64,000 bases of DNA from Halalkalibacter suaedae (lineage in GTDB: Bacteria > Bacillota > Bacilli > Bacillales > Bacillaceae_D), in assembly GCF_017939705.1 (NCBI RefSeq), contig NZ_JAGKSQ010000001.1, positions 62,001 through 126,000 of the forward strand, in the 5' to 3' direction. The notes below the pieces were generated by a model, which was not told the DNA's origin, did no database searches, and saw only the letters and a list, made by a program, of their open reading frames with translations. The translations under genes were made by a program, and so were the position numbers. Shown here piece by piece: positions 1 through 64,000 of this stretch (its first letter is position 1; every line of letters starts with the position of its first letter).

Positions 1-242
1 GTTACTGCTTTTTCTACCTTAACTTCCGTATCAATATCTTCCTTAAAAGCTACTTCGACATTCAAATTGGCATGAATGTTTAATAATCCTTGATACCCTT
101 TACTGTTCCAGCCCTGGTCATCTATCGTCCCCTCTAACAAAAGACCAATTTTAGGGGAAGTTCCTGACTCTAGCGATGGTGAGCAACCTGAAATTAGCAT
201 GACAATGATTAAGATACTATAGAAAAAATGGTGAAGCTTCAT
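1..242 (-). CDS. med: Med-like BMP-family lipoprotein, 5' end only
   Basis: The first 80 residues are visible and the rest runs off the left edge. The start is an ATG at 242 behind an AGGAGAG ribosome site. The N-terminus is a lipoprotein signal (hydrophobic stretch ending LISGC), then a BMP-type substrate-binding start: PKIGLLLEGTIDDQGWNSKG. In B. subtilis, Med is a BMP-family membrane-anchored positive regulator of comK expression, and it lies near yjaV and the arg operon. That order is kept here, with prfC and a DUF3231 gene inserted between. Family call is good; the Med assignment rests on synteny. Confidence 0.75.
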   Translation of the reverse strand, partial: MKLHHFFYSILIIVMLISGCSPSLESGTSPKIGLLLEGTIDDQGWNSKGYQGLLNIHANLNVEVAFKEDIDTEVKVEKAV

Positions 243-403
243 GTTGACACTCTCCTAAAATAAAACAAAGGTTTCGTTTTTTTAAAAGTATAAACTCTTA
301 TTCGTTAAAGTTATGCTCACTTCCTCTTTTATACACTACAATATGCCTAGTTGTCATATGATTGTAATCTTATTCGAATAAAGATGAAACAAATCCATAA
401 CAC

Positions 404-412
404 TGTTATAAT
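404..412 (+). promoter_or_regulatory. Extended -10 promoter for prfC
   Basis: TG-N-TATAAT (404-412) lies about 38 bases upstream of the prfC start. No good -35 box is visible at the right distance, as is common for extended -10 promoters. The region 243-403 between med and prfC is divergent and otherwise empty. Confidence 0.5.
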
Positions 413-450
413 AATACAAGACTATTTGGAGTAGAATCGAGGAATATTTT

Positions 451-2043
451 ATGACCTATAAAAAAGCCGTGGAAACACGCCGTACATTTGCAATCATCTC
501 CCACCCAGATGCCGGGAAAACTACTTTAACTGAAAAGCTCTTACTTTTTGGTGGAGCAATTAGAGAGGCAGGAACTGTAAAAGGTAAGAAAAATACAAAA
601 CACGCGATGAGTGACTGGATGGAAATTGAGAAACAACGTGGAATTTCAGTTACAAGCTCTGTCCTTGAGTTTCAATATGATGGATATCATGTCAATATAT
701 TGGATACACCAGGACATGAAGATTTCAGTGAAGATACGTACCGAACCCTAACTGCAGCAGACTCTGCGACAATGCTTATTGATGCGGCCAAAGGCGTAGA
801 AGCCCAAACAAAGAAACTGTTTAAAGTTTGTAAAATGCGTAACATACCGATCTTCACCTTTATGAACAAATTAGATCGCCAAGGGAGAGACCCCTTTGAA
901 CTAATGGAAGAACTAGAAGAGTTACTAGGAATTAAATCATATCCAATGGGCTGGCCAATCGGAATGGGCCAATCATTTTCTGGAGTCTACGACAGACTTA
1001 ACAAGAAGCTAGAGCTATATAATCCGGAAAATCCGAAAGACATTGATGTGATCCAGTTAACTGGACCGGATGATCCTAAATTGGATGAAGCAATTGGAGA
1101 CGAGGGATTAGTGTCTCAGTTTCGTGAAGAACTAGAATTACTTGATGTTGCTGGAGATGACTTTGATTTAGATCTTGTTAAGAAAGGAGAACTTACACCA
1201 ATTTTCTTCGGAAGTGCAATTTCTAGCTTCGGTGTTCAAACCTTTTTAGAGCATTTTCTTAAATTATCACCATATCCTGCCCCACGTGAAAGTACAAAGG
1301 GGATTATAGACCCTATGGAGAATGAAGATTTTTCTGGCTTCATCTTTAAAATACAAGCAAATATGAATCCTGCACACCGTGATCGTATTGCCTTTTTGCG
1401 GATTACTTCAGGGAAATTTGAACGCGGCATGACTGTTAAGCATGTTCGAATCGGAAAAAATCTTAAACTTGCACAACCAACACAATTTCTAGCCCAAAGC
1501 CGAAGCATCGTGGATGAGGCATATGCTGGAGATATTATTGGTTTGTTTGATCCAGGTAACTTGAGAATTGGTGATACATTGGTTGAGGGAGAAGGATTCC
1601 AATTTGATGAAATGCCACATTTCTCTCCCGAATTTTTTAGTGCAATTTCAGTTAAAGAGGCACTAAAGCATAAATCATTCGAAAAAGGCCTCCATCAATT
1701 AACGGAGGAAGGTGCGATCCAACTGTTTAAGACATACAATCGTTTCTCCGAACAGCAGATTGTTGGCGTCGTTGGTGTTCTCCAATTTGAAGTATTAGAA
1801 TACCGTCTGAAAAATGAATATCACGTTGACATTCAATTGGAACGACTTCCATTTTCATTTGCTCGTTGGGCAAGTGGACCTCAGCAAGCAATGGAAGCCT
1901 TCAAAAAAGCACAACGAAACCTCGTCACAGATCGCGATGGTCGAATCGTTGTTCTCTTTGAAAATGAATTTCAAATGAGAACCGCAATGGAGAAATATCC
2001 TGATATTTCCTTCTATGAAAATTCGTTTATTAAAGAAGAATAA
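451..2043 (+). CDS. prfC: Peptide chain release factor 3 (RF3), GTPase
   Basis: A 530-residue translational GTPase that recycles RF1/RF2 from the ribosome after peptide release. Motifs in order: P-loop HPDAGKTT at 18-25, switch I region with QRGISV at 62-67, DTPGHED at 85-91, NKLD at 139-142, then the beta-barrel domain and the RF3 C-terminal domain. Full family length (about 525-530). The ATG follows GAGG at a suitable distance. It is a single-gene unit with its own promoter and terminator. RF3 is patchily distributed and is missing from B. subtilis 168, so this gene is an accessory insertion between med and yjaV. Confidence 0.97.
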   Translation: MTYKKAVETRRTFAIISHPDAGKTTLTEKLLLFGGAIREAGTVKGKKNTKHAMSDWMEIEKQRGISVTSSVLEFQYDGYHVNILDTPGHEDFSEDTYRTLTAADSATMLIDAAKGVEAQTKKLFKVCKMRNIPIFTFMNKLDRQGRDPFELMEELEELLGIKSYPMGWPIGMGQSFSGVYDRLNKKLELYNPENPKDIDVIQLTGPDDPKLDEAIGDEGLVSQFREELELLDVAGDDFDLDLVKKGELTPIFFGSAISSFGVQTFLEHFLKLSPYPAPRESTKGIIDPMENEDFSGFIFKIQANMNPAHRDRIAFLRITSGKFERGMTVKHVRIGKNLKLAQPTQFLAQSRSIVDEAYAGDIIGLFDPGNLRIGDTLVEGEGFQFDEMPHFSPEFFSAISVKEALKHKSFEKGLHQLTEEGAIQLFKTYNRFSEQQIVGVVGVLQFEVLEYRLKNEYHVDIQLERLPFSFARWASGPQQAMEAFKKAQRNLVTDRDGRIVVLFENEFQMRTAMEKYPDISFYENSFIKEE

Positions 2044-2085
2044 AGCAGGAATTGGTGCATACCCCTATACCAATAGCTCAGTAGA

Positions 2086-2114
2086 AACGTCTTTGAGAAG
2101 TTCTCAAAGGCGTT
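2086..2114 (+). terminator. Terminator after prfC
   Basis: A 13-bp stem with one G-T wobble and a 3-base loop: arms AACGTCTTTGAGA and TCTCAAAGGCGTT, followed by a short T run. It lies 42 bases after the prfC stop. Confidence 0.7.
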
Positions 2115-2402
2115 TTAAGTGTATCATGATTCTTTTCTTTCTTTAATGTTATATGCCCTCATCTCGTAAAGGACGGACCTTGCAATTCTCCACACTAAAA
2201 CAGTACTTCAACTACGTGTTGCAATTTTGTCCGCATGATTTTGTCAGTTTTTTGTGACTAAGTAACCTTTAGGAAACACATATAATCCTGAATCTTTATT
2301 GTATTGTCCTGTACAAGCGTCCCAATCCTCTCCAAAAAGTTTTAATATTCTCTTGATACATTTACGTTAAGAGCAGAGAAATTCCATCTTACCTTTCATC
2401 AC

Positions 2403-2535
2403 AGCGGACGGGATGGGCGGGCCGACTCCTGCAGGAAGAAAGGGCAGGTGGAAATCCACCGGCGTAGCCGGTTAGTTCCACGCCCGCCTGCGGAAAGCGT
2501 GCCCCCCATCCCGGTAGCGTGTTCAGAGCGATTTT
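2403..2535 (+). repeat. Extragenic palindromic element, copy 1
   Basis: A GC-rich element in an AT-rich gap. It starts GCGGACGGGATGGG and ends CCCCCCATCCCGGTAGCG, so the ends pair. Inner palindromes are GGTGGA/TCCACC and CCGGCgtaGCCGG. A close copy lies in inverse orientation at 19214-19345 and a degenerate one at 20044-20150. It fills the middle of the 587-base gap between prfC and the DUF3231 gene; the rest (2115-2402, 2536-2630) shows nothing I can name. Confidence 0.8.
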
Positions 2536-2630
2536 TCCGGTTAGGTATTTTAGTTGAGTAAAAACCGATCACACATAAAAATGTAAAGAAAAGTAAAATA
2601 TACTCTTAGTAAACAACTAAGGGGGCAACA

Positions 2631-3635
2631 ATGAAAGAACATAATATAAAATTAACAGCAGCAGAAATTGGTACATTGTGGTCAAACTACATGCAAGAAA
2701 GCAGTACAATACCAATGTTAAAATACTTCTCTAAAAAAGTAGAAGACTCAGAAATCAAACCTTTAATCGACAAAGTACTAAAAATATCGATGGAGCATCT
2801 AGATAAACTAGAATCCTTTTTCAAACAAGAGAATTTCCCTGTACCAGTTGGTTTTTCAGAAAAGGATGTAAATCTTGATGCACCCAGGTTATTTTCAGAT
2901 ACATTCATGCTCTACTTTATTAGAAATATGGGTAAAGCGGGGATTGCTGCACATGGGATGTCATTTTCCTTTACAGCAAGAGAAGATATCCGAGAACTAT
3001 TTTTAAAATGTTTGCAAGAAGCAACAGAAATTGAAGATGAAGCCAAAAATATAATGCTTTCAAAAGGGGTTTTCGTTCGACCACCCTATTTATCCAGCCC
3101 TCAATCTGTCAGTTTTGTTGAAAAAGAAAGCTTTCTACGAGGATGGTTTGGGGAAAGGCGTACATTAACAGCAGAAGAAATTTCTCATATTTTTATGAAC
3201 TATCAAAACAACATCTATGGCCGAGCATTATTAATTGGTTTTTCCCAAATCGCCCAAGATAAGAAAGTAAAAGAGTACTTCTTGAGAGGAATTGATTTAG
3301 CTGGAAATATTTTAGAGACATTGAAGCTTTTATTTGAAGAAAGCTCCCTTCCTTCTCCAATGACATGGGATACTGAAGTCACAGATTCAACAACTTATGT
3401 GTTTTCCGATAAGCTTATGCTGTTTAATTCAACAGCATTAAATGCGATTTCTCTAGGTAATATGGGAGGCTCAGTTGCCCTCAGCATGCGACGAGATTTA
3501 TCAACCAAATATTTAAATAAAATGGCGAAGATCGGTCTATACGCGGAGGACGGTCTCGAATTAATGATTAATAATCGTTGGTTTGAAAGGCCCCCACAAG
3601 CGATTGATCGTGCTCACTTGGTTGAGAACAATTAG
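2631..3635 (+). CDS. DUF3231 family protein with two tandem domains
   Basis: A 334-residue soluble protein of two repeated helical halves (about 1-165 and 170-330). Each begins with a similar helix (LTAAEIGTLWSNYM and LTAEEISHIFMNYQ) and each has an aromatic/proline hinge (RPPYLSS, RPPQAID). This is the Bacillaceae DUF3231 pattern, which is thought to be ferritin-like helical bundles; the function is unknown. The ATG follows AAGGGGG. It stands alone with palindromic DNA upstream and a hairpin downstream. The family often occurs in several copies per genome, which suggests a stress or spore role, but that is inference. Confidence 0.85.
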   Translation: MKEHNIKLTAAEIGTLWSNYMQESSTIPMLKYFSKKVEDSEIKPLIDKVLKISMEHLDKLESFFKQENFPVPVGFSEKDVNLDAPRLFSDTFMLYFIRNMGKAGIAAHGMSFSFTAREDIRELFLKCLQEATEIEDEAKNIMLSKGVFVRPPYLSSPQSVSFVEKESFLRGWFGERRTLTAEEISHIFMNYQNNIYGRALLIGFSQIAQDKKVKEYFLRGIDLAGNILETLKLLFEESSLPSPMTWDTEVTDSTTYVFSDKLMLFNSTALNAISLGNMGGSVALSMRRDLSTKYLNKMAKIGLYAEDGLELMINNRWFERPPQAIDRAHLVENN

Positions 3636-3638
3636 AAA

Positions 3639-3682
3639 AATAGGATGTAAAAAAGGTCCCCCCTTTTCTACATCCTATTAGC
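3639..3682 (-). terminator. Terminator of the yjaU-yjaV unit, probably bidirectional
   Basis: An 18-bp inverted repeat with a C-rich loop: arms begin AATAGGATGTA and end TACATCCTATT. On the minus strand it is followed by a T run; on the plus strand it sits just after the DUF3231 gene. It overlaps the end of the tiny ORF at 3678-3761. Confidence 0.75.
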
Positions 3683-3761
3683 CTCTGCTTCGTCGATAGA
3701 GGATCTCTGCAATAGCTCCACAAATAAGAGCAATAATTACGCTAATTCCCCTCATTGACAT
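3678..3761 (-). CDS. Possible 27-residue membrane micropeptide
   Basis: Reads M-S-M-R-G, a hydrophobic stretch ISVIIALICGAIAEIL, then a basic tail YRRSRG. The ATG is preceded by AGAGG and overlaps the end of the previous tiny ORF in another frame. Its hydrophobic core with a positive tail is unlike random DNA, but it is very short. It could be a real coupled peptide or the second half of a frameshifted small membrane protein. Confidence 0.35.
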   Translation of the reverse strand: MSMRGISVIIALICGAIAEILYRRSRG

Positions 3762-3834
3762 TAAGACCTCTCACTAAAAAAAATGAAAAGATCGTAACGA
3801 GAGCAAAGATAAGTAAACCTACGACTGATTTCAT
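3742..3834 (-). CDS. Possible 30-residue membrane micropeptide
   Basis: Starts 13 bases after the yjaV stop behind AGAAAGGAA. It is MKSVVGL followed by a hydrophobic segment to FFLVRG, ending NVNEGN: one predicted transmembrane helix. Position, ribosome site and composition support translation. No family is recognised. Together with the overlapping ORF downstream it would make a two-helix protein of about 55 residues if a frameshift joined them, but no simple one-base change at the T8 run keeps the frame open. Confidence 0.45.
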   Translation of the reverse strand: MKSVVGLLIFALVTIFSFFLVRGLNVNEGN

Positions 3835-3847
3835 GACGTGTTCCTTT

Positions 3848-4747
3848 CTACTCTAATTCCTGCTGCTTCTGCCATTGTTTCATATGTTCCCGTTGCTTGG
3901 CAAGACCATCTTCAATCGAGGTTCGCGCTTGGAATTGTAATTTGTTAAATGCTTTGTCTGAAGTAAGGTGAGCCTGTATATACTCTGCCTTTAAGAAAAA
4001 ATGCTGACAATCTAATAATTTCACAGCATTATACCACTCGTTTTCGTTCCCTGAAGCGAGGTGAATGATGTCATCTTTTTCAGTTGATTGACCAGCGAGC
4101 ACTAAGCCCTCAACACAATCATCAACAAAGAGTAGATCTACAGTTGATCGATCTTTTACTGGATTATTGTTCCCCTCTAAAATTTGTTGAATTGTCATAT
4201 CAGGACGTTGCCAAGGGCCATACACGGTTGGAAGTCGGAGAATGATGTAAGGTAGCTTTTTTTCGTTGCATGTCTTTATTACAATGTTTTCACCAGCTAG
4301 CTTTGTAATCCCATATGCTGATGTAGGATTCGTTGGTGTCGTTTCACTTATTTTCCCTGGGCGTTCTCCGTACACTTCTACTGAAGAAACATAAATAATT
4401 TTTGTCTGTTTAGAACATTGTTCAACGACTTTTTTTGTTATATGGACATTATTCTCAATGGCTTCTGCCAGCTTTAGTTTACTGTCTGATTTTGTTGATG
4501 CAGCTAAATGATAGACTACATCAACATCTTTAACAAGTTCCTCCAAATCGACGTCCTCAATTTTAGAATCGTGAACAGTGAGCAACGCATTTCTACCTAT
4601 TTGTAACCATTTCTCCTCTTGTTCCTTTTCTCTTCCATCACTCTCGATCTTATCAATCACAATGACTTCGATTCCTTCTGAGAGTAATCGTTCGCATAAA
4701 TGAAAGCCAATAAACCCTAAACCACCAGTAACAAGAGCCCTTTTCAT
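3848..4747 (-). CDS. yjaV: NAD-dependent epimerase/dehydratase (YjaV-like)
   Basis: A 299-residue extended short-chain dehydrogenase. It has the N-terminal dinucleotide motif TGGLGFIG, the serine segment YVSSVEVYGE and the catalytic YGITK. This is the nucleotide-sugar epimerase fold; the substrate is not known. I place the start at the ATG at 4747, behind GGAGGAG; an upstream in-frame ATG at 4762 overlaps that site and is less likely. It follows yjaU by 61 bases and keeps the B. subtilis order yjaU-yjaV. Confidence 0.85.
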   Translation of the reverse strand: MKRALVTGGLGFIGFHLCERLLSEGIEVIVIDKIESDGREKEQEEKWLQIGRNALLTVHDSKIEDVDLEELVKDVDVVYHLAASTKSDSKLKLAEAIENNVHITKKVVEQCSKQTKIIYVSSVEVYGERPGKISETTPTNPTSAYGITKLAGENIVIKTCNEKKLPYIILRLPTVYGPWQRPDMTIQQILEGNNNPVKDRSTVDLLFVDDCVEGLVLAGQSTEKDDIIHLASGNENEWYNAVKLLDCQHFFLKAEYIQAHLTSDKAFNKLQFQARTSIEDGLAKQREHMKQWQKQQELE

Positions 4748-4808
4748 ACACATCTCCTCCATATCTCACTTTATGTATTAAACCCCCTCTTATGACTTTC
4801 GAGAGGAT

Positions 4809-5552
4809 TTAGAGAACAATTTCATGCTTTTGAAAAAAAGGAAATGCTGATTGGGCAGCTTTGTAGAATGATTTTCCATTCCCATGAATACGTAGATTAA
4901 TCAACATATTCTGATCTGCTAAATATTGCTGAAATGGTCGACTATGAAGAGACAGCGGAAAACGCTTTTCTTGCATATCACAGTGAATGGATAAAGGCGG
5001 AATCTCCTTTTCTAATGGCTTTGGTGTAATGGATTCAATCCAATTTTCATTTATACATACTTCTTCCTTTCTATAAACCTCCGCTAACTCTTTGACGAAT
5101 CGTTTAAAATATAATTTACTCTCCTGTTCTTGCTCATAATGAGCAACTAGAGATAAACAAGGGTTGACCAAATAACAAGAGCGAGTGATCTTCTTATTTT
5201 GTTCCATCCATCTCAAGGCTAGTAATGCACCCGCTCCTTCTGCAAATAGATGAATTTTCGGGTTTAGAATTTCTTGTTTTATCACTGAATAATACATTTG
5301 AATTAAGCTATCATAAGCATCGAAGTTACCCCAATGTACGTCTCCAACCGGTGGGATCATAATTGTATATCCACGTTGAAGTAAATCTTCCATAAATTGA
5401 TTCTTTTCAGGATGCTGCTCCCAATTGTTTGTATCCTCTTCTACTACCGTACCGTGATCACTTAGAAGAAACACCGCAAAACCATTTGGACGTTCTGGAA
5501 GGTAAATGACGCTCAATCGTTCATCTATGCCGAAAAACCGTGCACGTTTCAT
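4809..5552 (-). CDS. yjaU: Alpha/beta-hydrolase-fold protein (YjaU-like), catalytic serine missing
   Basis: A 247-residue protein from the ATG at 5552, behind GGGAGAG. It resembles alpha/beta hydrolases: an HG-type segment (SDHGTVVEEDTNN), a central strand and an elbow reading LFAEGAGALLALRW. In active members the elbow is G-x-S-x-G; here no serine occupies that site. A C-terminal HGNG could carry the usual histidine position. Fold and synteny with B. subtilis yjaU are convincing; enzymatic activity is doubtful. An in-frame ATG at 5576 has no good ribosome site. Confidence 0.7.
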   Translation of the reverse strand: MKRARFFGIDERLSVIYLPERPNGFAVFLLSDHGTVVEEDTNNWEQHPEKNQFMEDLLQRGYTIMIPPVGDVHWGNFDAYDSLIQMYYSVIKQEILNPKIHLFAEGAGALLALRWMEQNKKITRSCYLVNPCLSLVAHYEQEQESKLYFKRFVKELAEVYRKEEVCINENWIESITPKPLEKEIPPLSIHCDMQEKRFPLSLHSRPFQQYLADQNMLINLRIHGNGKSFYKAAQSAFPFFQKHEIVL

Positions 5553-5648
5553 TGTTACGTCTCTCCCATCATTCAATGTTCTATCTTATCTTTAATACGG
5601 TATGCACTAAATTATGAAAATGGAAGTACATTTATAATGAACATGAAA

Positions 5649-5685
5649 AAGAGGTGCTAATGATCAATGATCATTAGCACCTCTT
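5649..5685 (-). terminator. Terminator after yjzC
   Basis: A 15-bp perfect stem (GAGGTGCTAATGATC with its complement) around a 3-base AAT loop. On the minus strand a run of T follows. It ends the long arginine/yjzC transcript just after the yjzC stop. Confidence 0.85.
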
Positions 5686-5693
5686 TGTTTAGT

Positions 5694-5885
5694 CTATAAT
5701 CCCGCTCTTGGCTTTTGTTTCGGTGCCCATTTCCGATTATGGTTTTGAGTATCCGGAAACGTATCTCCCGCACTCATCTTTAATGATTTTGGATTTTGAA
5801 CCATATCGCCAGTTTCTCCAATTTCAACATAAATACCATTGTTTGGAGCTTTTTGTCCTGGTTCAAATTGTCGACTTTGTCCCAT
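5694..5885 (-). CDS. yjzC: YjzC family small protein
   Basis: A 63-residue hydrophilic protein with the conserved start MGQSRQFEPGQKAPNNG and the PFPDT-like segment GDTFPDTQNHNRKWAPK. YjzC-type proteins are short, Bacillus-specific and of unknown function. The ATG follows AAGGAGGGATT. It lies 56 bases after argF, the same place as in B. subtilis, and is probably expressed from the arginine operon or its own weak promoter. Confidence 0.9.
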   Translation of the reverse strand: MGQSRQFEPGQKAPNNGIYVEIGETGDMVQNPKSLKMSAGDTFPDTQNHNRKWAPKQKPRAGL

Positions 5886-5941
5886 GTCAATCCCTCCTTC
5901 GCTTTTAGATTACCCATTAGCAAAGGATTCATGAGACTGAA

Positions 5942-6895
5942 TTATTTCGTCATTAATGCAACCAAGATTGCTTTTTGAGCATGAAGACGATTTTCAGCTT
6001 GATCGTATATAACCGAGTGATGACCATCAATTATTTCTTCAGAAACCTCTTCCCCACGATGGGCAGGAAGACAATGTAAGAAAATGAAATCATCTTTTGC
6101 TAAACTAGTCAATTCAGAATTAACTTGATACTCAGCAAATTGACTCAAGCGTTCAGACTGCTCCTGCTCATATCCCATACTTGCCCATACATCAGTATAA
6201 ATGACATCAGCATCCTTAACAGCTTCTCTTGGGTCATTCGTTTGTTTAAGTGTTGATCCAGTGTCCTTTGCAGCTTCCTCTGCTCTCTTAAAAATCGTTT
6301 GGTCGACTTCATACCCTGTTGGTGTTGCAATCGTTACATCCATGCCTAGCTTAGCACCGATAGCTAATAGTGAATGTGAGACATTATTTCCGTCACCAAT
6401 ATAGGCAAGCTTGAGACCTTGTAGATTCTGTTTATGTTCATAAATGGTTAATGCATCAGCTACAGCCTGACATGGGTGGTACGCATCTGTTAATGCATTT
6501 ATGACTGGAACCTTTGCGTGTTCAGCTAATTCTTCAACAAGCTCATGTGAATTCGTCCGAATCATTATTGCATCAACATAGCGCGAAAGAACATTAGCCG
6601 TATCTTTCACAGGTTCCCCGCGTCCTATCTGCATATCACGAGGACTTAAGAAGAGGGCATGCCCTCCCAATTGTGTCATTCCGACTTCAAATGAGACACG
6701 AGTACGAGTAGATGCATTTTCAAAGATCATACCTAGTGATTGGCCTTTTAATACGTCAGAATAAGCCTTTTGATCATTTTTAATCGTAAGTGCATATTCA
6801 AGTAAGGCTTCGACATCGCTTGGAGAATAGTCGAGCAATGTTAAAAAGTCTCTTCCATATAATGCTTTAATATTTGCAGCAGTAATTGCTTTCAT
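5942..6895 (-). CDS. argF: Ornithine carbamoyltransferase
   Basis: A 317-residue enzyme that joins carbamoyl phosphate and ornithine to give citrulline. Motifs: STRTRVSF (carbamoyl phosphate binding), HPCQA, DVWASMG and the ornithine-site HCLPAHRG. The start is the ATG at 6895 behind AAGGATGTG; an open frame runs 20 codons further upstream into carB but lacks a ribosome site. It starts 13 bases after carB, so it is the last enzyme gene of the operon. Confidence 0.97.
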   Translation of the reverse strand: MKAITAANIKALYGRDFLTLLDYSPSDVEALLEYALTIKNDQKAYSDVLKGQSLGMIFENASTRTRVSFEVGMTQLGGHALFLSPRDMQIGRGEPVKDTANVLSRYVDAIMIRTNSHELVEELAEHAKVPVINALTDAYHPCQAVADALTIYEHKQNLQGLKLAYIGDGNNVSHSLLAIGAKLGMDVTIATPTGYEVDQTIFKRAEEAAKDTGSTLKQTNDPREAVKDADVIYTDVWASMGYEQEQSERLSQFAEYQVNSELTSLAKDDFIFLHCLPAHRGEEVSEEIIDGHHSVIYDQAENRLHAQKAILVALMTK

Positions 6896-6908
6896 ATAAG
6901 TCACATCC

Positions 6909-9900
6909 TTAGTTAATGAATTCTTTTTCTTTGACCCACCAATCTTGGATCGCATGATACTGCTGTTTCTTCACATTCATTGCACGAAGCATCATCTCAA
7001 GTGTTGTCAATTCCGAAATCACAGCACATCTCTGTTTGAGAGCTTCTTGACGCTTCACTGTACCTTCCTTCGTCCCAAGCTTCGGTAGACTAATCAAGGC
7101 AATCGCTTCATTGGACTGAACCCAATCATCAAATGAATTCTCTACTAAATCAAACCCGTACTGTTCTAACTTTCCTTTGTATTTACTGAACTCTTCTTGA
7201 TGCTCTTGGGCAATATCAATGAAAATGGATCCCTTTTGTGTGAAGAATTTCGGTTTCGATTGTGACCAAACGAACGCTTTAAGAAATGCTTCATCAAGAT
7301 TATCACTCATACTCATTAATTCACCTGTTGATTTCATTTCTGCCTCAAGTAATGGGTCTAGACCAGCTAACTTTTGGTAAGAGAAAACAGGTGCTTTAAC
7401 CGTATAGAATCCTGGATCCGGTAAATATCCTTCAGCCAAATGAAGTGATTCTAGCGTCTCACCAAGAAGTAACCTTACAGTGTAATCAATTAATGGCTGC
7501 TTTGAAATCTTACTAAGAATTGGCACCGTTCTTGAAGCACGCGGATTAATTTCAATCACATATAATTTTTCTTGAAAGTGAACAAACTGAATATTAAAGA
7601 TCCCTTTAAAGTCCATTCCTTGTGCAATTCGTTTCGTGTAAGTATAGACAAGCTCTTTCACTTCATCTGTAATACTGTAAGGAGGTGTTACTGCAATACT
7701 ATCACCTGAATGAACACCCGCACGTTCCACATGTTCAAACATTCCTCCAATACAAATATTCTTGCCGTCTGTTAGTGCATCAATTTCTAATTCCGTGCCT
7801 TGGTAATATGCATCAATTAATAATGGATAGGAAATAACCTGCTCTTCATCAGCTAAATAGTCAACAAATTCTTGTTTAGATTGAAAGAGCATCATCCCTT
7901 GCCCACCGATGACATAAGAAGGTCGAATCAAGACTGGATAGCCAATCTCATTTGCTTGGTTAAGAGCATCTTCCCCATTTTCCGCAGTAACACCAGGAAT
8001 ATGAGGAACATTGACCTCCTGCATAAACGAATAAAATCTGCCACGATCTTCAAGCTGGTCAATCGTATCTAGATTAGTTCCATATAGCTTTACGCCGGCT
8101 TGCTCAAGTCCTTCAACAAGCGAGATCGCTGTTTGACCACCAAGTTGGACAATTACACCCTCTACCTGCTCAAGTTCAATGACATGAAGAACATCTTCAA
8201 CTGTAAGTGGTTCAAAATAAAGTCGATCAGCTGTTGCATAATCAGTGCTAACTGTTTCGGGGTTATTATTCATCATAATTGCCTCGTAGCCAAGCTGATG
8301 AAGACTCTTAATTCCTTGAACAGAACAGTAATCAAATTCAATCCCTTGGCCAATTCGAATAGGACCAGAACCGAGTAATAGAATTTTTTTCTTATCCGAT
8401 GCCGTGTCTACATCTGACTCTCCAGACCAGCTCGAGTAGAAATAGGCCGTTGATGCTTGAAATTCACCAGCACAAGTATCAACCATCTTATAAGAAGGAA
8501 ACAGTGATAGCTCTTTTCTTTTTTGCCTTACAACTTTTTCCTCAATATTCCAGACACTTGCTAACCATTGATCAGAGAAGCCTGTTTTTTTGATTTTCTT
8601 CAAAAATTCAACATCAATATCTATAAAAGAAATAGCTTGAATTTCCTTTTCTAATTCAACCAAACGGGCAAATGATTTTAGGAAAAATTCATTAACTAGT
8701 GTTTGCTCATGAATTTCTTTTAAGCTGACTCCTCTTCTAAGTAGCTCTAATAGAACAAAGAAGCGGCGGTCATCAGGATTGATAACTAGATCCCATAATT
8801 GCTCGGTTGTCTTTTTACTTACGGTCGGCAGGGTTAATCCATCTGTTTTCAATTCTAATGAACGTACGGCTTTTTGAATCGCTGCCTCTAAATTACGTTC
8901 AATTGCCATCACTTCACCAGTTGCTTTCATTTGTGTACCAAGCTTACGTTCTGCATGGACAAACTTGTCAAATGGCCATCGTGGGAATTTAACAACGATA
9001 TAATCAAGAGCTGGTTCAAAACTGGCATACGTATGTCCTGTGACAGGATTAATTAATTCATGTAGGTTATAGCCTAAACTAACTTTTGCAGCCATACGTG
9101 CAATTGGATAGCCAGTTGCCTTAGACGCTAGTGCAGAGGAACGACTAACTCTAGGATTCACCTCAATAAGGTAATATTGCTTACTGTTTGGATCTAGTGC
9201 AAATTGAATATTGCATCCTCCAACAATTCCCAATGCACGGATGATTTTAACTGAAACAGAACGAAGCATTTGATATTCGACATCTGTTAATGTTTGTGAA
9301 GGTGCAACAACAATTGAGTCTCCTGTGTGTATACCTACAGGATCAATATTTTCCATATTACAAATCGTAATACATGTGTCATTGCCATCACGCATAACTT
9401 CATACTCAATCTCTTTAAAGCCGGCGATGCTTTTCTCGATTAAACATTGACTAATTGGACTAAGTGAAAGACCTGCTTTAATAATCCGTTTTAATTCATC
9501 CTCATTCGCTGCAATTCCTCCACCAGCTCCACCTAATGTATAAGCAGGACGAACAATAATTGGATAATCAACCTTATTTGCAAAGTCAATCGCTGCTTGA
9601 GCTGTAGTGACAATATCACTATCTGGGACAGGCTCTCCTAATTCATGCATTAAGGCACGAAAAGCTTCACGGTCTTCACCTTTTCTAATTGATTCTATTG
9701 GTGTACCTAGAAGCTCGACTTGATATTTCCCAAGTAATCCATGATCGTGAAGGTCCATCGCTAAATTTAAGCCGGTTTGGCCACCTAGAGTGGCTAAAAT
9801 CCCGTCTGGCTTTTCTTTCTGTAAGATAGCCTCAACACTTTCGATGGTTAATGGTTCAAAATAAACTCGATCTGCACATGACTCATCTGTCATAACCGTT

Positions 9901-10055
9901 GCCGGGTTATTGTTAATAAGAACGACTTCAATTCCTTCTTCTCTTAAGGCTAAGCATGCTTGTGTTCCTGCATAATCAAATTCTGCCGCCTGCCCAATGA
10001 CAATTGGTCCTGACCCGATAACTAATACTTTTTTTAGATGTGAATATTTAGGCAT
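6909..10055 (-). CDS. carB: Carbamoyl-phosphate synthase large subunit, arginine-specific
   Basis: A 1048-residue synthase made of two homologous ATP-grasp halves, each starting with a KxLxLGSGPIxIGQ signature (near 10 and 560), followed by a C-terminal allosteric region. It makes carbamoyl phosphate from bicarbonate, ammonia and two ATP. Its place inside the arg cluster, not a pyr operon, marks it as the arginine-pathway enzyme. It overlaps carA by 8 bases, which suggests translational coupling of the two subunits. Confidence 0.97.
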   Translation of the reverse strand: MPKYSHLKKVLVIGSGPIVIGQAAEFDYAGTQACLALREEGIEVVLINNNPATVMTDESCADRVYFEPLTIESVEAILQKEKPDGILATLGGQTGLNLAMDLHDHGLLGKYQVELLGTPIESIRKGEDREAFRALMHELGEPVPDSDIVTTAQAAIDFANKVDYPIIVRPAYTLGGAGGGIAANEDELKRIIKAGLSLSPISQCLIEKSIAGFKEIEYEVMRDGNDTCITICNMENIDPVGIHTGDSIVVAPSQTLTDVEYQMLRSVSVKIIRALGIVGGCNIQFALDPNSKQYYLIEVNPRVSRSSALASKATGYPIARMAAKVSLGYNLHELINPVTGHTYASFEPALDYIVVKFPRWPFDKFVHAERKLGTQMKATGEVMAIERNLEAAIQKAVRSLELKTDGLTLPTVSKKTTEQLWDLVINPDDRRFFVLLELLRRGVSLKEIHEQTLVNEFFLKSFARLVELEKEIQAISFIDIDVEFLKKIKKTGFSDQWLASVWNIEEKVVRQKRKELSLFPSYKMVDTCAGEFQASTAYFYSSWSGESDVDTASDKKKILLLGSGPIRIGQGIEFDYCSVQGIKSLHQLGYEAIMMNNNPETVSTDYATADRLYFEPLTVEDVLHVIELEQVEGVIVQLGGQTAISLVEGLEQAGVKLYGTNLDTIDQLEDRGRFYSFMQEVNVPHIPGVTAENGEDALNQANEIGYPVLIRPSYVIGGQGMMLFQSKQEFVDYLADEEQVISYPLLIDAYYQGTELEIDALTDGKNICIGGMFEHVERAGVHSGDSIAVTPPYSITDEVKELVYTYTKRIAQGMDFKGIFNIQFVHFQEKLYVIEINPRASRTVPILSKISKQPLIDYTVRLLLGETLESLHLAEGYLPDPGFYTVKAPVFSYQKLAGLDPLLEAEMKSTGELMSMSDNLDEAFLKAFVWSQSKPKFFTQKGSIFIDIAQEHQEEFSKYKGKLEQYGFDLVENSFDDWVQSNEAIALISLPKLGTKEGTVKRQEALKQRCAVISELTTLEMMLRAMNVKKQQYHAIQDWWVKEKEFIN

Positions 10056-11127
10056 ATACGTTCTCTCTCCCCTTATGTTGAAGCATTTCTATAAAAACTT
10101 GAAAGAGTTGGTCACTATCGGAAGGACCTGGATGTGCTTCAGGATGAAATTGTACAGTGAAAATAGGATGCTTTGTATGAATAAGACCTTCAATTGATTG
10201 ATCATTAATATTCATATAACGAGCTTCAAATCCAGTACCCGCTAATGATTCTTCTTTGACAACATAACTATGGTTTTGTGATGTCATATACACTTGCTTT
10301 GTCTCCATATCAATAACTGGCTGATTCGCCCCTCGGTGACCAAACGTTAATTTCTCCGTATCTCCCCCAAATGCAAGTGCAAGTAGTTGATGTCCTAAAC
10401 AAATTCCCATCGTTGGAAATTGTTCAGCTACTTTCTTAATTGTTGGTAGAAGAGATTCTAGTTGCTTGGGATTTCCAGGTCCATTTGAATAAAGGACACC
10501 GTCAGGGTTTAATTGTTTTATTTCTTGTTCAGTTGTTTGATATGGAACCAAAGTCACCTTACAACCATTTTTCACTAATGAATCAACTATTGACTTTTTA
10601 TAACCAAAATCAACTAAGACAATATGATGATCTCCTGTACCAAAGGTTTGCGGCTCATCACATGATACTGTTGGCACAACATCGATTTGATCAAGAGAGG
10701 TATACTTATCAAATGACAGAGTCGATGGATCTGTTGTGATAATCGCCCGCATATCACCGTGCTCACGAATGCGTTTCACAATGGCTCTAGTATCTACCCC
10801 ACTAACGACTGGGACACCGTGCCCTTCACAATAAGAAAGTAGAGAAGACCCTGATTCATAGTGGTAGCCCTCACTAGATAACTCACTTACAATCAGTGCA
10901 TCGACCTGTGGAATCACACTTTCAAAATCAGATTCATTAATACCGTAATTGCCAATTAACGGATACGTAAACACAACCATCTGGCCTTTAAAAGATGGAT
11001 CTGATAAAACCTCTTGGTACCCCGTCATTCCAGTGAAAAATACAATTTCTCCATGTACCTCTGTCTGATTACTATGAATGATACCTTCAAACATTTCCCC
11101 ACTCTCTAACACGATAAATCCTTTCAT
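10048..11127 (-). CDS. carA: Carbamoyl-phosphate synthase small (glutaminase) subunit
   Basis: A 359-residue glutamine amidotransferase that feeds ammonia to CarB. The N-terminal CPSase domain (FTGMTGYQEVLSDPS) is followed by a class I GATase with nucleophile Cys in GICLGHQ and the His-Glu pair in FHPEAHPGP. Start is the ATG at 11127 behind a GGGGTGGGG stretch. The 124-base gap to argD holds an ArgR-like box, so carAB-argF may have its own arginine-regulated promoter. Confidence 0.97.
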   Translation of the reverse strand: MKGFIVLESGEMFEGIIHSNQTEVHGEIVFFTGMTGYQEVLSDPSFKGQMVVFTYPLIGNYGINESDFESVIPQVDALIVSELSSEGYHYESGSSLLSYCEGHGVPVVSGVDTRAIVKRIREHGDMRAIITTDPSTLSFDKYTSLDQIDVVPTVSCDEPQTFGTGDHHIVLVDFGYKKSIVDSLVKNGCKVTLVPYQTTEQEIKQLNPDGVLYSNGPGNPKQLESLLPTIKKVAEQFPTMGICLGHQLLALAFGGDTEKLTFGHRGANQPVIDMETKQVYMTSQNHSYVVKEESLAGTGFEARYMNINDQSIEGLIHTKHPIFTVQFHPEAHPGPSDSDQLFQVFIEMLQHKGRENVYA

Positions 11128-11163
11128 TTCCCCACCCCACAAACGAATACTTATACTCAATTA

Positions 11164-11177
11164 CTAATTTTTATACA
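11164..11177 (-). promoter_or_regulatory. ArgR-like box upstream of carA
   Basis: On the minus strand TGTATAAAAATTAG, which differs in one base from the box before argC (TGTATAAAAATTAA) and fits TGNATWWWWATNCA apart from the last two positions. It lies 37 bases before the carA start. A TTGAAA with 17-base spacing to AGTAAT overlaps it and could be a weak promoter. Inferred operator, not proven. Confidence 0.5.
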
Positions 11178-11251
11178 TCCACTTTCAAAATCAAGTGCCC
11201 TAATCGCTCGTTATGCACCATTTTTAGGACACCATATATCTAGCTTTATAT

Positions 11252-12418
11252 TTAAGCGTGAATTTGTTGTTTGTTATCTGTCTTTGTTAGAACCTCTACT
11301 AAAATCGCCAATGCACTTTCTATTTGTTGCTCTGTCACGACTAATGGTGGAAGGATCCGAATAACGTTCGGTCCAGCAGGTAAAACAAGGAGACCACCCT
11401 CTCTACATGCTTTAATCATTGGAGCAACCTCGATCTCACACGCAATACCGATCATTAATCCAATTCCACGAACCTCTTTCACAATCGATAACGATGCTAG
11501 ATGCTGTTCAAGCTTCTTCATAAACCAATCACCTTTTGCGCTAACTGCTTTCAACATGTCTGCTGCAAAAACTTCTGTTAGTACAGCTTCAGCTGCTGCC
11601 ATTGCTAAAGGATTCCCTCCAAAGGTTGACCCATGACTTCCTGGTCCAAAGGCATCTTTAAGTGATGCTTTACCAACCATCGCTCCAACAGGGAATCCGT
11701 TGCCAAGGCCCTTAGCTAGAGTGAAAATGTCTGGTGATAATCCCCATTGCTCATAAGCAAAAGCTGTTCCTGTTCTCCCGATTCCAGTTTGTACCTCATC
11801 TATAATGAGAAGACAACCGTATGCTTCACAGATTTTCTTTAGAGCGTCAGCAAACTCCTGATCCATAAGACACACGCCACCCTCACCCTGTACAACCTCA
11901 ACCATTACAGCTGCAGTCTCATTTGTCACTGCCTCTTCTAATGCATGAATGTCGTTAAGGTCAATATACGTAAATTCCTGTAAAAGGGGACCAAACCCAG
12001 CATGAATTTTCTCCTGCCCTGTTGCCGCCATCGTTCCGAGCGTTCTACCGTGAAATGATTGATTTAATGTAACTATATGATGCTTACCTGTTGCTTTTCG
12101 AGCCAATTTAATCGCAGCCTCGTTTGCTTCGGCACCGCTATTTGAGAAGAAAACATAATCTCCAACACTGTGATCAACCAGCATTTGCGCAACCTTTTCT
12201 TGTCCCTCGAGCTGGAAAAGATTAGATACATGCCATAACTTTTCTAATTGCTTCTCAACAGAAGCCAACACCTTTGGATGACAATGTCCTAAGTTACACA
12301 CAGCAATTCCTGCAACAAAGTCTAAATATTCTTTTCCATCGACATCAGTTAAAACGGCTCCGCTTCCTTTTTCTGCTTGGATTTCCCATTTTGCGTATGT
12401 TGGAAAAAGTGCACTCAT
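11252..12418 (-). CDS. argD: Acetylornithine aminotransferase
   Basis: A 388-residue class III PLP aminotransferase that makes N-acetylornithine. Signatures: [25 protein letters not shown], the [16 protein letters not shown]-aspartate segment and the Schiff-base lysine in TLAKGLGNG. The ATG follows AAGGAGG. It lies 18 bases after argB. Confidence 0.97.
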
Positions 12419-12436
12419 TATTAGTCCTCCTTATGA

Positions 12437-13219
12437 TTAAACATGTGCCTTCACCTTTGACTTCACTATTACCGTTCCTTTAACTGAACCGTCTTTTCCA
12501 ACTGTCGTAGCTTTACCATTCATAATCATAACTGATTGAAGTGTATCCGTTAGCGTTGATAAAGCCGCTCTAACCTTTGGAATCATTCCGCCATAAATGG
12601 TACCGTCTGAAATATAATTTTCGATTTCAGTTGCGGTTACTTGGTCTAGACACTTGCCATCTTTCAATATTCCATCAACATCAGTGACAAAAACAAGCTG
12701 TTCAGCTTCTAGCTCTTTGGCAACAGCTCCAGCTGCACTGTCTGCATTCACATTGTAATGTGTTCCACTTTCATTGATTCCTATAGGAGCTATAACAGGG
12801 ATCAGTTGTTGATCCATAAGTGAGTTTAATAGAGTTGTGTTAATCATGATTGGTTCTCCAACAAAACCAAGCATTCCCTCATTAACCGCCCTCACTTCTA
12901 TTAATTTCCCATCACAACCAGAAAGGCCTACTGCTAAGCCACCTGCTCGTTGTATACTTGTGACAACCTGTTTGTTTACTTTTCCACAAAGCACCATCTC
13001 AGCTGTTTCTAATACTTCTGATGTTGTTTTACGAAGACCATCTACAAACTCGGATTTAATATCTAATTTTTGGAGCATTTCATTAATCGCCGGGCCACCA
13101 CCATGAACAATAATAGGCCTTTTTCCGGCTTGTTGCATATTGACAACACTTTGGAAAAATTCATTTGAAAGCTCTGAAATTGTACTCCCGCCACACTTAA
13201 TGACAACAATCTCTCTCAA
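12437..13219 (-). CDS. argB: Acetylglutamate kinase
   Basis: A 260-residue amino acid kinase that phosphorylates N-acetylglutamate. It has KCGGS near the N-terminus, HGGGPAINEML and NVNADSAAGAVA. The start codon is TTG at 13219 behind GGGGAG; an in-frame stop lies only three codons upstream, so no other start is possible. Length and motifs are complete. Confidence 0.96.
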   Translation of the reverse strand: MREIVVIKCGGSTISELSNEFFQSVVNMQQAGKRPIIVHGGGPAINEMLQKLDIKSEFVDGLRKTTSEVLETAEMVLCGKVNKQVVTSIQRAGGLAVGLSGCDGKLIEVRAVNEGMLGFVGEPIMINTTLLNSLMDQQLIPVIAPIGINESGTHYNVNADSAAGAVAKELEAEQLVFVTDVDGILKDGKCLDQVTATEIENYISDGTIYGGMIPKVRAALSTLTDTLQSVMIMNGKATTVGKDGSVKGTVIVKSKVKAHV

Positions 13220-13246
13220 TTTATGTCAACTCCCCAGTAAAAGCTT

Positions 13247-14479
13247 TTATGATCGGTAACCGGCATTGATTCGGACATAGTCATAGGATAGATCACAACC
13301 CCAAGCCTTTCCTTTGCCTTCTCCTATATGCAAGTCGACCTTAATTTTAATCGTATCATTCTCTTCCATATAGGCTTTGGCTTGTTCTTCAGAAAATGTC
13401 ACAGGTTGACTATTAATAAGTGTTTGAATAGGCCCAATGGCAATATTAATCGTCTCTGGATCTATTTCACAGCCACTGTAACCAACTGCACAAATAATAC
13501 GCCCCCAATTTGCATCGGTCCCATAAATTGCTGTTTTGACTAAATCAGAACCCACTACTTTTTTGGCGATTTTTCCAGCGTCCTCGTTTGACAGAGCTCC
13601 AGTTACTTCGACCTCAATTAGCTTGGTTGCCCCTTCACCATCTCTAGCAATTTGTTTAGCAAGTGACTCACATGTTTGCTGAAGTGCTTGATAGAAGTCA
13701 TCCCAGTCTGGATGTGTCGGAGTCAAGTAATCATTCTCTGCTAATCCAGAAGCCATTACAACGACCATATCATTCGTTGAAGTATCTCCATCCACTGTGA
13801 TGCGGTTAAATGTCTTGTTCGTTATATCCGATAATGCTTGTTGAAGAACCTCTGATTCAATTAATGCATCTGTAGTCACAAATGAAAGCATTGTTGCCAT
13901 ATTAGGGTTAATCATTCCAGACCCTTTTGCCACCCCACCTATTGAAATGGTTTTTCCATTTACTTTTGTTTGGTAGCATACTCTCTTGTTAATTGTATCT
14001 GTAGTTAAGATCGCTTGATTAAAGGCCACTGCCGCTTCCTCTGTTGATTCAGGTTGTAAGTTCAAAATACCTGCTGTTATCTTATCCATCGGCATGTATT
14101 CTCCAATGACACCTGTCGAAGTAACAGCTGTATAATGCTCAGGAATATTAAAATGCATCGCACTTTCCCTTCGCATTAAATATGCATCCTCAATCCCTCG
14201 TTTTCCCGTACAAGCATTAGCATTTCCGCTATTCACGACAATTGCTTGAAGCTTCCCTTCTTCGGCAATGCTTTCTTTCGTCACTTTGATAGGTGCAGCC
14301 TGTATTCTGTTGCACGTATACACAGCTGCTGTTGTTGCAGGTACCTCACAGAAAATTGCTCCTAAATCATATCGTTTTCGTTTCACACCCGTATGTATCC
14401 CAACGGCTGAGAACCCTTTTGGTGTAACAATGCTGCCATTTTCAAGTTCTGTAACTGTATTAGCAACGATTCCTTTCAT
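13247..14479 (-). CDS. argJ: Bifunctional ornithine acetyltransferase / N-acetylglutamate synthase
   Basis: A 410-residue precursor that self-cleaves before the threonine in the conserved ATMLSF site (near residue 192). It transfers acetyl from N-acetylornithine to glutamate and, in bifunctional forms, also acetylates glutamate from acetyl-CoA. Absence of an argA here fits the cyclic pathway. The ATG follows GGAAGGTGG, 17 bases after argC. Confidence 0.96.
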   Translation of the reverse strand: MKGIVANTVTELENGSIVTPKGFSAVGIHTGVKRKRYDLGAIFCEVPATTAAVYTCNRIQAAPIKVTKESIAEEGKLQAIVVNSGNANACTGKRGIEDAYLMRRESAMHFNIPEHYTAVTSTGVIGEYMPMDKITAGILNLQPESTEEAAVAFNQAILTTDTINKRVCYQTKVNGKTISIGGVAKGSGMINPNMATMLSFVTTDALIESEVLQQALSDITNKTFNRITVDGDTSTNDMVVVMASGLAENDYLTPTHPDWDDFYQALQQTCESLAKQIARDGEGATKLIEVEVTGALSNEDAGKIAKKVVGSDLVKTAIYGTDANWGRIICAVGYSGCEIDPETINIAIGPIQTLINSQPVTFSEEQAKAYMEENDTIKIKVDLHIGEGKGKAWGCDLSYDYVRINAGYRS

Positions 14480-14496
14480 GATGAACCACCTTCCTA

Positions 14497-15534
14497 TTAA
14501 GGATACATCGGAACAATAGCTAAACCTGTTCCCTCTTCATATCCATTCATTACATTGAAATTTTGAATTGCCTGACCTGCTGCACCTTTTACTACATTAT
14601 CAATAACTGAGACAACGGTTATTCGTTCTGTTCGTTCATCATAGGTAATACCGATATCACAATAATTACTTCCGTACACTTCTTTCGTAGAAGGGAATTG
14701 CCCCATTGGTCGTATCCTCACAAATGGTTCATCTGCGTATACTTGCTGATAAAGGGCTCTTAGTTCTTGCTCAGATGTTTTCTTACTTGCTTTCATATAC
14801 ATCGTTGACATAATTCCACGAACCATTGGAACAAGATGTGGTTGGAAGGTGACAGTCGTAACATTGTTGTTCCATCCGTTTAGAATTTGTTCGATTTCTG
14901 GTACATGTTTATGCTGGTTAATCTGATAAATTTTAAAATTTTCATTCATTTCACTATAATGAGTCATCATCGAAGCAGATCGTCCAGCTCCTGATGTTCC
15001 TGACTTTGCATCAATAATGATTGAATCGACATCAATTAACTGCTTCTTTACAAGTGGGGCTAGCCCGAGTAATGTTGCTGTCGGATAACAACCAGGGTTT
15101 GCTACTAATTTGGCTGAACGGATCTTTTCACGATTCCACTCTGTTAGACCATATACTGCCTGTGTTAGAACAGATTCAGAGGCCGCTTCTCTTTTATACC
15201 ATTTTGTATAAACAGTAGGATCTGTTAGTCGTAGATCTCCTGATAGATCAACGACCTGGCAACCTGCCCCGATCAATTGCTCTGACACTCCAGCAGAAAC
15301 CCCAGGAGGTGTCGCTAAAAAGATCACATCGACTTCATTTTTCACATTGCCTATATCAAGGGTTCTTAATTCTTGCTCGTAAATCGATGCAAGATGTGGA
15401 TACGATTCATGTATATTCATTCCTTCTTTTGATGAAGAATAAAGAACAATATCCTTGATATGTGGATGCAGGTTAAGTAGCCTTAATAACTCTGCACCAC
15501 CATAGCCTGTAGCACCAACAATACCAACTCTCAT
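14497..15534 (-). CDS. argC: N-acetyl-gamma-glutamyl-phosphate reductase
   Basis: A 345-residue NADPH-dependent reductase. It has the N-terminal dinucleotide motif GATGYGGAELLRLL and the active-site cysteine in ANPGCYPTA, with a C-terminal region typical of type 1 ArgC. The ATG follows GGGAGAGG. It is the first gene of the arginine operon, directly under an ArgR-controlled promoter. Confidence 0.97.
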   Translation of the reverse strand: MRVGIVGATGYGGAELLRLLNLHPHIKDIVLYSSSKEGMNIHESYPHLASIYEQELRTLDIGNVKNEVDVIFLATPPGVSAGVSEQLIGAGCQVVDLSGDLRLTDPTVYTKWYKREAASESVLTQAVYGLTEWNREKIRSAKLVANPGCYPTATLLGLAPLVKKQLIDVDSIIIDAKSGTSGAGRSASMMTHYSEMNENFKIYQINQHKHVPEIEQILNGWNNNVTTVTFQPHLVPMVRGIMSTMYMKASKKTSEQELRALYQQVYADEPFVRIRPMGQFPSTKEVYGSNYCDIGITYDERTERITVVSVIDNVVKGAAGQAIQNFNVMNGYEEGTGLAIVPMYP

Positions 15535-15582
15535 TGCAACCTCTCCCTAATCCATTTTATCTCTTTTTTAGTCTTGCTACCC

Positions 15583-15611
15583 ATTATATCTATGTATAAA
15601 AATTAATTCAA
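15583..15611 (-). promoter_or_regulatory. Arginine operon promoter
   Basis: On the minus strand: -35 TTGAAT, exactly 17 bases, -10 TATAAT, about 50 bases upstream of argC. It is the best sigma-A promoter in this part of the window. An ArgR-like box occupies the spacer. Confidence 0.85.
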
Positions 15612-15626
15612 CTGTATTTTTATTTT
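15593..15626 (-). promoter_or_regulatory. Two tandem ArgR boxes over the argC promoter
   Basis: On the plus strand TGTATAAAAATTAA at 15593-15606 (one mismatch to TGNATWWWWATNCA) and TGTATTTTTATTTT at 15613-15626 (two mismatches). The centres are 20 bases apart, about two helical turns, as expected for adjacent half-operators bound by hexameric ArgR. The first covers the -10/-35 spacer, so arginine-loaded ArgR would block RNA polymerase. Confidence 0.65.
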
Positions 15627-15794
15627 ATTTCTGCCCATTTTAAAATTTCAGAACATTATATTTCTAGCTCACTTTTTCTGTGTCTGTCATCTTCTTAAAA
15701 AATGGACTTTAGATTAAATGAGCCCGGGGCAAAAGTATTTGAACTAACTTAACCCCCCCACAACGTAGGATGGCGTAAGGACATCGCTCCGAAA

Positions 15795-15840
15795 TAAAAA
15801 AAATGCTACAAAAAGGTCTCGTTAGACCATTTGCAGCATT
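15795..15840 (-). terminator. Terminator of the ctaG-sco1-redoxin unit
   Basis: Hairpin with arms AATGCTGCAAATGGTCT and AGACCTTTTTGTAGCATT, followed on the minus strand by a run of eight T. It begins 6 bases after the stop of the UGA-containing redoxin gene, which shows that transcription continues to the end of the second half of that gene. The rest of the gap up to argC (15841-15845, and 15627-15794) holds nothing else I recognise. Confidence 0.85.
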
Positions 15841-15845
15841 CTGTA

Positions 15846-16367
15846 TTATTTATTCATTTCTTCAAATTGTTCATGGATTAAGTTAGAGGTTGCCTCTATT
15901 TGCTCGCCCCATAAATCATTTTGTTGGCTGTAGATATACCTGCCATCTTTATCCAAAATACTGACTCCTCTATACGAGAGATCATCATTTCTCATTTCAA
16001 CATGTTCGAGCACTTCATATGTCTCATCTGTTAAAAAGGTTAGATTAAATCCTCCTGCATCCTTTAAGGCTTTAGAATTTTCAGGCGTGTCCACACTAAT
16101 TGCATAAATATCTGCATCAAGATCATCAAATAAATCCAAGTTCTCTTGCAACTGAACTAGTTGCTTCTGACAAAGTCCTCAGCCTACCTCTGTAAAATGA
16201 AATAAAATCGTTGCACGTTCCTTGTTAGTGAGTGTTACCTCTTCACCTTGCTCATTAACTACGACTAAGTCCCCTTCTGGAGCTTCTCCTTGTGTTGAAG
16301 AACCACACCCAGCTAATAATAGAAGAGAAAGGATAGCAAATACCCATAATTGTGTTGATCGTCGCAT
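15846..16367 (-). CDS. Putative selenocysteine-containing thioredoxin-fold lipoprotein (UGA = Sec63)
   Basis: Read with the in-frame UGA at 16181-16179 as selenocysteine, this is a 173-residue protein. It starts at an ATG behind GAGGTGG. The signal peptide ends LLLLAGC, so Cys21 would be lipidated and the protein faces outward. A redoxin (AhpC/TSA-like) domain follows: TILFHFTEVG-U-GLCQKQL, then YAISVDTPEN, FLTDETYEV and the late strand SILDKDGRYIY. The Sec and Cys66 form UxxC, where relatives would have CxxC. The two halves are in one frame with no other lesion, and the second half has no ribosome site of its own. It follows sco1 by 80 bases. Alternatives: a nonsense mutation or a sequencing error of a Cys codon. 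Confidence 0.65.
16148..16181 (-). promoter_or_regulatory. Candidate bacterial SECIS element with its UGA
   Basis: The UGA is 16181-16179. After 14 bases there is a hairpin: GCAACU, loop AGUUC, AGUUGC (16164-16148), a perfect 6-bp stem. The loop begins 20 bases after the UGA and has a G as its second base. These are the features described for bacterial SECIS elements that recruit SelB. It lies inside the coding sequence. It was found by eye; folding energy was not calculated. Confidence 0.55.
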
Positions 16368-16447
16368 ATTACCACCTCATTTCTTAAATCTTACAATAGC
16401 AATTAGTTTAATCTTCTAATCAGTATATCGTCAACTAAATTGCATGC

Positions 16448-17041
16448 TTACTCAATTGTTGCTTTTAAATCTGCAATAATGTCTTCTTGGTTAGCTTGAA
16501 GACCATTATATTTTCTAACAACCTTACCACTAGGATCAACTAAAAAGAAGCTTGTTGGATGAATAATATCTTCTTCACCTGGGTCTTGAACAACGGTCGC
16601 AAAGCTTTCCTTCGCAAATTCAGATATTTCATCGGAATTATAACCTGATAAAAAATGCCAAGAATTCAAGTCAGCACCTACATTGGTTCCATATGACTGC
16701 AATACTTCAGGTGAGTCCGTTTCTGGATCAACGGTAAAAGAAACAAATGTTACTGGTATCTCGTCGTTAAGCATGGCTGTTTGTAGTCTTTGCATATTTG
16801 GCGTCATCGTTGGGCAAACCGTTGGACATGAAGTGAAGATCATGTTTGCAAGCCAATACTGACCTTCAAGCTGCTCTGTTCCATAACCTTCGCCAGCTTC
16901 GTTAGTAAATTCAAATGGAGCGACCTGAATATCAGCACTTGAAATATCAAATTCTGACGACTTACCATTTCCAAGCTCATACACCCATCCACAGCCACTT
17001 AACACGAGAATGAGCAATAATGTTGCTACTATTTTTCTCAT
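16448..17041 (-). CDS. SCO1/SenC family copper-delivery lipoprotein
   Basis: A 197-residue lipoprotein (signal ending LVLSGC) with a thioredoxin-like SCO domain. It has the copper-binding CPTVC motif after MIFTS and the distal histidine in DIIHPTSFFLVDPSG. SCO proteins deliver copper to, or reduce the thiols of, the CuA site of cytochrome c oxidase. The start is the ATG at 17041 behind AAGGATGA; the open frame extends 15 codons further into the ctaG end without a ribosome site. It follows ctaG by 19 bases. Confidence 0.92.
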   Translation of the reverse strand: MRKIVATLLLILVLSGCGWVYELGNGKSSEFDISSADIQVAPFEFTNEAGEGYGTEQLEGQYWLANMIFTSCPTVCPTMTPNMQRLQTAMLNDEIPVTFVSFTVDPETDSPEVLQSYGTNVGADLNSWHFLSGYNSDEISEFAKESFATVVQDPGEEDIIHPTSFFLVDPSGKVVRKYNGLQANQEDIIADLKATIE

Positions 17042-17060
17042 AAAATCATCCTTATCTTTT

Positions 17061-17978
17061 CTATGGTCTAACAGTTGGAATATCACTAATTGTCAATGGG
17101 CCATCTTGTTGCTTTTCTTTCTTTAACCATTGTTTAAACACATAGCCAATCGCGATACCATATACAAGTTCTTGCATAACCTTCATCATAACTCCGGCTA
17201 GTTGCTGATCCATTCTCGCATCTAAAAAGGCAAAAGAACTTGGACCAGAAAAGAGGGTCATCGGAACATCAACACCACTCGGCAAACAATAAGACATTAC
17301 CGTTGCCCATATTGCAGGATCGGTGTAGGTACTATACATCGCTGAACCTGCAAAAATAATTAATGCACATGCTGGAGTAATTAATAGCCCATTCGCAAAA
17401 ATATAACCGATTCTCTTTAAATCTGACAACGGTGAAAGATTAGGAAGAGGCGCAATCATATGCCACCACATTAACAATGACGCAGCTAATAACAAGTATT
17501 CGTACAAGCTATGCAACACCGTTGCTTGCATTAAGGTGTCAAACATAAAAGGAAGATGGTAAAATGAAAAAAGCCCATTAAATAAAAAGAGTGCTACGAT
17601 TGGACTCCAAACAAATTTAAATATGTTCCCAAGTAATCGATTTTCATATTTATTAACGATCGCTTGTAAAAACCATGCTGGTAAGCCCAGCAAAATAAGA
17701 GGTGTTGCTACAAAGTATGCGAAAACCATCTGCAGCATATGGAAGCTAATCATCAAGTGACCAGCGATATATAGCGGACTTCCCCATCCTAAGTAAAGGG
17801 CGAGAAGTCCAAAGAGAAAGTAGATCTTTTGTCTATTTTTAACAGGTGTAGAACCACTAAAGCGATTCCGCCATTTTGTTATAAGTAAAAAGTAAACCAC
17901 AGCAACAACAATTAAACCAAGCAATAACTCCGGTGTCCATAATGCACGAAAGCCAAAGTTTTCATTAAGTTGCTCCAC
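17061..17978 (-). CDS. ctaG: Cytochrome c oxidase assembly factor CtaG (caa3 type)
   Basis: A 305-residue polytopic membrane protein with about seven hydrophobic segments and conserved histidines near helix ends (GHLMISFHMLQM, YHLPFMFD, LHSLYEY, WWHMIAPLPNLSPL). It belongs to the Bacillus CtaG family, needed for a functional caa3 oxidase. Start is GTG behind AAAGGAGG. First gene of a likely three-gene unit with sco1 and the UGA-containing redoxin. Confidence 0.92.
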   Translation of the reverse strand: MEQLNENFGFRALWTPELLLGLIVVAVVYFLLITKWRNRFSGSTPVKNRQKIYFLFGLLALYLGWGSPLYIAGHLMISFHMLQMVFAYFVATPLILLGLPAWFLQAIVNKYENRLLGNIFKFVWSPIVALFLFNGLFSFYHLPFMFDTLMQATVLHSLYEYLLLAASLLMWWHMIAPLPNLSPLSDLKRIGYIFANGLLITPACALIIFAGSAMYSTYTDPAIWATVMSYCLPSGVDVPMTLFSGPSSFAFLDARMDQQLAGVMMKVMQELVYGIAIGYVFKQWLKKEKQQDGPLTISDIPTVRP

Positions 17979-18033
17979 TTTATTTCCTCCTTTGTGGATA
18001 GATACTAACTAATTATGTCCATGCTAGTATCAT

Positions 18034-18061
18034 ATCATATCTCACAAAGAAATTATTTGAA
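18034..18061 (-). promoter_or_regulatory. Possible ctaG promoter
   Basis: Minus strand TTCAAA, 16 bases, TATGAT, about 55 bases before the ctaG GTG. A second TATGAT follows 5 bases later. Moderate match only. Confidence 0.4.
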
Positions 18062-18138
18062 CGAATCTAGACAATTTACGTTTTTTAGGTACTTTTTGTA
18101 CATGCTCTTCAATAGTCACAATACGAAAGGAAGATTGG

Positions 18139-18951
18139 ATGAAGAAACAGCATTTAATTGCCCTTGATCTTGACGGGACACTACTCACTGATAATAAAAC
18201 AATTTCTGATAAAACAAAGTTAACCATTCAAAAGGCAAGAAACGAGGGACATCTTGTGATGATCTCGACAGGTCGACCTTACAGAGCAAGCGTCGATTAC
18301 TACAAGGAGCTGGAGTTGGACACAGCAATCGTTAATTTTAATGGTGCTTTTGTTCATCATCCGTTAGATCAGTCTTTCGGTACATATCATTCACCACTAG
18401 ACCTCGCTACAGCGAAAACGGTTATTGAAACATGTGAAGCATTTAATGTTAGTAATATTATGGTGGAAGTGATCGATGATTTCTATCTACGAACATTTGA
18501 TGAAGTCATGGTTAAGACCTTGCTTGCAGGACAAAACCCTGTGGAGCATGGCAATTTACTGCATATACTTAAAGAAGATCCTACAAGTATTCTCATTCAC
18601 CCACAAGATCATCATGTGGCAGAACTACGTGATCTTCTCAAGGAAGCTCATGCAGAAGTGATTGACCAGCGTGTATGGGGTGCTCCTTGGAATATCATTG
18701 AAATTGTTAGAGCTGGGATGAATAAGGCTGTAGGTCTGAAAAAAGTTGCCGACTATTACAATATTCCAAAAGAACGTATTATCGCCTTTGGGGATGAAGA
18801 CAATGACTTCGAAATGATTGAGTATGCTGGACAAGGTGTCGCAATGGCAAATGGGATTGATCAATTAAAATCACTCGCAAATGCGATCACGCTATCAAAT
18901 GAAGAGGATGGAATTGCCGTTTATCTTGAAGAAGCCCTTTCATTGAAATAA
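18139..18951 (+). CDS. Cof-type HAD-IIB phosphatase
   Basis: A 270-residue cytoplasmic phosphatase of the Cof/YitU class. HAD motif I is LDLDGTLL at 9-16, motif II STGRP, the lysine-containing segment GMNKAVGLKK and motif IV FGDEDNDFEM. A C2-type cap fills the middle. The substrate is probably a sugar phosphate or flavin/vitamin phosphate, but it cannot be told from sequence. The ATG follows GGAAG. It stands alone. Confidence 0.93.
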   Translation: MKKQHLIALDLDGTLLTDNKTISDKTKLTIQKARNEGHLVMISTGRPYRASVDYYKELELDTAIVNFNGAFVHHPLDQSFGTYHSPLDLATAKTVIETCEAFNVSNIMVEVIDDFYLRTFDEVMVKTLLAGQNPVEHGNLLHILKEDPTSILIHPQDHHVAELRDLLKEAHAEVIDQRVWGAPWNIIEIVRAGMNKAVGLKKVADYYNIPKERIIAFGDEDNDFEMIEYAGQGVAMANGIDQLKSLANAITLSNEEDGIAVYLEEALSLK

Positions 18952-19007
18952 GAATACATACAACGGATTCGGTCATGCTATAAAAAAATGAAGGAAGTGA
19001 CCTAATC

Positions 19008-19142
19008 ATGACTCCTAACAAGAAAAATGAAGAGATCATAAACAGCCGTCTTAAACAAACATCTAAATCAAATCGAATTGATACAGTTACAACTGGCGAT
19101 ATGGCATTGGAAAAAGCCACACGTAAAGCGTTAAAGGATTAA
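19008..19142 (+). CDS. Small hydrophilic protein (44 residues), unknown
   Basis: Starts at an ATG behind AAGGAAGTGA. The sequence is MTPNKKNEEIINSRLKQ... ending MALEKATRKALKD, rich in Lys, Thr and Asn, with no hydrophobic segment. Good ribosome site and codon use support it as a gene. It could be a spore-associated small protein, given its composition, but no family is recognised. It follows the Cof phosphatase by 56 bases. Confidence 0.6.
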   Translation: MTPNKKNEEIINSRLKQTSKSNRIDTVTTGDMALEKATRKALKD

Positions 19143-19213
19143 CTAGTGTGAGTTCTAAACGATATGGATCTATGTTTTAACAAAGAAGAAAGTCAAAATA
19201 CAATTGTCATGAT

Positions 19214-19345
19214 AAGTCGCTCCGATCACGCTACCGGGATGGGGGGCAGCACCCGCCGGAGGGCATGGAACTAACCGGCTTCGCCGGTGGATTTCCATAT
19301 TGCCCTTATTTCCTGCAGGAGTCGGCCCTCTCCCATCCCGTCCGC
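19214..19345 (-). repeat. Extragenic palindromic element, copy 2 (inverted)
   Basis: Reverse complement of the element at 2403-2535 over about 130 bases, with clearly high identity: same ends (GCGGACGGGATGGG ... CCCCCCATCCCGGTAGCGTG), same CCGGCGaaGCCGG core. It lies in the 1.19 kb gene-free gap 19143-20330, with three other repeat features. Confidence 0.8.
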
Positions 19346-19494
19346 TTTTTCAGAGCTGGAATGGGAAACTATTTTCTTTTCCTTTAGAGACACAAATTGC
19401 TTATCGTTTTTGTAAACTATTTCAGGCACAGTTTATTTCCTCTTTTATCTACTTAGTAAATTAGTAATTCATATACCTAAATATCACGTGAGTC

Positions 19495-19580
19495 GTTGTT
19501 TGGAAGGAAGAATAAGAGACAGGAAAAGACCCATAATATGGATCATCTTTTCCTGTCTCTTATTTGTTTTTCTCTTTTTC
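19495..19580. repeat. Long hairpin element, copy 1
   Basis: A perfect 19-bp inverted repeat, tcttttcctgtctcttatt with its complement (19511-19529 and 19546-19564), around a 16-base loop that itself contains CCATaatATGG. The hairpin plus about 15 flanking bases on each side recurs at 35381-35475. It is not next to a gene end, so a plain terminator role is unlikely. Confidence 0.75.
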
Positions 19581-19710
19581 ATGATTCCTTCAAAATAACT
19601 ACAAAAATTGCAGTGACACCCGGTAGTTTCAAATCAAGAGAATAGTTATATTATATTTTATTTAACAAGTTGAAGGGTACTTCGTTATACTAAGTACGGT
19701 TTGAGAACTC

Positions 19711-19893
19711 TTACGGACATATGATCCCTTAAACCTCAATAATTCCCCTTCTTTACCATGTTTACGGACATATGATCCGTTATTTCATATAAATCGTAAA
19801 GAAATGCCACTTATAAGAGCGAATAACGGATCATATGTCCGTTACTACACGAATTCTCGTTTTTCTCATTGTTTAGCGGAACCAATGTCCGTA
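19711..19893. repeat. Cluster of four CGGACATATGATCCG-type short repeats
   Basis: TTACGGACATATGATCCCTTA (19711), TTACGGACATATGATCCGTTA (19762), its inverse AACGGATCATATGTCCGTTA (19825) and a degenerate inverse GCGGAACCAATGTCCGTAA (19875). Spacing is about 50-60 bases. The unit is an imperfect palindrome. No gene is close. Confidence 0.7.
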
Positions 19894-20043
19894 AGCAAGT
19901 CTAGGATCTAAACCACGTCCCTTTTATAAATTCCGAGTAGAAAGAACGTCTCCACACGTTCTAGTTATAGCAGAAGTTAAGACAAAACAACTGTTTCTCT
20001 CAATGCTTTGCGAGTTCACTAATGAAACCTTTTGCAGTGGCTT

Positions 20044-20150
20044 CAGGAAAGGGGCAGGTTGAAATCCACCACCCGCACAGCCGGTTAGTTCAACGCCCTC
20101 CGGCGGGTTTGTGCCCCCCATCCCGGGAGCATGTTCGAAGAGACTTTTTT
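20044..20150 (+). repeat. Extragenic palindromic element, copy 3 (degenerate)
   Basis: Shares AGGAAA, GGGGCAGGTTGAAATCCACC, AGCCGGTTAGTTCAACGCCC and GTGCCCCCCATCCCGG with the copies at 2403 and 19214, in the same orientation as the first. It has lost the first quarter of the element and its central CCGG palindrome is changed, so it appears older. Confidence 0.7.
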
Positions 20151-20330
20151 CAGCCACCTATCTATTTCTAGCTTAAGCTTGTTCAGCCATTTACCAGTAT
20201 TCATCATATTATTTTTTCAGCCCAAATTGTCCCAAACTAGGCGTTTTGCTTCTTTTTTTTCGGGTTCCCACATATGATAAAGCAACCTAACTCATTTGAG
20301 TGCGAAGCCGTTAAAAGGAGTGTGCATATC

Positions 20331-20930
20331 ATGAGGAATTCGTTTATTGATGTGGAGTTTACAGATGTTTATATTGAGTTATCCAAGCCTGTGCTACATC
20401 AGTTTATTAAAAGAATGATGGGTCAGCACTATTCCCTTTATTGGCGCTATGATGCCAAGACGATTTATCTCATGGTTGAATTGGATGAATCGGTACATGA
20501 ACTTCCCTTTCTAAGAAATACTGATTTTCTTACCCTTTCAGCTAGCTCTCTCCATATTTATGATGAAGTATTAGCAAGCGCTTTGGAAAAGCTTATTCAA
20601 CATCAAAAAGGCACTGGAATTGTCAAACGTTCTACTGAGGGTCCTCTTTACATCACCTCTTACCAATCAGGCGATATTGAGTCCATGATCGAAATTGATG
20701 GGAGTGAAAAGGTTATGATGAATAAAAACGGGTCGATGATTCAGTACAAAGATGACGGAAAGGCATTGGAGCCTAAAACCATTTTTAACATGATGAACCT
20801 TGAAATTGATTATGTGCTTATGGAACTACATGAAGCATTAATTGAATCAAATGATTATTTAGTTGATACCCATAAAAAGAAATTAGAAAAGTTATTATCA
20901 AGACGTGAACAAGTCGAACAACTTCTTTAA
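20331..20930 (+). CDS. Hypothetical protein (199 residues)
   Basis: No family recognised. The start is the ATG at 20331 behind AAAAGGAG; an open frame extends 19 codons further but without a ribosome site. It is soluble and mixed alpha/beta: a beta-rich first half (FIDVEFTDVYIEL, YSLYWRYDAKTIYLMVEL), an acidic middle and a charged C-terminal helix (HKKKLEKLLSRREQVEQLL). It has its own terminator, so it is a single-gene unit upstream of azlCD. Confidence 0.75.
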   Translation: MRNSFIDVEFTDVYIELSKPVLHQFIKRMMGQHYSLYWRYDAKTIYLMVELDESVHELPFLRNTDFLTLSASSLHIYDEVLASALEKLIQHQKGTGIVKRSTEGPLYITSYQSGDIESMIEIDGSEKVMMNKNGSMIQYKDDGKALEPKTIFNMMNLEIDYVLMELHEALIESNDYLVDTHKKKLEKLLSRREQVEQLL

Positions 20931-20951
20931 TCCTAATCAAGGATGAAAAAA

Positions 20952-20979
20952 GCAAGCACAAACGGTGCTTGCATTTTTT
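20952..20979 (+). terminator. Terminator after the 20331 gene
   Basis: 8-bp stem GCAAGCAC/GTGCTTGC with a 5-base loop, followed by ATTTTTTC. Confidence 0.9.
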
Positions 20980-21101
20980 CGGGACCGCCCACCTCTTTAT
21001 CTTCCCATTTCATTACAAATTAGTCTTGTCCTTCTTTTTTATCTCCCTTACAATCATGATACATATCTTATTCGTTACGAATTGAAAGGAAGTCAATTTT
21101 A

Positions 21102-21812
21102 ATGGCAACAACAGCATTACTAGAACAAAAAAAACCTTTTACACGAGGCTTGATCACCGGAGCTTCCATTGCACTTGGTTATTTACCTGCAGCTCTTACA
21201 TTTGGTTTCCTAGCAAAAAGTACAGGCCTATCCTTTGTTGAAACAATGGCAATGAGCATTTTCGTCTATGCAGGTGCCGCACAATATATGGCTTTGACTC
21301 TTATAGCTCTTGGTACTGGTGCACTTGAAATCATTTTTACAACCTTCATTGTTAATATACGCCATCTTTTGATGAGTGCCTCAGTCCAGAATCAAGTTGA
21401 GGAAGAACATCCTATCATTAAGGCCATTTATTCATTTGGAATGACAGATGAAGTGTTTGCTGTGACAACAACACAAGAGGGCACATTAAAAACTGGTTTT
21501 ATATTTGGTGTATCCGTCATTGCATACGCAAGCTGGGTTGTGAATTCAGGAATTGGCTTTCTCGTAGGAGCCTTATTACCTTCTGCCCTTCAACAAAGCA
21601 TGGGAATTGCCCTATATGCTATGTTCATTGCTTTACTCGTACCTTCCTTACAAAAACATCGTAAAGTCATTTATTTAGCTCTTAGTGCTGCACTGCTCAA
21701 TAGCTTCTTTAGTTTCTTTTTACCTAGTGGATGGTCGATTATATTGGCAACTCTTCTAGCGTCGAGCGGTTATGAGCTAATTTCAAGAAATAGAAAGGAT
21801 TTGCAAGCATGA
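21102..21812 (+). CDS. azlC: AzlC family branched-chain amino acid exporter, large subunit
   Basis: A 236-residue membrane protein with the family's N-terminal segment RGLITGASIALGYLPAALTFG and VYAGAAQYMAL. With AzlD it forms a two-component exporter; AzlCD mutants in B. subtilis resist 4-azaleucine. The ATG follows GAAAGGAAG. It overlaps azlD by four bases (ATGA). Confidence 0.92.
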   Translation: MATTALLEQKKPFTRGLITGASIALGYLPAALTFGFLAKSTGLSFVETMAMSIFVYAGAAQYMALTLIALGTGALEIIFTTFIVNIRHLLMSASVQNQVEEEHPIIKAIYSFGMTDEVFAVTTTQEGTLKTGFIFGVSVIAYASWVVNSGIGFLVGALLPSALQQSMGIALYAMFIALLVPSLQKHRKVIYLALSAALLNSFFSFFLPSGWSIILATLLASSGYELISRNRKDLQA

Positions 21813-22108
21813 ATATCTTACTCGTTATAGCTGGAATGGCAATTGTCACATACATACCAAGAATGCTTCCACTCGTCTTTATGGATGTCGAAAAAATTCC
21901 TTCCTGGCTTCAATCAATTCTACGTAATGTCCCTTACGCTGCACTGGGAGCCTTAATCTTTCCAGGTGTGTTGACTGTCAACGAAAATATCTGGTTTGGT
22001 ATCATTGGAGCGGCAACCGCACTTATTGTCGCATTGCTTGGAGCAAATCTAATTATTGTTGTTTTAAGTAGCATTTGTGCTCTCATCGTTCTTTCCACGC
22101 TTCTTTAA
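21809..22108 (+). CDS. azlD: AzlD family exporter subunit
   Basis: A 99-residue protein with three to four hydrophobic segments and the family motif YIPRMLPLVF followed by LRNVPYAALGALIFPG. Its start overlaps the azlC stop, so the two are translationally coupled in a 1:1 exporter. Confidence 0.92.
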   Translation: MNILLVIAGMAIVTYIPRMLPLVFMDVEKIPSWLQSILRNVPYAALGALIFPGVLTVNENIWFGIIGAATALIVALLGANLIIVVLSSICALIVLSTLL

Positions 22109-22202
22109 AACTTTATCTATTATCCGCCTGCCCTTCCCTTCTTCACTTAGAAACGATACAATGGAAGAATGGATTCTTTTCCAACAAAGAGGTGAATGGA
22201 CG

Positions 22203-23426
22203 ATGGCAAACTCTTTATATATTGAAATGGAACAAGACGTATTATATACATATAAACAAATTATCTCTTCTCGTTACGTAACAAATAGGTCACTTGAGCT
22301 TATAACAAACGATGCGAAGAAGAGAATCTCCGTTCGAGCAGCGACGTCAGCTTGGCGTCCCTTACTCGGCTATATCGATGGCGTGTTCCGGCTTTCTTTT
22401 GAAAAAAAGTCTTATCATGAATTTGAACGTCGCTTTTTATACTTATTTGAAGCTCTTAACGACGATTTACTCGAAGTAGCGCCATATGATGATCAAGCCT
22501 TTTTAAAGGCACTGATTCGTCTAACGATCGAATATGCTCATGTCGAGGAATCACCTTGGCCTGAAATATTGTTCCAACATACAAAGAAAATGGAGATTGC
22601 ACAAATTGAATATATTTATGATGAACTTACTGCAATAGATCAAAAAGCATGTTCGCGATCTCTAGCAGTGATTTATTCTTATATTTCAATTGTTGTTGGT
22701 AAAGAAATGACTGCCCTAACCTTATTGACGAATCAACCAAGTACCTTCACTGAACAAGAACTCCATCCTCACTTCGCTTTACTGAAAAAACGCTCACGAT
22801 GGAGAACACTTGATCAATGGTTTAAGAAGTTATTCCCAAAACGAAATCATGGTCAATTCGGTTCACTGCAACCGATATGGGATGAATTACAAACTGCTTA
22901 TTCATCTAATTCCGATCAACAAGAATCTATTTGGAATAGATGGCTGTTATCCCCAAATGATCAACGATTTCTACAATTATGTCGTCATTTACAGAAAGAA
23001 CAGGAGCATGCTCTTGTCGAGCAGTTACTCCCTGAACTTGAAAAACGTCTTCATCAGTTAGAAGCAGCCAAAACCTATGAAAAATGGCTGCTACGCTATA
23101 AAAAATTCGACCTAGCCAAGGAGTATTTTTTGAAACATGAGCTAGAGCCTCTAAGAATGCGCAATGAAAAGGTAGAGCTATTAGATGCAATTAGTAAAGA
23201 ACAACCGTTATTAGCTCGCCCGATCTTCCATCAAATGGTCGTTCGTTTAGTTGAAAAAAAATCAAGGGTTCACTACCAACAGGCTGCTTCCTACATTAAA
23301 AACCTGCAGCTACTATATGTAGGGCCTGAGGAGGAAGAGCGGTTTAAATACTTCCTTACTAAACTAAAGAAACAGTATCGAACGTATCGAGCGTTCGTAG
23401 AGGAGCTGAAACAAATTGACCTCTAA
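22203..23426 (+). CDS. Helicase-partner protein, YwqB-like without a SWIM finger
   Basis: A 407-residue, mostly helical, charged protein with no membrane segment. The start is the ATG at 22203 behind AGAGGTGA; earlier in-frame ATGs at 22161 and 22077 have no ribosome site. It overlaps the SNF2 helicase gene by 11 bases. In B. subtilis the partner of the SNF2 helicase YwqA is YwqB, a SWIM zinc-finger protein. I see no CxCx(n)CxH motif here, so either the finger has been lost or this is another family in the same place. Confidence 0.6.
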   Translation: MANSLYIEMEQDVLYTYKQIISSRYVTNRSLELITNDAKKRISVRAATSAWRPLLGYIDGVFRLSFEKKSYHEFERRFLYLFEALNDDLLEVAPYDDQAFLKALIRLTIEYAHVEESPWPEILFQHTKKMEIAQIEYIYDELTAIDQKACSRSLAVIYSYISIVVGKEMTALTLLTNQPSTFTEQELHPHFALLKKRSRWRTLDQWFKKLFPKRNHGQFGSLQPIWDELQTAYSSNSDQQESIWNRWLLSPNDQRFLQLCRHLQKEQEHALVEQLLPELEKRLHQLEAAKTYEKWLLRYKKFDLAKEYFLKHELEPLRMRNEKVELLDAISKEQPLLARPIFHQMVVRLVEKKSRVHYQQAASYIKNLQLLYVGPEEEERFKYFLTKLKKQYRTYRAFVEELKQIDL

Positions 23427-26394
23427 CGTCATCGTACATGGTGGGTGGCTAAATGATTCCTTCTTCATATGGGGAGAACAGCCACCTACTTCACGTTTTG
23501 ATCAGATTGTGAGTTTTCAATATCCGTTTTTATATTCACCTTTTGAATTAAAACTGTTGTTATTTCGAAATGACCCTATCTCCTTTTATGGAACTTTTGT
23601 AGATGAAGATAAGGCAATCATTGATGTTCCAATCAAAGCAAGACAATATGCTTCCTTGGCTGGACAGACAACGATCTATCAAGCCGAATCTACGATGGAA
23701 CTCTATTCTTTCCCCATTGAGGGCATTATATTTTCAGTAGAATCACTTATCGAGCAATTAGCATTTTTTGATAGCATTAGAGAAGATCGTGCAATCACAC
23801 TCGCACCAGACTTTGTAAAATGGTTAGACCTAATTGATTTCATTAATGAAATGATCGCAGAGGGGCATTTCTCACCAACAGAGTTAGGTAATTGGCAGCT
23901 TGATTCCTTTCCCTATACAGCTTGGTTCTCATCAATTCCTCGCTCCGGTCGTGCCATTCGTCCAAATACCGCTTATATTAACAGTCAAGAGAAGGAAATG
24001 ACACAACACCAGTTTCAAGGAATTGTCAACAGTATTGCTGACTTGACCATTCGTAAGCTTTTAAAACGTTCTTCCATCAGACCTGCTTACTTAACTTGGC
24101 AGCAATCACTCGAGCCAGGACTACAGAAACAAGTCAAAAAACTTGAAGAAGACGGGATTATCCACTCAACACTTGCAACAGAGGATTTTCAAAAACAAAT
24201 TGGTGTACTTGAGGTGAAACCTTTCTTATCTGGACTTGCCTTAAAGGAACCAACCACAAAGGACGGCAAATGGAAAATTTCGCTTTGTATGGTTGACCGA
24301 AAACGACCATCATTAATGGTTGAAATGGATCAGCTCCAGCAGGGTGAACACCCTTGGCACGAAAATCCAATTGCACAATTAAAGATTGACTTAGCAAAAG
24401 CTAAAGAACAATTGCCTCTTCTGTCCTCACTAAGTCTATCTGCACCAGTCATCATGCTAGACGTTGAGGAAGCCTATGAATTATTTACAAATGAGGATCA
24501 AACGTTAAAACAAATTGGTTTTCGTTTAATTGTGCCTAAGTGGATGAATGAACAGAAAAAGCCTCGAGTGACAATGCAAATTGAAGAGGAGCAAGCGGGA
24601 TTAACAGCTAGTGAACCTCTATTAGATTGGCAAAGTGTTGCATCATTTACTTATGAAGTTGCACTAGGTGATCAAAAAATTACTCAGGCAGATTTTGCAA
24701 AATATGTGGAGAATCAAAAGCCCTTCTTATATGTAAATGGTGAATGGATATCGTGGGACCGTTCGCTCGCCGAACAGCTTAGAACATACCTAGATAATAT
24801 TGAAGGAAAAACCTCCTATTTAGAGACATGGAGAATGGATCAAGAGGACGAATTAGAGGTTATTGGACAAATTGACATTGGTGTAACTTGGGGAGATCAA
24901 CTAACAAGCACACTTAAAGAACTCTACTCAACAAATCCTTCAACAATACCAATTCCAAGTCGCTTTTCTGGAGAACTAAGAACCTATCAGCATGAAGGTG
25001 TTTCATGGTTAGCCCATTTAAGACGGGCTGGTTTTGGAGGTTGTCTTGCAGATGATATGGGGCTAGGAAAATCTGTACAAACGATTGTTTATATGCTGTA
25101 TGTAATTGAACAACAGCAAAGAGAAAATAGTGATCAAGCACCTTTTTTACTAATCTGTCCTACTTCATTAATTTATAATTGGGTGGAAGAATGTGAGCAG
25201 TTTGCTCCAACATTACGTGTGTTTGTTCATCACGGCCATATTAGACTTGATGAAGACATGTTAGATTCCCTTAAAGATTGGGACCTAGTCATTACATCCT
25301 ATCAACTTTCAGTTCGTGATGAGGAATTATTTCAACAAGTACGCTGGAACGGTCTTATTCTAGATGAAGCACAGCATATTAAAAACATTGAGACAAAACA
25401 ACGTCGTGTGATCAAACAAATCAAAGCGATCCATCGGGTTGCCCTTACCGGAACCCCAATCGAAAATCGATTACGTGAGCTTTGGTCACTTCTAGATGTT
25501 CTCAATCCGACATATCTAGGTTCCTACCGAGATTTCCAGTCACGCTTTATGAAGCCAATTGAACGTGATCGAAACGAGGAACAGCTTAAGAAATTACAAA
25601 AGTTAATTCGACCACTCATTTTAAGAAGAAAAAAATCAGATCAGTCGCTTGATCTTGGACTACCAAGTAAAAACGAAGCGATTCATCGCGTACACCTTAG
25701 TGTTGAACAAGCCGCCCTGTATCAAGCCGTTGTAGAAGATATGATTGCTAAATTGGATGAGGTTACTGCATTGGAAAGACGTGCTCTTATTTTGCGGAGC
25801 TTAACTAAACTCAAACAAATTTGTAATCATCCTGCTCATTTTCTAAAAGAACGTTCGATTGCCGAACACGAATCGGGAAAATGGGATGAGTTAATGTCAT
25901 TAACCGATCAAATGCATCGTAATGGCCAGAAGGTGCTAATCTTTTCTCAATACAAAGAAATGGGTTACTTAATGGCGGCTCATATTGCTGAGCGTTATGA
26001 TCAGGAAGTTCCATTCTTACATGGTAGTTTAACGCGAATTAAAAGACAAGAAGCTATACAAACCTTCCAGAAAAATGAAAAGGTCCAGTTCTTTATCCTT
26101 TCATTAAAAGCTGGTGGGGTCGGCTTGAACTTAACAGCTGCTTCTAATGTCATCCACTATGATCGTTGGTGGAATCCGGCCGTTGAAAATCAAGCAACAG
26201 ACCGTGCCTATCGAATTGGTCAAACAAAGGATGTCACTGTTCATAAATTAGTTACAGTTGGAACACTTGAAGAACGAATTGACCGAATGCTTCAGCAAAA
26301 GCAAGCCTTAGCCGATCATATTTTAGCTGCTGGTGAACAGCGTATCACTGAGCTGTCAGATGATGAAATTATTGATTTGATTAAACTTTCATAG
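23416..26394 (+). CDS. SNF2-family DNA helicase/ATPase (YwqA-like)
   Basis: A 992-residue Swi2/Snf2 ATPase. The N-terminal half (1-470) is the bacterial SNF2 N-domain. Then come helicase motifs: LADDMGLGKSVQT (I), LDEAQHIKN (II, DEAQ), LTGTPIENRLRELWSLLDVL (III), and in the C-lobe FSQYKEMG, SLKAGGVGLNL (V) and TDRAYRIGQ (VI). Such proteins translocate on duplex DNA and remodel bound protein; their role in Bacillus is unclear. Start is TTG behind AGAGGAGCTG, inside the end of the previous gene. Confidence 0.95.
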   Translation: MTSNVIVHGGWLNDSFFIWGEQPPTSRFDQIVSFQYPFLYSPFELKLLLFRNDPISFYGTFVDEDKAIIDVPIKARQYASLAGQTTIYQAESTMELYSFPIEGIIFSVESLIEQLAFFDSIREDRAITLAPDFVKWLDLIDFINEMIAEGHFSPTELGNWQLDSFPYTAWFSSIPRSGRAIRPNTAYINSQEKEMTQHQFQGIVNSIADLTIRKLLKRSSIRPAYLTWQQSLEPGLQKQVKKLEEDGIIHSTLATEDFQKQIGVLEVKPFLSGLALKEPTTKDGKWKISLCMVDRKRPSLMVEMDQLQQGEHPWHENPIAQLKIDLAKAKEQLPLLSSLSLSAPVIMLDVEEAYELFTNEDQTLKQIGFRLIVPKWMNEQKKPRVTMQIEEEQAGLTASEPLLDWQSVASFTYEVALGDQKITQADFAKYVENQKPFLYVNGEWISWDRSLAEQLRTYLDNIEGKTSYLETWRMDQEDELEVIGQIDIGVTWGDQLTSTLKELYSTNPSTIPIPSRFSGELRTYQHEGVSWLAHLRRAGFGGCLADDMGLGKSVQTIVYMLYVIEQQQRENSDQAPFLLICPTSLIYNWVEECEQFAPTLRVFVHHGHIRLDEDMLDSLKDWDLVITSYQLSVRDEELFQQVRWNGLILDEAQHIKNIETKQRRVIKQIKAIHRVALTGTPIENRLRELWSLLDVLNPTYLGSYRDFQSRFMKPIERDRNEEQLKKLQKLIRPLILRRKKSDQSLDLGLPSKNEAIHRVHLSVEQAALYQAVVEDMIAKLDEVTALERRALILRSLTKLKQICNHPAHFLKERSIAEHESGKWDELMSLTDQMHRNGQKVLIFSQYKEMGYLMAAHIAERYDQEVPFLHGSLTRIKRQEAIQTFQKNEKVQFFILSLKAGGVGLNLTAASNVIHYDRWWNPAVENQATDRAYRIGQTKDVTVHKLVTVGTLEERIDRMLQQKQALADHILAAGEQRITELSDDEIIDLIKLS

Positions 26395-26405
26395 GGGGAA
26401 CTTTT

Positions 26406-26567
26406 ATGAAGAAGCTAGAAGAACCTTTTCACTCCTTTTGGTATGGAGACCGTCACGAAAATAATCATAATGAGAGACCACAACAACTACCACCTACAAC
26501 TGAAGAACCGTATCATTTACTGAAAAAAGCAATTCAAAAAGAAGCACAAATGTTAATAGCTAAATAA
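26406..26567 (+). CDS. Small hydrophilic protein (53 residues), unknown
   Basis: Begins 11 bases after the helicase stop behind GGGGGAA. Sequence MKKLEEPFHSFWYGDRHENN..., rich in Asn, His, Pro and Gln, ending KAIQKEAQMLIAK. No membrane segment or known motif. It is followed at once by a terminator, which makes it the last gene of the helicase transcript. Confidence 0.65.
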   Translation: MKKLEEPFHSFWYGDRHENNHNERPQQLPPTTEEPYHLLKKAIQKEAQMLIAK

Positions 26568-26568
26568 G

Positions 26569-26604
26569 AAGAGGTGTAACGAATTACTTTTCGTTACACC
26601 TCTT
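26569..26604. terminator. Bidirectional terminator between convergent genes
   Basis: 14-bp stem AAGAGGTGTAACGA/TCGTTACACCTCTT with an 8-base loop. T runs flank it on both strands. It separates the plus-strand helicase unit from the minus-strand BsuPI gene. Confidence 0.9.
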
Positions 26605-26612
26605 TTGTTACA

Positions 26613-27092
26613 TTATTTCACTTCAACCATCGTCACTTGTTTGAAAATACTATCAGCAACACTCTCACCATTCACTGCAGCAACAACAAGCTCAGCCGTA
26701 AGTTCGTACTCCCCTGCCAAAGTACCATCAAGAGGAATCAATTGTTCGTACGTTTTAGATTCACCTGGCTCGAAGCCTTCAGTGATAATCGCCATTGTGA
26801 ACATTTTACCATCCGAATAACGATATACTTCTTCTCCATTTGAACGCAACACTACTTCATACTTTTGTCCTGAAGAGAAATCAATGGACTGCTTTTCTTC
26901 AAGATTATTGGTTACGGTCATTTTCACATGTAAAGCTGACTCGTCCTGTTCTGTCGTTACCTCAAAGCCCCAGTCTTTCAATTCATTTTCCTCCTCATCC
27001 ACTTCTTCTATAACAGGTGCATTTACACTTTTACCACATGCCGATAATAGCATGAGCAGAGCTAGTATTATAAACAAATACTGTTTTTTCAA
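26613..27092 (-). CDS. BsuPI-domain lipoprotein
   Basis: A 159-residue lipoprotein (signal ending LLSACG). After an acidic linker comes a BsuPI-like beta-sandwich: VTNNLEEKQSIDFSSGQKYEV, VYRYSDGKMFTMAI, PGESKTYEQ. The domain is named after the intracellular proteinase inhibitor of B. subtilis, but this version is exported and its target is unknown. It follows the yitT gene by 14 bases, so it is likely co-transcribed. Confidence 0.9.
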   Translation of the reverse strand: MKKQYLFIILALLMLLSACGKSVNAPVIEEVDEEENELKDWGFEVTTEQDESALHVKMTVTNNLEEKQSIDFSSGQKYEVVLRSNGEEVYRYSDGKMFTMAIITEGFEPGESKTYEQLIPLDGTLAGEYELTAELVVAAVNGESVADSIFKQVTMVEVK

Positions 27093-27106
27093 TTAGGTTC
27101 ACCCTT

Positions 27107-27934
27107 TCATTCTTTGCGAAATAACCCAAAAATCCCTGCCGTTTCAATGATATTTGTAAATGCCTCAGGATCAATTTCCTTTATTATCTGCTTTAGCTCA
27201 TATAATTCATAACGTGTGATAACGATCATCAAAATTTCCTTATCGTCTGCTGAATATCCACCTTTAGCCGGGATTCGTGTAACACCCCTTGTTATACGCT
27301 CGTAAATGGCCTTTATGAGTAATTCCGATTGTTTCGTGACAATCATTGCGGTTAACTTCACATGTCGCGTATAAATCGCATCAATGACGCGTGAGGAAAC
27401 ATACAAGGTGACAAGTGTGTAAAGTGCCTTCTCAGGATCAAATAACCATCCTGATGTTATCACAATTATACTGTTAAGTGCGAAGAAATATATTCCAACT
27501 GGACGATCACTAAATCTCGAAAGCACTAGTGCAACAATATCAAGTCCACCTGAAGAAGCCCCCCATTTCAAGGTTAGTCCAGCACCAACGGCAAGTAGCA
27601 CACCACCAAAAACCGCATTCAACAAAATATCAGGAGAGAATTGCCAAACTGGAAGAGCCTCTAGAAAGAATGTTGTTAGGACAACATTTAAAAAACTGTA
27701 AATAGTAAAGCTTTTCCCGATTTTCATCCAGCCAAGAATCGTGACTGGAATATTCAGTAGCAATAAGATAATCCCTGTTGAAATCGGTAAGACTGTAGCT
27801 AGTAATTGTGATATCCCTGTAAATCCACTAGCAAATACATTAGCTGGTATTAGAAAAAAGTTCAATGCTGCTGCAATAATAAATGCACCAGCAATATTAA
27901 TAATTACTTTTTCAGCTTCTTTTCTTAACTCCAT
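27107..27934 (-). CDS. YitT family membrane protein with DUF2179 domain
   Basis: A 275-residue protein. The first 190 residues carry five to six transmembrane segments (IIAAALNFFLIPANVFASGFTG signature near the start); the last 80 form the cytoplasmic DUF2179 domain (TAMIVTKQSELLIKAIYERI ... EAFTNIIETAGIFG). The function is unknown; transport is inferred. It starts right at the stop of the upstream hydrolase gene. The pairing of yitT-like and yitV-like genes is also seen in B. subtilis. Confidence 0.9.
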   Translation of the reverse strand: MELRKEAEKVIINIAGAFIIAAALNFFLIPANVFASGFTGISQLLATVLPISTGIILLLLNIPVTILGWMKIGKSFTIYSFLNVVLTTFFLEALPVWQFSPDILLNAVFGGVLLAVGAGLTLKWGASSGGLDIVALVLSRFSDRPVGIYFFALNSIIVITSGWLFDPEKALYTLVTLYVSSRVIDAIYTRHVKLTAMIVTKQSELLIKAIYERITRGVTRIPAKGGYSADDKEILMIVITRYELYELKQIIKEIDPEAFTNIIETAGIFGLFRKE

Positions 27935-28702
27935 TTAGGAAACCTCATCGTTGGATAAATGACGTTCAAACCACTCTATTGACGATAGAACAGCTTTTCT
28001 TGAGACTTTGTGAGCAGTTCGCTCCTCTGACAGGAATTTCAAGTGCTGTGGATGATCTTGATATCTGCTTTCGAGTTCTTGATATAACTTCTCCGAAAAT
28101 GGATATGGTACAACCTGATCCTCTTTTCCATGCCATATCAGGAGCGGTCTTCCATCGAGCTTGTCAAATTGTTCCGATAAATCAAATGGTTTAATTTGAC
28201 TAAGAACATGGTTCTTCATTGACTCGACATCTAATCCCCTATTTTCAACAATCGAAAGCTGAGCATTCATAAATGCTTGGTAATACGCTGTTCCCATAAA
28301 GGACACGGCTGTTTTAATCCAATCGTATGTCGCTAGGGCACCGTACATCGTTATGGCTCCCATCGATGTACCGATAACACCAATTTGATCATCAATAAGT
28401 CCTCTTCTTTTTAACTCTTCTTTCATACCTTCAAGTTCTTTAATTGAATTAATTACAATTTCCCAGAATTTCAGATCACGGTCATTCTGATCATTTTGTC
28501 TTTCCCCGTGGTGTAGAGCATCTGGTAGGATGACGCGGAATCCTTTTTCTGCCAACAAGTAAGCAATATGTAGATTATGTTCCTTTGCACTTGTATAGCC
28601 GTGAAAAAAGAAAATCGTTGAAAGCTCCTTATCCTCACTTCCTCCCTTTACTACATGTAACGAAGGAACGCCACCTATTGATTCATTTGTTATTAAAATC
28701 AT
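27935..28702 (-). CDS. Alpha/beta-hydrolase, YitV-like esterase
   Basis: A 255-residue serine hydrolase. It has the oxyanion HGY segment (IFFFHGYTSAKEHN), the nucleophile elbow GTSMGA, an aspartate in HGKEDQVVP and a C-terminal histidine (RTAHKVS). All triad positions are present, unlike the YjaU-type protein at 4809. Probably a cytoplasmic carboxylesterase of unknown substrate. First gene of a yitV-yitT-BsuPI unit. Confidence 0.9.
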   Translation of the reverse strand: MILITNESIGGVPSLHVVKGGSEDKELSTIFFFHGYTSAKEHNLHIAYLLAEKGFRVILPDALHHGERQNDQNDRDLKFWEIVINSIKELEGMKEELKRRGLIDDQIGVIGTSMGAITMYGALATYDWIKTAVSFMGTAYYQAFMNAQLSIVENRGLDVESMKNHVLSQIKPFDLSEQFDKLDGRPLLIWHGKEDQVVPYPFSEKLYQELESRYQDHPQHLKFLSEERTAHKVSRKAVLSSIEWFERHLSNDEVS

Positions 28703-28765
28703 TTAAACACCTCATCACTAATCTTTTTCCTTATTATAGCATTTCCATTTTCCATATAAAAACTC

Positions 28766-28811
28766 AAAGCACAACAAAAGAGTCGCATTAGCGACTCTCT
28801 TGTTGTGCTTT
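28766..28811 (-). terminator. Long terminator hairpin overlapping a gene end
   Basis: Stem of about 20 bp (AAGCACAACAAGAGAGTCGC and near-complement) with a 4-base loop containing the stop codon of the 28788 gene; T run on the minus strand follows. Confidence 0.85.
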
Positions 28812-29054
28812 GTTATAATATTCAACACTCGTTAAGGCACCTTCACTAACCATTTTATTATCTGCATAATCATATGGTCTAGAATGTCCTATCGATTTCT
28901 TTTCCACTTTATCCTTTACAGGTGTATGGCTCAAATAACTTCTTACCTGTCTATATTTGTTGCGAAGCGATTGACGGAGCTCTTCATTTCGTAATAATAA
29001 AGTCGTTGTTCCTGCTGCACTTGCGACAAATACTAACGTCTTTTTCATTTTCAT
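28788..29054 (-). CDS. Small protein with N-terminal membrane-like segment (88 residues)
   Basis: Starts at ATG behind GGGGAG. An alanine/threonine-rich hydrophobic segment (TLVFVASAAGTTTLLL) is followed by a basic amphipathic stretch (RNEELRQSLRNKYRQVRSYL) and a polar tail. It could be a membrane-anchored small protein. I do not recognise the family. Its stop lies within the loop of the terminator. Confidence 0.75.
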   Translation of the reverse strand: MKMKKTLVFVASAAGTTTLLLRNEELRQSLRNKYRQVRSYLSHTPVKDKVEKKSIGHSRPYDYADNKMVSEGALTSVEYYNKAQQESR

Positions 29055-29175
29055 GATTATCTCCCCTTCATTTAATACTTACTTATCTATTCCCACAAGC
29101 TGTTTTTCTAAACATTTATAGGATTTGATGAAAAAGGATACTCTAAAATAAGACTTAAATGAAAGAGGTGATTGT

Positions 29176-29307
29176 ATGTCTCGCACTGGTGATAACAACA
29201 AGAAGAAAAAGGATAATAATGCTTTAAACCATCAAAAAAATGAGCAAGCTTTAGACAACGCTCGTCACGGGAAGCACACCTACTCTAAGAAAACAGATCA
29301 TCTTTAA
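29176..29307 (+). CDS. Small basic protein (43 residues), unknown
   Basis: ATG behind AGAGGTGAT. Sequence MSRTGDNNKKKKDNN... ending HGKHTYSKKTDHL: very rich in Lys, Asn, His and Asp, no hydrophobic residues to speak of. Such proteins in Bacillus are often spore- or stress-related, but I cannot assign a family. A terminator follows at once. Confidence 0.65.
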   Translation: MSRTGDNNKKKKDNNALNHQKNEQALDNARHGKHTYSKKTDHL

Positions 29308-29312
29308 AAAAG

Positions 29313-29360
29313 AAGAGGATGTTTGCGGGACGGTCGTTGACCATTTGCAAACATCCTCTT
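29313..29360. terminator. Bidirectional terminator
   Basis: 14-bp perfect stem AAGAGGATGTTTGC/GCAAACATCCTCTT with an inner GGTC/GACC stem. It lies between the convergent 29176 gene and the rhodanese gene. Confidence 0.88.
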
Positions 29361-29365
29361 ATTCA

Positions 29366-29743
29366 TTATTTTTGCTTCAATTCTTTGCTATCCTTGACAA
29401 TCCATTCGGGTCCTGTCTGCACATCCCCCGTCCAAGCAAGCATACCACCAGAATAGTTCATTACATGTTGGAAACCTTGTTCCTTCATATATAAAGAAAC
29501 ATTTTGACTGCGTCCTCCACTTCGACAAATAAAAAGATATGTTTGTTCTTTATCCATTTCATTTGCAAACTGCGGAATTGTATTCATCGGAATCAAAGGG
29601 ATACCAGGAATATGACCTTGATCATATTCATCAAGTTCACGTACATCGATAAAAACAATGTCCGATTTCTTCTCCAACAATGCCTTTAATTCGTCCACTT
29701 CAACTTGCTTAATACCATCTTGTTCAAAAGTCAAATCGTTCAC
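29366..29743 (-). CDS. Rhodanese-domain protein
   Basis: A 125-residue single-domain rhodanese. Signatures: FIDVRELDEYDQGHIPGIPLIPM and the active-site loop CRSGGRS with the persulfide cysteine, followed by GGMLAWTGD. Likely moves sulfur as a protein persulfide in the cytoplasm; the partner is unknown. Ends at the bidirectional terminator. Confidence 0.93.
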   Translation of the reverse strand: MNDLTFEQDGIKQVEVDELKALLEKKSDIVFIDVRELDEYDQGHIPGIPLIPMNTIPQFANEMDKEQTYLFICRSGGRSQNVSLYMKEQGFQHVMNYSGGMLAWTGDVQTGPEWIVKDSKELKQK

Positions 29744-29781
29744 CTCTTTCTAAATTAACATACAAACTTATTCGGTTCATG

Positions 29782-30867
29782 TCAATCAACTGGTTTGCTA
29801 CGTAACCCCCATAGTCTATAGGAATGAGAAACAATGACTTTTCCTACTGCATATGTAGGAACAGCTAATAATAATCCCAGCACCCCTGCAAATTGCCCTG
29901 CAACTAACAATAACAAAATAATTGTTAAAGGATGTATATCTAGTTTCCGTCCCATCACCTGTGGTGAAATTAAGTTACTTTCAATCTGTTGAACGATCAG
30001 AACGGCAATAATGACGAATAAGGCCATTAGCGGCGAGTCAAGTAATCCGACAATTAACCCTGGGAATGTTCCAATCCACGGACCGACAAATGGAATAACA
30101 TTTGTAAACATAGCCACTAGAGCAAGCACAAGTGCATATTCGATCCCTATAATTCGATACGCGATATACATTAATATACCGACACAAACACTTACAATGA
30201 TTTGTCCTTGTATATATGAACTAAGTGCATTGTCCATATCTTTTAAGATACGTTCTCCTTCATGTCTTTGCTTATTCGGTAGCAATCGTAACACTTGTTT
30301 CGGTGCTTTTTCCCCTTCTTTTAGCATGTAAAAAAGAATGAAAGGTATAATTACTAAGATAATGATCACATTCGCAATAAAACCTAAGAAACTCGCAATA
30401 TTTGAACCAATTGTTGAGGCAATTTCATTCAAGTATTCAGCAAAATCGGTCGTGATCCGTTCAATTGAAAACGTTTCTCCTTGTTGGAATCTTGATATGT
30501 ATTCATTTTCTTGCAACTCTAAAAACATCGATTGAATTTCTCTTATAAAATAAGGCATGTTACGAACCAGACTGTTAAATTGCTTTTGAAGCTCAGGACC
30601 GATCAAAAAGATAAGAATTGTAATTAGGGCAATCGCTCCTAAATAGAGAATTAGAATCGATAAGCCTCTTGGAATCCATCTTGATAATAAATTAACAAAA
30701 GGACGTAATAAATAAAATAATACTCCCGCTAAAATGATCGGTGCAAATAAGGTCTGCACAAAAACAACAATAGGCATGAATACCCAATCAATGAGAGTAC
30801 CTAGGTAAATAACTAGAAAAACCATAATAAGCCCGAGTAATATTCTAAACCAACGACTTTTTAACAT
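29782..30867 (-). CDS. AI-2E family transporter (PerM-like)
   Basis: A 361-residue membrane protein with about seven to eight hydrophobic segments and the family signatures LRPFVNLL, PFILFYMLKEG and GPWIGTFPGLIVGLLDSP near the C-terminal third. Members include TqsA-like and sodium/proton antiporter-like proteins; substrate cannot be told here. Its start is not linked to another gene and it ends 38 bases upstream of the rhodanese gene. Confidence 0.9.
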   Translation of the reverse strand: MLKSRWFRILLGLIMVFLVIYLGTLIDWVFMPIVVFVQTLFAPIILAGVLFYLLRPFVNLLSRWIPRGLSILILYLGAIALITILIFLIGPELQKQFNSLVRNMPYFIREIQSMFLELQENEYISRFQQGETFSIERITTDFAEYLNEIASTIGSNIASFLGFIANVIIILVIIPFILFYMLKEGEKAPKQVLRLLPNKQRHEGERILKDMDNALSSYIQGQIIVSVCVGILMYIAYRIIGIEYALVLALVAMFTNVIPFVGPWIGTFPGLIVGLLDSPLMALFVIIAVLIVQQIESNLISPQVMGRKLDIHPLTIILLLLVAGQFAGVLGLLLAVPTYAVGKVIVSHSYRLWGLRSKPVD

Positions 30868-31035
30868 TTAGACTCTCCCCTCCTTAAGTAAATTATACGA
30901 GTATTATACCATTTTCATCCATAGGAATCTTAACTTAATTGAACAATCCCTATATTTTGTTAAAGAGATTTCTACACACAAGAGATCCTTTCTGAAGTAT
31001 AATTTCATAGTATTTCAAAGAATTGGGGTGTAGAT

Positions 31036-32415
31036 ATGTCCTCTACAAAAAAAAACATTAGAAATCTTTCTCTCTTTGCCTTAACTTGGCCAATATTTAT
31101 AGAAATCATGTTGCATATGATCATGGGGAATGCTGATACATTAATGCTCAGTCAGTACTCCGATGATGCCGTAGCAGCTGTTGGCGTAGCTAATCAAATC
31201 TTAATGTTTGTTATCGTCATGTTTGGTTTTATCGCGACCGGTACTAGCGTTCTCGTTGCTCAATTTCTAGGGGCAGATCAAGAAATAGAATCTGGCAAGG
31301 TGGCCGTTGTATCAATTGCCGCAAATCTCGTTTTAGGAATCCTATTAGGAATCTTTCTTATTTTCGCTGGACCAAAAGTATTACTCGCAATGGGATTACC
31401 TGAAGCTCTTCTTCCTCAAGCCAGTATGTATTTGATGATTGTTGGTGGATTCTCTTTTCTCCAATCTGTTTTTATGACCATCGGTGCGATATTAAGAAGC
31501 TATCAGTTTACAAAAGATGTCATGTACATCACCATTGGGATGAATATATTAAATATACTTGGAAACTATTTATTTATTTTTGGTGCTTTGGGCTTTCCTG
31601 TTTTAGGAGTGACAGGTGTTGCCATTTCTACAGTAGTAAGTCGAATCATTGGTCTACTTGTGATTTGTTTTATTCTACACAAAAGGATTAAAAACAATCT
31701 GCCATTTTCATTTTTGTTTAAGCGGTTTCCCAAAAGACAATTACGTGATTTGTTAAAAATAGGAATCCCTTCTGCTGGTGAACAACTTTTCTATAATGGT
31801 TCACAACTTATTATCACCTATTTCATACTTAAAATTGGTGCTGAGGCATTAACGACCAAGGTCTATGCACAAAACATTATTATGTTTGCCCTTCTTTTTG
31901 GGATTGCAATCGGACAGGGCACACAAATTATCGTAGGCTATCAAATTGGAGCACAGCAAATTGAAGCAGCCTATAAAAGATGCATTCGAAGTTTAAAAAT
32001 GGCTATTGTCGTTTCTATTCTTCTATCAGGTATTTTTTATCTAGTCAGCAATCCCATTTTGCATATTTTTACTGATGACAAGGAAATTGTTGCATTAGGA
32101 AGCCTGCTTATTTTATTAAATATCATTTTAGAGCCAGGTCGTTCCTTTAATCTCGTCGTCATTAATTGCCTACGAGCAGCGGGCGATGTAAAATACCCTG
32201 TCTATCTCGCAGTCCTGTCAATGTGGGGAATAAGTATCCCAGTTGCCTATTTCTTTGGTATTTACCTTGAATGGGGACTTGTTGGGATCTGGATGGGGAT
32301 GATTGCTGATGAATGGTTGCGAGGATTCCTCATGCTAATGAGGTGGAAAGGCGGAAAATGGCGTCAGATGGCCTTTGTTCAATCAAAGAAGGAAGAGAGT
32401 GCTCTCTCATCTTAA
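31036..32415 (+). CDS. MATE family efflux transporter
   Basis: A 459-residue protein with 12 transmembrane segments in two homologous halves (each with a PxxGEQ/ P-type helix; for instance GIPSAGEQLFYNGSQ). Cation-coupled export of cationic drugs or metabolites is the usual role. ATG behind GGGGTG, divergent from the AI-2E gene. Confidence 0.93.
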   Translation: MSSTKKNIRNLSLFALTWPIFIEIMLHMIMGNADTLMLSQYSDDAVAAVGVANQILMFVIVMFGFIATGTSVLVAQFLGADQEIESGKVAVVSIAANLVLGILLGIFLIFAGPKVLLAMGLPEALLPQASMYLMIVGGFSFLQSVFMTIGAILRSYQFTKDVMYITIGMNILNILGNYLFIFGALGFPVLGVTGVAISTVVSRIIGLLVICFILHKRIKNNLPFSFLFKRFPKRQLRDLLKIGIPSAGEQLFYNGSQLIITYFILKIGAEALTTKVYAQNIIMFALLFGIAIGQGTQIIVGYQIGAQQIEAAYKRCIRSLKMAIVVSILLSGIFYLVSNPILHIFTDDKEIVALGSLLILLNIILEPGRSFNLVVINCLRAAGDVKYPVYLAVLSMWGISIPVAYFFGIYLEWGLVGIWMGMIADEWLRGFLMLMRWKGGKWRQMAFVQSKKEESALSS

Positions 32416-32477
32416 AAATTACTCTATGACTTTCTATGGTTTTCATGTAGAATTTATAAGAAGGAGGAGGAATCACT

Positions 32478-33125
32478 ATGAAAAAACGACTATCTATCTC
32501 TCTATTAACTCTATTCTTACTTTTCCTCACGGCGTGTGGTCAAGGTGAGAGTCAAGTCGAGCAAGAAGAACCACTTATAAGTGGAAATGATACTGAGGAT
32601 GTAACATCAGAGCAAAGCGAAGTTGAAGGAAATGAAAATGAAGTGCCTGCCGAAGAGTCCTCAGAAGAAGAGTTGAATACAGAAGGATCTGCTGTTGAAG
32701 AGCCTGAGTCACAAACAATACATTTATTTTTCTCTGATGATCAAGTAATGGATATGTATTTCGTTGAACGTTCTGTTGAATCTGACGCAGAACAACCATT
32801 GCAAGAAGCGTTAGAACTATGGATTGCAGGGCCAACGGAAGAAGGATTAGTATCACTTGTTCCAGAAGACACGACAATTCAAAGTGTTGAGATTATTGAT
32901 GGCACCGCACATGTCTCATTTTCTGAAAATATACTAGAAGCTCAAGTAGGATCTGGTACAGAAGAAATGCTACTCCAGCAAGTTGCCCTAATCATGGAGC
33001 AATTCGGCTACCCAAAAACACAGCTTCTTATTGACGGTGAGGTAAGACCACAATTTTTTGGTCATATTGATACAAGTCAGCCAATCGTTGCTGACTCACC
33101 AGATAACTACGAAAAGAAAGAATAA
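32478..33125 (+). CDS. GerMN-domain lipoprotein
   Basis: A 215-residue lipoprotein (signal ending LLFLTACG). After a strongly acidic linker (32-80, rich in Glu, Asn, Ser) comes one GerMN domain: IHLFFSDDQVMDMYFVER, ALELWIAGP, LVSLVPEDTTIQSVEI and VSFSENI. The domain is named after GerM, a B. subtilis sporulation/germination lipoprotein with two copies; here there is one. ATG behind AAGGAGGAGG. Confidence 0.92.
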   Translation: MKKRLSISLLTLFLLFLTACGQGESQVEQEEPLISGNDTEDVTSEQSEVEGNENEVPAEESSEEELNTEGSAVEEPESQTIHLFFSDDQVMDMYFVERSVESDAEQPLQEALELWIAGPTEEGLVSLVPEDTTIQSVEIIDGTAHVSFSENILEAQVGSGTEEMLLQQVALIMEQFGYPKTQLLIDGEVRPQFFGHIDTSQPIVADSPDNYEKKE

Positions 33126-33131
33126 CCTAAC

Positions 33132-33177
33132 AAAGGTCACTGAAAAGGTCTGGTTTATGCCTACTTCAGTGGCCTTT
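33132..33177 (+). terminator. Terminator after the GerMN gene
   Basis: Imperfect 13-bp stem AAAGGTCACTGAA/TTCAGTGGCCTTT, 20-base loop, then TTCTTTT. The arm sequence GGCCACTGAA recurs in the hairpins at 35152 and 35309. Confidence 0.75.
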
Positions 33178-33391
33178 TCTTTTACCTTTTTTATGTTTTT
33201 TCAATCTAAAGTCGAACGGTCAGCTCCACAGATCTTTGGTTTCAGTTTTAATATAATAGTTAATAGCCCTCCTAAAAAAATATCCCGCTAATCACTATTG
33301 AGAGACTCTTCCTTTTTTCTACTATTTTTCTTGTTCTTCTATCTATGGTATGATCATTCGGTACAAATGAATAGAATTGAGGGATTATGTA

Positions 33392-35149
33392 ATGAAAACC
33401 GTCGTTACGACGCTAAATGCTAAATACATTCACACCTGTCTTGCCCTTCGCTGTTTGAAAGCTTACGCTGAACCGGAATTTCCAGTTGAAATGGTTGAAT
33501 ATACAATTAAGGATCCAGTCATGAATATCGTTTCCGACCTATATGAGCGCAAACCCGATGTGATTGGTTTCAGCTGTTATATTTGGAATATCGAAGAAAC
33601 AACTAAAGTAATTAACATGCTTAAAAAAGTTCTACCTAAAACTAAAATTGTGATCGGTGGCCCTGAGGTTTCATATGACTCAAGAGAATGGCTTGAGCAG
33701 TTACCAAATGTTGATTTCATCGTCATCGGTGAAGGTGAAGAAACCTTTAAACATTTGCTTGAAGAGATTTCAACAACTCAAAAATACCATATGGTGTTTG
33801 GACTTGCTTATCGTAAAGAGGACGAAATTATTATTACTGCCCCACGTCCAAAGCTAAAGCTAGATGAGCTTATTTCTCCTTACCGTTTTCCAGAGGATAT
33901 TGATGGTTTATCAAAACGAGTAACCTATTTTGAAACAAGTCGTGGTTGCCCTTACAGTTGTCAGTTCTGTCTTTCATCAATAGAAGTTGGGGTACGCTAC
34001 ATTAATATTGAGCAAGTAAAAGCAGATCTTCTCTATCTAATTGAGAGCGGAGCAAAGCTAATTAAATTCGTTGATCGAACATTTAATATTAAACGTGATT
34101 ACGCTCTTGAGATATTTAAATTCTTAATTGAGAATCATCAACAATGTGTGTTTCAATTTGAGATTACGGCTGACATTATGCGGCCAGAGGTTCTGCAATA
34201 TTTGAATGATCATGCTCCAAAGGGGATCTTTCGATTTGAGATTGGCGTTCAATCAACAAATGATGCAACAAATGAACTTGTCCAAAGACGCCAGAATTTC
34301 GAGAAATTAACACGAACTGTTACGATGGTTAAAGAGGGCGGAAAAATTGATCAACATTTAGACTTGATTGCTGGTTTGCCGGAAGAAGATTACCAATCTT
34401 TCCGAAAAACATTCAATGACGTATTTGCCTTGAGACCTGAGGAAATGCAACTTGGCTTTTTAAAGATGCTTCGTGGGACAGGCCTACGTCTACGTGCCTC
34501 TGATCATGACTATGTCTATATGGATCACTCTCCATACGAGATTCTTGAAAATAATGTCCTTACCTTTGATGAGATTATTCGTATGAAAAGAGTCGAAGAT
34601 GTATTGGAGAAATATTGGAATGATCATCGTATGAATCGTACAGTTGAATATCTCGTCAAGTATGAGTTCGACTCAGCATTTGATTTCTTTCAATTATTTG
34701 GTGATTATTGGGATCAGCAAGGCTGGTCAAGAATAGGTCATCAACTTGAAGACTTATTTACTAGGCTACATCAATTTTTAAAATCAAACGGAACCAGAAC
34801 TTCTCTTTCTACAATTGAAGGTATTATGATGATTGACTTTTTTGATAATCAAAAGCTGAAACCACGTAAAACGTGGTGGCCTTTCTCCTTAGGTAAACAA
34901 GAGCAGGCTATGTATTTATCACTCATTGCCGAAAATCCAGAGCTCGTCTCTGAGGATTTCGCTGAATTGAATTTGAAAGAAAAGGACCTACACAAGCATA
35001 CAATGATTGAGAAGATATCATTCAAGTTGACTGAAAATGGTTACGAAGATGAAGCAAGTCTGCTACTTGCACACTTTGATCCAAAAGCAAATCAATCTAG
35101 AATTTATACAATTCCACTTAAGAATATGTATCAACCTCAAGCAAAGTAA
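33392..35149 (+). CDS. B12-binding radical SAM protein
   Basis: A 585-residue protein. An N-terminal cobalamin-binding-like Rossmann domain (1-130; VIGFSCYIWNIEETTKV, VIGGPEVSYD) is followed by a radical SAM barrel with the cluster motif CPYSCQFC near residue 190 and a C-terminal DUF4080-like region. Members are predicted methyltransferases or tailoring enzymes; the product is unknown. I place the start at ATG 33392 behind TTGAGGGATT, not at the TTG five codons earlier which is part of that site. Stands alone. Confidence 0.92.
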   Translation: MKTVVTTLNAKYIHTCLALRCLKAYAEPEFPVEMVEYTIKDPVMNIVSDLYERKPDVIGFSCYIWNIEETTKVINMLKKVLPKTKIVIGGPEVSYDSREWLEQLPNVDFIVIGEGEETFKHLLEEISTTQKYHMVFGLAYRKEDEIIITAPRPKLKLDELISPYRFPEDIDGLSKRVTYFETSRGCPYSCQFCLSSIEVGVRYINIEQVKADLLYLIESGAKLIKFVDRTFNIKRDYALEIFKFLIENHQQCVFQFEITADIMRPEVLQYLNDHAPKGIFRFEIGVQSTNDATNELVQRRQNFEKLTRTVTMVKEGGKIDQHLDLIAGLPEEDYQSFRKTFNDVFALRPEEMQLGFLKMLRGTGLRLRASDHDYVYMDHSPYEILENNVLTFDEIIRMKRVEDVLEKYWNDHRMNRTVEYLVKYEFDSAFDFFQLFGDYWDQQGWSRIGHQLEDLFTRLHQFLKSNGTRTSLSTIEGIMMIDFFDNQKLKPRKTWWPFSLGKQEQAMYLSLIAENPELVSEDFAELNLKEKDLHKHTMIEKISFKLTENGYEDEASLLLAHFDPKANQSRIYTIPLKNMYQPQAK

Positions 35150-35151
35150 AA

Positions 35152-35189
35152 AAAGGCCACTGAAAACCAAATGGTTTTCAGTGGCCTTT
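35152..35189 (+). terminator. Terminator after the radical SAM gene
   Basis: 17-bp perfect stem AAAGGCCACTGAAAACC with complement, 4-base loop AAAT. Confidence 0.92.
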
Positions 35190-35230
35190 AAGCAATGAGC
35201 CGAACCGTTGCATTCTCTTAAGCCCTGCTA

Positions 35231-35280
35231 TGATTGGGTTTCTCATAGCAGCCGTACAACGTGTCTAGCCATTGCTACTC
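35231..35280. repeat. About 50-base dispersed repeat, copy 1
   Basis: Matches 40814-40863 at roughly three bases in four; the best block is TTTnTCATAGCAGnCGT and AGCCAnTGCT. It lies in the 800-base gene-free stretch 35150-35950. Confidence 0.45.
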
Positions 35281-35308
35281 CCTTGAATCTGCTCAAATGG
35301 ACTTTTTC

Positions 35309-35361
35309 AGTGGCCTCTGCAAATGTGAAGGATGAGATCCCACACAGTGAAGGAGGCCACT
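35309..35361. repeat. Inverted repeat AGTGGCCTC/GAGGCCACT
   Basis: 9-bp arms 35 bases apart, sharing the GGCCACT core with the two terminators at 33132 and 35152. Probably a decayed copy of the same hairpin. Confidence 0.5.
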
Positions 35362-35380
35362 AATAAACGTCACTTTTTGA

Positions 35381-35475
35381 GTTGGTGTTTGGAGTGAAAA
35401 TAGGAGACAGGAAAAGATGACCCATATTATGGATGATCTTTTCCTGTCTCCTTCTTTATTTTTTCACTTTTTCGT
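35381..35475. repeat. Long hairpin element, copy 2
   Basis: 17-bp perfect arms AGGAGACAGGAAAAGAT with complement around CCATATTATGG, matching 19495-19580 including flanks (GTTTGGA upstream, a T-rich tract with TTTTTC downstream). Confidence 0.75.
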
Positions 35476-35639
35476 TTTTTAGGTCTATGTTTCTGAACTT
35501 ACATGCCGAAAAGACCTGCACTAGAGGATTTTTCGTAACCTATATAGTTTCTTTCATTAGATTCAATATTTCTTTGACAGCTATTAGAACAAGAAACTGC
35601 GTGGTTACCTCAGCTGCACCTACTACCTTTTGACAAGAG

Positions 35640-35900
35640 GATAGAGTTTCATCCTCGTCGTTTGAGTTAGGCTTGTTCGGAGCGACTTTTTACGACCGCT
35701 TTTTTTAAATACCAAAAACCTGTCGCCCGTCTCGCTTCGCAAGACCTGGTCGACAGGTTGAAAGTTTGACGATATCAAACTTTTCACTACCTGAAAAATG
35801 AACACTTTCAGTGACCTCGCGAAGCACGAGGATGCTCACCGGCTTCCCGCGGAAAGCGAAGTATATTTCAGGAGCGGTGTTCGCCACACTATCTAGATTT
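35640..35900. repeat. Cluster of nested palindromes
   Basis: Gene-free DNA with serial inverted repeats: GAGGATn8ATCCTC, AACCTGTCG...CGACAGGTT enclosing GTCTcgcttcgcaAGAC, GAAAGTTTGAcgataTCAAACTTTTC and CCTCGcgaagcaCGAGG. It ends in a GCGGAAAGCGAAGTATATTTC segment. GC content is higher than the surroundings. Looks like a composite of extragenic palindromic elements. Confidence 0.6.
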
Positions 35901-35950
35901 GTTCGGGTTTTCTTTCGGTTGAGATACTTTTAACTCAGTCTTCTTTTTCT

Positions 35951-37003
35951 TTAATTAACTAGTAACGAATGTTCTGCTAGCGGCTTAGCATCCGGTTTCC
36001 CAAAATAATACCCTTGAACAAGTGGAATATTAATATCTTTACAAAAATCCACCTCTTCCTTCCTTTCAATTCCCTCCGCTAAAAGCGTCATACCAAACGC
36101 ATCTGCCACTTCAACAATTTCTCGTATCCTTTGTTGTTTTTCACTACTTTGGTCACAATGATCAATTAACTCTCGATCGATTTTTGCGAAATTAGGCTTC
36201 AATTCTTTTAACACTTCCAATGTTGAATAACCCGAACCCAAATCGTCAAGAGCTACTTTCATTCCAGCAGCTTGATAGGTTTGAAAGATCTTTTTGAGAT
36301 GATTAATATCATCAATCTTTTCTGTTTCAACTACTTCAAATACTAGATCATTAGGATCGACGTCATGCGATTCTACCACTTTAAACGTACTCTTTAAACA
36401 ATGAGTAGGATCATAGATGGACGACGGTAGGAAGTTAATAAATCGTTTAATTCCTTTTGAGAGAAGCTTCGAACTCACTTCAATTGAAGCGATTCTTGCT
36501 TGACTGTCCAAATTAGACTGAAGTCCAGCTTTTTGAGAAAAGGCAAATAGCTCTCCAGGAAAAAAAGCATGCTGTTCGGATACTGGTCTTAATAAAAATT
36601 CATATCCATACGCCCTATTTTCTCTTAAATTAAAGATCGGCTGCATATGCTGGGTAAATAGCCGTTGATTGATAATCGTCACATACTCACGATTCGTTAA
36701 ACGTTGATAGAACTTAGGAAAGGCTACCATATTCGGAAAACGATCATTTACTAATTCATTACTTATATAACTACAAAAAACTTGTTCCTGTTCAAATAAA
36801 GTAATATTTCTACCTAAATGGTCAAGAAGAATGTCTAGTTCTTCATACGTGGCATACCGAAGCTTAAAAATGCTTCCTTCCTCTATAAAGTTTAACCCAC
36901 TGGTCTTTAGCTTTGTTCGTAGACGTTCCTCTTTACAATAGAAAAGAACATATCCACTCGTTTGTAGTTCAGGAAATTGACTACAACTCTGACAATCACT
37001 CAT
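35951..37003 (-). CDS. EAL-domain cyclic-di-GMP phosphodiesterase
   Basis: A 350-residue protein with no membrane segment. Residues 1-110 are an unassigned N-terminal region starting with a Cys pair (MSDCQSCSQFPE). The EAL domain follows with all catalytic signatures: EFLLRP, FINFLP, FEVVETEK, DDLGSGYST, KIDREL, AEGIE and VQGYYFGKP, so hydrolysis of c-di-GMP to pGpG is likely. It stands alone on the minus strand, 165 bases downstream of mutB. Confidence 0.93.
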   Translation of the reverse strand: MSDCQSCSQFPELQTSGYVLFYCKEERLRTKLKTSGLNFIEEGSIFKLRYATYEELDILLDHLGRNITLFEQEQVFCSYISNELVNDRFPNMVAFPKFYQRLTNREYVTIINQRLFTQHMQPIFNLRENRAYGYEFLLRPVSEQHAFFPGELFAFSQKAGLQSNLDSQARIASIEVSSKLLSKGIKRFINFLPSSIYDPTHCLKSTFKVVESHDVDPNDLVFEVVETEKIDDINHLKKIFQTYQAAGMKVALDDLGSGYSTLEVLKELKPNFAKIDRELIDHCDQSSEKQQRIREIVEVADAFGMTLLAEGIERKEEVDFCKDINIPLVQGYYFGKPDAKPLAEHSLLVN

Positions 37004-37168
37004 TTCATCAACCTCCGAAATAATTTCACAATAAAAGTACTCTTTTAATTGTATACGAAAATGAGATAGTGTGGGAGACTTTATTGAAAAAAATTATACT
37101 ACTATTATTTTGAAACGAATAGATAAAGGGATAGACCTTTCATTTACCTTGTTTTTCCTCTTTCCTTG

Positions 37169-39304
37169 CTATCCTTTGTTCGATGTTTCTTTTTCTAATC
37201 GATGATTTTCCAAAAGGATTTTCATAATTTCTTTTGCCGCCTCCGGAATAACCGTACCAGGACCAAAAACCGCCGCTACCCCCAAATCAGTTAAAAATGG
37301 GATATCCTCCGTTGGAATAATTCCACCAACAATAACGATTAGTTGATTTTCTTTGATCTTTTGAATTTCTTCCATAAGTTGTGATGTTAATTGTTTATGT
37401 CCTCCAGCTAATGAACTAAAACCAACAATATCAACTTGCTTTTGCACAGCTTGGTTGGCAATCTCTTTTGGTGTCTGGAACAACGAGCTCATATGAACGT
37501 CAAATCCTAAATCATTAAAAGCAGATCCAAGAACCTTTATACCTCGGTCATGACCATCCTGCCCCATCTTTGCCAAAAGAATAGACGGCGTTCTTTTCAA
37601 CTTCCTAGTGAACTGATCCATTCCACGTTTCATTTTCTCTACTTCGTTCATACTCTGAAATTCTTCTTTATACACTCCCTTTACATACGTAATCGGCTCC
37701 TTAAACCTTCCAACAACCTTCTCATATGCCATCGAGATTTCTCCTAATGTCGCACGGGCACGAGCGGCTTCGATTGCAATTTCAAGCAAATTCCCCTTGC
37801 CAGTCTGTGCACATTCAGTTAGTGCCTTTAAATAATGCTCGACATCAGTTTGGTTACGTTTTTTCTTGACGATGTTCAAGCTAGCAATTTGACGCTTACG
37901 CACTTCCTCAGAAATAGAACGCAGGTCAACCTCCATTTCCTTTTCAAGCTGGTAGTTAGTTACACCAATGATTGTCTCCTGCTTTGAATCAATTCGAGCC
38001 TGTCTTCTCGCTGAAGCTTCCTCAATCCGCTTTTGTGGAATTCCTTGTTGAATTGCATGAATCATCCCACCTACCTGTTCAATTTGACGAATATGCTCTA
38101 AGGCATCCTCTACAAGTTTGGCTGTTAAATTCTCAAGATAATAAGATCCTCCTAAAGGATCAACGACATTCGTAAGACCTGTCTCCTTTTGTACATACAA
38201 TTGCGTTTCTCTAGCTAGTCGTGCCGAATATTCACTAGGGAGAGCTAATGCTTCATCGAAGGCATTGGTATGAAGGGATTGCGTATGTCCTAACACTGCA
38301 GCAATTGCTTCAATTGTCGTACGAATTAGATTATTATAAGGGTCCTGAGCAGTTAAACTCCACCCAGACGTTTGAGAATGGGCTCTCAAAGACATTGACG
38401 TTTCATTTTTCGGCTGAAAGGGTTTAATTAATGTTGCCCAAAGCAAACGTGCAGCACGTAATTTGGCAACTTCCTCAAAATGATTCATTCCTATTCCCCA
38501 AAAGAAAGATAATCTAGGGGCAAACTCATCAATCGTCAGTCCTGCTTCAAGACCTGTTTTGATATATTCAATTCCATTACAAAGCGTATAAGCAAGTTCA
38601 AGATCAGGCGTCGCTCCAGCCTCCTGCATATGATATCCTGATATACTGACATTATGAAACTTAGGAATTTGTTCTGAATTATATTTTAGTATGTCCGATG
38701 TAATTTTCAATGCAGCCTTAGGTGGATAGATATACGTATTCCTAACTAGATACTCTTTTAAAATATCATTTTGAATGGTTCCAGATAACTTCTTTAATGA
38801 AACCCCTTGCTCCTCGGCAGCTACAATATAAAAAGCCATAATTGGCAAAATCGCCCCGTTCATCGTCATTGATACAGACATATGATCTAAAGGAATACCA
38901 TGAAACAAACGAATCATATCTTCAACCGTATCAATAGCAACGCCTGCTTTACCCACATCACTTGCTACATCCGGATGATCTGAGTCATATCCACGATGTG
39001 TTGCTAAATCAAAGGCAACGGATAAGCCTTTTTGTCCTGCTGCGACATTTTTTTTATAAAATGCATTACTCTCCTCTGCCGTTGAAAAACCAGAATACTG
39101 CCTTATTGTCCATGGTCTTGCTTTGTACATCGCTGGATAAGGTCCTCGCAGAAAAGGAGGAATTCCCGATACATAGTCTAAGTGTGTTAATTCCTTTACA
39201 TCTTTTTCGGTAAAAAAAAACCTCTCCGTCGCTTCTGCTTCGTTGGAGGGGGGGGTGCTTAGTTGTAGGTCAGAAAATTCCATTTTAGAAAAGTCTATGT
39301 CCAT
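37169..39304 (-). CDS. mutB: Methylmalonyl-CoA mutase large (B12-binding) subunit
   Basis: A 711-residue subunit. The TIM barrel (about 40-560) includes RPWTIRQYSGFSTAEESN, SVAFDLATHRGYDSDHP and NMNGAI-like MTMNGAILP; the C-terminal cobalamin domain has DGHDRGIKVLG with the cobalt-ligand histidine and a late GG-II segment. It interconverts succinyl-CoA and methylmalonyl-CoA with adenosylcobalamin. Start ATG 39304 behind AAGGAGG, 28 bases after mutA. No meaB chaperone gene follows. A run of eight C lies near codon 20. Confidence 0.95.
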   Translation of the reverse strand: MDIDFSKMEFSDLQLSTPPSNEAEATERFFFTEKDVKELTHLDYVSGIPPFLRGPYPAMYKARPWTIRQYSGFSTAEESNAFYKKNVAAGQKGLSVAFDLATHRGYDSDHPDVASDVGKAGVAIDTVEDMIRLFHGIPLDHMSVSMTMNGAILPIMAFYIVAAEEQGVSLKKLSGTIQNDILKEYLVRNTYIYPPKAALKITSDILKYNSEQIPKFHNVSISGYHMQEAGATPDLELAYTLCNGIEYIKTGLEAGLTIDEFAPRLSFFWGIGMNHFEEVAKLRAARLLWATLIKPFQPKNETSMSLRAHSQTSGWSLTAQDPYNNLIRTTIEAIAAVLGHTQSLHTNAFDEALALPSEYSARLARETQLYVQKETGLTNVVDPLGGSYYLENLTAKLVEDALEHIRQIEQVGGMIHAIQQGIPQKRIEEASARRQARIDSKQETIIGVTNYQLEKEMEVDLRSISEEVRKRQIASLNIVKKKRNQTDVEHYLKALTECAQTGKGNLLEIAIEAARARATLGEISMAYEKVVGRFKEPITYVKGVYKEEFQSMNEVEKMKRGMDQFTRKLKRTPSILLAKMGQDGHDRGIKVLGSAFNDLGFDVHMSSLFQTPKEIANQAVQKQVDIVGFSSLAGGHKQLTSQLMEEIQKIKENQLIVIVGGIIPTEDIPFLTDLGVAAVFGPGTVIPEAAKEIMKILLENHRLEKETSNKG

Positions 39305-39332
39305 AGCATCTTTCCTCCTTATTAATAGCATC

Positions 39333-40772
39333 TTAACTAGTAGGAGAAGATGTTCTCTCACTCAAAAAACGATGGAGCTCGACAAATGACGCCTTGTTAA
39401 TGAGTTGTCTTTGAAGTTCCTTGATTAATAAATCAACCTTGTCATTCTGATGCTTCTTTTGTTTTTTCTTTTTTGTTGATAGTGACGGCTTGAGTAAATT
39501 AACTCCAGTAAGCCACCTATCAATCACACCTTCTTTAATGGCCTGATCCATTCCGCCAGCGGCTTCAATCTTCTGAAATTTCTCCCACGCTTTCTTTGCT
39601 AGTTCCTCTGTCAACTGTTCGACATACCAAGCTCCTCCGATACTATCAAGTGGAAAACTTAACGATGCTTCATCTCGAAGGATAAGTGTCGTATTACGGG
39701 CAATTCGTTCAGCAAAAGAAGTTGGTTCCTCGTCGGTATGTGGACTTACATGTAGACTATTCACGCCTGCTAACAAACTAGCAAAAGCTCTGGTTGCTCC
39801 TGTAACAATATTCATAGAAGGATCGGTTTTGTTTCTTGTTAATTCTGATGTTTTCGCATGAATAAATGCCTTTTCGGCTTTTTCACCTGCTTGTATTTCC
39901 CTCATAATCGCTGCCCAGAGAACCCGAAATGCTCTGATTTTACTTATTTCGGTAAAAAACTGGTCACCAATTGAATATGAAAAGGCAATTCCCGTACTAG
40001 CTTCGATTGCCGCTACTCCATGCTGCATCGTCTGTCTTACGTACTCAAGTCCAGTCGACAGGGCAATCGCTATTTCTGATGAAGGACAAGCTCCATGATT
40101 ATGATAGAAATGTGTCTGGACTAGAATTGGTTTGATCGAAGGCATATACCTTTTTGTCCATTGAACCGCTTGTGCCATGTAAAGATAGATATCTTCGTTT
40201 GCATAAGATAGCAAACCATTATTAACAAATTGATGGAGCGGATCGGCACCAATAATTCCTTTAAAAGAGTTAATGTCTCCCTCATCAATCAAAAGTTTAA
40301 GAGCAGCAAGAATTGGCAGGCTCACAACCCCTGTATCGAGATGAATTCTATGCTTAGTGAAGTCAATACCTCTAAGTAATGTTTCAATATCATTGACATT
40401 TTTAAGGATAACCCCTTCGTTTTTCTTGGCCTGGTTAACTCCTTTTATACTTTCATCTAAACAAATATGGTAGACATCGAGTCCACTAAGAAAGCCAAGT
40501 CTTGCTTTAGCATTTACCATCCTTGGATCTTGTCCTACGAGTTCCTGGCTAATTAAACAAGGCTTCAAATGAGAGGTTGTTCCCCTGACGTAAGGGTACC
40601 TTCCAGGCTCTGTTAATGGGATCATTGAATCATCTTCACTATCCCTGCGATACATAAGCTTCATTCTAATTCCATCTTCAATTTCCGTTTCTTGTTCCTG
40701 CTTACTCAATGTTTGATTGACTAGGTTCTGCCAGTTCTCATTTGTTGGATAAGGAAAGTCACTGTTGTTCAC
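39333..40772 (-). CDS. mutA: Methylmalonyl-CoA mutase small subunit
   Basis: A 479-residue homologue of the barrel domain of MutB that lacks the cobalamin-binding domain. It has the small-subunit start (PYPTNENWQNLVNQTL), GRYPYVRGTTSH, QTHFYHNHGACPSSE and FPLDSIGGAWYVEQLT. It pairs with MutB as a heterodimer. The usual small subunit carries a C-terminal remnant B12 domain; this protein is shorter than many (about 600), ending soon after a Lys-rich stretch. Confidence 0.9.
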   Translation of the reverse strand: MNNSDFPYPTNENWQNLVNQTLSKQEQETEIEDGIRMKLMYRRDSEDDSMIPLTEPGRYPYVRGTTSHLKPCLISQELVGQDPRMVNAKARLGFLSGLDVYHICLDESIKGVNQAKKNEGVILKNVNDIETLLRGIDFTKHRIHLDTGVVSLPILAALKLLIDEGDINSFKGIIGADPLHQFVNNGLLSYANEDIYLYMAQAVQWTKRYMPSIKPILVQTHFYHNHGACPSSEIAIALSTGLEYVRQTMQHGVAAIEASTGIAFSYSIGDQFFTEISKIRAFRVLWAAIMREIQAGEKAEKAFIHAKTSELTRNKTDPSMNIVTGATRAFASLLAGVNSLHVSPHTDEEPTSFAERIARNTTLILRDEASLSFPLDSIGGAWYVEQLTEELAKKAWEKFQKIEAAGGMDQAIKEGVIDRWLTGVNLLKPSLSTKKKKQKKHQNDKVDLLIKELQRQLINKASFVELHRFLSERTSSPTS

Positions 40773-40813
40773 TCTAGTTGTGCCTCCAATGGAATGTCTT
40801 TAGATCCTGAACA

Positions 40814-40863
40814 CGATCTGGTTTTTCATAGCAGGCGTGAGACATGTGAAGCCACTGCTTCTA
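40814..40863. repeat. About 50-base dispersed repeat, copy 2
   Basis: See copy 1 at 35231. It lies 42 bases upstream of the mutA start on the other side of its promoter region. The rest of this 200-base gap shows nothing else. Confidence 0.45.
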
Positions 40864-40969
40864 AAGAGCTCATTCTTAGCAGCCCGTTTTCCTTAGCTTC
40901 CTTTGTATATATTGTATTTTCACCTATGCATGAATATGATTAACGGTTTACCTACCTTTACAAGAAAAA

Positions 40970-40999
40970 AAGTCTAAAAAGGCTATCCTTTTTAGACTT
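40970..40999 (-). terminator. Terminator after the IDEAL gene
   Basis: 13-bp perfect stem AAGTCTAAAAAGG/CCTTTTTAGACTT, 4-base loop, T run on the minus strand. Confidence 0.9.
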
Positions 41000-41006
41000 C
41001 ATTTAA

Positions 41007-41303
41007 CTATTCAAATGGTAGGTATACTTCAAAACCGTCTTCTCGAATTGTTTTACCTTCTCGATGTGCGTAAAGTAACTCATTATATTTTGTAGAATGC
41101 GTTAAAAAGGCTTCCTTATCTCTTTTTTCGAGGGCTTGATCAATCAACCCTTCTAGTTGGTTTTTATTATAATGATAAAGAGAATACTCTAGAATTGCCT
41201 GTGCGTAGAGAGAATGAACGGTCTTTTTGGAACGTCTCTGTAATGTTCCAATCAATTGTAATTGCTTCATCACCTTTTTATCCAATGCGAATTGATTTTC
41301 CAT
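41007..41303 (-). CDS. IDEAL-domain protein
   Basis: A 98-residue helical protein. The C-terminal half fits the IDEAL domain: LIDQALEKRDKEAFLTHSTKYNELL. The domain occurs in small Firmicute proteins (YpiB-like and others) and in ComK-related regulators; its role is unclear. The N-terminus is basic (LQRRSKKTVHS). ATG behind GGGAGG. Single gene with terminator. Confidence 0.75.
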   Translation of the reverse strand: MENQFALDKKVMKQLQLIGTLQRRSKKTVHSLYAQAILEYSLYHYNKNQLEGLIDQALEKRDKEAFLTHSTKYNELLYAHREGKTIREDGFEVYLPFE

Positions 41304-41595
41304 AGTACTTTACCTCCCTACTTTAACTTACAGACTATATACCCTCTCCTATTTCAGCATAAACGCTGTAAACTCCTTCTCAAAAAAATCTATTAATTTT
41401 TACTTTTTACGTTTAACTAGAACAACATAAGGGTATAGTTACTTGTTTGTACCTAATTCAGCTTAAAATGATCGTTTATGAGATCATTTCATCTTAGTTT
41501 TTAACACTATTTTTCTAGCATTAATTGATTTCGCCATTCTATTATTTATCATGTATAATACGTTTATTACTTATTCGCGAGAGGAGATTGACCTA

Positions 41596-42237
41596 ATGGA
41601 AGAGAGCAGCAAAAGACTCGCACATGCCTTTTTGCAAGGGGACATTCACTCAAGCTGGCAAATTGTTCAAGAGCATATCAATCAAGGTATGAATAGTTAT
41701 TATATCTATGAACATCTTCTATCGAAGGCGATGTACTCGATTGGAGACATGTGGGAGGAAAACATAATTACTGTTGCAGATGAACATATCGCAACTGGCG
41801 TCTGTGACTTTATTTTGAGTCGTTATGCGTTTAATCATATTAATACAAATAATCACGATAAAAGAGCGATGTTTTTTTGTGTGGAGGGTGAAGAGCATTT
41901 CTTAGGAATTAAGATGGTTAATGCCCTGTTTCAAGAAAATGGCTGGGACGTTCGTTTCTTAGGTCCTAATCTACCACTTGAATATGCCCTTTATTCTATT
42001 CAGAATTTCAAACCTCATGTTGTTGGTATCTCTGTATCACTTTCAACTCAACTTCCACAATTGGAGGAGTATGTAAACAAAATAAATAGCTTAAAAGAGC
42101 GGCCAGATATTATTATCGGTAGTCGGCTAGGACCAATGCTCTCTATTTTCGAAAATATGCCCAATGTCCATTTTATTCATTCGTTACAAGAAATAAGAGC
42201 TTGGTTTGAGGAAGTGCCATTACAACTATCTAATTAA
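41596..42237 (+). CDS. Stand-alone cobalamin-binding sensor module, CarH-like
   Basis: A 213-residue protein from the ATG at 41596 behind AGAGGAG (an ATG 15 codons earlier overlaps a TATAAT box and lacks a ribosome site). A helical bundle carries W53-x9-E63-H64 and a Rossmann domain carries E99-x-H101-x-x-G104. These two motifs together mark the CarH/LitR class of B12-dependent light sensors, where His of ExHxxG is the lower cobalt ligand. Unlike CarH there is no MerR DNA-binding domain, and residue 54 after the Trp is Glu, not His. It therefore probably signals by protein contact, perhaps with the gene 19 bases downstream. Confidence 0.8.
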   Translation: MEESSKRLAHAFLQGDIHSSWQIVQEHINQGMNSYYIYEHLLSKAMYSIGDMWEENIITVADEHIATGVCDFILSRYAFNHINTNNHDKRAMFFCVEGEEHFLGIKMVNALFQENGWDVRFLGPNLPLEYALYSIQNFKPHVVGISVSLSTQLPQLEEYVNKINSLKERPDIIIGSRLGPMLSIFENMPNVHFIHSLQEIRAWFEEVPLQLSN

Positions 42238-42256
42238 ACAGGAAGGAGTGAAAGTC

Positions 42257-42877
42257 ATGGATGTAAAGTCAGGAATGCCAGTACCTTATTTTGAAGTAAA
42301 TCAGCAGTTAGATATCCTCTCGCATTCAGAGCATGCTTCTAGCCTATTTGCCTCGGTACTTAATTTCCTTTCTCTCGTTGATACTGGTAGTAAGAAGAAA
42401 GTCATGAATCAGCTTCTTTCCAAAACGGCTATGCAATCTTTTGAATGTAATTTACGCACGTTTCATAATCCATTAACCTTATTTCAAATCTACGCCCAAT
42501 GGGATGATGGCATCGGTAAGATTGTATGTATTGAAAAGGAAACTGAGTATCGACAAGCAACCCATATTCTTCATAAGCTACGTGAACAACTCCACTCCGC
42601 AGACTTTCATGATTATGAAAACCAGATGCGGAAAGATTTACTGCCGTTGCTTAATGTTAATGTAAGTGATCTAAATCGTTTGTCACTTAGTGAATACTCC
42701 GGCTCCTTAGCTGATATACCGACTAAAATCGAAACGGTTTTAGATTTGTTAAGTGTTCTTCGTCCAGAATTAATTGAAATAGGGAAAAGTGACTATCTCG
42801 ACCTAGTCACAAATGAACTTACAAATATTCGTGCAATCATTCATTACCTGCTTGCAGTTGTACCCGAAGAAAGATAA
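42257..42877 (+). CDS. Hypothetical protein with PAS-like N-terminus
   Basis: A 206-residue protein from the ATG behind GGAAGGAG. The N-terminus (VPYFEVNQQLDILSHSEHAS) has the shape of a PAS first strand and helix, and ITAQWDDGIGKIVCIEK-like strands follow; the rest (about 120-206) is helical. No kinase, cyclase or DNA-binding motif is visible. It lies 19 bases after the cobalamin-sensor gene and shares its terminator, so the pair is likely one operon. The PAS reading is inference. Confidence 0.6.
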   Translation: MDVKSGMPVPYFEVNQQLDILSHSEHASSLFASVLNFLSLVDTGSKKKVMNQLLSKTAMQSFECNLRTFHNPLTLFQIYAQWDDGIGKIVCIEKETEYRQATHILHKLREQLHSADFHDYENQMRKDLLPLLNVNVSDLNRLSLSEYSGSLADIPTKIETVLDLLSVLRPELIEIGKSDYLDLVTNELTNIRAIIHYLLAVVPEER

Positions 42878-42925
42878 AAAGGAGTGTCCGAAAGGTATGA
42901 TTTTACCCTTTTTGGACACTCCTTT
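42878..42925. terminator. Terminator between convergent units
   Basis: 12-bp perfect stem AAAGGAGTGTCC/GGACACTCCTTT enclosing a second smaller stem AAGG/CCTT. It lies between the cobalamin-sensor pair and the kinase. Confidence 0.85.
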
Positions 42926-42965
42926 GATTGTGGCATGTTGAACTAGTAATTCCATCTATCTTAAC

Positions 42966-45900
42966 CTACTGCTTAATTGGTAGCTGGATTGTCACAGTGG
43001 TTCCTTCCCCAAGTTCACTATCAAACTTCATTACCCCTTGATGACTTTGTACAATACGATAGCTAACCATCATTCCGAGTCCGGTTCCCTTTTCCTTTGT
43101 TGTGTAAAAAGGTTCACCAATCTTCTCCAGACGATCTTTCGGGATTCCCTTTCCTTCATCGCGGAAGGTCAATTCGACTTTCTCATTTACCAATCCAGCC
43201 GAAATATAAATATTTCCTCCATCTGGCATAGCCTCAATCGCATTTCGTACAATATTAATGAACACTTGCTTAAGTTCTTTATCGCAGCATTCAATATCTG
43301 GTAATTCTAATTCAAATGAATGAATAAGTTGAATATTATTCATAATAGCTTGGGTTTCAAGAAGCATAATAACGTCTTTCAAAATCGTTGTCACACTACC
43401 AGCTTCAAATGTTACTGCGTGCGGTCTTGCAAGAACAAGTAATTCATTAATAATCAATTCAATCCGATTAAATTCATTAGACATGATTCCTAAATATTGT
43501 TGATTACTCGCACTATCTGCCTGCATTAATTGTAAAAATCCTTTTAAAGCCGTCAGTGGATTACGAATTTCGTGAGCTATTCCCGCTGCCATTTCACCTA
43601 GTGCTGAGAGCATTTCTGATTTTCGTAATAAATTCTCTGCGTTCCGCTTATCCGTAATATCCTCTGCGACACGCAGGAATTGCTGGATCTGATATGATTC
43701 ATTCAAAATCGGCATGAATGTGACATCTTCCCAACGTTCCTCACCACTTCGAGTCACATATAAGCTAGTCCCGTCCCATCTTTGTCCTTGCTTTGTCGCT
43801 TTCCAGCTTTCATCAAGACTAATTTTGGTCTGCTCATTTCGATAGATATCAAAGATCGATGTCCCTTTTAAATCTAATCGACTAAGTCCCATATTCTTTT
43901 CATACGTTTCATTTACATAATCAACAATCCCATTTTGATCGACAATCATAATACTTGCAGGACTTTGCTCGAGTGCAAATGATTGAATTTTCATCGTTTC
44001 ATTCAATTCTTTCATTTCAGTAATATCCAAAAATGTAATGACTACCCCGCGGATGAAGTTTTCCTTTGTCCGGTAAGGATGCAAGCGAAGTCGGTACCAT
44101 CTACCATCCTGACTCTGAACAGTTTTTTCCTTTTTATGGTGTGTACTTAACACATTTTCTGCGTCTTGTATTAATTGATTGTATACGAGATTATGTGACA
44201 AATGAGCAAGAGGTCTACCAATGTCAACCTCTATCAAATTGATTAGTTTTGTAACTTCAGGTGTAAAGCGTTTAATATTAAGGTGCTCATCTAAAAAGAC
44301 TGTAGCAATCGTTGTACTTATTAATAGGTTATCAATATCATTGTTCAGATCAGTAAGCTCTTTGATTTTGTTCTGGTGCTCGACGTTTACGTTCACCAAT
44401 TCCTCATTAACTGATTGCAGCTCTTCGTTAGAGCTTTGTAATTCTTCGTTTGCTGCGATCAATTCTTCATTTGTTGATTGATATTCCTCATTAGAAGTTT
44501 CAAGCTCTTCAATCATTGTCTGTAATGTTTCTTTCGTATAGGCAAGTTCATTCTCCAGATCAACGATGTGCTGGTGAATGTTCTGATCATGGTCATACTG
44601 TCTTACTTCAGTGATTGCTTGTATCGTGCTATCTGGCTTTTCTTCATTGATTAAAATAACGCATAGCGAAGCTGATTTATCATTTCCTATTGTTAAAGGT
44701 TTGACGGTTAAACTGACATATTCACTTTCTTCATCTGGAGAAAGTTGAATATGATCGAAACTAACTTCATCTTCTTCCTCTATTCGTACCTTTTTTAAAG
44801 CTGTGCCAATTGCAATAGATAGGTTAACCGGAACTAGCTTCAACACATTGAAAGTGACATTCCCAATAGGAAGCTTCGCATACTTTTGGACATTTCCTCC
44901 TGTTAATACGATCTCATTTTCATGATTTACGACTAGGCTTGCCGAAGCAAACTGATCGAGAATTGTTTCATAGATCGGAGTTAATGGTTTTTGCGAAGGA
45001 TTTGCTTCTTGATATGGGACAAAACTCTTCGCTCCCACTTGTTTTTCTGTTCTCGTTGTTTTTTGTACTCGTAGCATATTACTGTAATCTCTCTTTGTTG
45101 AATCAATATATCTGAAAATTTTCCACTTGTGGTGCACGGGTTCAAATAAATCTGTTAGTTTACCAATTGTTTCACTTGGCCCTAAAAACATAAATCCATC
45201 TTTTCTTAAAGCAAAATGAAACATTGATAATACTTTTTGCTGCAAATCGGTTTGAAAATAAATTAACATATTTCTACATGTGACTAAGTCTACATTAACA
45301 AATGGTGAATCCTTTGCAATATTATGGGGAGCGAAAATAATCATCTGCCTAATTTCTTTTTTGACATGATAGGTCGCTCCATCATAATCAAAAAAACGCA
45401 TGATTCTTTCTTCAGAAACTCCTACAATCGCTTGATCCCCGTAGCTTCCGGTGCTTGCAGTCGCGATCGCATCACGGTCTAAATCTGTTGCAAAGATTTT
45501 GACATTAAAATGTTCATTCACTTTGTCTAAATACTCTCGAATTAATATTGCAATTGAATAGGCTTCTTCGCCAGTTGAACAACCAGCAATCCAAACTCGT
45601 AAGTCATGTTCGCGTTGTTCAATCTTTTGATTAATTAATGCCGGAATGACCTGGGTTGCAATTACTTCAAAAGCAGCTTGGTCTCGAAAGAATTCTGTTA
45701 CATTAATAAGTAAATCTTTTTGAAGGCTGACAATTTCTTCTGGATGGTCTATTAAATATTCTTTGTAATCTTCTAAACGATAAAAAGGGAATTGGTTAAC
45801 CTGAATCCGCTTTTCGATTCGTCTTAATATTGTTGCCCGTTTATATGAAGTGAAGTTTATTCCACTTTTCCGTTGAATAAATGAGCAAATCTGCTCAATG

Positions 45901-46580
45901 ACTTGATCTGTTGCCTCTTCATTTGAAAAGTGCAACTGCTCTTTTTGTACTTGACTTACTTTTTCAAAAATACTAGACATATTTTTGGGAGTATCAACAT
46001 AGTCAACCTTCCCTGTCTCAATTGCATGGACAGGCATCTCATCAAATTTAGCACTGGAAGCTTGCTGTGCAATGACAGTGCCACCAGATTCATAGACATT
46101 AACAATCCCTAATGAACCATCATTTCCTTTTCCTGACAAGACCACTGCAATGCTCTTCTCTCTTCTTTCCTTTGCAAGTGAGGTGAAGAAATGATCAATA
46201 GGATATGTCAGTGATTTTTGTTCCTTTAGTTCTTTAACCTTAAAATATTCTCCATCAAGTTCAATTAATGTTCTCGGCCTAGCTAAATATATTTGATTAG
46301 CGGAAAGCTTTGTTCCGTTTTCTATATGCTGTATTGAAAGCTTTGTTTTTTTGGCAAGCAGTTCATCCATATAGCTCTTAAATTTTGGTGATAAATGTTG
46401 AACCACAACATAAGCCATCCCAGAATCTGTTGAAACATGTTCAAATAAATGTTCTAATGCTTCAAGACTTCCGGCAGAGGCACCAATTCCAACAACATGA
46501 ATACGTTCATCTAGCTTTTGTACTTCTTGCTGGTCCTTTTCCAGTAAACTCAAATCACTCACCTGCCATTCTTCTTTCAA
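42966..46580 (-). CDS. CheB-CheR-PAS-histidine kinase fusion
   Basis: A 1204-residue signalling protein with no membrane segment. In order: CheB methylesterase (25-215; GASAGS serine 35, VVQHLSP, SGKGNDGSLG), CheR methyltransferase (220-490; WIAGCSTGEEAYS SAM site), a long coiled coil rich in ELxxSNEEYQSTNEEL repeats (670-745), PAS (750-860 and 880-985) and a HisKA/HATPase kinase (His in GIAHEIRNP near 1008; DEGKGI, GTGLGM). It could methylate/demethylate and phosphorylate partners. Start is uncertain: TTG 46580, GTG 46562 or TTG 46553 (the last has AGGTGAG upstream). Confidence 0.92.
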   Translation of the reverse strand: MKEEWQVSDLSLLEKDQQEVQKLDERIHVVGIGASAGSLEALEHLFEHVSTDSGMAYVVVQHLSPKFKSYMDELLAKKTKLSIQHIENGTKLSANQIYLARPRTLIELDGEYFKVKELKEQKSLTYPIDHFFTSLAKERREKSIAVVLSGKGNDGSLGIVNVYESGGTVIAQQASSAKFDEMPVHAIETGKVDYVDTPKNMSSIFEKVSQVQKEQLHFSNEEATDQVIEQICSFIQRKSGINFTSYKRATILRRIEKRIQVNQFPFYRLEDYKEYLIDHPEEIVSLQKDLLINVTEFFRDQAAFEVIATQVIPALINQKIEQREHDLRVWIAGCSTGEEAYSIAILIREYLDKVNEHFNVKIFATDLDRDAIATASTGSYGDQAIVGVSEERIMRFFDYDGATYHVKKEIRQMIIFAPHNIAKDSPFVNVDLVTCRNMLIYFQTDLQQKVLSMFHFALRKDGFMFLGPSETIGKLTDLFEPVHHKWKIFRYIDSTKRDYSNMLRVQKTTRTEKQVGAKSFVPYQEANPSQKPLTPIYETILDQFASASLVVNHENEIVLTGGNVQKYAKLPIGNVTFNVLKLVPVNLSIAIGTALKKVRIEEEDEVSFDHIQLSPDEESEYVSLTVKPLTIGNDKSASLCVILINEEKPDSTIQAITEVRQYDHDQNIHQHIVDLENELAYTKETLQTMIEELETSNEEYQSTNEELIAANEELQSSNEELQSVNEELVNVNVEHQNKIKELTDLNNDIDNLLISTTIATVFLDEHLNIKRFTPEVTKLINLIEVDIGRPLAHLSHNLVYNQLIQDAENVLSTHHKKEKTVQSQDGRWYRLRLHPYRTKENFIRGVVITFLDITEMKELNETMKIQSFALEQSPASIMIVDQNGIVDYVNETYEKNMGLSRLDLKGTSIFDIYRNEQTKISLDESWKATKQGQRWDGTSLYVTRSGEERWEDVTFMPILNESYQIQQFLRVAEDITDKRNAENLLRKSEMLSALGEMAAGIAHEIRNPLTALKGFLQLMQADSASNQQYLGIMSNEFNRIELIINELLVLARPHAVTFEAGSVTTILKDVIMLLETQAIMNNIQLIHSFELELPDIECCDKELKQVFINIVRNAIEAMPDGGNIYISAGLVNEKVELTFRDEGKGIPKDRLEKIGEPFYTTKEKGTGLGMMVSYRIVQSHQGVMKFDSELGEGTTVTIQLPIKQ

Positions 46581-46747
46581 CCAAAATAGAAAATTTCAGT
46601 AGATTTCATTTCTACAACTCGAATATTATACCATTAGTAATCTAAACGGAACAATAAGTAGCGAGGATTTATGTAGATTGTCTACATATTGTTTTCTTTC
46701 TCCCTATCACAATTCCCTTTCAGTTACAAAAAATCATTAATAAATAA

Positions 46748-46776
46748 TTGTATTTCATCACTACCAAGGCTATAAT
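46748..46776 (+). promoter_or_regulatory. Sigma-A promoter of the 46808 gene
   Basis: TTGTAT, exactly 17 bases, TATAAT. About 30 bases upstream of the start. Confidence 0.75.
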
Positions 46777-46807
46777 AAGAACATAAGTTCCCTTTTGGAG
46801 GTGGATG

Positions 46808-47173
46808 ATGTTGAAGCTAACATCCGAAGAACAGCGTATGATTCGTTTATTTATTTTGCTAACCATTTCAAGAAAAGCACTCGAAACTGACTGGATCCAA
46901 CTAGAAAAAGCTTCACTTCGCCTACAAGATCCATATTTAGAATTAACACGTGCGACACTTGATCGAATTAGCAAGGAAATGTCGGAAATCAAACAGTATA
47001 TGTTTCGCCATCAAATGAAAGTAGAAAAGCAGAAGAATGATGGGTTATTTACAGAGTATTTTTACCATTGTCGAGGTTATAGTGGAAGCATGCGTATCCT
47101 TAACACCCATTTAAAAAATCAAGTTCACGACTATATTACATCCTGTTTCACGACAATAAGCCGACCATCATGA
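46808..47173 (+). CDS. Hypothetical protein (121 residues)
   Basis: A helical soluble protein from ATG 46808 (46805 is too close to GGAGGTG; TTG 46811 is also possible). It has many Leu, Arg and Gln; the first half resembles a two-helix hairpin (SEEQRMIRLFILLTISRKAL, then DWIQLEKASLRLQD). No family recognised. Its TGA stop lies in the loop of the terminator. Confidence 0.7.
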   Translation: MLKLTSEEQRMIRLFILLTISRKALETDWIQLEKASLRLQDPYLELTRATLDRISKEMSEIKQYMFRHQMKVEKQKNDGLFTEYFYHCRGYSGSMRILNTHLKNQVHDYITSCFTTISRPS

Positions 47174-47187
47174 GGTCGACTTATTGT
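47153..47187. terminator. Terminator over the end of the 46808 gene
   Basis: 14-bp stem ACAATAAGCCGACC/GGTCGACTTATTGT with one mismatch and a 7-base loop. It serves both convergent genes; the plus-strand gene's stop is inside it. Confidence 0.85.
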
Positions 47188-47189
47188 GT

Positions 47190-48353
47190 CTATGACATTT
47201 TCTTAGCTTGACTTGCTTTTTTACTTCTGTAAATCATCTTTGTTAGTCGAGGGGCAAATTGAAAGAGAATAATGCCCGTTATCGCCGAGATTAAAATGAA
47301 GACACTACTAAATGCTCTAACAGTGCTCGTAGCAAGTGCAGCAAAAATAATTGAGAACTCTCCCCGCTGTGTTAACGAAAGCCCTGCTCTGAGAGCAACC
47401 TGCTTAGAAAGACCAAATAATCTTCCTCCATATATACCGACAATTAGTTTTGCAATAATTGACCAGATAAAGACTGCAACTAACAGACCAATCATTGGTA
47501 CCCCTTCATCAAACGAGATTGTCGTTCCAAAATAGACAAAAAATAATGGAAGTGTTAAATCACGAATCGGAATAATAAGACCTTCGAGCTGGTGAGTTCG
47601 ACGCACCTCGGCAATCATAATTCCTGCTAGAAAAGCACCAAGTACTTCTGATAAGTCAAGATATAGAGCGAATCCTCCATAGGCTAAAGCAAGTCCAATC
47701 ACAAAGACAATAAAAACATCCTTATTCATATGACGATCAAAGAAAATACCTAACTTGCCAAACAGAAAACGACCGATAAGAAGAGCACTGATCGTTAATC
47801 CAACTATTTTTCCAAGTAATAATAACATTGAACCAAATGTCAATTGATCTCCTGTTGTCACCCCTACTAGAATAGCCACTAGTACTGGTGCAACTAGATC
47901 TTCAAAGATTAATAATCCTAAAATGAATTCTGATTCGGGGTTTTCCATTCGCTTCGAGCTTTCCAGCAATTTAGCTGTAATCGAGGAGCTTGTTGCATAA
48001 ACAACTCCACCAACAATGAAGGAAGGAATCACATCAACACCCATCACTAAACAAATAGCCGTTGATACGCCAAAGTTTAGTAATACATCGATAGAACCAG
48101 CCGGAGTTACTCGTTTGGCGACATTCACTAAATCCTTAATCGGAAATTCCATACCAAGCATGAAAAACAAAAGAACAATACCAACTTCACTAGCAAAATG
48201 TAATAAGTGAGACTCAGACAACAATCCTGCTAGAACGATCCCTAACAATATATAAATAATCACTTCTGGAATTTTGTACTTTGCACCAAGAAAACCCGTT
48301 ACAAATAAAAGTAGTAGAACAAGGCCCGCTCCGAGTAATTCCGGAAATTCCAC
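47190..48353 (-). CDS. CPA2-family cation:proton antiporter (KhtU/AmhT-like)
   Basis: A 387-residue membrane protein with 11 to 12 hydrophobic segments and no C-terminal RCK domain. Signatures: LLFFMLGMEF, GGVVYATSSSITAKLL, LLIFEDLVAPV (the ED pair of the ion site) and GEFSII. Length and lack of RCK fit KhtU of B. subtilis and AmhT of alkaliphiles, K+ or NH4+ antiporters partnered by a TrkA-C subunit (KhtT/AmhM). That subunit is not found upstream. Start is GTG 48353 behind GGCGGTG; the ATG 7 codons earlier overlaps it. Confidence 0.88.
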   Translation of the reverse strand: MEFPELLGAGLVLLLLFVTGFLGAKYKIPEVIIYILLGIVLAGLLSESHLLHFASEVGIVLLFFMLGMEFPIKDLVNVAKRVTPAGSIDVLLNFGVSTAICLVMGVDVIPSFIVGGVVYATSSSITAKLLESSKRMENPESEFILGLLIFEDLVAPVLVAILVGVTTGDQLTFGSMLLLLGKIVGLTISALLIGRFLFGKLGIFFDRHMNKDVFIVFVIGLALAYGGFALYLDLSEVLGAFLAGIMIAEVRRTHQLEGLIIPIRDLTLPLFFVYFGTTISFDEGVPMIGLLVAVFIWSIIAKLIVGIYGGRLFGLSKQVALRAGLSLTQRGEFSIIFAALATSTVRAFSSVFILISAITGIILFQFAPRLTKMIYRSKKASQAKKMS

Positions 48354-48440
48354 TATGATTACACCGCCTCTCATTTAACAGAGCCGTTTGAACCCTATAA
48401 TCTCTACTTTTTTCCAGTTATCATCGTCGTGCCCCGCTAT

Positions 48441-48548
48441 CTAATCTTGAACTGCTTCGAGACTATCAAATAGCTTCCTGCCAACAATAGAACTCCAGAA
48501 TTCTCGCATCTCGCCTTCCTCTAGCATTTCAACTGTTACTGGGTACAC
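48441..48548 (-). CDS. Possible small ORF or gene remnant (35 residues)
   Basis: Reads GTG-start YPVTVEMLEEGEMREFWSSI and ends GRKLFDSLEAVQD. Composition (acidic helix, aromatic residues, few rare codons) looks like real protein. No convincing ribosome site; in-frame stops lie just upstream. It sits between the antiporter gene and the che terminator, where KhtT/AmhM would be expected, but it does not resemble a TrkA-C domain. The rest of the 48354-48658 gap is empty. Confidence 0.3.
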   Translation of the reverse strand: MYPVTVEMLEEGEMREFWSSIVGRKLFDSLEAVQD

Positions 48549-48658
48549 TTCTTAAATCTATACCCATTTCATGACAATTTAACTCTTATATAGTTTGATT
48601 TTGTTAATAAAGATCGGTTGTTCATTCTTCTATATGTCTTTTAAGTTGGACAAAAAAA

Positions 48659-48689
48659 GGCATCCTGTCAAATAATTGACAAGGATACC
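48659..48689 (-). terminator. Terminator of the cheA-cheW-cheY unit
   Basis: Stem GGTATCCTTGTCAA pairs with TTGACAGGATGCC with one bulge; seven T follow on the minus strand. Confidence 0.9.
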
Positions 48690-48721
48690 TCATTGATGTT
48701 ATTCAAAGTTAAGTTAAAACA

Positions 48722-49081
48722 TTAACCTAATACTTTTTTAATTGCTTCTAGTACACGATCAGCTTGGAAAGGTTTTACGATAAAGTCCTTTGCACCTGAC
48801 TGGATTGCATCAATAACCATTGATTGTTGTCCCATCGCTGAGCACATAATAACCTTAGCTCCACTGTCAATCTTTCTAATTTCCTTTAATGCTTGGATTC
48901 CATCCATTTCAGGCATAGTAATATCCATTGTTACTAGATCTGGACTTACTTCCTTAAACTTTTCGATTGCTTCTGCACCGTTAGCAGCTTCACCAGCAAT
49001 TTCAAACCCATTTTTTGATAGTATATCTTTAATCATCATTCGCATAAATGCCGCGTCGTCAACAATTAGAACAGATGCCAT
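48722..49081 (-). CDS. cheY: Chemotaxis response regulator CheY
   Basis: A 119-residue single receiver domain, almost identical in pattern to B. subtilis CheY: VLIVDDAAFMRMMIKDIL, phospho-acceptor Asp in MDITMPEMDG and lysine in VKPFQADR. When phosphorylated by CheA it binds the flagellar switch. Start ATG 49081 behind AATGAGGTG. Last gene of the cluster. Confidence 0.96.
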   Translation of the reverse strand: MASVLIVDDAAFMRMMIKDILSKNGFEIAGEAANGAEAIEKFKEVSPDLVTMDITMPEMDGIQALKEIRKIDSGAKVIMCSAMGQQSMVIDAIQSGAKDFIVKPFQADRVLEAIKKVLG

Positions 49082-49106
49082 ATCAATCACCTCATTATTC
49101 TATAAA

Positions 49107-49559
49107 TTAAATTTCAGATACCTGAATGACTTTTTCTAAATTTAATAAAGTAAAAAGTCTTTTTTCCAATTTTACTACTCCACGTAAATAATCCGTTTCT
49201 ACTCCACCAACCACTTCTGGACTTGGTTCAATTTTCTCGACCGGAACATCAATTACATCGTTTGCCCCATCGACAATGAATCCCATTTCAAGGCCATCTT
49301 TTGAAACAACGAGTATACGAGTTGAATCGTCATACTCTTTCTCTTCTAAACCAAAACGTGTACGAAGGTTCAAAATAGGTGTAATAACCCCGCGTAAGTT
49401 CATAACTCCAGTAACGAAAGGAAATGTACGTGGAATTCTAGTCACCGGCTGCATTCTCTCAATTGATTGGATATAATCTACTTCAATTGCATACTCTTCA
49501 TTTTCCAATTGAAAAACAATTAATTTCAGATCTGATTTAACAGCTGCTTCATTTGACAA
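49107..49559 (-). CDS. cheW: Chemotaxis coupling protein CheW
   Basis: A 150-residue CheW domain: LIVFQLENEEYAIEVDYIQSIE, ITRIPR-like VTRIPRTFPF, VMNLRGVITPILNLR and GFIVDGANDVI. It links receptors to CheA. Start is TTG 49559 behind GGGAGG. Between cheA and cheY, 26 bases from each. Confidence 0.95.
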   Translation of the reverse strand: MSNEAAVKSDLKLIVFQLENEEYAIEVDYIQSIERMQPVTRIPRTFPFVTGVMNLRGVITPILNLRTRFGLEEKEYDDSTRILVVSKDGLEMGFIVDGANDVIDVPVEKIEPSPEVVGGVETDYLRGVVKLEKRLFTLLNLEKVIQVSEI

Positions 49560-49585
49560 TGTAAGAGGCCTCCCTTCTAAATGAA

Positions 49586-51637
49586 TTACTTAATGAGTGC
49601 ATTTGTATCAACAATAAGAGCAACTTGACCATTACCGAGGATAGTCGCTCCAGAAATAGCGAAAATATCCTTCAAATAGTTTCCAAGTGACTTAAGAACA
49701 ATATCATGCTGTCCAATTAAGGAATCAACCACTAATCCAGCAACCTTGTCTCCCTTATGCACAATAACAAGTGAGAAAAGCTCTTCATCAATAACATCAC
49801 CAGGTACTTGGAATACTTCTTTTAAATAAACAAGAGGTACAACCTTCCCTCTAAAATCAATGACTTTTTGTCCGTGAGCACTGTAAATATCACTCTTGCT
49901 AATAATTGCGGTCTCAACAATTGACGATAATGGAATCGCGTATTTTTCATCTCTCACTTCAACAAGCATGACATCAATAATTGACAATGTTAAAGGTAAC
50001 TGAATTGAGAAAACCGATCCTTTTCCTAAGACAGAGTTAACTGTAACGACGCCACCTAAAGATTCAAATGTATTTCTGACAACGTCTAAACCAACACCTC
50101 TACCAGAAACATCAGTGATCTTCTCAGCTGTACTAAATCCAGATGAGAATAGTAATCCAAATACTTGCTGATCTGTCATCTTCTCGGCATCTTCCTCAGT
50201 TACAACACCATTTGACAATGCTTTATTCAGTACTTTCTCACGGTCAATTCCAGCACCATCATCTTCAATTTCAATGAAAACATTATTACCAGAATGGTAT
50301 GCTTTTAGAACAACAGTACCTTCCTCTGGCTTACCATTTGCCACACGAACAGCAGGTGTTTCAATGCCGTGATCAATTGAATTACGCAGAAGATGCACAA
50401 GTGGATCACCGATCTCATCGATAATCGTACGATCAAGCTCCGTTTCAGCACCAATAATTTGTAAATTCACTTGCTTCTTTAGATCTTTGGAAAGACTACG
50501 AACCATTCGAGGGAAGCGATTGAATACCTGCTCAACAGGCATCATTCTCATATTTAAAATAATTTCCTGTAAATCTCCTGAAATTCTAGACATACGTTCA
50601 ACTGTTTCATTTAGCTCATTATTACGAAGCTCACTAGCAATCTGTTCAAGACGTCCTCTGTCAATAACAAGCTCTTCAAATAAATTCATTAACACATCTA
50701 GTCTTTCAATGTTTACACGAATTGTTTTATTACCTTCTGCCTTTTTCGCGGGAGTATTTCCTTCTTCTTGTTTTTTAGAGGCAACTGGTTGCTTTGAATT
50801 TGAAGTTGCGATATTGGCTTCTTCAGATGAAGAATTGTTCTCCTCATTCTGTTCCTTTGATGGTGCTGAAATATTCATTAAATCCAGTTTCTTTACATCA
50901 ACATTTGTAACCTCAGACACTTTAAGGATTCGCTGCTGGATTTCTTCGCCGCTAGTCTTTGAAACAATTGTAATTAAAAAGCTTTGATCAAACTTTTCTT
51001 CTTCAAGTTCTTCTGCAGGAGGAGTTGATTTAATCACTTCACCAACTTGTTCAACAACATCGAAGACCATGAACACACGAGCAGCTTTTAACATTGCACG
51101 TTCGTCTAATGTCACTTCAATCTGAAATGCTTCAAAACCTTGTTCAGCCGATTGGTCAAGTATCGTCCGTTCATATTCATCATAACTCTCGTTAGAAAGA
51201 ACCTGAACTGGAGGAGCAGACTCACTACTCTCGGTAATTTGATCTGTTGTAACAGGAGATTCGCCTTTTTCAATCTGTTCTAATTGTTTAACAACAGTTG
51301 AAACATCTCGTTTCCCGTCTCCACCCTCAGCTATATGATTTACCATTGCTTCTAGATCATCTACGGCAGAGAATACAACATCCAATACAGTTGATGTTGC
51401 TTCTAGCTTTGAATTACGAATTAAATCAAGTACATTTTCCATATTATGAGTTAAATGAGCAAGATCCTCAAATCCCATTGTTGCAGCCATGCCTTTTAAC
51501 GTATGAGCAGAACGGAAAATTTCTCCAACAATAGACAAGTCTCCAGGGGCTTGCTCCAATTTTAGTAAATTGTCGTTAACGGCTTGTAGATGCTCTTGAC
51601 TTTCGTCCAAAAAGACATCTAAATACTCTGAATTAAC
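49586..51637 (-). CDS. cheA: Chemotaxis histidine kinase CheA
   Basis: A 683-residue kinase. HPt domain with phospho-accepting His in FRSAHTLKGMAATMGF, a P2-like region (about 170-260), an acidic/Gln-rich linker, the dimerisation domain, a HATPase with HLLRNSIDHGIE, DDGAGID and DVSGRGVGLDVV, and a C-terminal CheW-like domain. Start is TTG 51637 behind GAGGTGAT. In B. subtilis cheA lies in the large fla/che operon; here cheA-cheW-cheY form a separate unit. Confidence 0.96.
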   Translation of the reverse strand, partial: VNSEYLDVFLDESQEHLQAVNDNLLKLEQAPGDLSIVGEIFRSAHTLKGMAATMGFEDLAHLTHNMENVLDLIRNSKLEATSTVLDVVFSAVDDLEAMVNHIAEGGDGKRDVSTVVKQLEQIEKGESPVTTDQITESSESAPPVQVLSNESYDEYERTILDQSAEQGFEAFQIEVTLDERAMLKAARVFMVFDVVEQVGEVIKSTPPAEELEEEKFDQSFLITIVSKTSGEEIQQRILKVSEVTNVDVKKLDLMNISAPSKEQNEENNSSSEEANIATSNSKQPVASKKQEEGNTPAKKAEGNKTIRVNIERLDVLMNLFEELVIDRGRLEQIASELRNNELNETVERMSRISGDLQEIILNMRMMPVEQVFNRFPRMVRSLSKDLKKQVNLQIIGAETELDRTIIDEIGDPLVHLLRNSIDHGIETPAVRVANGKPEEGTVVLKAYHSGNNVFIEIEDDGAGIDREKVLNKALSNGVVTEEDAEKMTDQQVFGLLFSSGFSTAEKITDVSGRGVGLDVVRNTFESLGGVVTVNSVLGKGSVFSIQLPLTLSIIDVMLVEVRDEKYAIPLSSIVETAIISKSDIYSAHGQKVIDFRGKVVPLVYLKEVFQVPGDVIDEELFSLVIVHKGDKVAGLVVDSLIGQHDIVLKSLGNYLKDIFAISGATILGNGQVALIVDTNALIK

Positions 51638-51713
51638 CAAGATTATCACCTCGATGTATGAAATAACCGCTGAGTTTACTTAATTTGCAAACGACAAACG
51701 GAGCTTTTTTTTC

Positions 51714-51722
51714 ATAATAGCA
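51714..51722 (-). promoter_or_regulatory. Extended -10 promoter of cheA
   Basis: Minus strand TGCTATTAT about 75 bases before cheA, behind a TTTTTT-type weak -35. No sigma-D promoter (TAAA-GCCGATAT) is visible. Confidence 0.4.
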
Positions 51723-51771
51723 CATTTTTCGTCAAAAAATGCAGATTCTTAGTAGTAATTCTGAAATAGTT

Positions 51772-53469
51772 TTATTGAATATTAATTTGTTTAAGGAATT
51801 GCTCATATTCTGTACTTATTAATGGTTTAGAATAAAGAAAGCCTTGTACCTTATCACAGCCTTGATTTTCAAGGTAGGTACGCTGTTCGTCAGTCTCTAC
51901 ACCTTCAGCAATAACGGTTAGATCCATAACATGAGCAAGCCTAATGATGAGGGAAATAATTCCTTCACTATTTTGCCTATTTCCAATATTTTTCACAAAA
52001 GATTGGTCAATTTTGAGCTCATGAACAGGAAATTGACTTATGTATTGAAGAGAACTATAACCAGTGCCAAAGTCATCTAGGCTAATTTTAACTCCTATGG
52101 AAATCAGTTGTTTAAGAACTTCAAGAGTACGCGTAACATTAATAGAAACACTTTCAGTTACCTCTATTTTCAATAAAGAAGGATGAAGCTGTGTTTCTTC
52201 AAGAATTGAAGAAATGACTTCTACAATATTATGTTGCAGAAATTGACGTAACGATAAATTAACAGAAATTGGGGTTGTCGGCAGACCTTTTTCGATCCAC
52301 TGCTTTTTTTGAATACAAGCTTCACGCAAGACCCATTCCCCAATATCAACAATTAAGCCTGTTTCTTCTGCAATCATAATGAATTTGTCCGGTGGAATCG
52401 TGCCATTGTCTGGATGATGCCATCTGACAAGTACCTCTTCCCCGCAAATTTGATTTGTTATTAGCGATAACTGTGGTTGAAAAGCAAGAGAAAATTCACC
52501 ATTTTTAATTGCTCGACGCAAATCATTTTCAACTTGGAAATGCTCATGAAAATAATGAATCATATTACTTTTGTAATATTCAACCGCATTGCTCCCTCTA
52601 CCCTTGGCTCTATCTAATGCTAGGTTAGCCGTTTTGACGAGGGTTTCTGCATTATTCGCATGTGATGGAAAAAGGGAGATACCAATACAACCAGTAATCA
52701 TAAATTCATAACCATCAATTAGAAAAGGGGATTTAATTTTGGAGAGGCATTTCTCAGCCATTGAGCTCACCTGGCTGTCGCTAGACACATTCGTCATTCC
52801 AACTATGAATTCATTGCCTCCAACTCTAGCAACAAGATCGTGTCCATTTATTAAAGAGACTAGACGTCTGCTAATCTCTTTTAGAGTTTGATCACCAACC
52901 GTACGACCGAGCGAATCATTGGCTTGCTTGAACCGATCTAAGTCAATAAATAATATGGCGCCTCTTTCATCGTTCTCTTTTGACAATAGGATCATTCGCT
53001 CTAACCACCGCATGAAAAAACGGCGATTAGGTAATCCTGTTAATTCATCTATATCTGACATGTTAATGAGATTTGTCTGACTATTCGCGGCCAGCTCTCG
53101 AACGATACCCATCACTCCATTAGCCTTTTGGTCCACTTCAATTGGAGCAAGCGTAAATTGGACGATCAGCTTACTATGCTGTAGCTGCGACTTAATCTCG
53201 ACTTCAAACGTGAGAGAATGACCTTTTAATGCTTCTGCCATATACCACTTAACTCGATCATGGTCCTTAGGATAAAAAAGCTCTAGAAGCTCCATTTCTC
53301 GTAATTGTTCTTCAGAGTATCCAGTTATTTTTACTGCCGAAGGGTTGACTCGCAGGCATTGACCAGACCCCTCGAAAACAAAAATAGCATCGGAATGATA
53401 ACGAAAGAGTGAACGATATTCTTGTTCACTCTTTCGAAGTTTATTTTTTTCAATTTCTGATTGATCCAT
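51772..53469 (-). CDS. PAS-GGDEF-EAL protein, GGDEF motif degenerate
   Basis: A 565-residue protein with no membrane segment. PAS domain (about 15-130), GGDEF (150-300) with GGNEF in place of GG(D/E)EF, and EAL (320-560) with EVLVRW, VNLSLRQF, EVTESV, DDFGTGYSS, KIDQSF, AEGVE and VQGFLYSKP. The EAL is predicted active and the cyclase inactive, so it most likely degrades c-di-GMP under control of its PAS (and possibly GTP-binding) parts. Start ATG 53469; a GTG at 53481 has the ribosome site abutting it. Confidence 0.92.
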   Translation of the reverse strand: MDQSEIEKNKLRKSEQEYRSLFRYHSDAIFVFEGSGQCLRVNPSAVKITGYSEEQLREMELLELFYPKDHDRVKWYMAEALKGHSLTFEVEIKSQLQHSKLIVQFTLAPIEVDQKANGVMGIVRELAANSQTNLINMSDIDELTGLPNRRFFMRWLERMILLSKENDERGAILFIDLDRFKQANDSLGRTVGDQTLKEISRRLVSLINGHDLVARVGGNEFIVGMTNVSSDSQVSSMAEKCLSKIKSPFLIDGYEFMITGCIGISLFPSHANNAETLVKTANLALDRAKGRGSNAVEYYKSNMIHYFHEHFQVENDLRRAIKNGEFSLAFQPQLSLITNQICGEEVLVRWHHPDNGTIPPDKFIMIAEETGLIVDIGEWVLREACIQKKQWIEKGLPTTPISVNLSLRQFLQHNIVEVISSILEETQLHPSLLKIEVTESVSINVTRTLEVLKQLISIGVKISLDDFGTGYSSLQYISQFPVHELKIDQSFVKNIGNRQNSEGIISLIIRLAHVMDLTVIAEGVETDEQRTYLENQGCDKVQGFLYSKPLISTEYEQFLKQINIQ

Positions 53470-53548
53470 TGCTTCCTTCACATCCTTAGTTCATCATTCC
53501 TAATCACTAGTCAAAACTTGAAACAAAGATGCGTTTAAGCGTTATATG

Positions 53549-54367
53549 TTAGTTGATAAACATAGCAGTAACAGAAGGAATGACTTCTAGATTTTTATGC
53601 TCCACCGTAAAGGAATGAGGAGTAATATACTTCGCTTGCATTCCTAGTAAAAGGGCTGGAGCAATTTCATTTATAAAATTATCACCAACTGATAGAGCTT
53701 GTTCTGGTTTAATTTCATACAGTTTAAGTAGTTCTTCAAAAATCGGTGTCGTTCGAGAAGGTTTTTTAGCCGATGTAATAATATGATCAAATACACCGTC
53801 TAATGCTAATTCCTTTAAAAGACGACCAACATCCTCACTATCGCTATTGGTCATTAGCACAATGTTTTTCTCTTTCTTTAATTCAATTAAGTTCTCTCGT
53901 AATCCTTCTAGTTTCTCTAATGTAAATTGATCTGTTACCATATATTCCTTTGTAGCCAAGTAGCTTGGATAACAATCCTCTACACCAAAATGCTTGGCCG
54001 TTACAAACGGAAGCCACCATCCATCTCCAATTGCAATCATCTCTTCAAAATCAAATTGAAGCACATCTGAATAATATTCTGCTACTTCGTCTTGTGAGAG
54101 CAAGTTCCCATCCCAGTCACTTGCAGCTGAAACCATTATAGTCATTGGATCAATTGTTAAAACTAAATCTCTTTTTGAATCATAAGCCTTCCCGATTGTA
54201 ACCGGGTGATTTCCCGTTTTCATACGTTCATAGTCACTAGTGAACTTTTCCTTCAGACTAGAGTCGACATGCTGTTTAAGTTGCTCAGCATAGTAGTCAA
54301 AATGATCTGTTCCTTCATATAATGTTCCATCTAAATCAAAAATAACAAGCTCTATCTCATTGCTCAT
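53549..54367 (-). CDS. HAD-family hydrolase (272 residues)
   Basis: HAD phosphatase with motif I IFDLDGTLYEG, motif II TNSD, a lysine in KKPSRTTPIFEE and motif IV SVGDNFINEIAPAL. A large helical cap lies between 20 and 160 (VSAASDWDGNLLS, MIAIGDGWWLP). No substrate can be given. ATG 54367 behind GGAAGGAG. Single gene. Confidence 0.88.
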   Translation of the reverse strand: MSNEIELVIFDLDGTLYEGTDHFDYYAEQLKQHVDSSLKEKFTSDYERMKTGNHPVTIGKAYDSKRDLVLTIDPMTIMVSAASDWDGNLLSQDEVAEYYSDVLQFDFEEMIAIGDGWWLPFVTAKHFGVEDCYPSYLATKEYMVTDQFTLEKLEGLRENLIELKKEKNIVLMTNSDSEDVGRLLKELALDGVFDHIITSAKKPSRTTPIFEELLKLYEIKPEQALSVGDNFINEIAPALLLGMQAKYITPHSFTVEHKNLEVIPSVTAMFIN

Positions 54368-54527
54368 TTCCATTCTCCTTCCAATTATACAAGCCTAATT
54401 TCTATATATTAACATAAAAAAAAACATTCTACATGAAAAGAAAGATGTCGGAAAATATATCAAACGTGTTGAATTGTAAAGAAGATTAATGTAATTTTAA
54501 TATATTGTGAAGGTTGTCAGATGTCTG

Positions 54528-54556
54528 TTGATTTAGGATCAACAATAATGCATAAT
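54528..54556 (+). promoter_or_regulatory. Promoter of the phnD operon
   Basis: TTGATT, exactly 17 bases, CATAAT, about 46 bases before phnD. The -35 lies in a small inverted repeat TGTTGATttaggATCAACA that could be an operator. Confidence 0.55.
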
Positions 54557-54602
54557 CACAATGTACGACAAAATACTACATAACAAAGAGGGGTTGAACG
54601 GT

Positions 54603-55565
54603 TTGAAAAAGTTTTTATCATTGCTTTTAGTTCTTGTTCTTGCTTTTGCACTAGCAGCTTGTGGTGCTGAAGATGAAGAAACACCTGCTACTGAAACACC
54701 TGCTGAGGAAGATACAGAAGCACCAGCTGAAGATGAAGCCGCTGGAGAGTCGGTTGATAAGCTTATTATGGGGTTTGTACCATCACAGGATTCAGATACA
54801 ATTGCTGATACTGTCGAACCACTAGCTAATCGTCTTGGTGAAGAGTTAGGTCTTGAAGTTGAAGGCCGTGTAATGACTGATTATAATGCTCTAATTGAAG
54901 CAATGGGTGCTAACGAAGTTCAAGTCGGCTTTATTCCAGCATTTGGTTATGTCCTAGCAAACGAACAATACGATGCTGAAGTTATTCTAAAATCAGTACG
55001 TCATGGTAGTGGGACATACAAAGCTCAATACATTGTAAGTGCAGACTCTGGAATTGAATCTTTAGAAGACCTAGAAGGCAAGGTTTGGGCTTTTGCTGAT
55101 GCAACATCAACTTCTGGTTTCTTATTCCCAGCATCAGAGTTAATGGATCAATTTGATATTGCTTCTCCTGAAGCACTTCAAAACGAATTCTTTGCACAAG
55201 GTATGCAAGTAGGTGGCCATGATACGGCTGCTGTCGCTGTCTATGAAGGAGATGCAGATGTTGCAACAACTTTCGATGATGTGCGTACTCAATTAGTAGA
55301 AGAATATCCAGACATTATGGAAAAAACAAAAGTTATAGGCACAACTAAAGATATACCAAATGATACAATCTCTGTAACTGCTGAACTTGATGACGAATTA
55401 GTTACACAAATCAAAGAGGCTTTTCTTTCGTTTAATGACGATGAAGAAATGATTAAAATTATGAACGAGGTTTATAGCTGGGATGGAATTACTGAGGCTT
55501 CAGATGACGAGTATCAAATAGTTAAAGATACGTATGCTAAGTTCAAGGATTCTATCTCATTCTAA
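54603..55565 (+). CDS. phnD: Phosphonate/phosphate-type ABC transporter substrate-binding lipoprotein
   Basis: A 320-residue lipoprotein starting at TTG 54603 behind AGAGGGG; signal LKKFLSLLLVLVLAFALAAC. After an acidic, Thr/Pro-rich linker comes a PhnD-type binding domain: LIMGFVPSQDSDT, AMGANEVQVGFIPAFGYVLA, VSADSGIESLEDLEGK and FADATSTSGFLFP. The family takes phosphonates, phosphite or related anions. First gene of a phnD-C-E-E operon. A terminator-like hairpin separates it from phnC. Confidence 0.93.
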   Translation: MKKFLSLLLVLVLAFALAACGAEDEETPATETPAEEDTEAPAEDEAAGESVDKLIMGFVPSQDSDTIADTVEPLANRLGEELGLEVEGRVMTDYNALIEAMGANEVQVGFIPAFGYVLANEQYDAEVILKSVRHGSGTYKAQYIVSADSGIESLEDLEGKVWAFADATSTSGFLFPASELMDQFDIASPEALQNEFFAQGMQVGGHDTAAVAVYEGDADVATTFDDVRTQLVEEYPDIMEKTKVIGTTKDIPNDTISVTAELDDELVTQIKEAFLSFNDDEEMIKIMNEVYSWDGITEASDDEYQIVKDTYAKFKDSISF

Positions 55566-55600
55566 AACAACAATTGATCAACTTTATAAGTTTGTAACTT

Positions 55601-55626
55601 AAAGGGGAGTCATAGCTCCCCTTTTT
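55601..55626 (+). terminator. Intra-operon attenuator hairpin between phnD and phnC
   Basis: 9-bp stem AAAGGGGAG/CTCCCCTTT with a 6-base loop, followed by T4. It looks like a full terminator, yet the transporter genes continue in the same direction; partial read-through would give more binding protein than permease. Confidence 0.8.
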
Positions 55627-55656
55627 TGTTCGACACCGAATGTAGGAGGTTTTCAA

Positions 55657-56433
55657 GTGATTGAATTCAAAAATGTCTCCCTAGAGTATCCAAATGGAAC
55701 AAAAGGGCTAAAAAATGTAAATGTGAAAATTAATGAAGGTGAATTTATTGTTATCGTTGGGTTATCTGGTGCCGGTAAGTCTACCTTTATTCGTAGTATT
55801 AATCGTCTTGTTACACCTACTGAAGGTGAACTACTAGTAGATGGACAAGATATCCTGAAATTTAAAGGGAATGATTTAAGAAAGCTTCGTACAAAAATCG
55901 GAATGATTTTCCAAAATTATAACCTTGTTAGGCGCTCAAATGTCATCAAAAACGTATTAGCTGGAAGACTTGGCTATACAGGAACGTTGCGATCAATCTT
56001 TAATTTATTTAAAAAGGAAGATCTTGCTTTAGCTTATGAAAGTCTAAAGCGTGTCAATATTGAAGAAAAGCTGTATAACAGAGCAGACGAGCTAAGTGGT
56101 GGTCAACAACAACGTGTTAGTATTGCCCGTGTTCTGACACAACAGCCTAAATATATACTTGCTGATGAGCCGGTAGCATCTCTTGATCCCCCTACTTCTC
56201 ATCAAGTTATGAAATACCTAAAGAAAATTAATCAAGAAGATAACATTACAACAATTGTCAATCTTCATTTTATCGATATGGCTATGGAGTATGCAGACCG
56301 AATTATCGGGATGAGAGCAGGAGAAGTTGTGTTTGACGGACCTGTCTCAGAAGTATCAGAACAAACATTTGAAGAAATTTATGGCCGCACGATACGTGAA
56401 GATGATTTACGTAGTAAGGGGGATGCAGAGTGA
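55657..56433 (+). CDS. phnC: Phosphonate ABC transporter ATPase
   Basis: A 258-residue ABC ATPase: Walker A GLSGAGKST, Q-loop FQNYNLVRR, signature LSGGQQQR, Walker B ILADEPVASLD and switch histidine in NLHF. The PhnC pattern (LAGRLGYTGTLRSIFNLF) is present. Start is GTG 55657 behind TAGGAGG. Its stop overlaps the next gene by four bases. Confidence 0.95.
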   Translation: MIEFKNVSLEYPNGTKGLKNVNVKINEGEFIVIVGLSGAGKSTFIRSINRLVTPTEGELLVDGQDILKFKGNDLRKLRTKIGMIFQNYNLVRRSNVIKNVLAGRLGYTGTLRSIFNLFKKEDLALAYESLKRVNIEEKLYNRADELSGGQQQRVSIARVLTQQPKYILADEPVASLDPPTSHQVMKYLKKINQEDNITTIVNLHFIDMAMEYADRIIGMRAGEVVFDGPVSEVSEQTFEEIYGRTIREDDLRSKGDAE

Positions 56434-57245
56434 CAAATGGTAAGAAATTAGCCACTCAAGCCCCAGCAATCCTACCAGCAAAAACGAAAGCAAAACTGAC
56501 AGCTATTTTTGCTATTGTTTTAGGGTTTTTCTTGCTTAGTACGATTAAAACCGATGCAACGATTGGAGAACTAGCTGAAGGTATTCCAAATATGGCACAA
56601 GTATTTGTGAAATTTTTTCCACCAAATTTTGAGATAATAGGCCCTATTCTTAATCCAACAGGACCATTAGCAGAAACGCTGCAGATGGCAATCATTGCAA
56701 CGACTATTTCGACAATCATATGTATTCCGTTAAGCTTATTAGCCGCTCAAAATGTGACACGTAACAAAGTATTATATACCACTGTTCGAACTTTCTTAAA
56801 CATTTTAAGAACGATCCCTGATCTTGTTTTAGCTGTAATTTTTGTCGGATTGTTCGGTATCGGTGTGTTTCCGGGTATTATCGCATTAGTTATCTTTTCA
56901 CTAGGTATTCTTGCTAAGCTGATTAGTGAAACGATTGAATCAGTCGATATGGATCAAATGGAGGCAATGAGTGCTTCTGGTGCAAACGTATTTCAAAAAA
57001 TTTCATTTGCTCTTATTCCACAAGTGCTTCCACAATTCACTTCATTTGTGCTATATGTATTTGAAATAAATATTCGTGCCTCTGTCGTTCTTGGACTAGT
57101 TGGTGCCGGTGGTATTGGTCTCGTTCTAAGTCAACAATTGAAGTTCTACAACTATCCTAACGCAATGATGATCATTATCGTTATCTTTGCTGTTGTAGTC
57201 ATCATTGAATACATTTCAACAAAGATTAGGGAGGCGATCGTCTAA
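56430..57245 (+). CDS. phnE: Phosphonate ABC transporter permease 1
   Basis: A 271-residue permease with about six transmembrane segments and the cytoplasmic EAA-type loop (ESVDMDQMEAMSASGANVFQKI). It starts at GTG 56430 overlapping phnC (GTGA). PhnE-type transporters with two permeases form a heterodimer. Confidence 0.93.
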   Translation: MTNGKKLATQAPAILPAKTKAKLTAIFAIVLGFFLLSTIKTDATIGELAEGIPNMAQVFVKFFPPNFEIIGPILNPTGPLAETLQMAIIATTISTIICIPLSLLAAQNVTRNKVLYTTVRTFLNILRTIPDLVLAVIFVGLFGIGVFPGIIALVIFSLGILAKLISETIESVDMDQMEAMSASGANVFQKISFALIPQVLPQFTSFVLYVFEINIRASVVLGLVGAGGIGLVLSQQLKFYNYPNAMMIIIVIFAVVVIIEYISTKIREAIV

Positions 57246-58042
57246 TGAGTCTCGTATTACCTCCAAAAGAAAAGCGTTCACCTTTTAGCATTATCAAGAA
57301 ATGGATCTTTCTAGCCGTTCTCTTAGTAATTTATATTTGGACGTTTGTCAGTATTGACGTTGATTGGGTTAGGGCCTATGAAAGAATGATTAGTAACTTT
57401 CATCGTGTTATTCCTAAGCTGTTTAGTCCTGATTGGTCTTCAATAGGAAAAGTTGGAGAGGCAATGGTTGAAACACTCTATATTGCCTTTGCAGGATCAC
57501 TTATGGCAGCAATTATCGCCGTTCCTTTAGGTTTTCTTGCGGCACAGAATATGGTGAAAAGCAATGTAGTTACAACAATCGGAAAATGGATTCTTAGCGG
57601 AATTCGAGCATTCCCTGATTTAATCTTAGCCATTATGTTTGTTGTTGCAGTTGGGCCAAATCCTTTTGCTGGGGTACTGGCAATTGCAATTGGTTCAACG
57701 GGGATGTTAGGTAAGCTTTATTCTGAAGTACTTGAATCAATGGATATGAAATTTATCGAAGCAATGGAAGCAAGTGGAGCCAACAAAATACAAATTTTGT
57801 TTCATGGGATTATTCCACAGATTATACCGGAATTCCTCTCATACGCTATTTTCAGATTTGAAATTGATGTTCGTGCATCAACAATCTTAGGTATTGTTGG
57901 AGCTGGTGGTATCGGTACAATGATTCAATTTGCTCAAATGAATCGAAACTGGGAGCAAATGGGGATGATCTTGTTAGTTATCATTGTTGTCGTTACGTTA
58001 ATTGATTTCTTATCCGCATCCATTCGTAAAAGAATCGTTTAA
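57245..58042 (+). CDS. phnE: Phosphonate ABC transporter permease 2
   Basis: A 265-residue permease related to the preceding one: six transmembrane segments and the loop ESMDMKFIEAMEASGANKIQIL. Start overlaps the previous stop (TAATG). No C-P lyase or phosphonatase gene follows, so the substrate is processed elsewhere, or it is not a phosphonate. Confidence 0.93.
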   Translation: MSLVLPPKEKRSPFSIIKKWIFLAVLLVIYIWTFVSIDVDWVRAYERMISNFHRVIPKLFSPDWSSIGKVGEAMVETLYIAFAGSLMAAIIAVPLGFLAAQNMVKSNVVTTIGKWILSGIRAFPDLILAIMFVVAVGPNPFAGVLAIAIGSTGMLGKLYSEVLESMDMKFIEAMEASGANKIQILFHGIIPQIIPEFLSYAIFRFEIDVRASTILGIVGAGGIGTMIQFAQMNRNWEQMGMILLVIIVVVTLIDFLSASIRKRIV

Positions 58043-58045
58043 AAT

Positions 58046-58080
58046 AAAACTGAGTAGATCTTTAAGAACTACTCAGTTTT
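58046..58080. terminator. Bidirectional terminator between phnE and addA
   Basis: 12-bp perfect stem AAAACTGAGTAG/CTACTCAGTTTT with an 11-base loop; T-rich on both sides. Confidence 0.9.
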
Positions 58081-58090
58081 GTTTTGTCTT

Positions 58091-61000
58091 TTATTCCTTT
58101 GATCTGGCTGATATATAGGCCTCTTTCCCATTATTGGATTGACGCAGTTTGACTAATTGTCTAAAAGCATCTAAGATCCTCTGTTCATCCTTTTCAGTAA
58201 TTGTGATCGTATGCAAAGGATGTTCTAGATCTCTCAAAACATATAGAGAAATCGAGGTAATCAGTTGTCCTGTTTCCTGCTCATAGGCCAGTTTATAGAG
58301 ATAGAGCTGTGCTTTATAATGGTCAACTAACTCAGCACCAGAGTCATGAATCCGATTGGTTTTAAAATCTATGATATGTAATTGTCCATCCTTCTCAACT
58401 ACCTTATCAATTTCCCCAATGATTTCTGCCCCTTCAAGCATTGTAACAAATGACCATTCATTGGCAACAGGTCTACCTAAAGCCTTTCTTTGAACGTCAG
58501 TATAGTTTTTCATTAAAAGCAACATTTCTTCCTTATAGCTAGTGAGGCTCTGAATGTCTGCTTCTTCTAATGTTTCTTCAATCGCATTTTCGATCGACAG
58601 ACCCAAATCTCTTAGCTCACAAGCTCGGTGAACGAGAGTCCCAAGAATCGATGGGTCTATCTTATTTCCTTCGTTCGCTACGTTAATTATGGTCTTGCTT
58701 TTTTCTTTAATTGAATAGGGAACCCCAATGACAAATCGATAATAATAATCGACTGGGTCGTGAATAAAAGAAACGATTTCTGAAACAGTAAAAGGAATCG
58801 TGACTGGCTCTGGTTTCAATTGCTCTATTTCCTTTAATTTTGGTGCTTCTTGAATCAATGGTTCTTTCTGTTCGGTTATTTCTGAAATAAGCATCCGCTT
58901 TGAGAGATCACCTTCTTCTAGTGCCTGCTCTGTCATCTGAAGCCACGTATTCGCAGAAGTAGATTCCTCACCTATCATATATAAATAATCACGCGCTCTT
59001 GTCATTGCTACATAGAATAAACGTTTTGATTCTTCGCGGGCTTCTGCATCTGAAACATCCTTCACTAGAGCAAAGCCAGGAGACTCGTAAACCGTTTCCT
59101 TTTGATCTAACTCCAACTCGTCCTGTTTTAACTGGAGAACTAGTCCATATGTAGGATGAAAACGAACACTCCCCTGATCAGCACGTGTTTGACGCTCAAT
59201 CTGAGGCAAGAACACAATAGGAAATTCTAAACCTTTTGATGCATGCACAGTCATAATTTGAACAACATCACCATTCACTCTTTCAACCTCTGAGTCACCT
59301 TCTTTTTCACTTAGAACAATTCGTTCCTCTAATTCAGCAACAATTGTTTCCAAGTCTGTTTCGTGACTAGCTGTAATCAACTCGATTAATTTTTCGACAT
59401 TCTTTACTTTTTGTAAGCCATTTGATTGCAACAGTAAAGAAGCTCTCAGTCCTGTTTCGATAAACAATTCATATAATTTATGCTCAATTGATTGGTGAAG
59501 GACAAAAGGTGTCCAGCGATTTAGCCATGACTGAATAAGCACGCAGGCTTCCTTGATTTGATTAGGTAACTCTATACTGTTCTCATGCTCATAAACCAGT
59601 TCAAATAGCGACTGATTTTCCTGAATAGATTCCTTCAGTGTATAAAAATCATCAAGTGTTAACCCACACAAGGGACTTCTGAGCACAGCTAATAAATAAA
59701 GTTCTTCGAATGGCCGGTTTAACCAACGGAGCAACGTGATAAAATCAATGATTTCTTGACGACCATAAAAACCTATCCCTCCACTAATCACGTATGGAAT
59801 ATTCTTTTTTAGGAGGGAACGCTCCAGTAACAATAGATTGGTTCGCGTTGGGATTAGCACCACCATATCTCCCCATTTAGGTGATCTCCAATCTCCATTG
59901 AAAACGGAGGGTGATTTCTCTGTCATCATTTCGAGCATCCGGTTTGTCAGAATATCGTATTGGGTTTCTTCTCGCTCTTCATCTTTTGGCAAAACGAGTA
60001 ATTCCACTCTTTGTTCGTTATCCGTTTGACCACTACGAGCGGGATCTAACGGTGCATAGACCGTTTCATAGGATTCCTTTCGCTCGCTGGCCATAATCTT
60101 CTCAAACAAATCATTAACTGCATGAATCACTGGAGCTGTTGTTCTATAGTTTGTATTCATATGAATAACCTCTGCATCAGAAAGACGTGTGGCTAGTTCC
60201 TCACGCTCGTTCATTAAACGGACATTCGCCCCTCTGAAGCGATAGATGGATTGTTTTTGATCACCAACAATAAATTGATAAGCAGGTTCCATTCTCTCTA
60301 GCATTTCTAATTGTAAGCGGTTTGTGTCTTGAAATTCATCAACCATGATATGACGAAACTGTTGTTGACAGGCATTTTTAATGACTGGATCTGCAAGAAG
60401 TGTAACTGCTTTTTGCTGCAGATCTGTAAAGTCTAGCAAACCAGCTTTCTTCTTCTCTAATGAATACCGGCTATAGAATTCTTTTAACAAGATAATAAAG
60501 CTTTCAGTATACGTCTGCACTTCACTATCAATAACAGGGGTCCCACCGATCTGTTTCCATTTTTCTTTTAACGGCTTCCAGTACTCCTCAAATAATTCAA
60601 ATAATGCAGGGGCTTTTTCCTGCCATGCCTTGCTCGTCTTTGAGGGCATTACATCATGTAGTAGCTCCATGTACGTTGCAGTATCATCTTGTAGCTCCAG
60701 GTTTTGAAATGCCGCAGAAATTCGTTCAAGATGTTTTTTTTGAGCAGCAGTTACTTCACTTAAAGGTGGGAAATTGTGTATACATCGCAAAGCCTCTTTG
60801 TGGAAGTTGGCTGTTGCTTTACGTTGTTCCTCTCTTTTACCTTCACATTGCTTCTCAAGCATCCTCTTTGCCTCAAGTGATGTGATGGCATCCTCTCCTA
60901 CAACAAACTCTCTTACATCATCATGAACTTGTTCAATTGTTTCAATTAACTGATTTTTACTCATCATCTGTAGAAAGGAAACTGCATGTAAATTAAATGC

Positions 61001-61468
61001 TCTCTCCTCAAGAATGGCATTGATCAATTCTTTCTTCTTTGATTTGGCTTCTACTTGATCAATAATTCTTGTTCTTGGAGGCAAGTCGGCTTTCAGAGCG
61101 TGTTGTGATAGCAATCGTTGACAGAAGCTATGAAAGGTTGAAATGAGTGCCCGTTCCATTGATTCTTTTTGCTGGATCCAATAGAAACGTTCTTGTTCAC
61201 TACCCGCTTCTTCCACCTTCTCAATAATTCGCTTACGGATCCGATCCTTCATCTCACGAGCTGCCTTTTCAGTAAACGTTATGGCAACCATTTCCTCAAC
61301 TGTTGCACCAGCTGGATGTTCCTTATCTACAAAATGTAGCTCACATAAATGAATAAAACGTTCAGTTAAAACTCTTGTTTTTCCGGAACCAGCACCTGCA
61401 GAAACTAGGATAAGCTTCTTGTCACTTGTAATGGCTTGTTGCTGTGGCTGATTAAAATCCACGTTCAT
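58091..61468 (-). CDS. addA: ATP-dependent helicase/nuclease subunit A
   Basis: A 1125-residue RecBCD-type enzyme subunit. UvrD-like helicase motifs: VSAGAGSGKTRVL (I), VDEFQDTN (II), GDQKQSIYRFRGA (III), TVHASKGLEFPIVFLP (V) and FYVAMTRARDYLY (VI). The C-terminal nuclease has the GEIDKVVEKDG and IIDFKTN motif. With AddB it processes double-strand breaks. Start is ATG 61468 (MNVDFNQPQQQAI) behind GGGGGG; the open frame goes on into addB but with no ribosome site. Confidence 0.95.
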   Translation of the reverse strand: MNVDFNQPQQQAITSDKKLILVSAGAGSGKTRVLTERFIHLCELHFVDKEHPAGATVEEMVAITFTEKAAREMKDRIRKRIIEKVEEAGSEQERFYWIQQKESMERALISTFHSFCQRLLSQHALKADLPPRTRIIDQVEAKSKKKELINAILEERAFNLHAVSFLQMMSKNQLIETIEQVHDDVREFVVGEDAITSLEAKRMLEKQCEGKREEQRKATANFHKEALRCIHNFPPLSEVTAAQKKHLERISAAFQNLELQDDTATYMELLHDVMPSKTSKAWQEKAPALFELFEEYWKPLKEKWKQIGGTPVIDSEVQTYTESFIILLKEFYSRYSLEKKKAGLLDFTDLQQKAVTLLADPVIKNACQQQFRHIMVDEFQDTNRLQLEMLERMEPAYQFIVGDQKQSIYRFRGANVRLMNEREELATRLSDAEVIHMNTNYRTTAPVIHAVNDLFEKIMASERKESYETVYAPLDPARSGQTDNEQRVELLVLPKDEEREETQYDILTNRMLEMMTEKSPSVFNGDWRSPKWGDMVVLIPTRTNLLLLERSLLKKNIPYVISGGIGFYGRQEIIDFITLLRWLNRPFEELYLLAVLRSPLCGLTLDDFYTLKESIQENQSLFELVYEHENSIELPNQIKEACVLIQSWLNRWTPFVLHQSIEHKLYELFIETGLRASLLLQSNGLQKVKNVEKLIELITASHETDLETIVAELEERIVLSEKEGDSEVERVNGDVVQIMTVHASKGLEFPIVFLPQIERQTRADQGSVRFHPTYGLVLQLKQDELELDQKETVYESPGFALVKDVSDAEAREESKRLFYVAMTRARDYLYMIGEESTSANTWLQMTEQALEEGDLSKRMLISEITEQKEPLIQEAPKLKEIEQLKPEPVTIPFTVSEIVSFIHDPVDYYYRFVIGVPYSIKEKSKTIINVANEGNKIDPSILGTLVHRACELRDLGLSIENAIEETLEEADIQSLTSYKEEMLLLMKNYTDVQRKALGRPVANEWSFVTMLEGAEIIGEIDKVVEKDGQLHIIDFKTNRIHDSGAELVDHYKAQLYLYKLAYEQETGQLITSISLYVLRDLEHPLHTITITEKDEQRILDAFRQLVKLRQSNNGKEAYISARSKE

Positions 61469-61481
61469 TCCCCCCTTCCCT

Positions 61482-64000
61482 TTATAAATTTCTTTGCTCA
61501 GCGGTTGCTCGACAGATTGAGTGATACTGACAGAAATTAGAGCATTCTTCAGGAGCAACATGATAAGCAGATTGCAACCCTTGCCAAAGCTCTTTGATTC
61601 GTTCAACAAGCTCATATTTTTCAAGAAACTCATTTGTTCCTAGCTCATCTTCTTGATTGCGGCACCGAGATGATACTTGGTACTTAGAGTCTTTCCCTAC
61701 ATGCTCCGAACGCCATATTCCATTACCCGCTCTTTTCGCTGGCTCTTTTTTTAATGAGATATATGAAGCACCATCTGCAATCATTGTTTGATTCTCCAAT
61801 CGCTCTAACTCCTCACGAATAGCATAAGCATATAGAGGCAATTGTAGCTTTAATCCAGACTTAACCTCTTCCATCTTGATTTGAGCAAATCCCGTTTTAT
61901 AATCGTAAATAACAAAACGATTCCCTTGTCGATCAACACGATCAACCTTCCCAACTAAAATTAACGATTCTTCGTCCGAGATTTCCAGTTCTAATCGTAC
62001 AGGTTTTTCAAAGGCCATAATCTCCATAGTTGCGAGTTCTTCATTGTCCCAAAAATGCTTCTTCTCTGCTTGCCACCACTGCTCAAGTCTCCTTTGCCAT
62101 TGTTGTTTCATTAACAGCAAATCAAATTTAGAAATTTCCGGGCTCTGACTTTCGACATAGTCCCACTTTTGTTCAAACATTGCTAATAGCCTAGAAGGAA
62201 CCTGTTCAAGCACCGACTTCTCTACTGATCCAAACGGTCGGCCAATTAAGTTAAATTCATGATAGAGTTCTTCAATAAGTGAGTGGATTACTTGACCAAT
62301 TTCAAGCGGAGACACTGACTCCTGCTCTTGATTCGGTTCATTAACTTCTAATGCTCGTTCCATTGCGTAACGAAACGGACAACGTGCATAGCTTTCTAGC
62401 TCGGTTACTGAAACAACCTGCTTCCGTTGCTTTTCTTGATGGGCTACCGACAAATGCTCCTCCGCTCCCTCTATTCGCCGTTGACGGTCTTTTATGACCT
62501 GTAGCGATTGAGGTATGCCTTCTGATTGAAAACCCTCTCCAAGGAAATACGCTAGCTTCTCCAAATGATTTTGTTCACTAAAGCTAAATCCGTTTGAGAG
62601 ACGCTTTTTCCAAGACCACTCCTCTTCAACTAGATCCAACTCGGTTAAAATGGGCGAAGGTAAATACGGATGGTTCGTGTCAACACCCTTAACATAGGTA
62701 AAGAGAATAACTTCCGACACATAGAACAATTGCTCAAAATGTGCGAGCTGTTTCTCTTGAAAATGTAGTTGAGTCGGTGCACTAAAACGAACTGGTAGCT
62801 GGACTAAATCTCTCTCTTGAACGTACCCACTCAAATGATGAGGGGCAGGAAAGGCACCCTCATTCATTCCAACGACAAAAAGTTTCTTTCCTTTAAATAA
62901 GCTGATATCACGAAAGCTATGAATCGAGACACCTTTCTTCACTGCTCTTTTACTGAAAAGCGTTAATGAATCACCTTGCTCTCGTAGCCATTCAATAAAC
63001 AAATCTGGAGTAATAAGCAGATGTTCAAGTCTTTTTTCAACAAGCAACGCTTGATAGGACTCGATCCGCTCTCTAATCAGTTCAAAAGCTTTGTATTCAT
63101 CTACCATTCCTTTAAGAGTCGAAGCCGGTTGATCGTTACTGAATTGTTTTTCCCAATAAGCAAGTAAAGGTAACTCATTCATTATTTTCGCTAATCTTGA
63201 TAAATACTCGACAAAGGAAGCCTGCTTCGGTAAACGCAGCTCAGTAATCATTCTAAATAGCGACTCATGCTCTTGATCAAGCCACTCTCGACTTTGTAGG
63301 AATAATTGCTTTTGTTTCGCAAATGTTAGTCCACTAATATGATATAGCTTGAGAATTTGCTCAACTAAGGGCAACTGTTCCCATTTTGTTTTTGACCGAT
63401 CATTACCTTTAATGATTGAGAGTAAAAACGAGTATATCGCAGTCGAAGCCACCGGTCGTTTTTGAGCTATATTTACTGGAATGTGATACATCGTCGTATA
63501 ACGTTCAAGCTCAGCTAATGCGGTGCGTTCATCTACTAATAAAATCCCAATCTCCTCGTAAGCTTCCTGACTTAAATGAATCTCTTCCATAATCCCTTTC
63601 CACTGTTCCTCCATTGTCGTTGCTGAGATTAATTTCAGCTCAGAAGCCTGCAAATGGGTATGAGGGGTACCTAGTTGCTCAACAAAGCCAATCTCCTTTA
63701 GTTCACTAACGGTGCGAGCAGTAATATCGAATCGTTCATGATGCGGTAGAAAGATTTCTATCTTGACATTCGCCTTCTTCAAAGCCTCAATGAGAAGAGC
63801 TTGCAAGGGACTGAAATCAAAAAAACCATCTACCATAATGATAGAAAGATTACTATCATTTGAGTGATTAGTTAAATGATTAATTGCTGCTAAAATTCTG
63901 TTCTCAGGATCTAACAATCGCCTTTCGTCTACTACCTTTTCTTCATATTGACTAAATAAAGAAGATAGAGAATGTAAAGATACCGGTAGGTCCTCAATCG
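61482..64000 (-). CDS. addB: ATP-dependent helicase/nuclease subunit B, C-terminal part
   Basis: The window holds about 838 codons of the frame; the N-terminus lies to the right of 64000. Visible parts include the AddB helicase-like region and the nuclease domain (GKVDRVDRQGNRFVIYDYKTG). Iron-sulfur cysteines are seen as YARCPFRYAME and near the end ECSNFCQYHSICR. It ends 13 bases before addA. There is no sign of damage; the edge is only the window limit. Confidence 0.93.
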   Translation of the reverse strand, partial: IEDLPVSLHSLSSLFSQYEEKVVDERRLLDPENRILAAINHLTNHSNDSNLSIIMVDGFFDFSPLQALLIEALKKANVKIEIFLPHHERFDITARTVSELKEIGFVEQLGTPHTHLQASELKLISATTMEEQWKGIMEEIHLSQEAYEEIGILLVDERTALAELERYTTMYHIPVNIAQKRPVASTAIYSFLLSIIKGNDRSKTKWEQLPLVEQILKLYHISGLTFAKQKQLFLQSREWLDQEHESLFRMITELRLPKQASFVEYLSRLAKIMNELPLLAYWEKQFSNDQPASTLKGMVDEYKAFELIRERIESYQALLVEKRLEHLLITPDLFIEWLREQGDSLTLFSKRAVKKGVSIHSFRDISLFKGKKLFVVGMNEGAFPAPHHLSGYVQERDLVQLPVRFSAPTQLHFQEKQLAHFEQLFYVSEVILFTYVKGVDTNHPYLPSPILTELDLVEEEWSWKKRLSNGFSFSEQNHLEKLAYFLGEGFQSEGIPQSLQVIKDRQRRIEGAEEHLSVAHQEKQRKQVVSVTELESYARCPFRYAMERALEVNEPNQEQESVSPLEIGQVIHSLIEELYHEFNLIGRPFGSVEKSVLEQVPSRLLAMFEQKWDYVESQSPEISKFDLLLMKQQWQRRLEQWWQAEKKHFWDNEELATMEIMAFEKPVRLELEISDEESLILVGKVDRVDRQGNRFVIYDYKTGFAQIKMEEVKSGLKLQLPLYAYAIREELERLENQTMIADGASYISLKKEPAKRAGNGIWRSEHVGKDSKYQVSSRCRNQEDELGTNEFLEKYELVERIKELWQGLQSAYHVAPEECSNFCQYHSICRATAEQRNL

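Follow-up and report, generated by a model that had tools for sequence, protein, structure and literature searches.

A gene on the minus strand of the Halalkalibacter suaedae contig analysed here encodes what we believe, with high confidence in both parts of the claim together, to be a selenium-dependent, lipid-anchored redox protein in which an in-frame UGA would be decoded as selenocysteine (Sec). By "the window" we mean the whole stretch of DNA that was analysed, 64,000 nucleotides in length. The features that enter the argument are:

15846..16367, minus strand: gene for the predicted Sec-containing, lipid-anchored redoxin with an AhpC-TSA/peroxiredoxin fold (173 aa, U63, C66)
16179..16181, minus strand: in-frame UGA, read as selenocysteine (U63) from the reading frame and homologue alignments
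16372..16378, minus strand: ribosome-binding-like GAGGTGG 5' of the ATG, read from the sequence, with the same stretch in homologues
16305..16316, minus strand: lipobox L18-A19-G20-C21 (LLAGC), from the signal peptide translation
16148..16164, minus strand: putative bacterial SECIS (GCAACU-AGUUC-AGUUGC), a hairpin with its stem 14 nt and its loop 20 nt 3' of the UGA, from covariation
15815..15828, minus strand: terminator-like hairpin with a T tail, a pattern match 17 nt past the gene's stop
16448..17086, minus strand: upstream SCO1/SenC gene (PF02630, 3.6e-31), with the start of the open reading frame as listed
17061..17978, minus strand: ctaG, caa3 oxidase assembly factor (TIGR02737, 392 bits, cut-off 279)

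The reading frame is the one that the original prediction described, and both the sequence and its translation confirm it. Sixty-two codons beginning with the ATG at 16367-16365 lead to the TGA at 16181-16179, 110 more codons follow it, and the frame closes with a TAA whose last base is 15846. The translation of 173 residues contains a single U, at position 63, in the context FHFTEVG-U-GLCQKQL, and Pfam matches span the UGA (AhpC-TSA, PF00578, 1.1e-16; Redoxin, 4e-11). The lipobox pattern is present in 84 of 88 distinct homologues and its Cys in 85 of them, and lipidation of the redoxin at Cys21 is likely. The lipobox Cys is missing in the copies L118, L141, and L148; the second of these comes from Cytobacillus depressus BZ1, a strain with two copies of the gene (L109 and L141). 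The terminator claimed directly after the UAA corresponds to the hairpin 17 nt further on, and because the stretch scanned holds 2 hairpins of this pattern against 1.5 expected in shuffles, we treat it as a pattern match only.

The UGA occupies the same codon in every homologous locus that was read. Of 120 relatives searched, 50 genomes had a match and 35 of these carried the UGA (33 at E 6.6e-25 or better, plus G107 and G109), the other rows, at E 3.3e-8 or weaker, being stop-free. In an alignment of 30 homologues the UGA falls in one column and forms UxxC in 30/30. A pattern-based scan of 84,980 named species genomes returned 152 relatives, and each of the best 80 of these 152, the set analysed, carries exactly one UGA at this codon. 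These best 80 belong to genera including Halalkalibacter, Alteribacillus, Fictibacillus, Cytobacillus, Neobacillus, Mesobacillus, Planococcus, and Salinibacillus, with Alkalihalophilus pseudofirmus OF4 (L080) among them; a record titled Pseudomonas sp. ISL-84 (L130) carries this Bacillales gene as well, and its title may be wrong. The 30-locus and 80-locus sets overlap, and their 110 loci comprise 88 distinct 57-base stretches. All 110 loci read in these overlapping sets have UGA followed by xxC, and TGG, TGC, or TGT occurs at the UGA position in none of them. Purifying selection acts on the part after the UGA as it does on the part before it, with a median dN/dS of 0.23 after and 0.31 before (88 and 82 usable pairs, respectively, of 435).

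A UGA normally stops translation, and a decayed copy of this gene is known in another genome (G546), so the codon could in principle be a true stop in a gene killed by a nonsense mutation. We regard this as exceedingly improbable: the same codon stands in 110/110 loci, purifying selection extends past it, and the co-occurrence with selA and the covarying hairpin described below count against it too. The original prediction had argued that a random nonsense mutation was unlikely to hit just this codon, and the conservation of the codon and the selection beyond it support that argument. It had also proposed homologue alignment as a check; a Sec codon does stand at the position in all 110 loci, but the Cys homologues it expected were never seen, and the fact that Cys never replaces the UGA in 110 loci tells with equal force against a nonsense mutation by chance. 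As to a re-sequenced TGC or TGT, which it had named as refuting, independent genomes have the UGA in common. The decayed copy itself (L155, G546:C37:366800-369300) lies in a genome that keeps selA, and a cupredoxin-like lipoprotein gene that by eye resembles the one at L090 adjoins it downstream.

Most sightings of the UxxC lipoprotein family come from this order. When 397 genomes were sampled evenly across the order, E 1e-15 was passed by 85 rows, which come from 78 genomes, and 80 of these rows (76 genomes) contain the TGA; the 5 rows without it are the decayed copy in G546 and four rows at 60-62 bits whose letters were unread. The 80 rows include a second, more distant set of relatives at 66-97 bits in two families (f25 and f28), with the TGA in every row and their letters likewise unread. 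At the level of the class (398 genomes), every one of the 9 rows scoring over 130 bits, from 8 genomes, has the TGA, the next row, at 58 bits, is stop-free, and a few weaker rows with unread letters still have a TGA (G131, G219, G295, and G387). In 299 genomes of the phylum the sole match at E 1e-14 was the host genome itself. No Cys form of the lipoprotein was found in these searches, with the stop-free rows at 62 bits or less lying outside the loci read; with 9 to 11 candidates scored in each genome by the whole-genome alignment searches, relatives of low similarity may have escaped, and the search for a Cys form is not exhaustive.

The gene co-occurs with selA. In the order sample all 76 genomes with a UGA-bearing relative have selA, which overall passes its cut-off in 181/397, giving a table of selA against UGA-bearing relative of 76/0/105/216 (Fisher 2e-31, with kinship ignored). 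Sec machinery is therefore not rare in the order, and the earlier view that selenoproteins are uncommon in Bacillaceae needs revision. The same pattern was found among the 120 relatives, where 35/35 UGA-bearing genomes have selA (59 overall), and within the host's own family, where 19 of 41 genomes have both selA and the gene and 22 have neither. This distribution bears on the idea that the UGA is read as Trp or Cys through a suppressor or a reassigned code. Such codes would leave the frame open, but a UGA-bearing relative occurs in 0/216 selA-lacking genomes of the order sample, a Trp or Cys codon never takes the place of the UGA in the loci read, and the host's selD and three other redoxins have UGA at redox-type positions; we consider this reading very improbable.

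Of the 22 family members that lack selA, 11 were inspected at the sco1 locus. The lipoprotein gene is absent from 10 of these 11, which keep the order ctaG-sco1-argC, and the eleventh has a different gene 3' of sco1. A Cys-containing redoxin was considered as a replacement in these Sec-lacking relatives, and none was found at the 11 loci when open reading frames of at least 60 codons were compared with reference proteins and those of at least 90 were listed. The intact ctaG-sco1 pair without the gene implies that the gene is dispensable for that pathway in these relatives.

Just downstream of the UGA the homologues share a hairpin with the consensus GCARCU-NGUNN-AGYUGC, beginning 14 bases 3' of the codon. 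In the 30 aligned sequences 99.4% of stem cells pair, with 13 cells changed on both sides, and the pairing is destroyed when the stem partners are slid. The covariation score was reached by 0/500 shuffles and the measures counting pairs and pair types by 16/500 and 17/500, values that ignore kinship; RNAalifold recovers the same helix unaided. Across the 88 distinct sequences 523/528 stem cells pair, and the Gln and Leu codons that form part of the stem are found as CAA/TTG in 48, CAG/CTG in 35, CAG/TTG (a G-U pair) in 5, and CAA/CTG (a mismatch) in 0, changes that are both synonymous and compensatory. The stem Gln codon differs within 9 independent pairs on supported branches of the protein tree, and of these a mean of 6.8 shift the Leu codon in the same way, 0.0 in the opposite way, and 2.2 leave it unchanged (median p 0.016, range 0.016-0.063). 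A control Gln codon just before the stem showed no tie to the Leu codon, but this control is weak: with 4 independent pairs it could not have attained 0.05, and the raw counts of the control codon are uneven as well (CAA/CTG 26, CAG/TTG 20, CAA/TTG 19, CAG/CTG 6).

The hairpin also agrees with a published bSECIS model, which specifies a loop of 3-9 nt, a stem of 4-16 bp, a G in the first two loop positions, a spacing of 16-37 nt, and an MFE of -7.5 or below (PMC13188914). The loop has G and then U in 88/88 sequences with a spacing of 20 nt, 85/88 have an MFE of -7.5 or below (48 nt), and a 5-bp stem core appears in the MFE structure of 77/88. The window copy folded alone is no better than shuffles (z 0.28), its 6-bp hairpin by itself amounting to -5.3 kcal/mol, and Rfam at gathering scores returned nothing in the 64-kb window. 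The SECIS signal thus comes from the comparison of homologues, as single-sequence folding gave none.

The host genome (4.32 Mb, 30 contigs) encodes the machinery that such a hairpin would serve. The original prediction had named the sel genes as a check, and selA (562 bits, cut-off 268), selB (359 bits, cut-off 242), and selD (414 bits, cut-off 125) all exceed their NCBIfam cut-offs, while a tRNA-Sec with anticodon TCA scores 60.2 bits, above its Rfam gathering score. One contig (C29) carries tRNA-Sec, selB, a glycosyltransferase, a phosphonate/selenate-type ABC transporter, selD, and selA. Between selB and selD (L012:10941-14522), the glycosyltransferase matches NF038229 at 246 bits and SenB at 72 bits, both below cut-off, and the binding protein of the PhnDEC-type transporter has a likeness, at 166 bits and below cut-off, to TIGR04553, a putative selenate family. 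The host selD has its own in-frame UGA near the N-terminus (STKAG-U-GCK) and a SECIS-like hairpin (L003:3578-4630, minus strand). On this comparative evidence the Sec reading of the UGA is close to certain, and actual insertion of Sec at the codon is very likely.

The family co-occurrence, together with a host formate dehydrogenase homologue (below its family cut-off) that has no UGA, had suggested that the lipoprotein gene and selD might be the host's only Sec clients. This was rejected, since three further AhpC-TSA genes of the host have an in-frame UGA. The first is a peroxiredoxin gene with the UGA in TPVU (L156, G000:C22:524626-525018, minus strand), whose top NCBIfam match is PrxU at 83 bits, below cut-off, and which does not follow the simple bSECIS rules. 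The second is ResA-like with the UGA in WASWURC (L157, G000:C22:414565-414903, minus strand); its NCBIfam matches are below cut-off and it has a SECIS-like hairpin with a GGG loop. The third, related to SelL (81.6 bits against a cut-off of 120), is a redoxin that has the UGA in PGUPVC and a SECIS-like hairpin (L158, G000:C28:68627-68923, plus strand).

The predicted fold of the lipoprotein is that of a peroxiredoxin, and its best structural matches include PrxQ/Bcp and AhpE. The 50 matches listed include no ResA or TlpA chains, a list that still allows a likeness to them. The peroxiredoxin active-site motif is PxxxTxxC, and when the protein is aligned to peroxiredoxins U63 falls on the Thr/Ser of TxxC, C66 on the peroxidatic Cys, and R133 on an Arg. 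T59 and R133 are invariant in 88/88 homologues, and apart from the lipid Cys, U63 and C66 are the only conserved Cys/Sec of the mature protein. The UxxC motif announced in the original prediction is present, but the UGA does not simply stand at the catalytic Cys position of redoxins, and it is C66 that aligns with the peroxidatic Cys. The protein thus shares the fold of classical peroxiredoxins without keeping TxxC, and it differs from PrxQ/Bcp and AhpE in having Sec for the Thr/Ser and a lipid anchor.

No NCBIfam model scores this protein above its cut-off, and the best NCBIfam E-value of any of 30 members is 2.8e-10. Weak matches connect it with two other families of (seleno)protein redoxins, the SelL-related redox protein NF040769 (21.3 bits, cut-off 120) and the TUGYCR redoxin NF053656 (23 bits, cut-off 100). 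By description it resembles the "Prx-like thiol:disulfide oxidoreductase" selenoproteins with PF00578 and UxxC or UxxU (PMC1794560, PMC9312934, PMC13188914), with which it shares the AhpC-TSA domain and UxxC. PMC1794560 places a Prx-like UxxC selenoprotein in three genera that it labels anaerobic (Geobacter, Syntrophus, and Desulfotalea), with a distant form in Syntrophomonas. The protein described here differs, as compared by description and not by alignment, in being a Bacillales lipoprotein for which no Cys form was found. For Bacillales, 3 selenoproteins were given in 2006 (PMC1794560), selenouridine transfer is mentioned (PMC5029168), and selA is noted in two Aneurinibacillus species (PMC7996765). 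The available portions of these five papers do not name the lipoprotein family, and a literature search, with subscription literature and protein databases outside its scope, returned no report of a Bacillales UxxC lipoprotein. Prx-like UxxC selenoproteins are already known; this lipid-anchored Bacillales lineage is apparently Sec-only.

The following scheme would account for these features. SelB and tRNA-Sec would decode the UGA at 16181-16179 as Sec, guided by the hairpin just 3' of it; the product would be exported and lipid-anchored via Cys21, with its PrxQ/Bcp-like domain facing outside; and the U-x-x-C pair of U63 and C66 may cycle between selenol/thiol and selenenylsulfide. Thiol chemistry of this kind is likely. 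Working at the membrane's outer face, the protein would most likely carry out thiol-disulfide or selenol-peroxide chemistry for copper and cytochrome proteins of respiration, in analogy to TlpA and its targets ScoI and CoxB.

The gene neighbourhood is what suggests a respiratory setting. Among the best 80 of 152 named loci, ctaG-sco1 lies upstream of the gene in 20 and argC downstream in 21, the upstream side of one locus (L087) ending at a contig end. By Pfam, same-strand neighbours in the other 59 loci include cytochrome c as 9 of 32 upstream genes (Neobacillus and kin) and cupredoxins as 9 of 32 downstream genes (Fictibacillus). Oxidase assembly, cytochrome c, or cupredoxin genes are thus neighbours in 38/80 loci and no such immediate same-strand neighbour was seen in 41/80; the Fictibacillus and Neobacillus contexts each belong to about one genus, so that the 38 may represent three events. 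The true start of the window's sco1 is probably an internal ATG. Several sco1 matches have an internal TGA (G011, G014, G016, G017, and G028), perhaps upstream of the true start, since the N-terminus of the query reading frame looks extended.

Metal sites that require thiols in the reduced state, or other ligands, are common to oxidase assembly factors, cytochrome c, and cupredoxins, all of them extracytoplasmic. In Bradyrhizobium, TlpA reduces ScoI and CoxB (PMC6696091). These needs of the neighbours and the TlpA precedent make a reductant role our leading guess, with an extracytoplasmic peroxidase close behind. As a TlpA-like reductant, the protein would hold the Cys of SCO1, CoxB, or cytochrome c and cupredoxin partners in the reduced state so that copper or haem can be loaded, a role to which we give somewhat less than an even chance. 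The ctaG-sco1-gene order, the cytochrome c and cupredoxin neighbours at other loci, and the U-x-x-C pair fit such a reductant, and the likeness to TlpA/ResA is that of an extracytoplasmic redox pair tied to the assembly of an oxidase or of cytochrome c. Against it, the predicted fold and profile scores are peroxiredoxin-like, with TlpA at 20 bits (cut-off 230) and ResA at 19.2 bits (cut-off 170), and 10 of the 11 Sec-lacking relatives examined retain ctaG-sco1 without the gene.

The peroxiredoxin fold itself, the alignment of C66 with the peroxidatic Cys and of R133 with the Arg, and the invariance of T59 and R133 agree with an extracytoplasmic selenoperoxidase, in which U63 or C66 would attack peroxides in a PrxQ-like manner and its partner would resolve the product as a selenenylsulfide, protecting the respiratory chain and not assembling its metal sites. 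A second peroxiredoxin with an in-frame UGA in the host genome also favours this role, to which the loss of PxxxTxxC, whose Thr/Ser is here Sec and whose Pro is here Thr, and the metal-site gene neighbours in 38/80 loci are opposed; we hold it to be less likely than not. A respiratory copper or haem role of some kind, as judged from the neighbours, is conceivable at slightly under even chances.

The broadest reading, and as a whole an unlikely one, is of a Sec-only Bacillales family that is lost, and not swapped for a Cys form, when the Sec machinery is lost, and that supplies selenol reducing power, outside the membrane, to copper or haem sites of respiratory oxidases. If this is true, selenium tunes respiration in these bacteria. 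Close relatives with and without Sec, differing by one gene in an otherwise kept locus, offer a natural comparison. Genes containing UGA are easily split in two or annotated as pseudogenes, and with no NCBIfam model above cut-off, other genomes may carry this gene unrecognised. The gene would be a case of selenium employed for redox purposes in Bacillales, and the formate dehydrogenase homologue of the host lacks a UGA; a Sec-only family would help explain why Sec is retained where Cys could serve.
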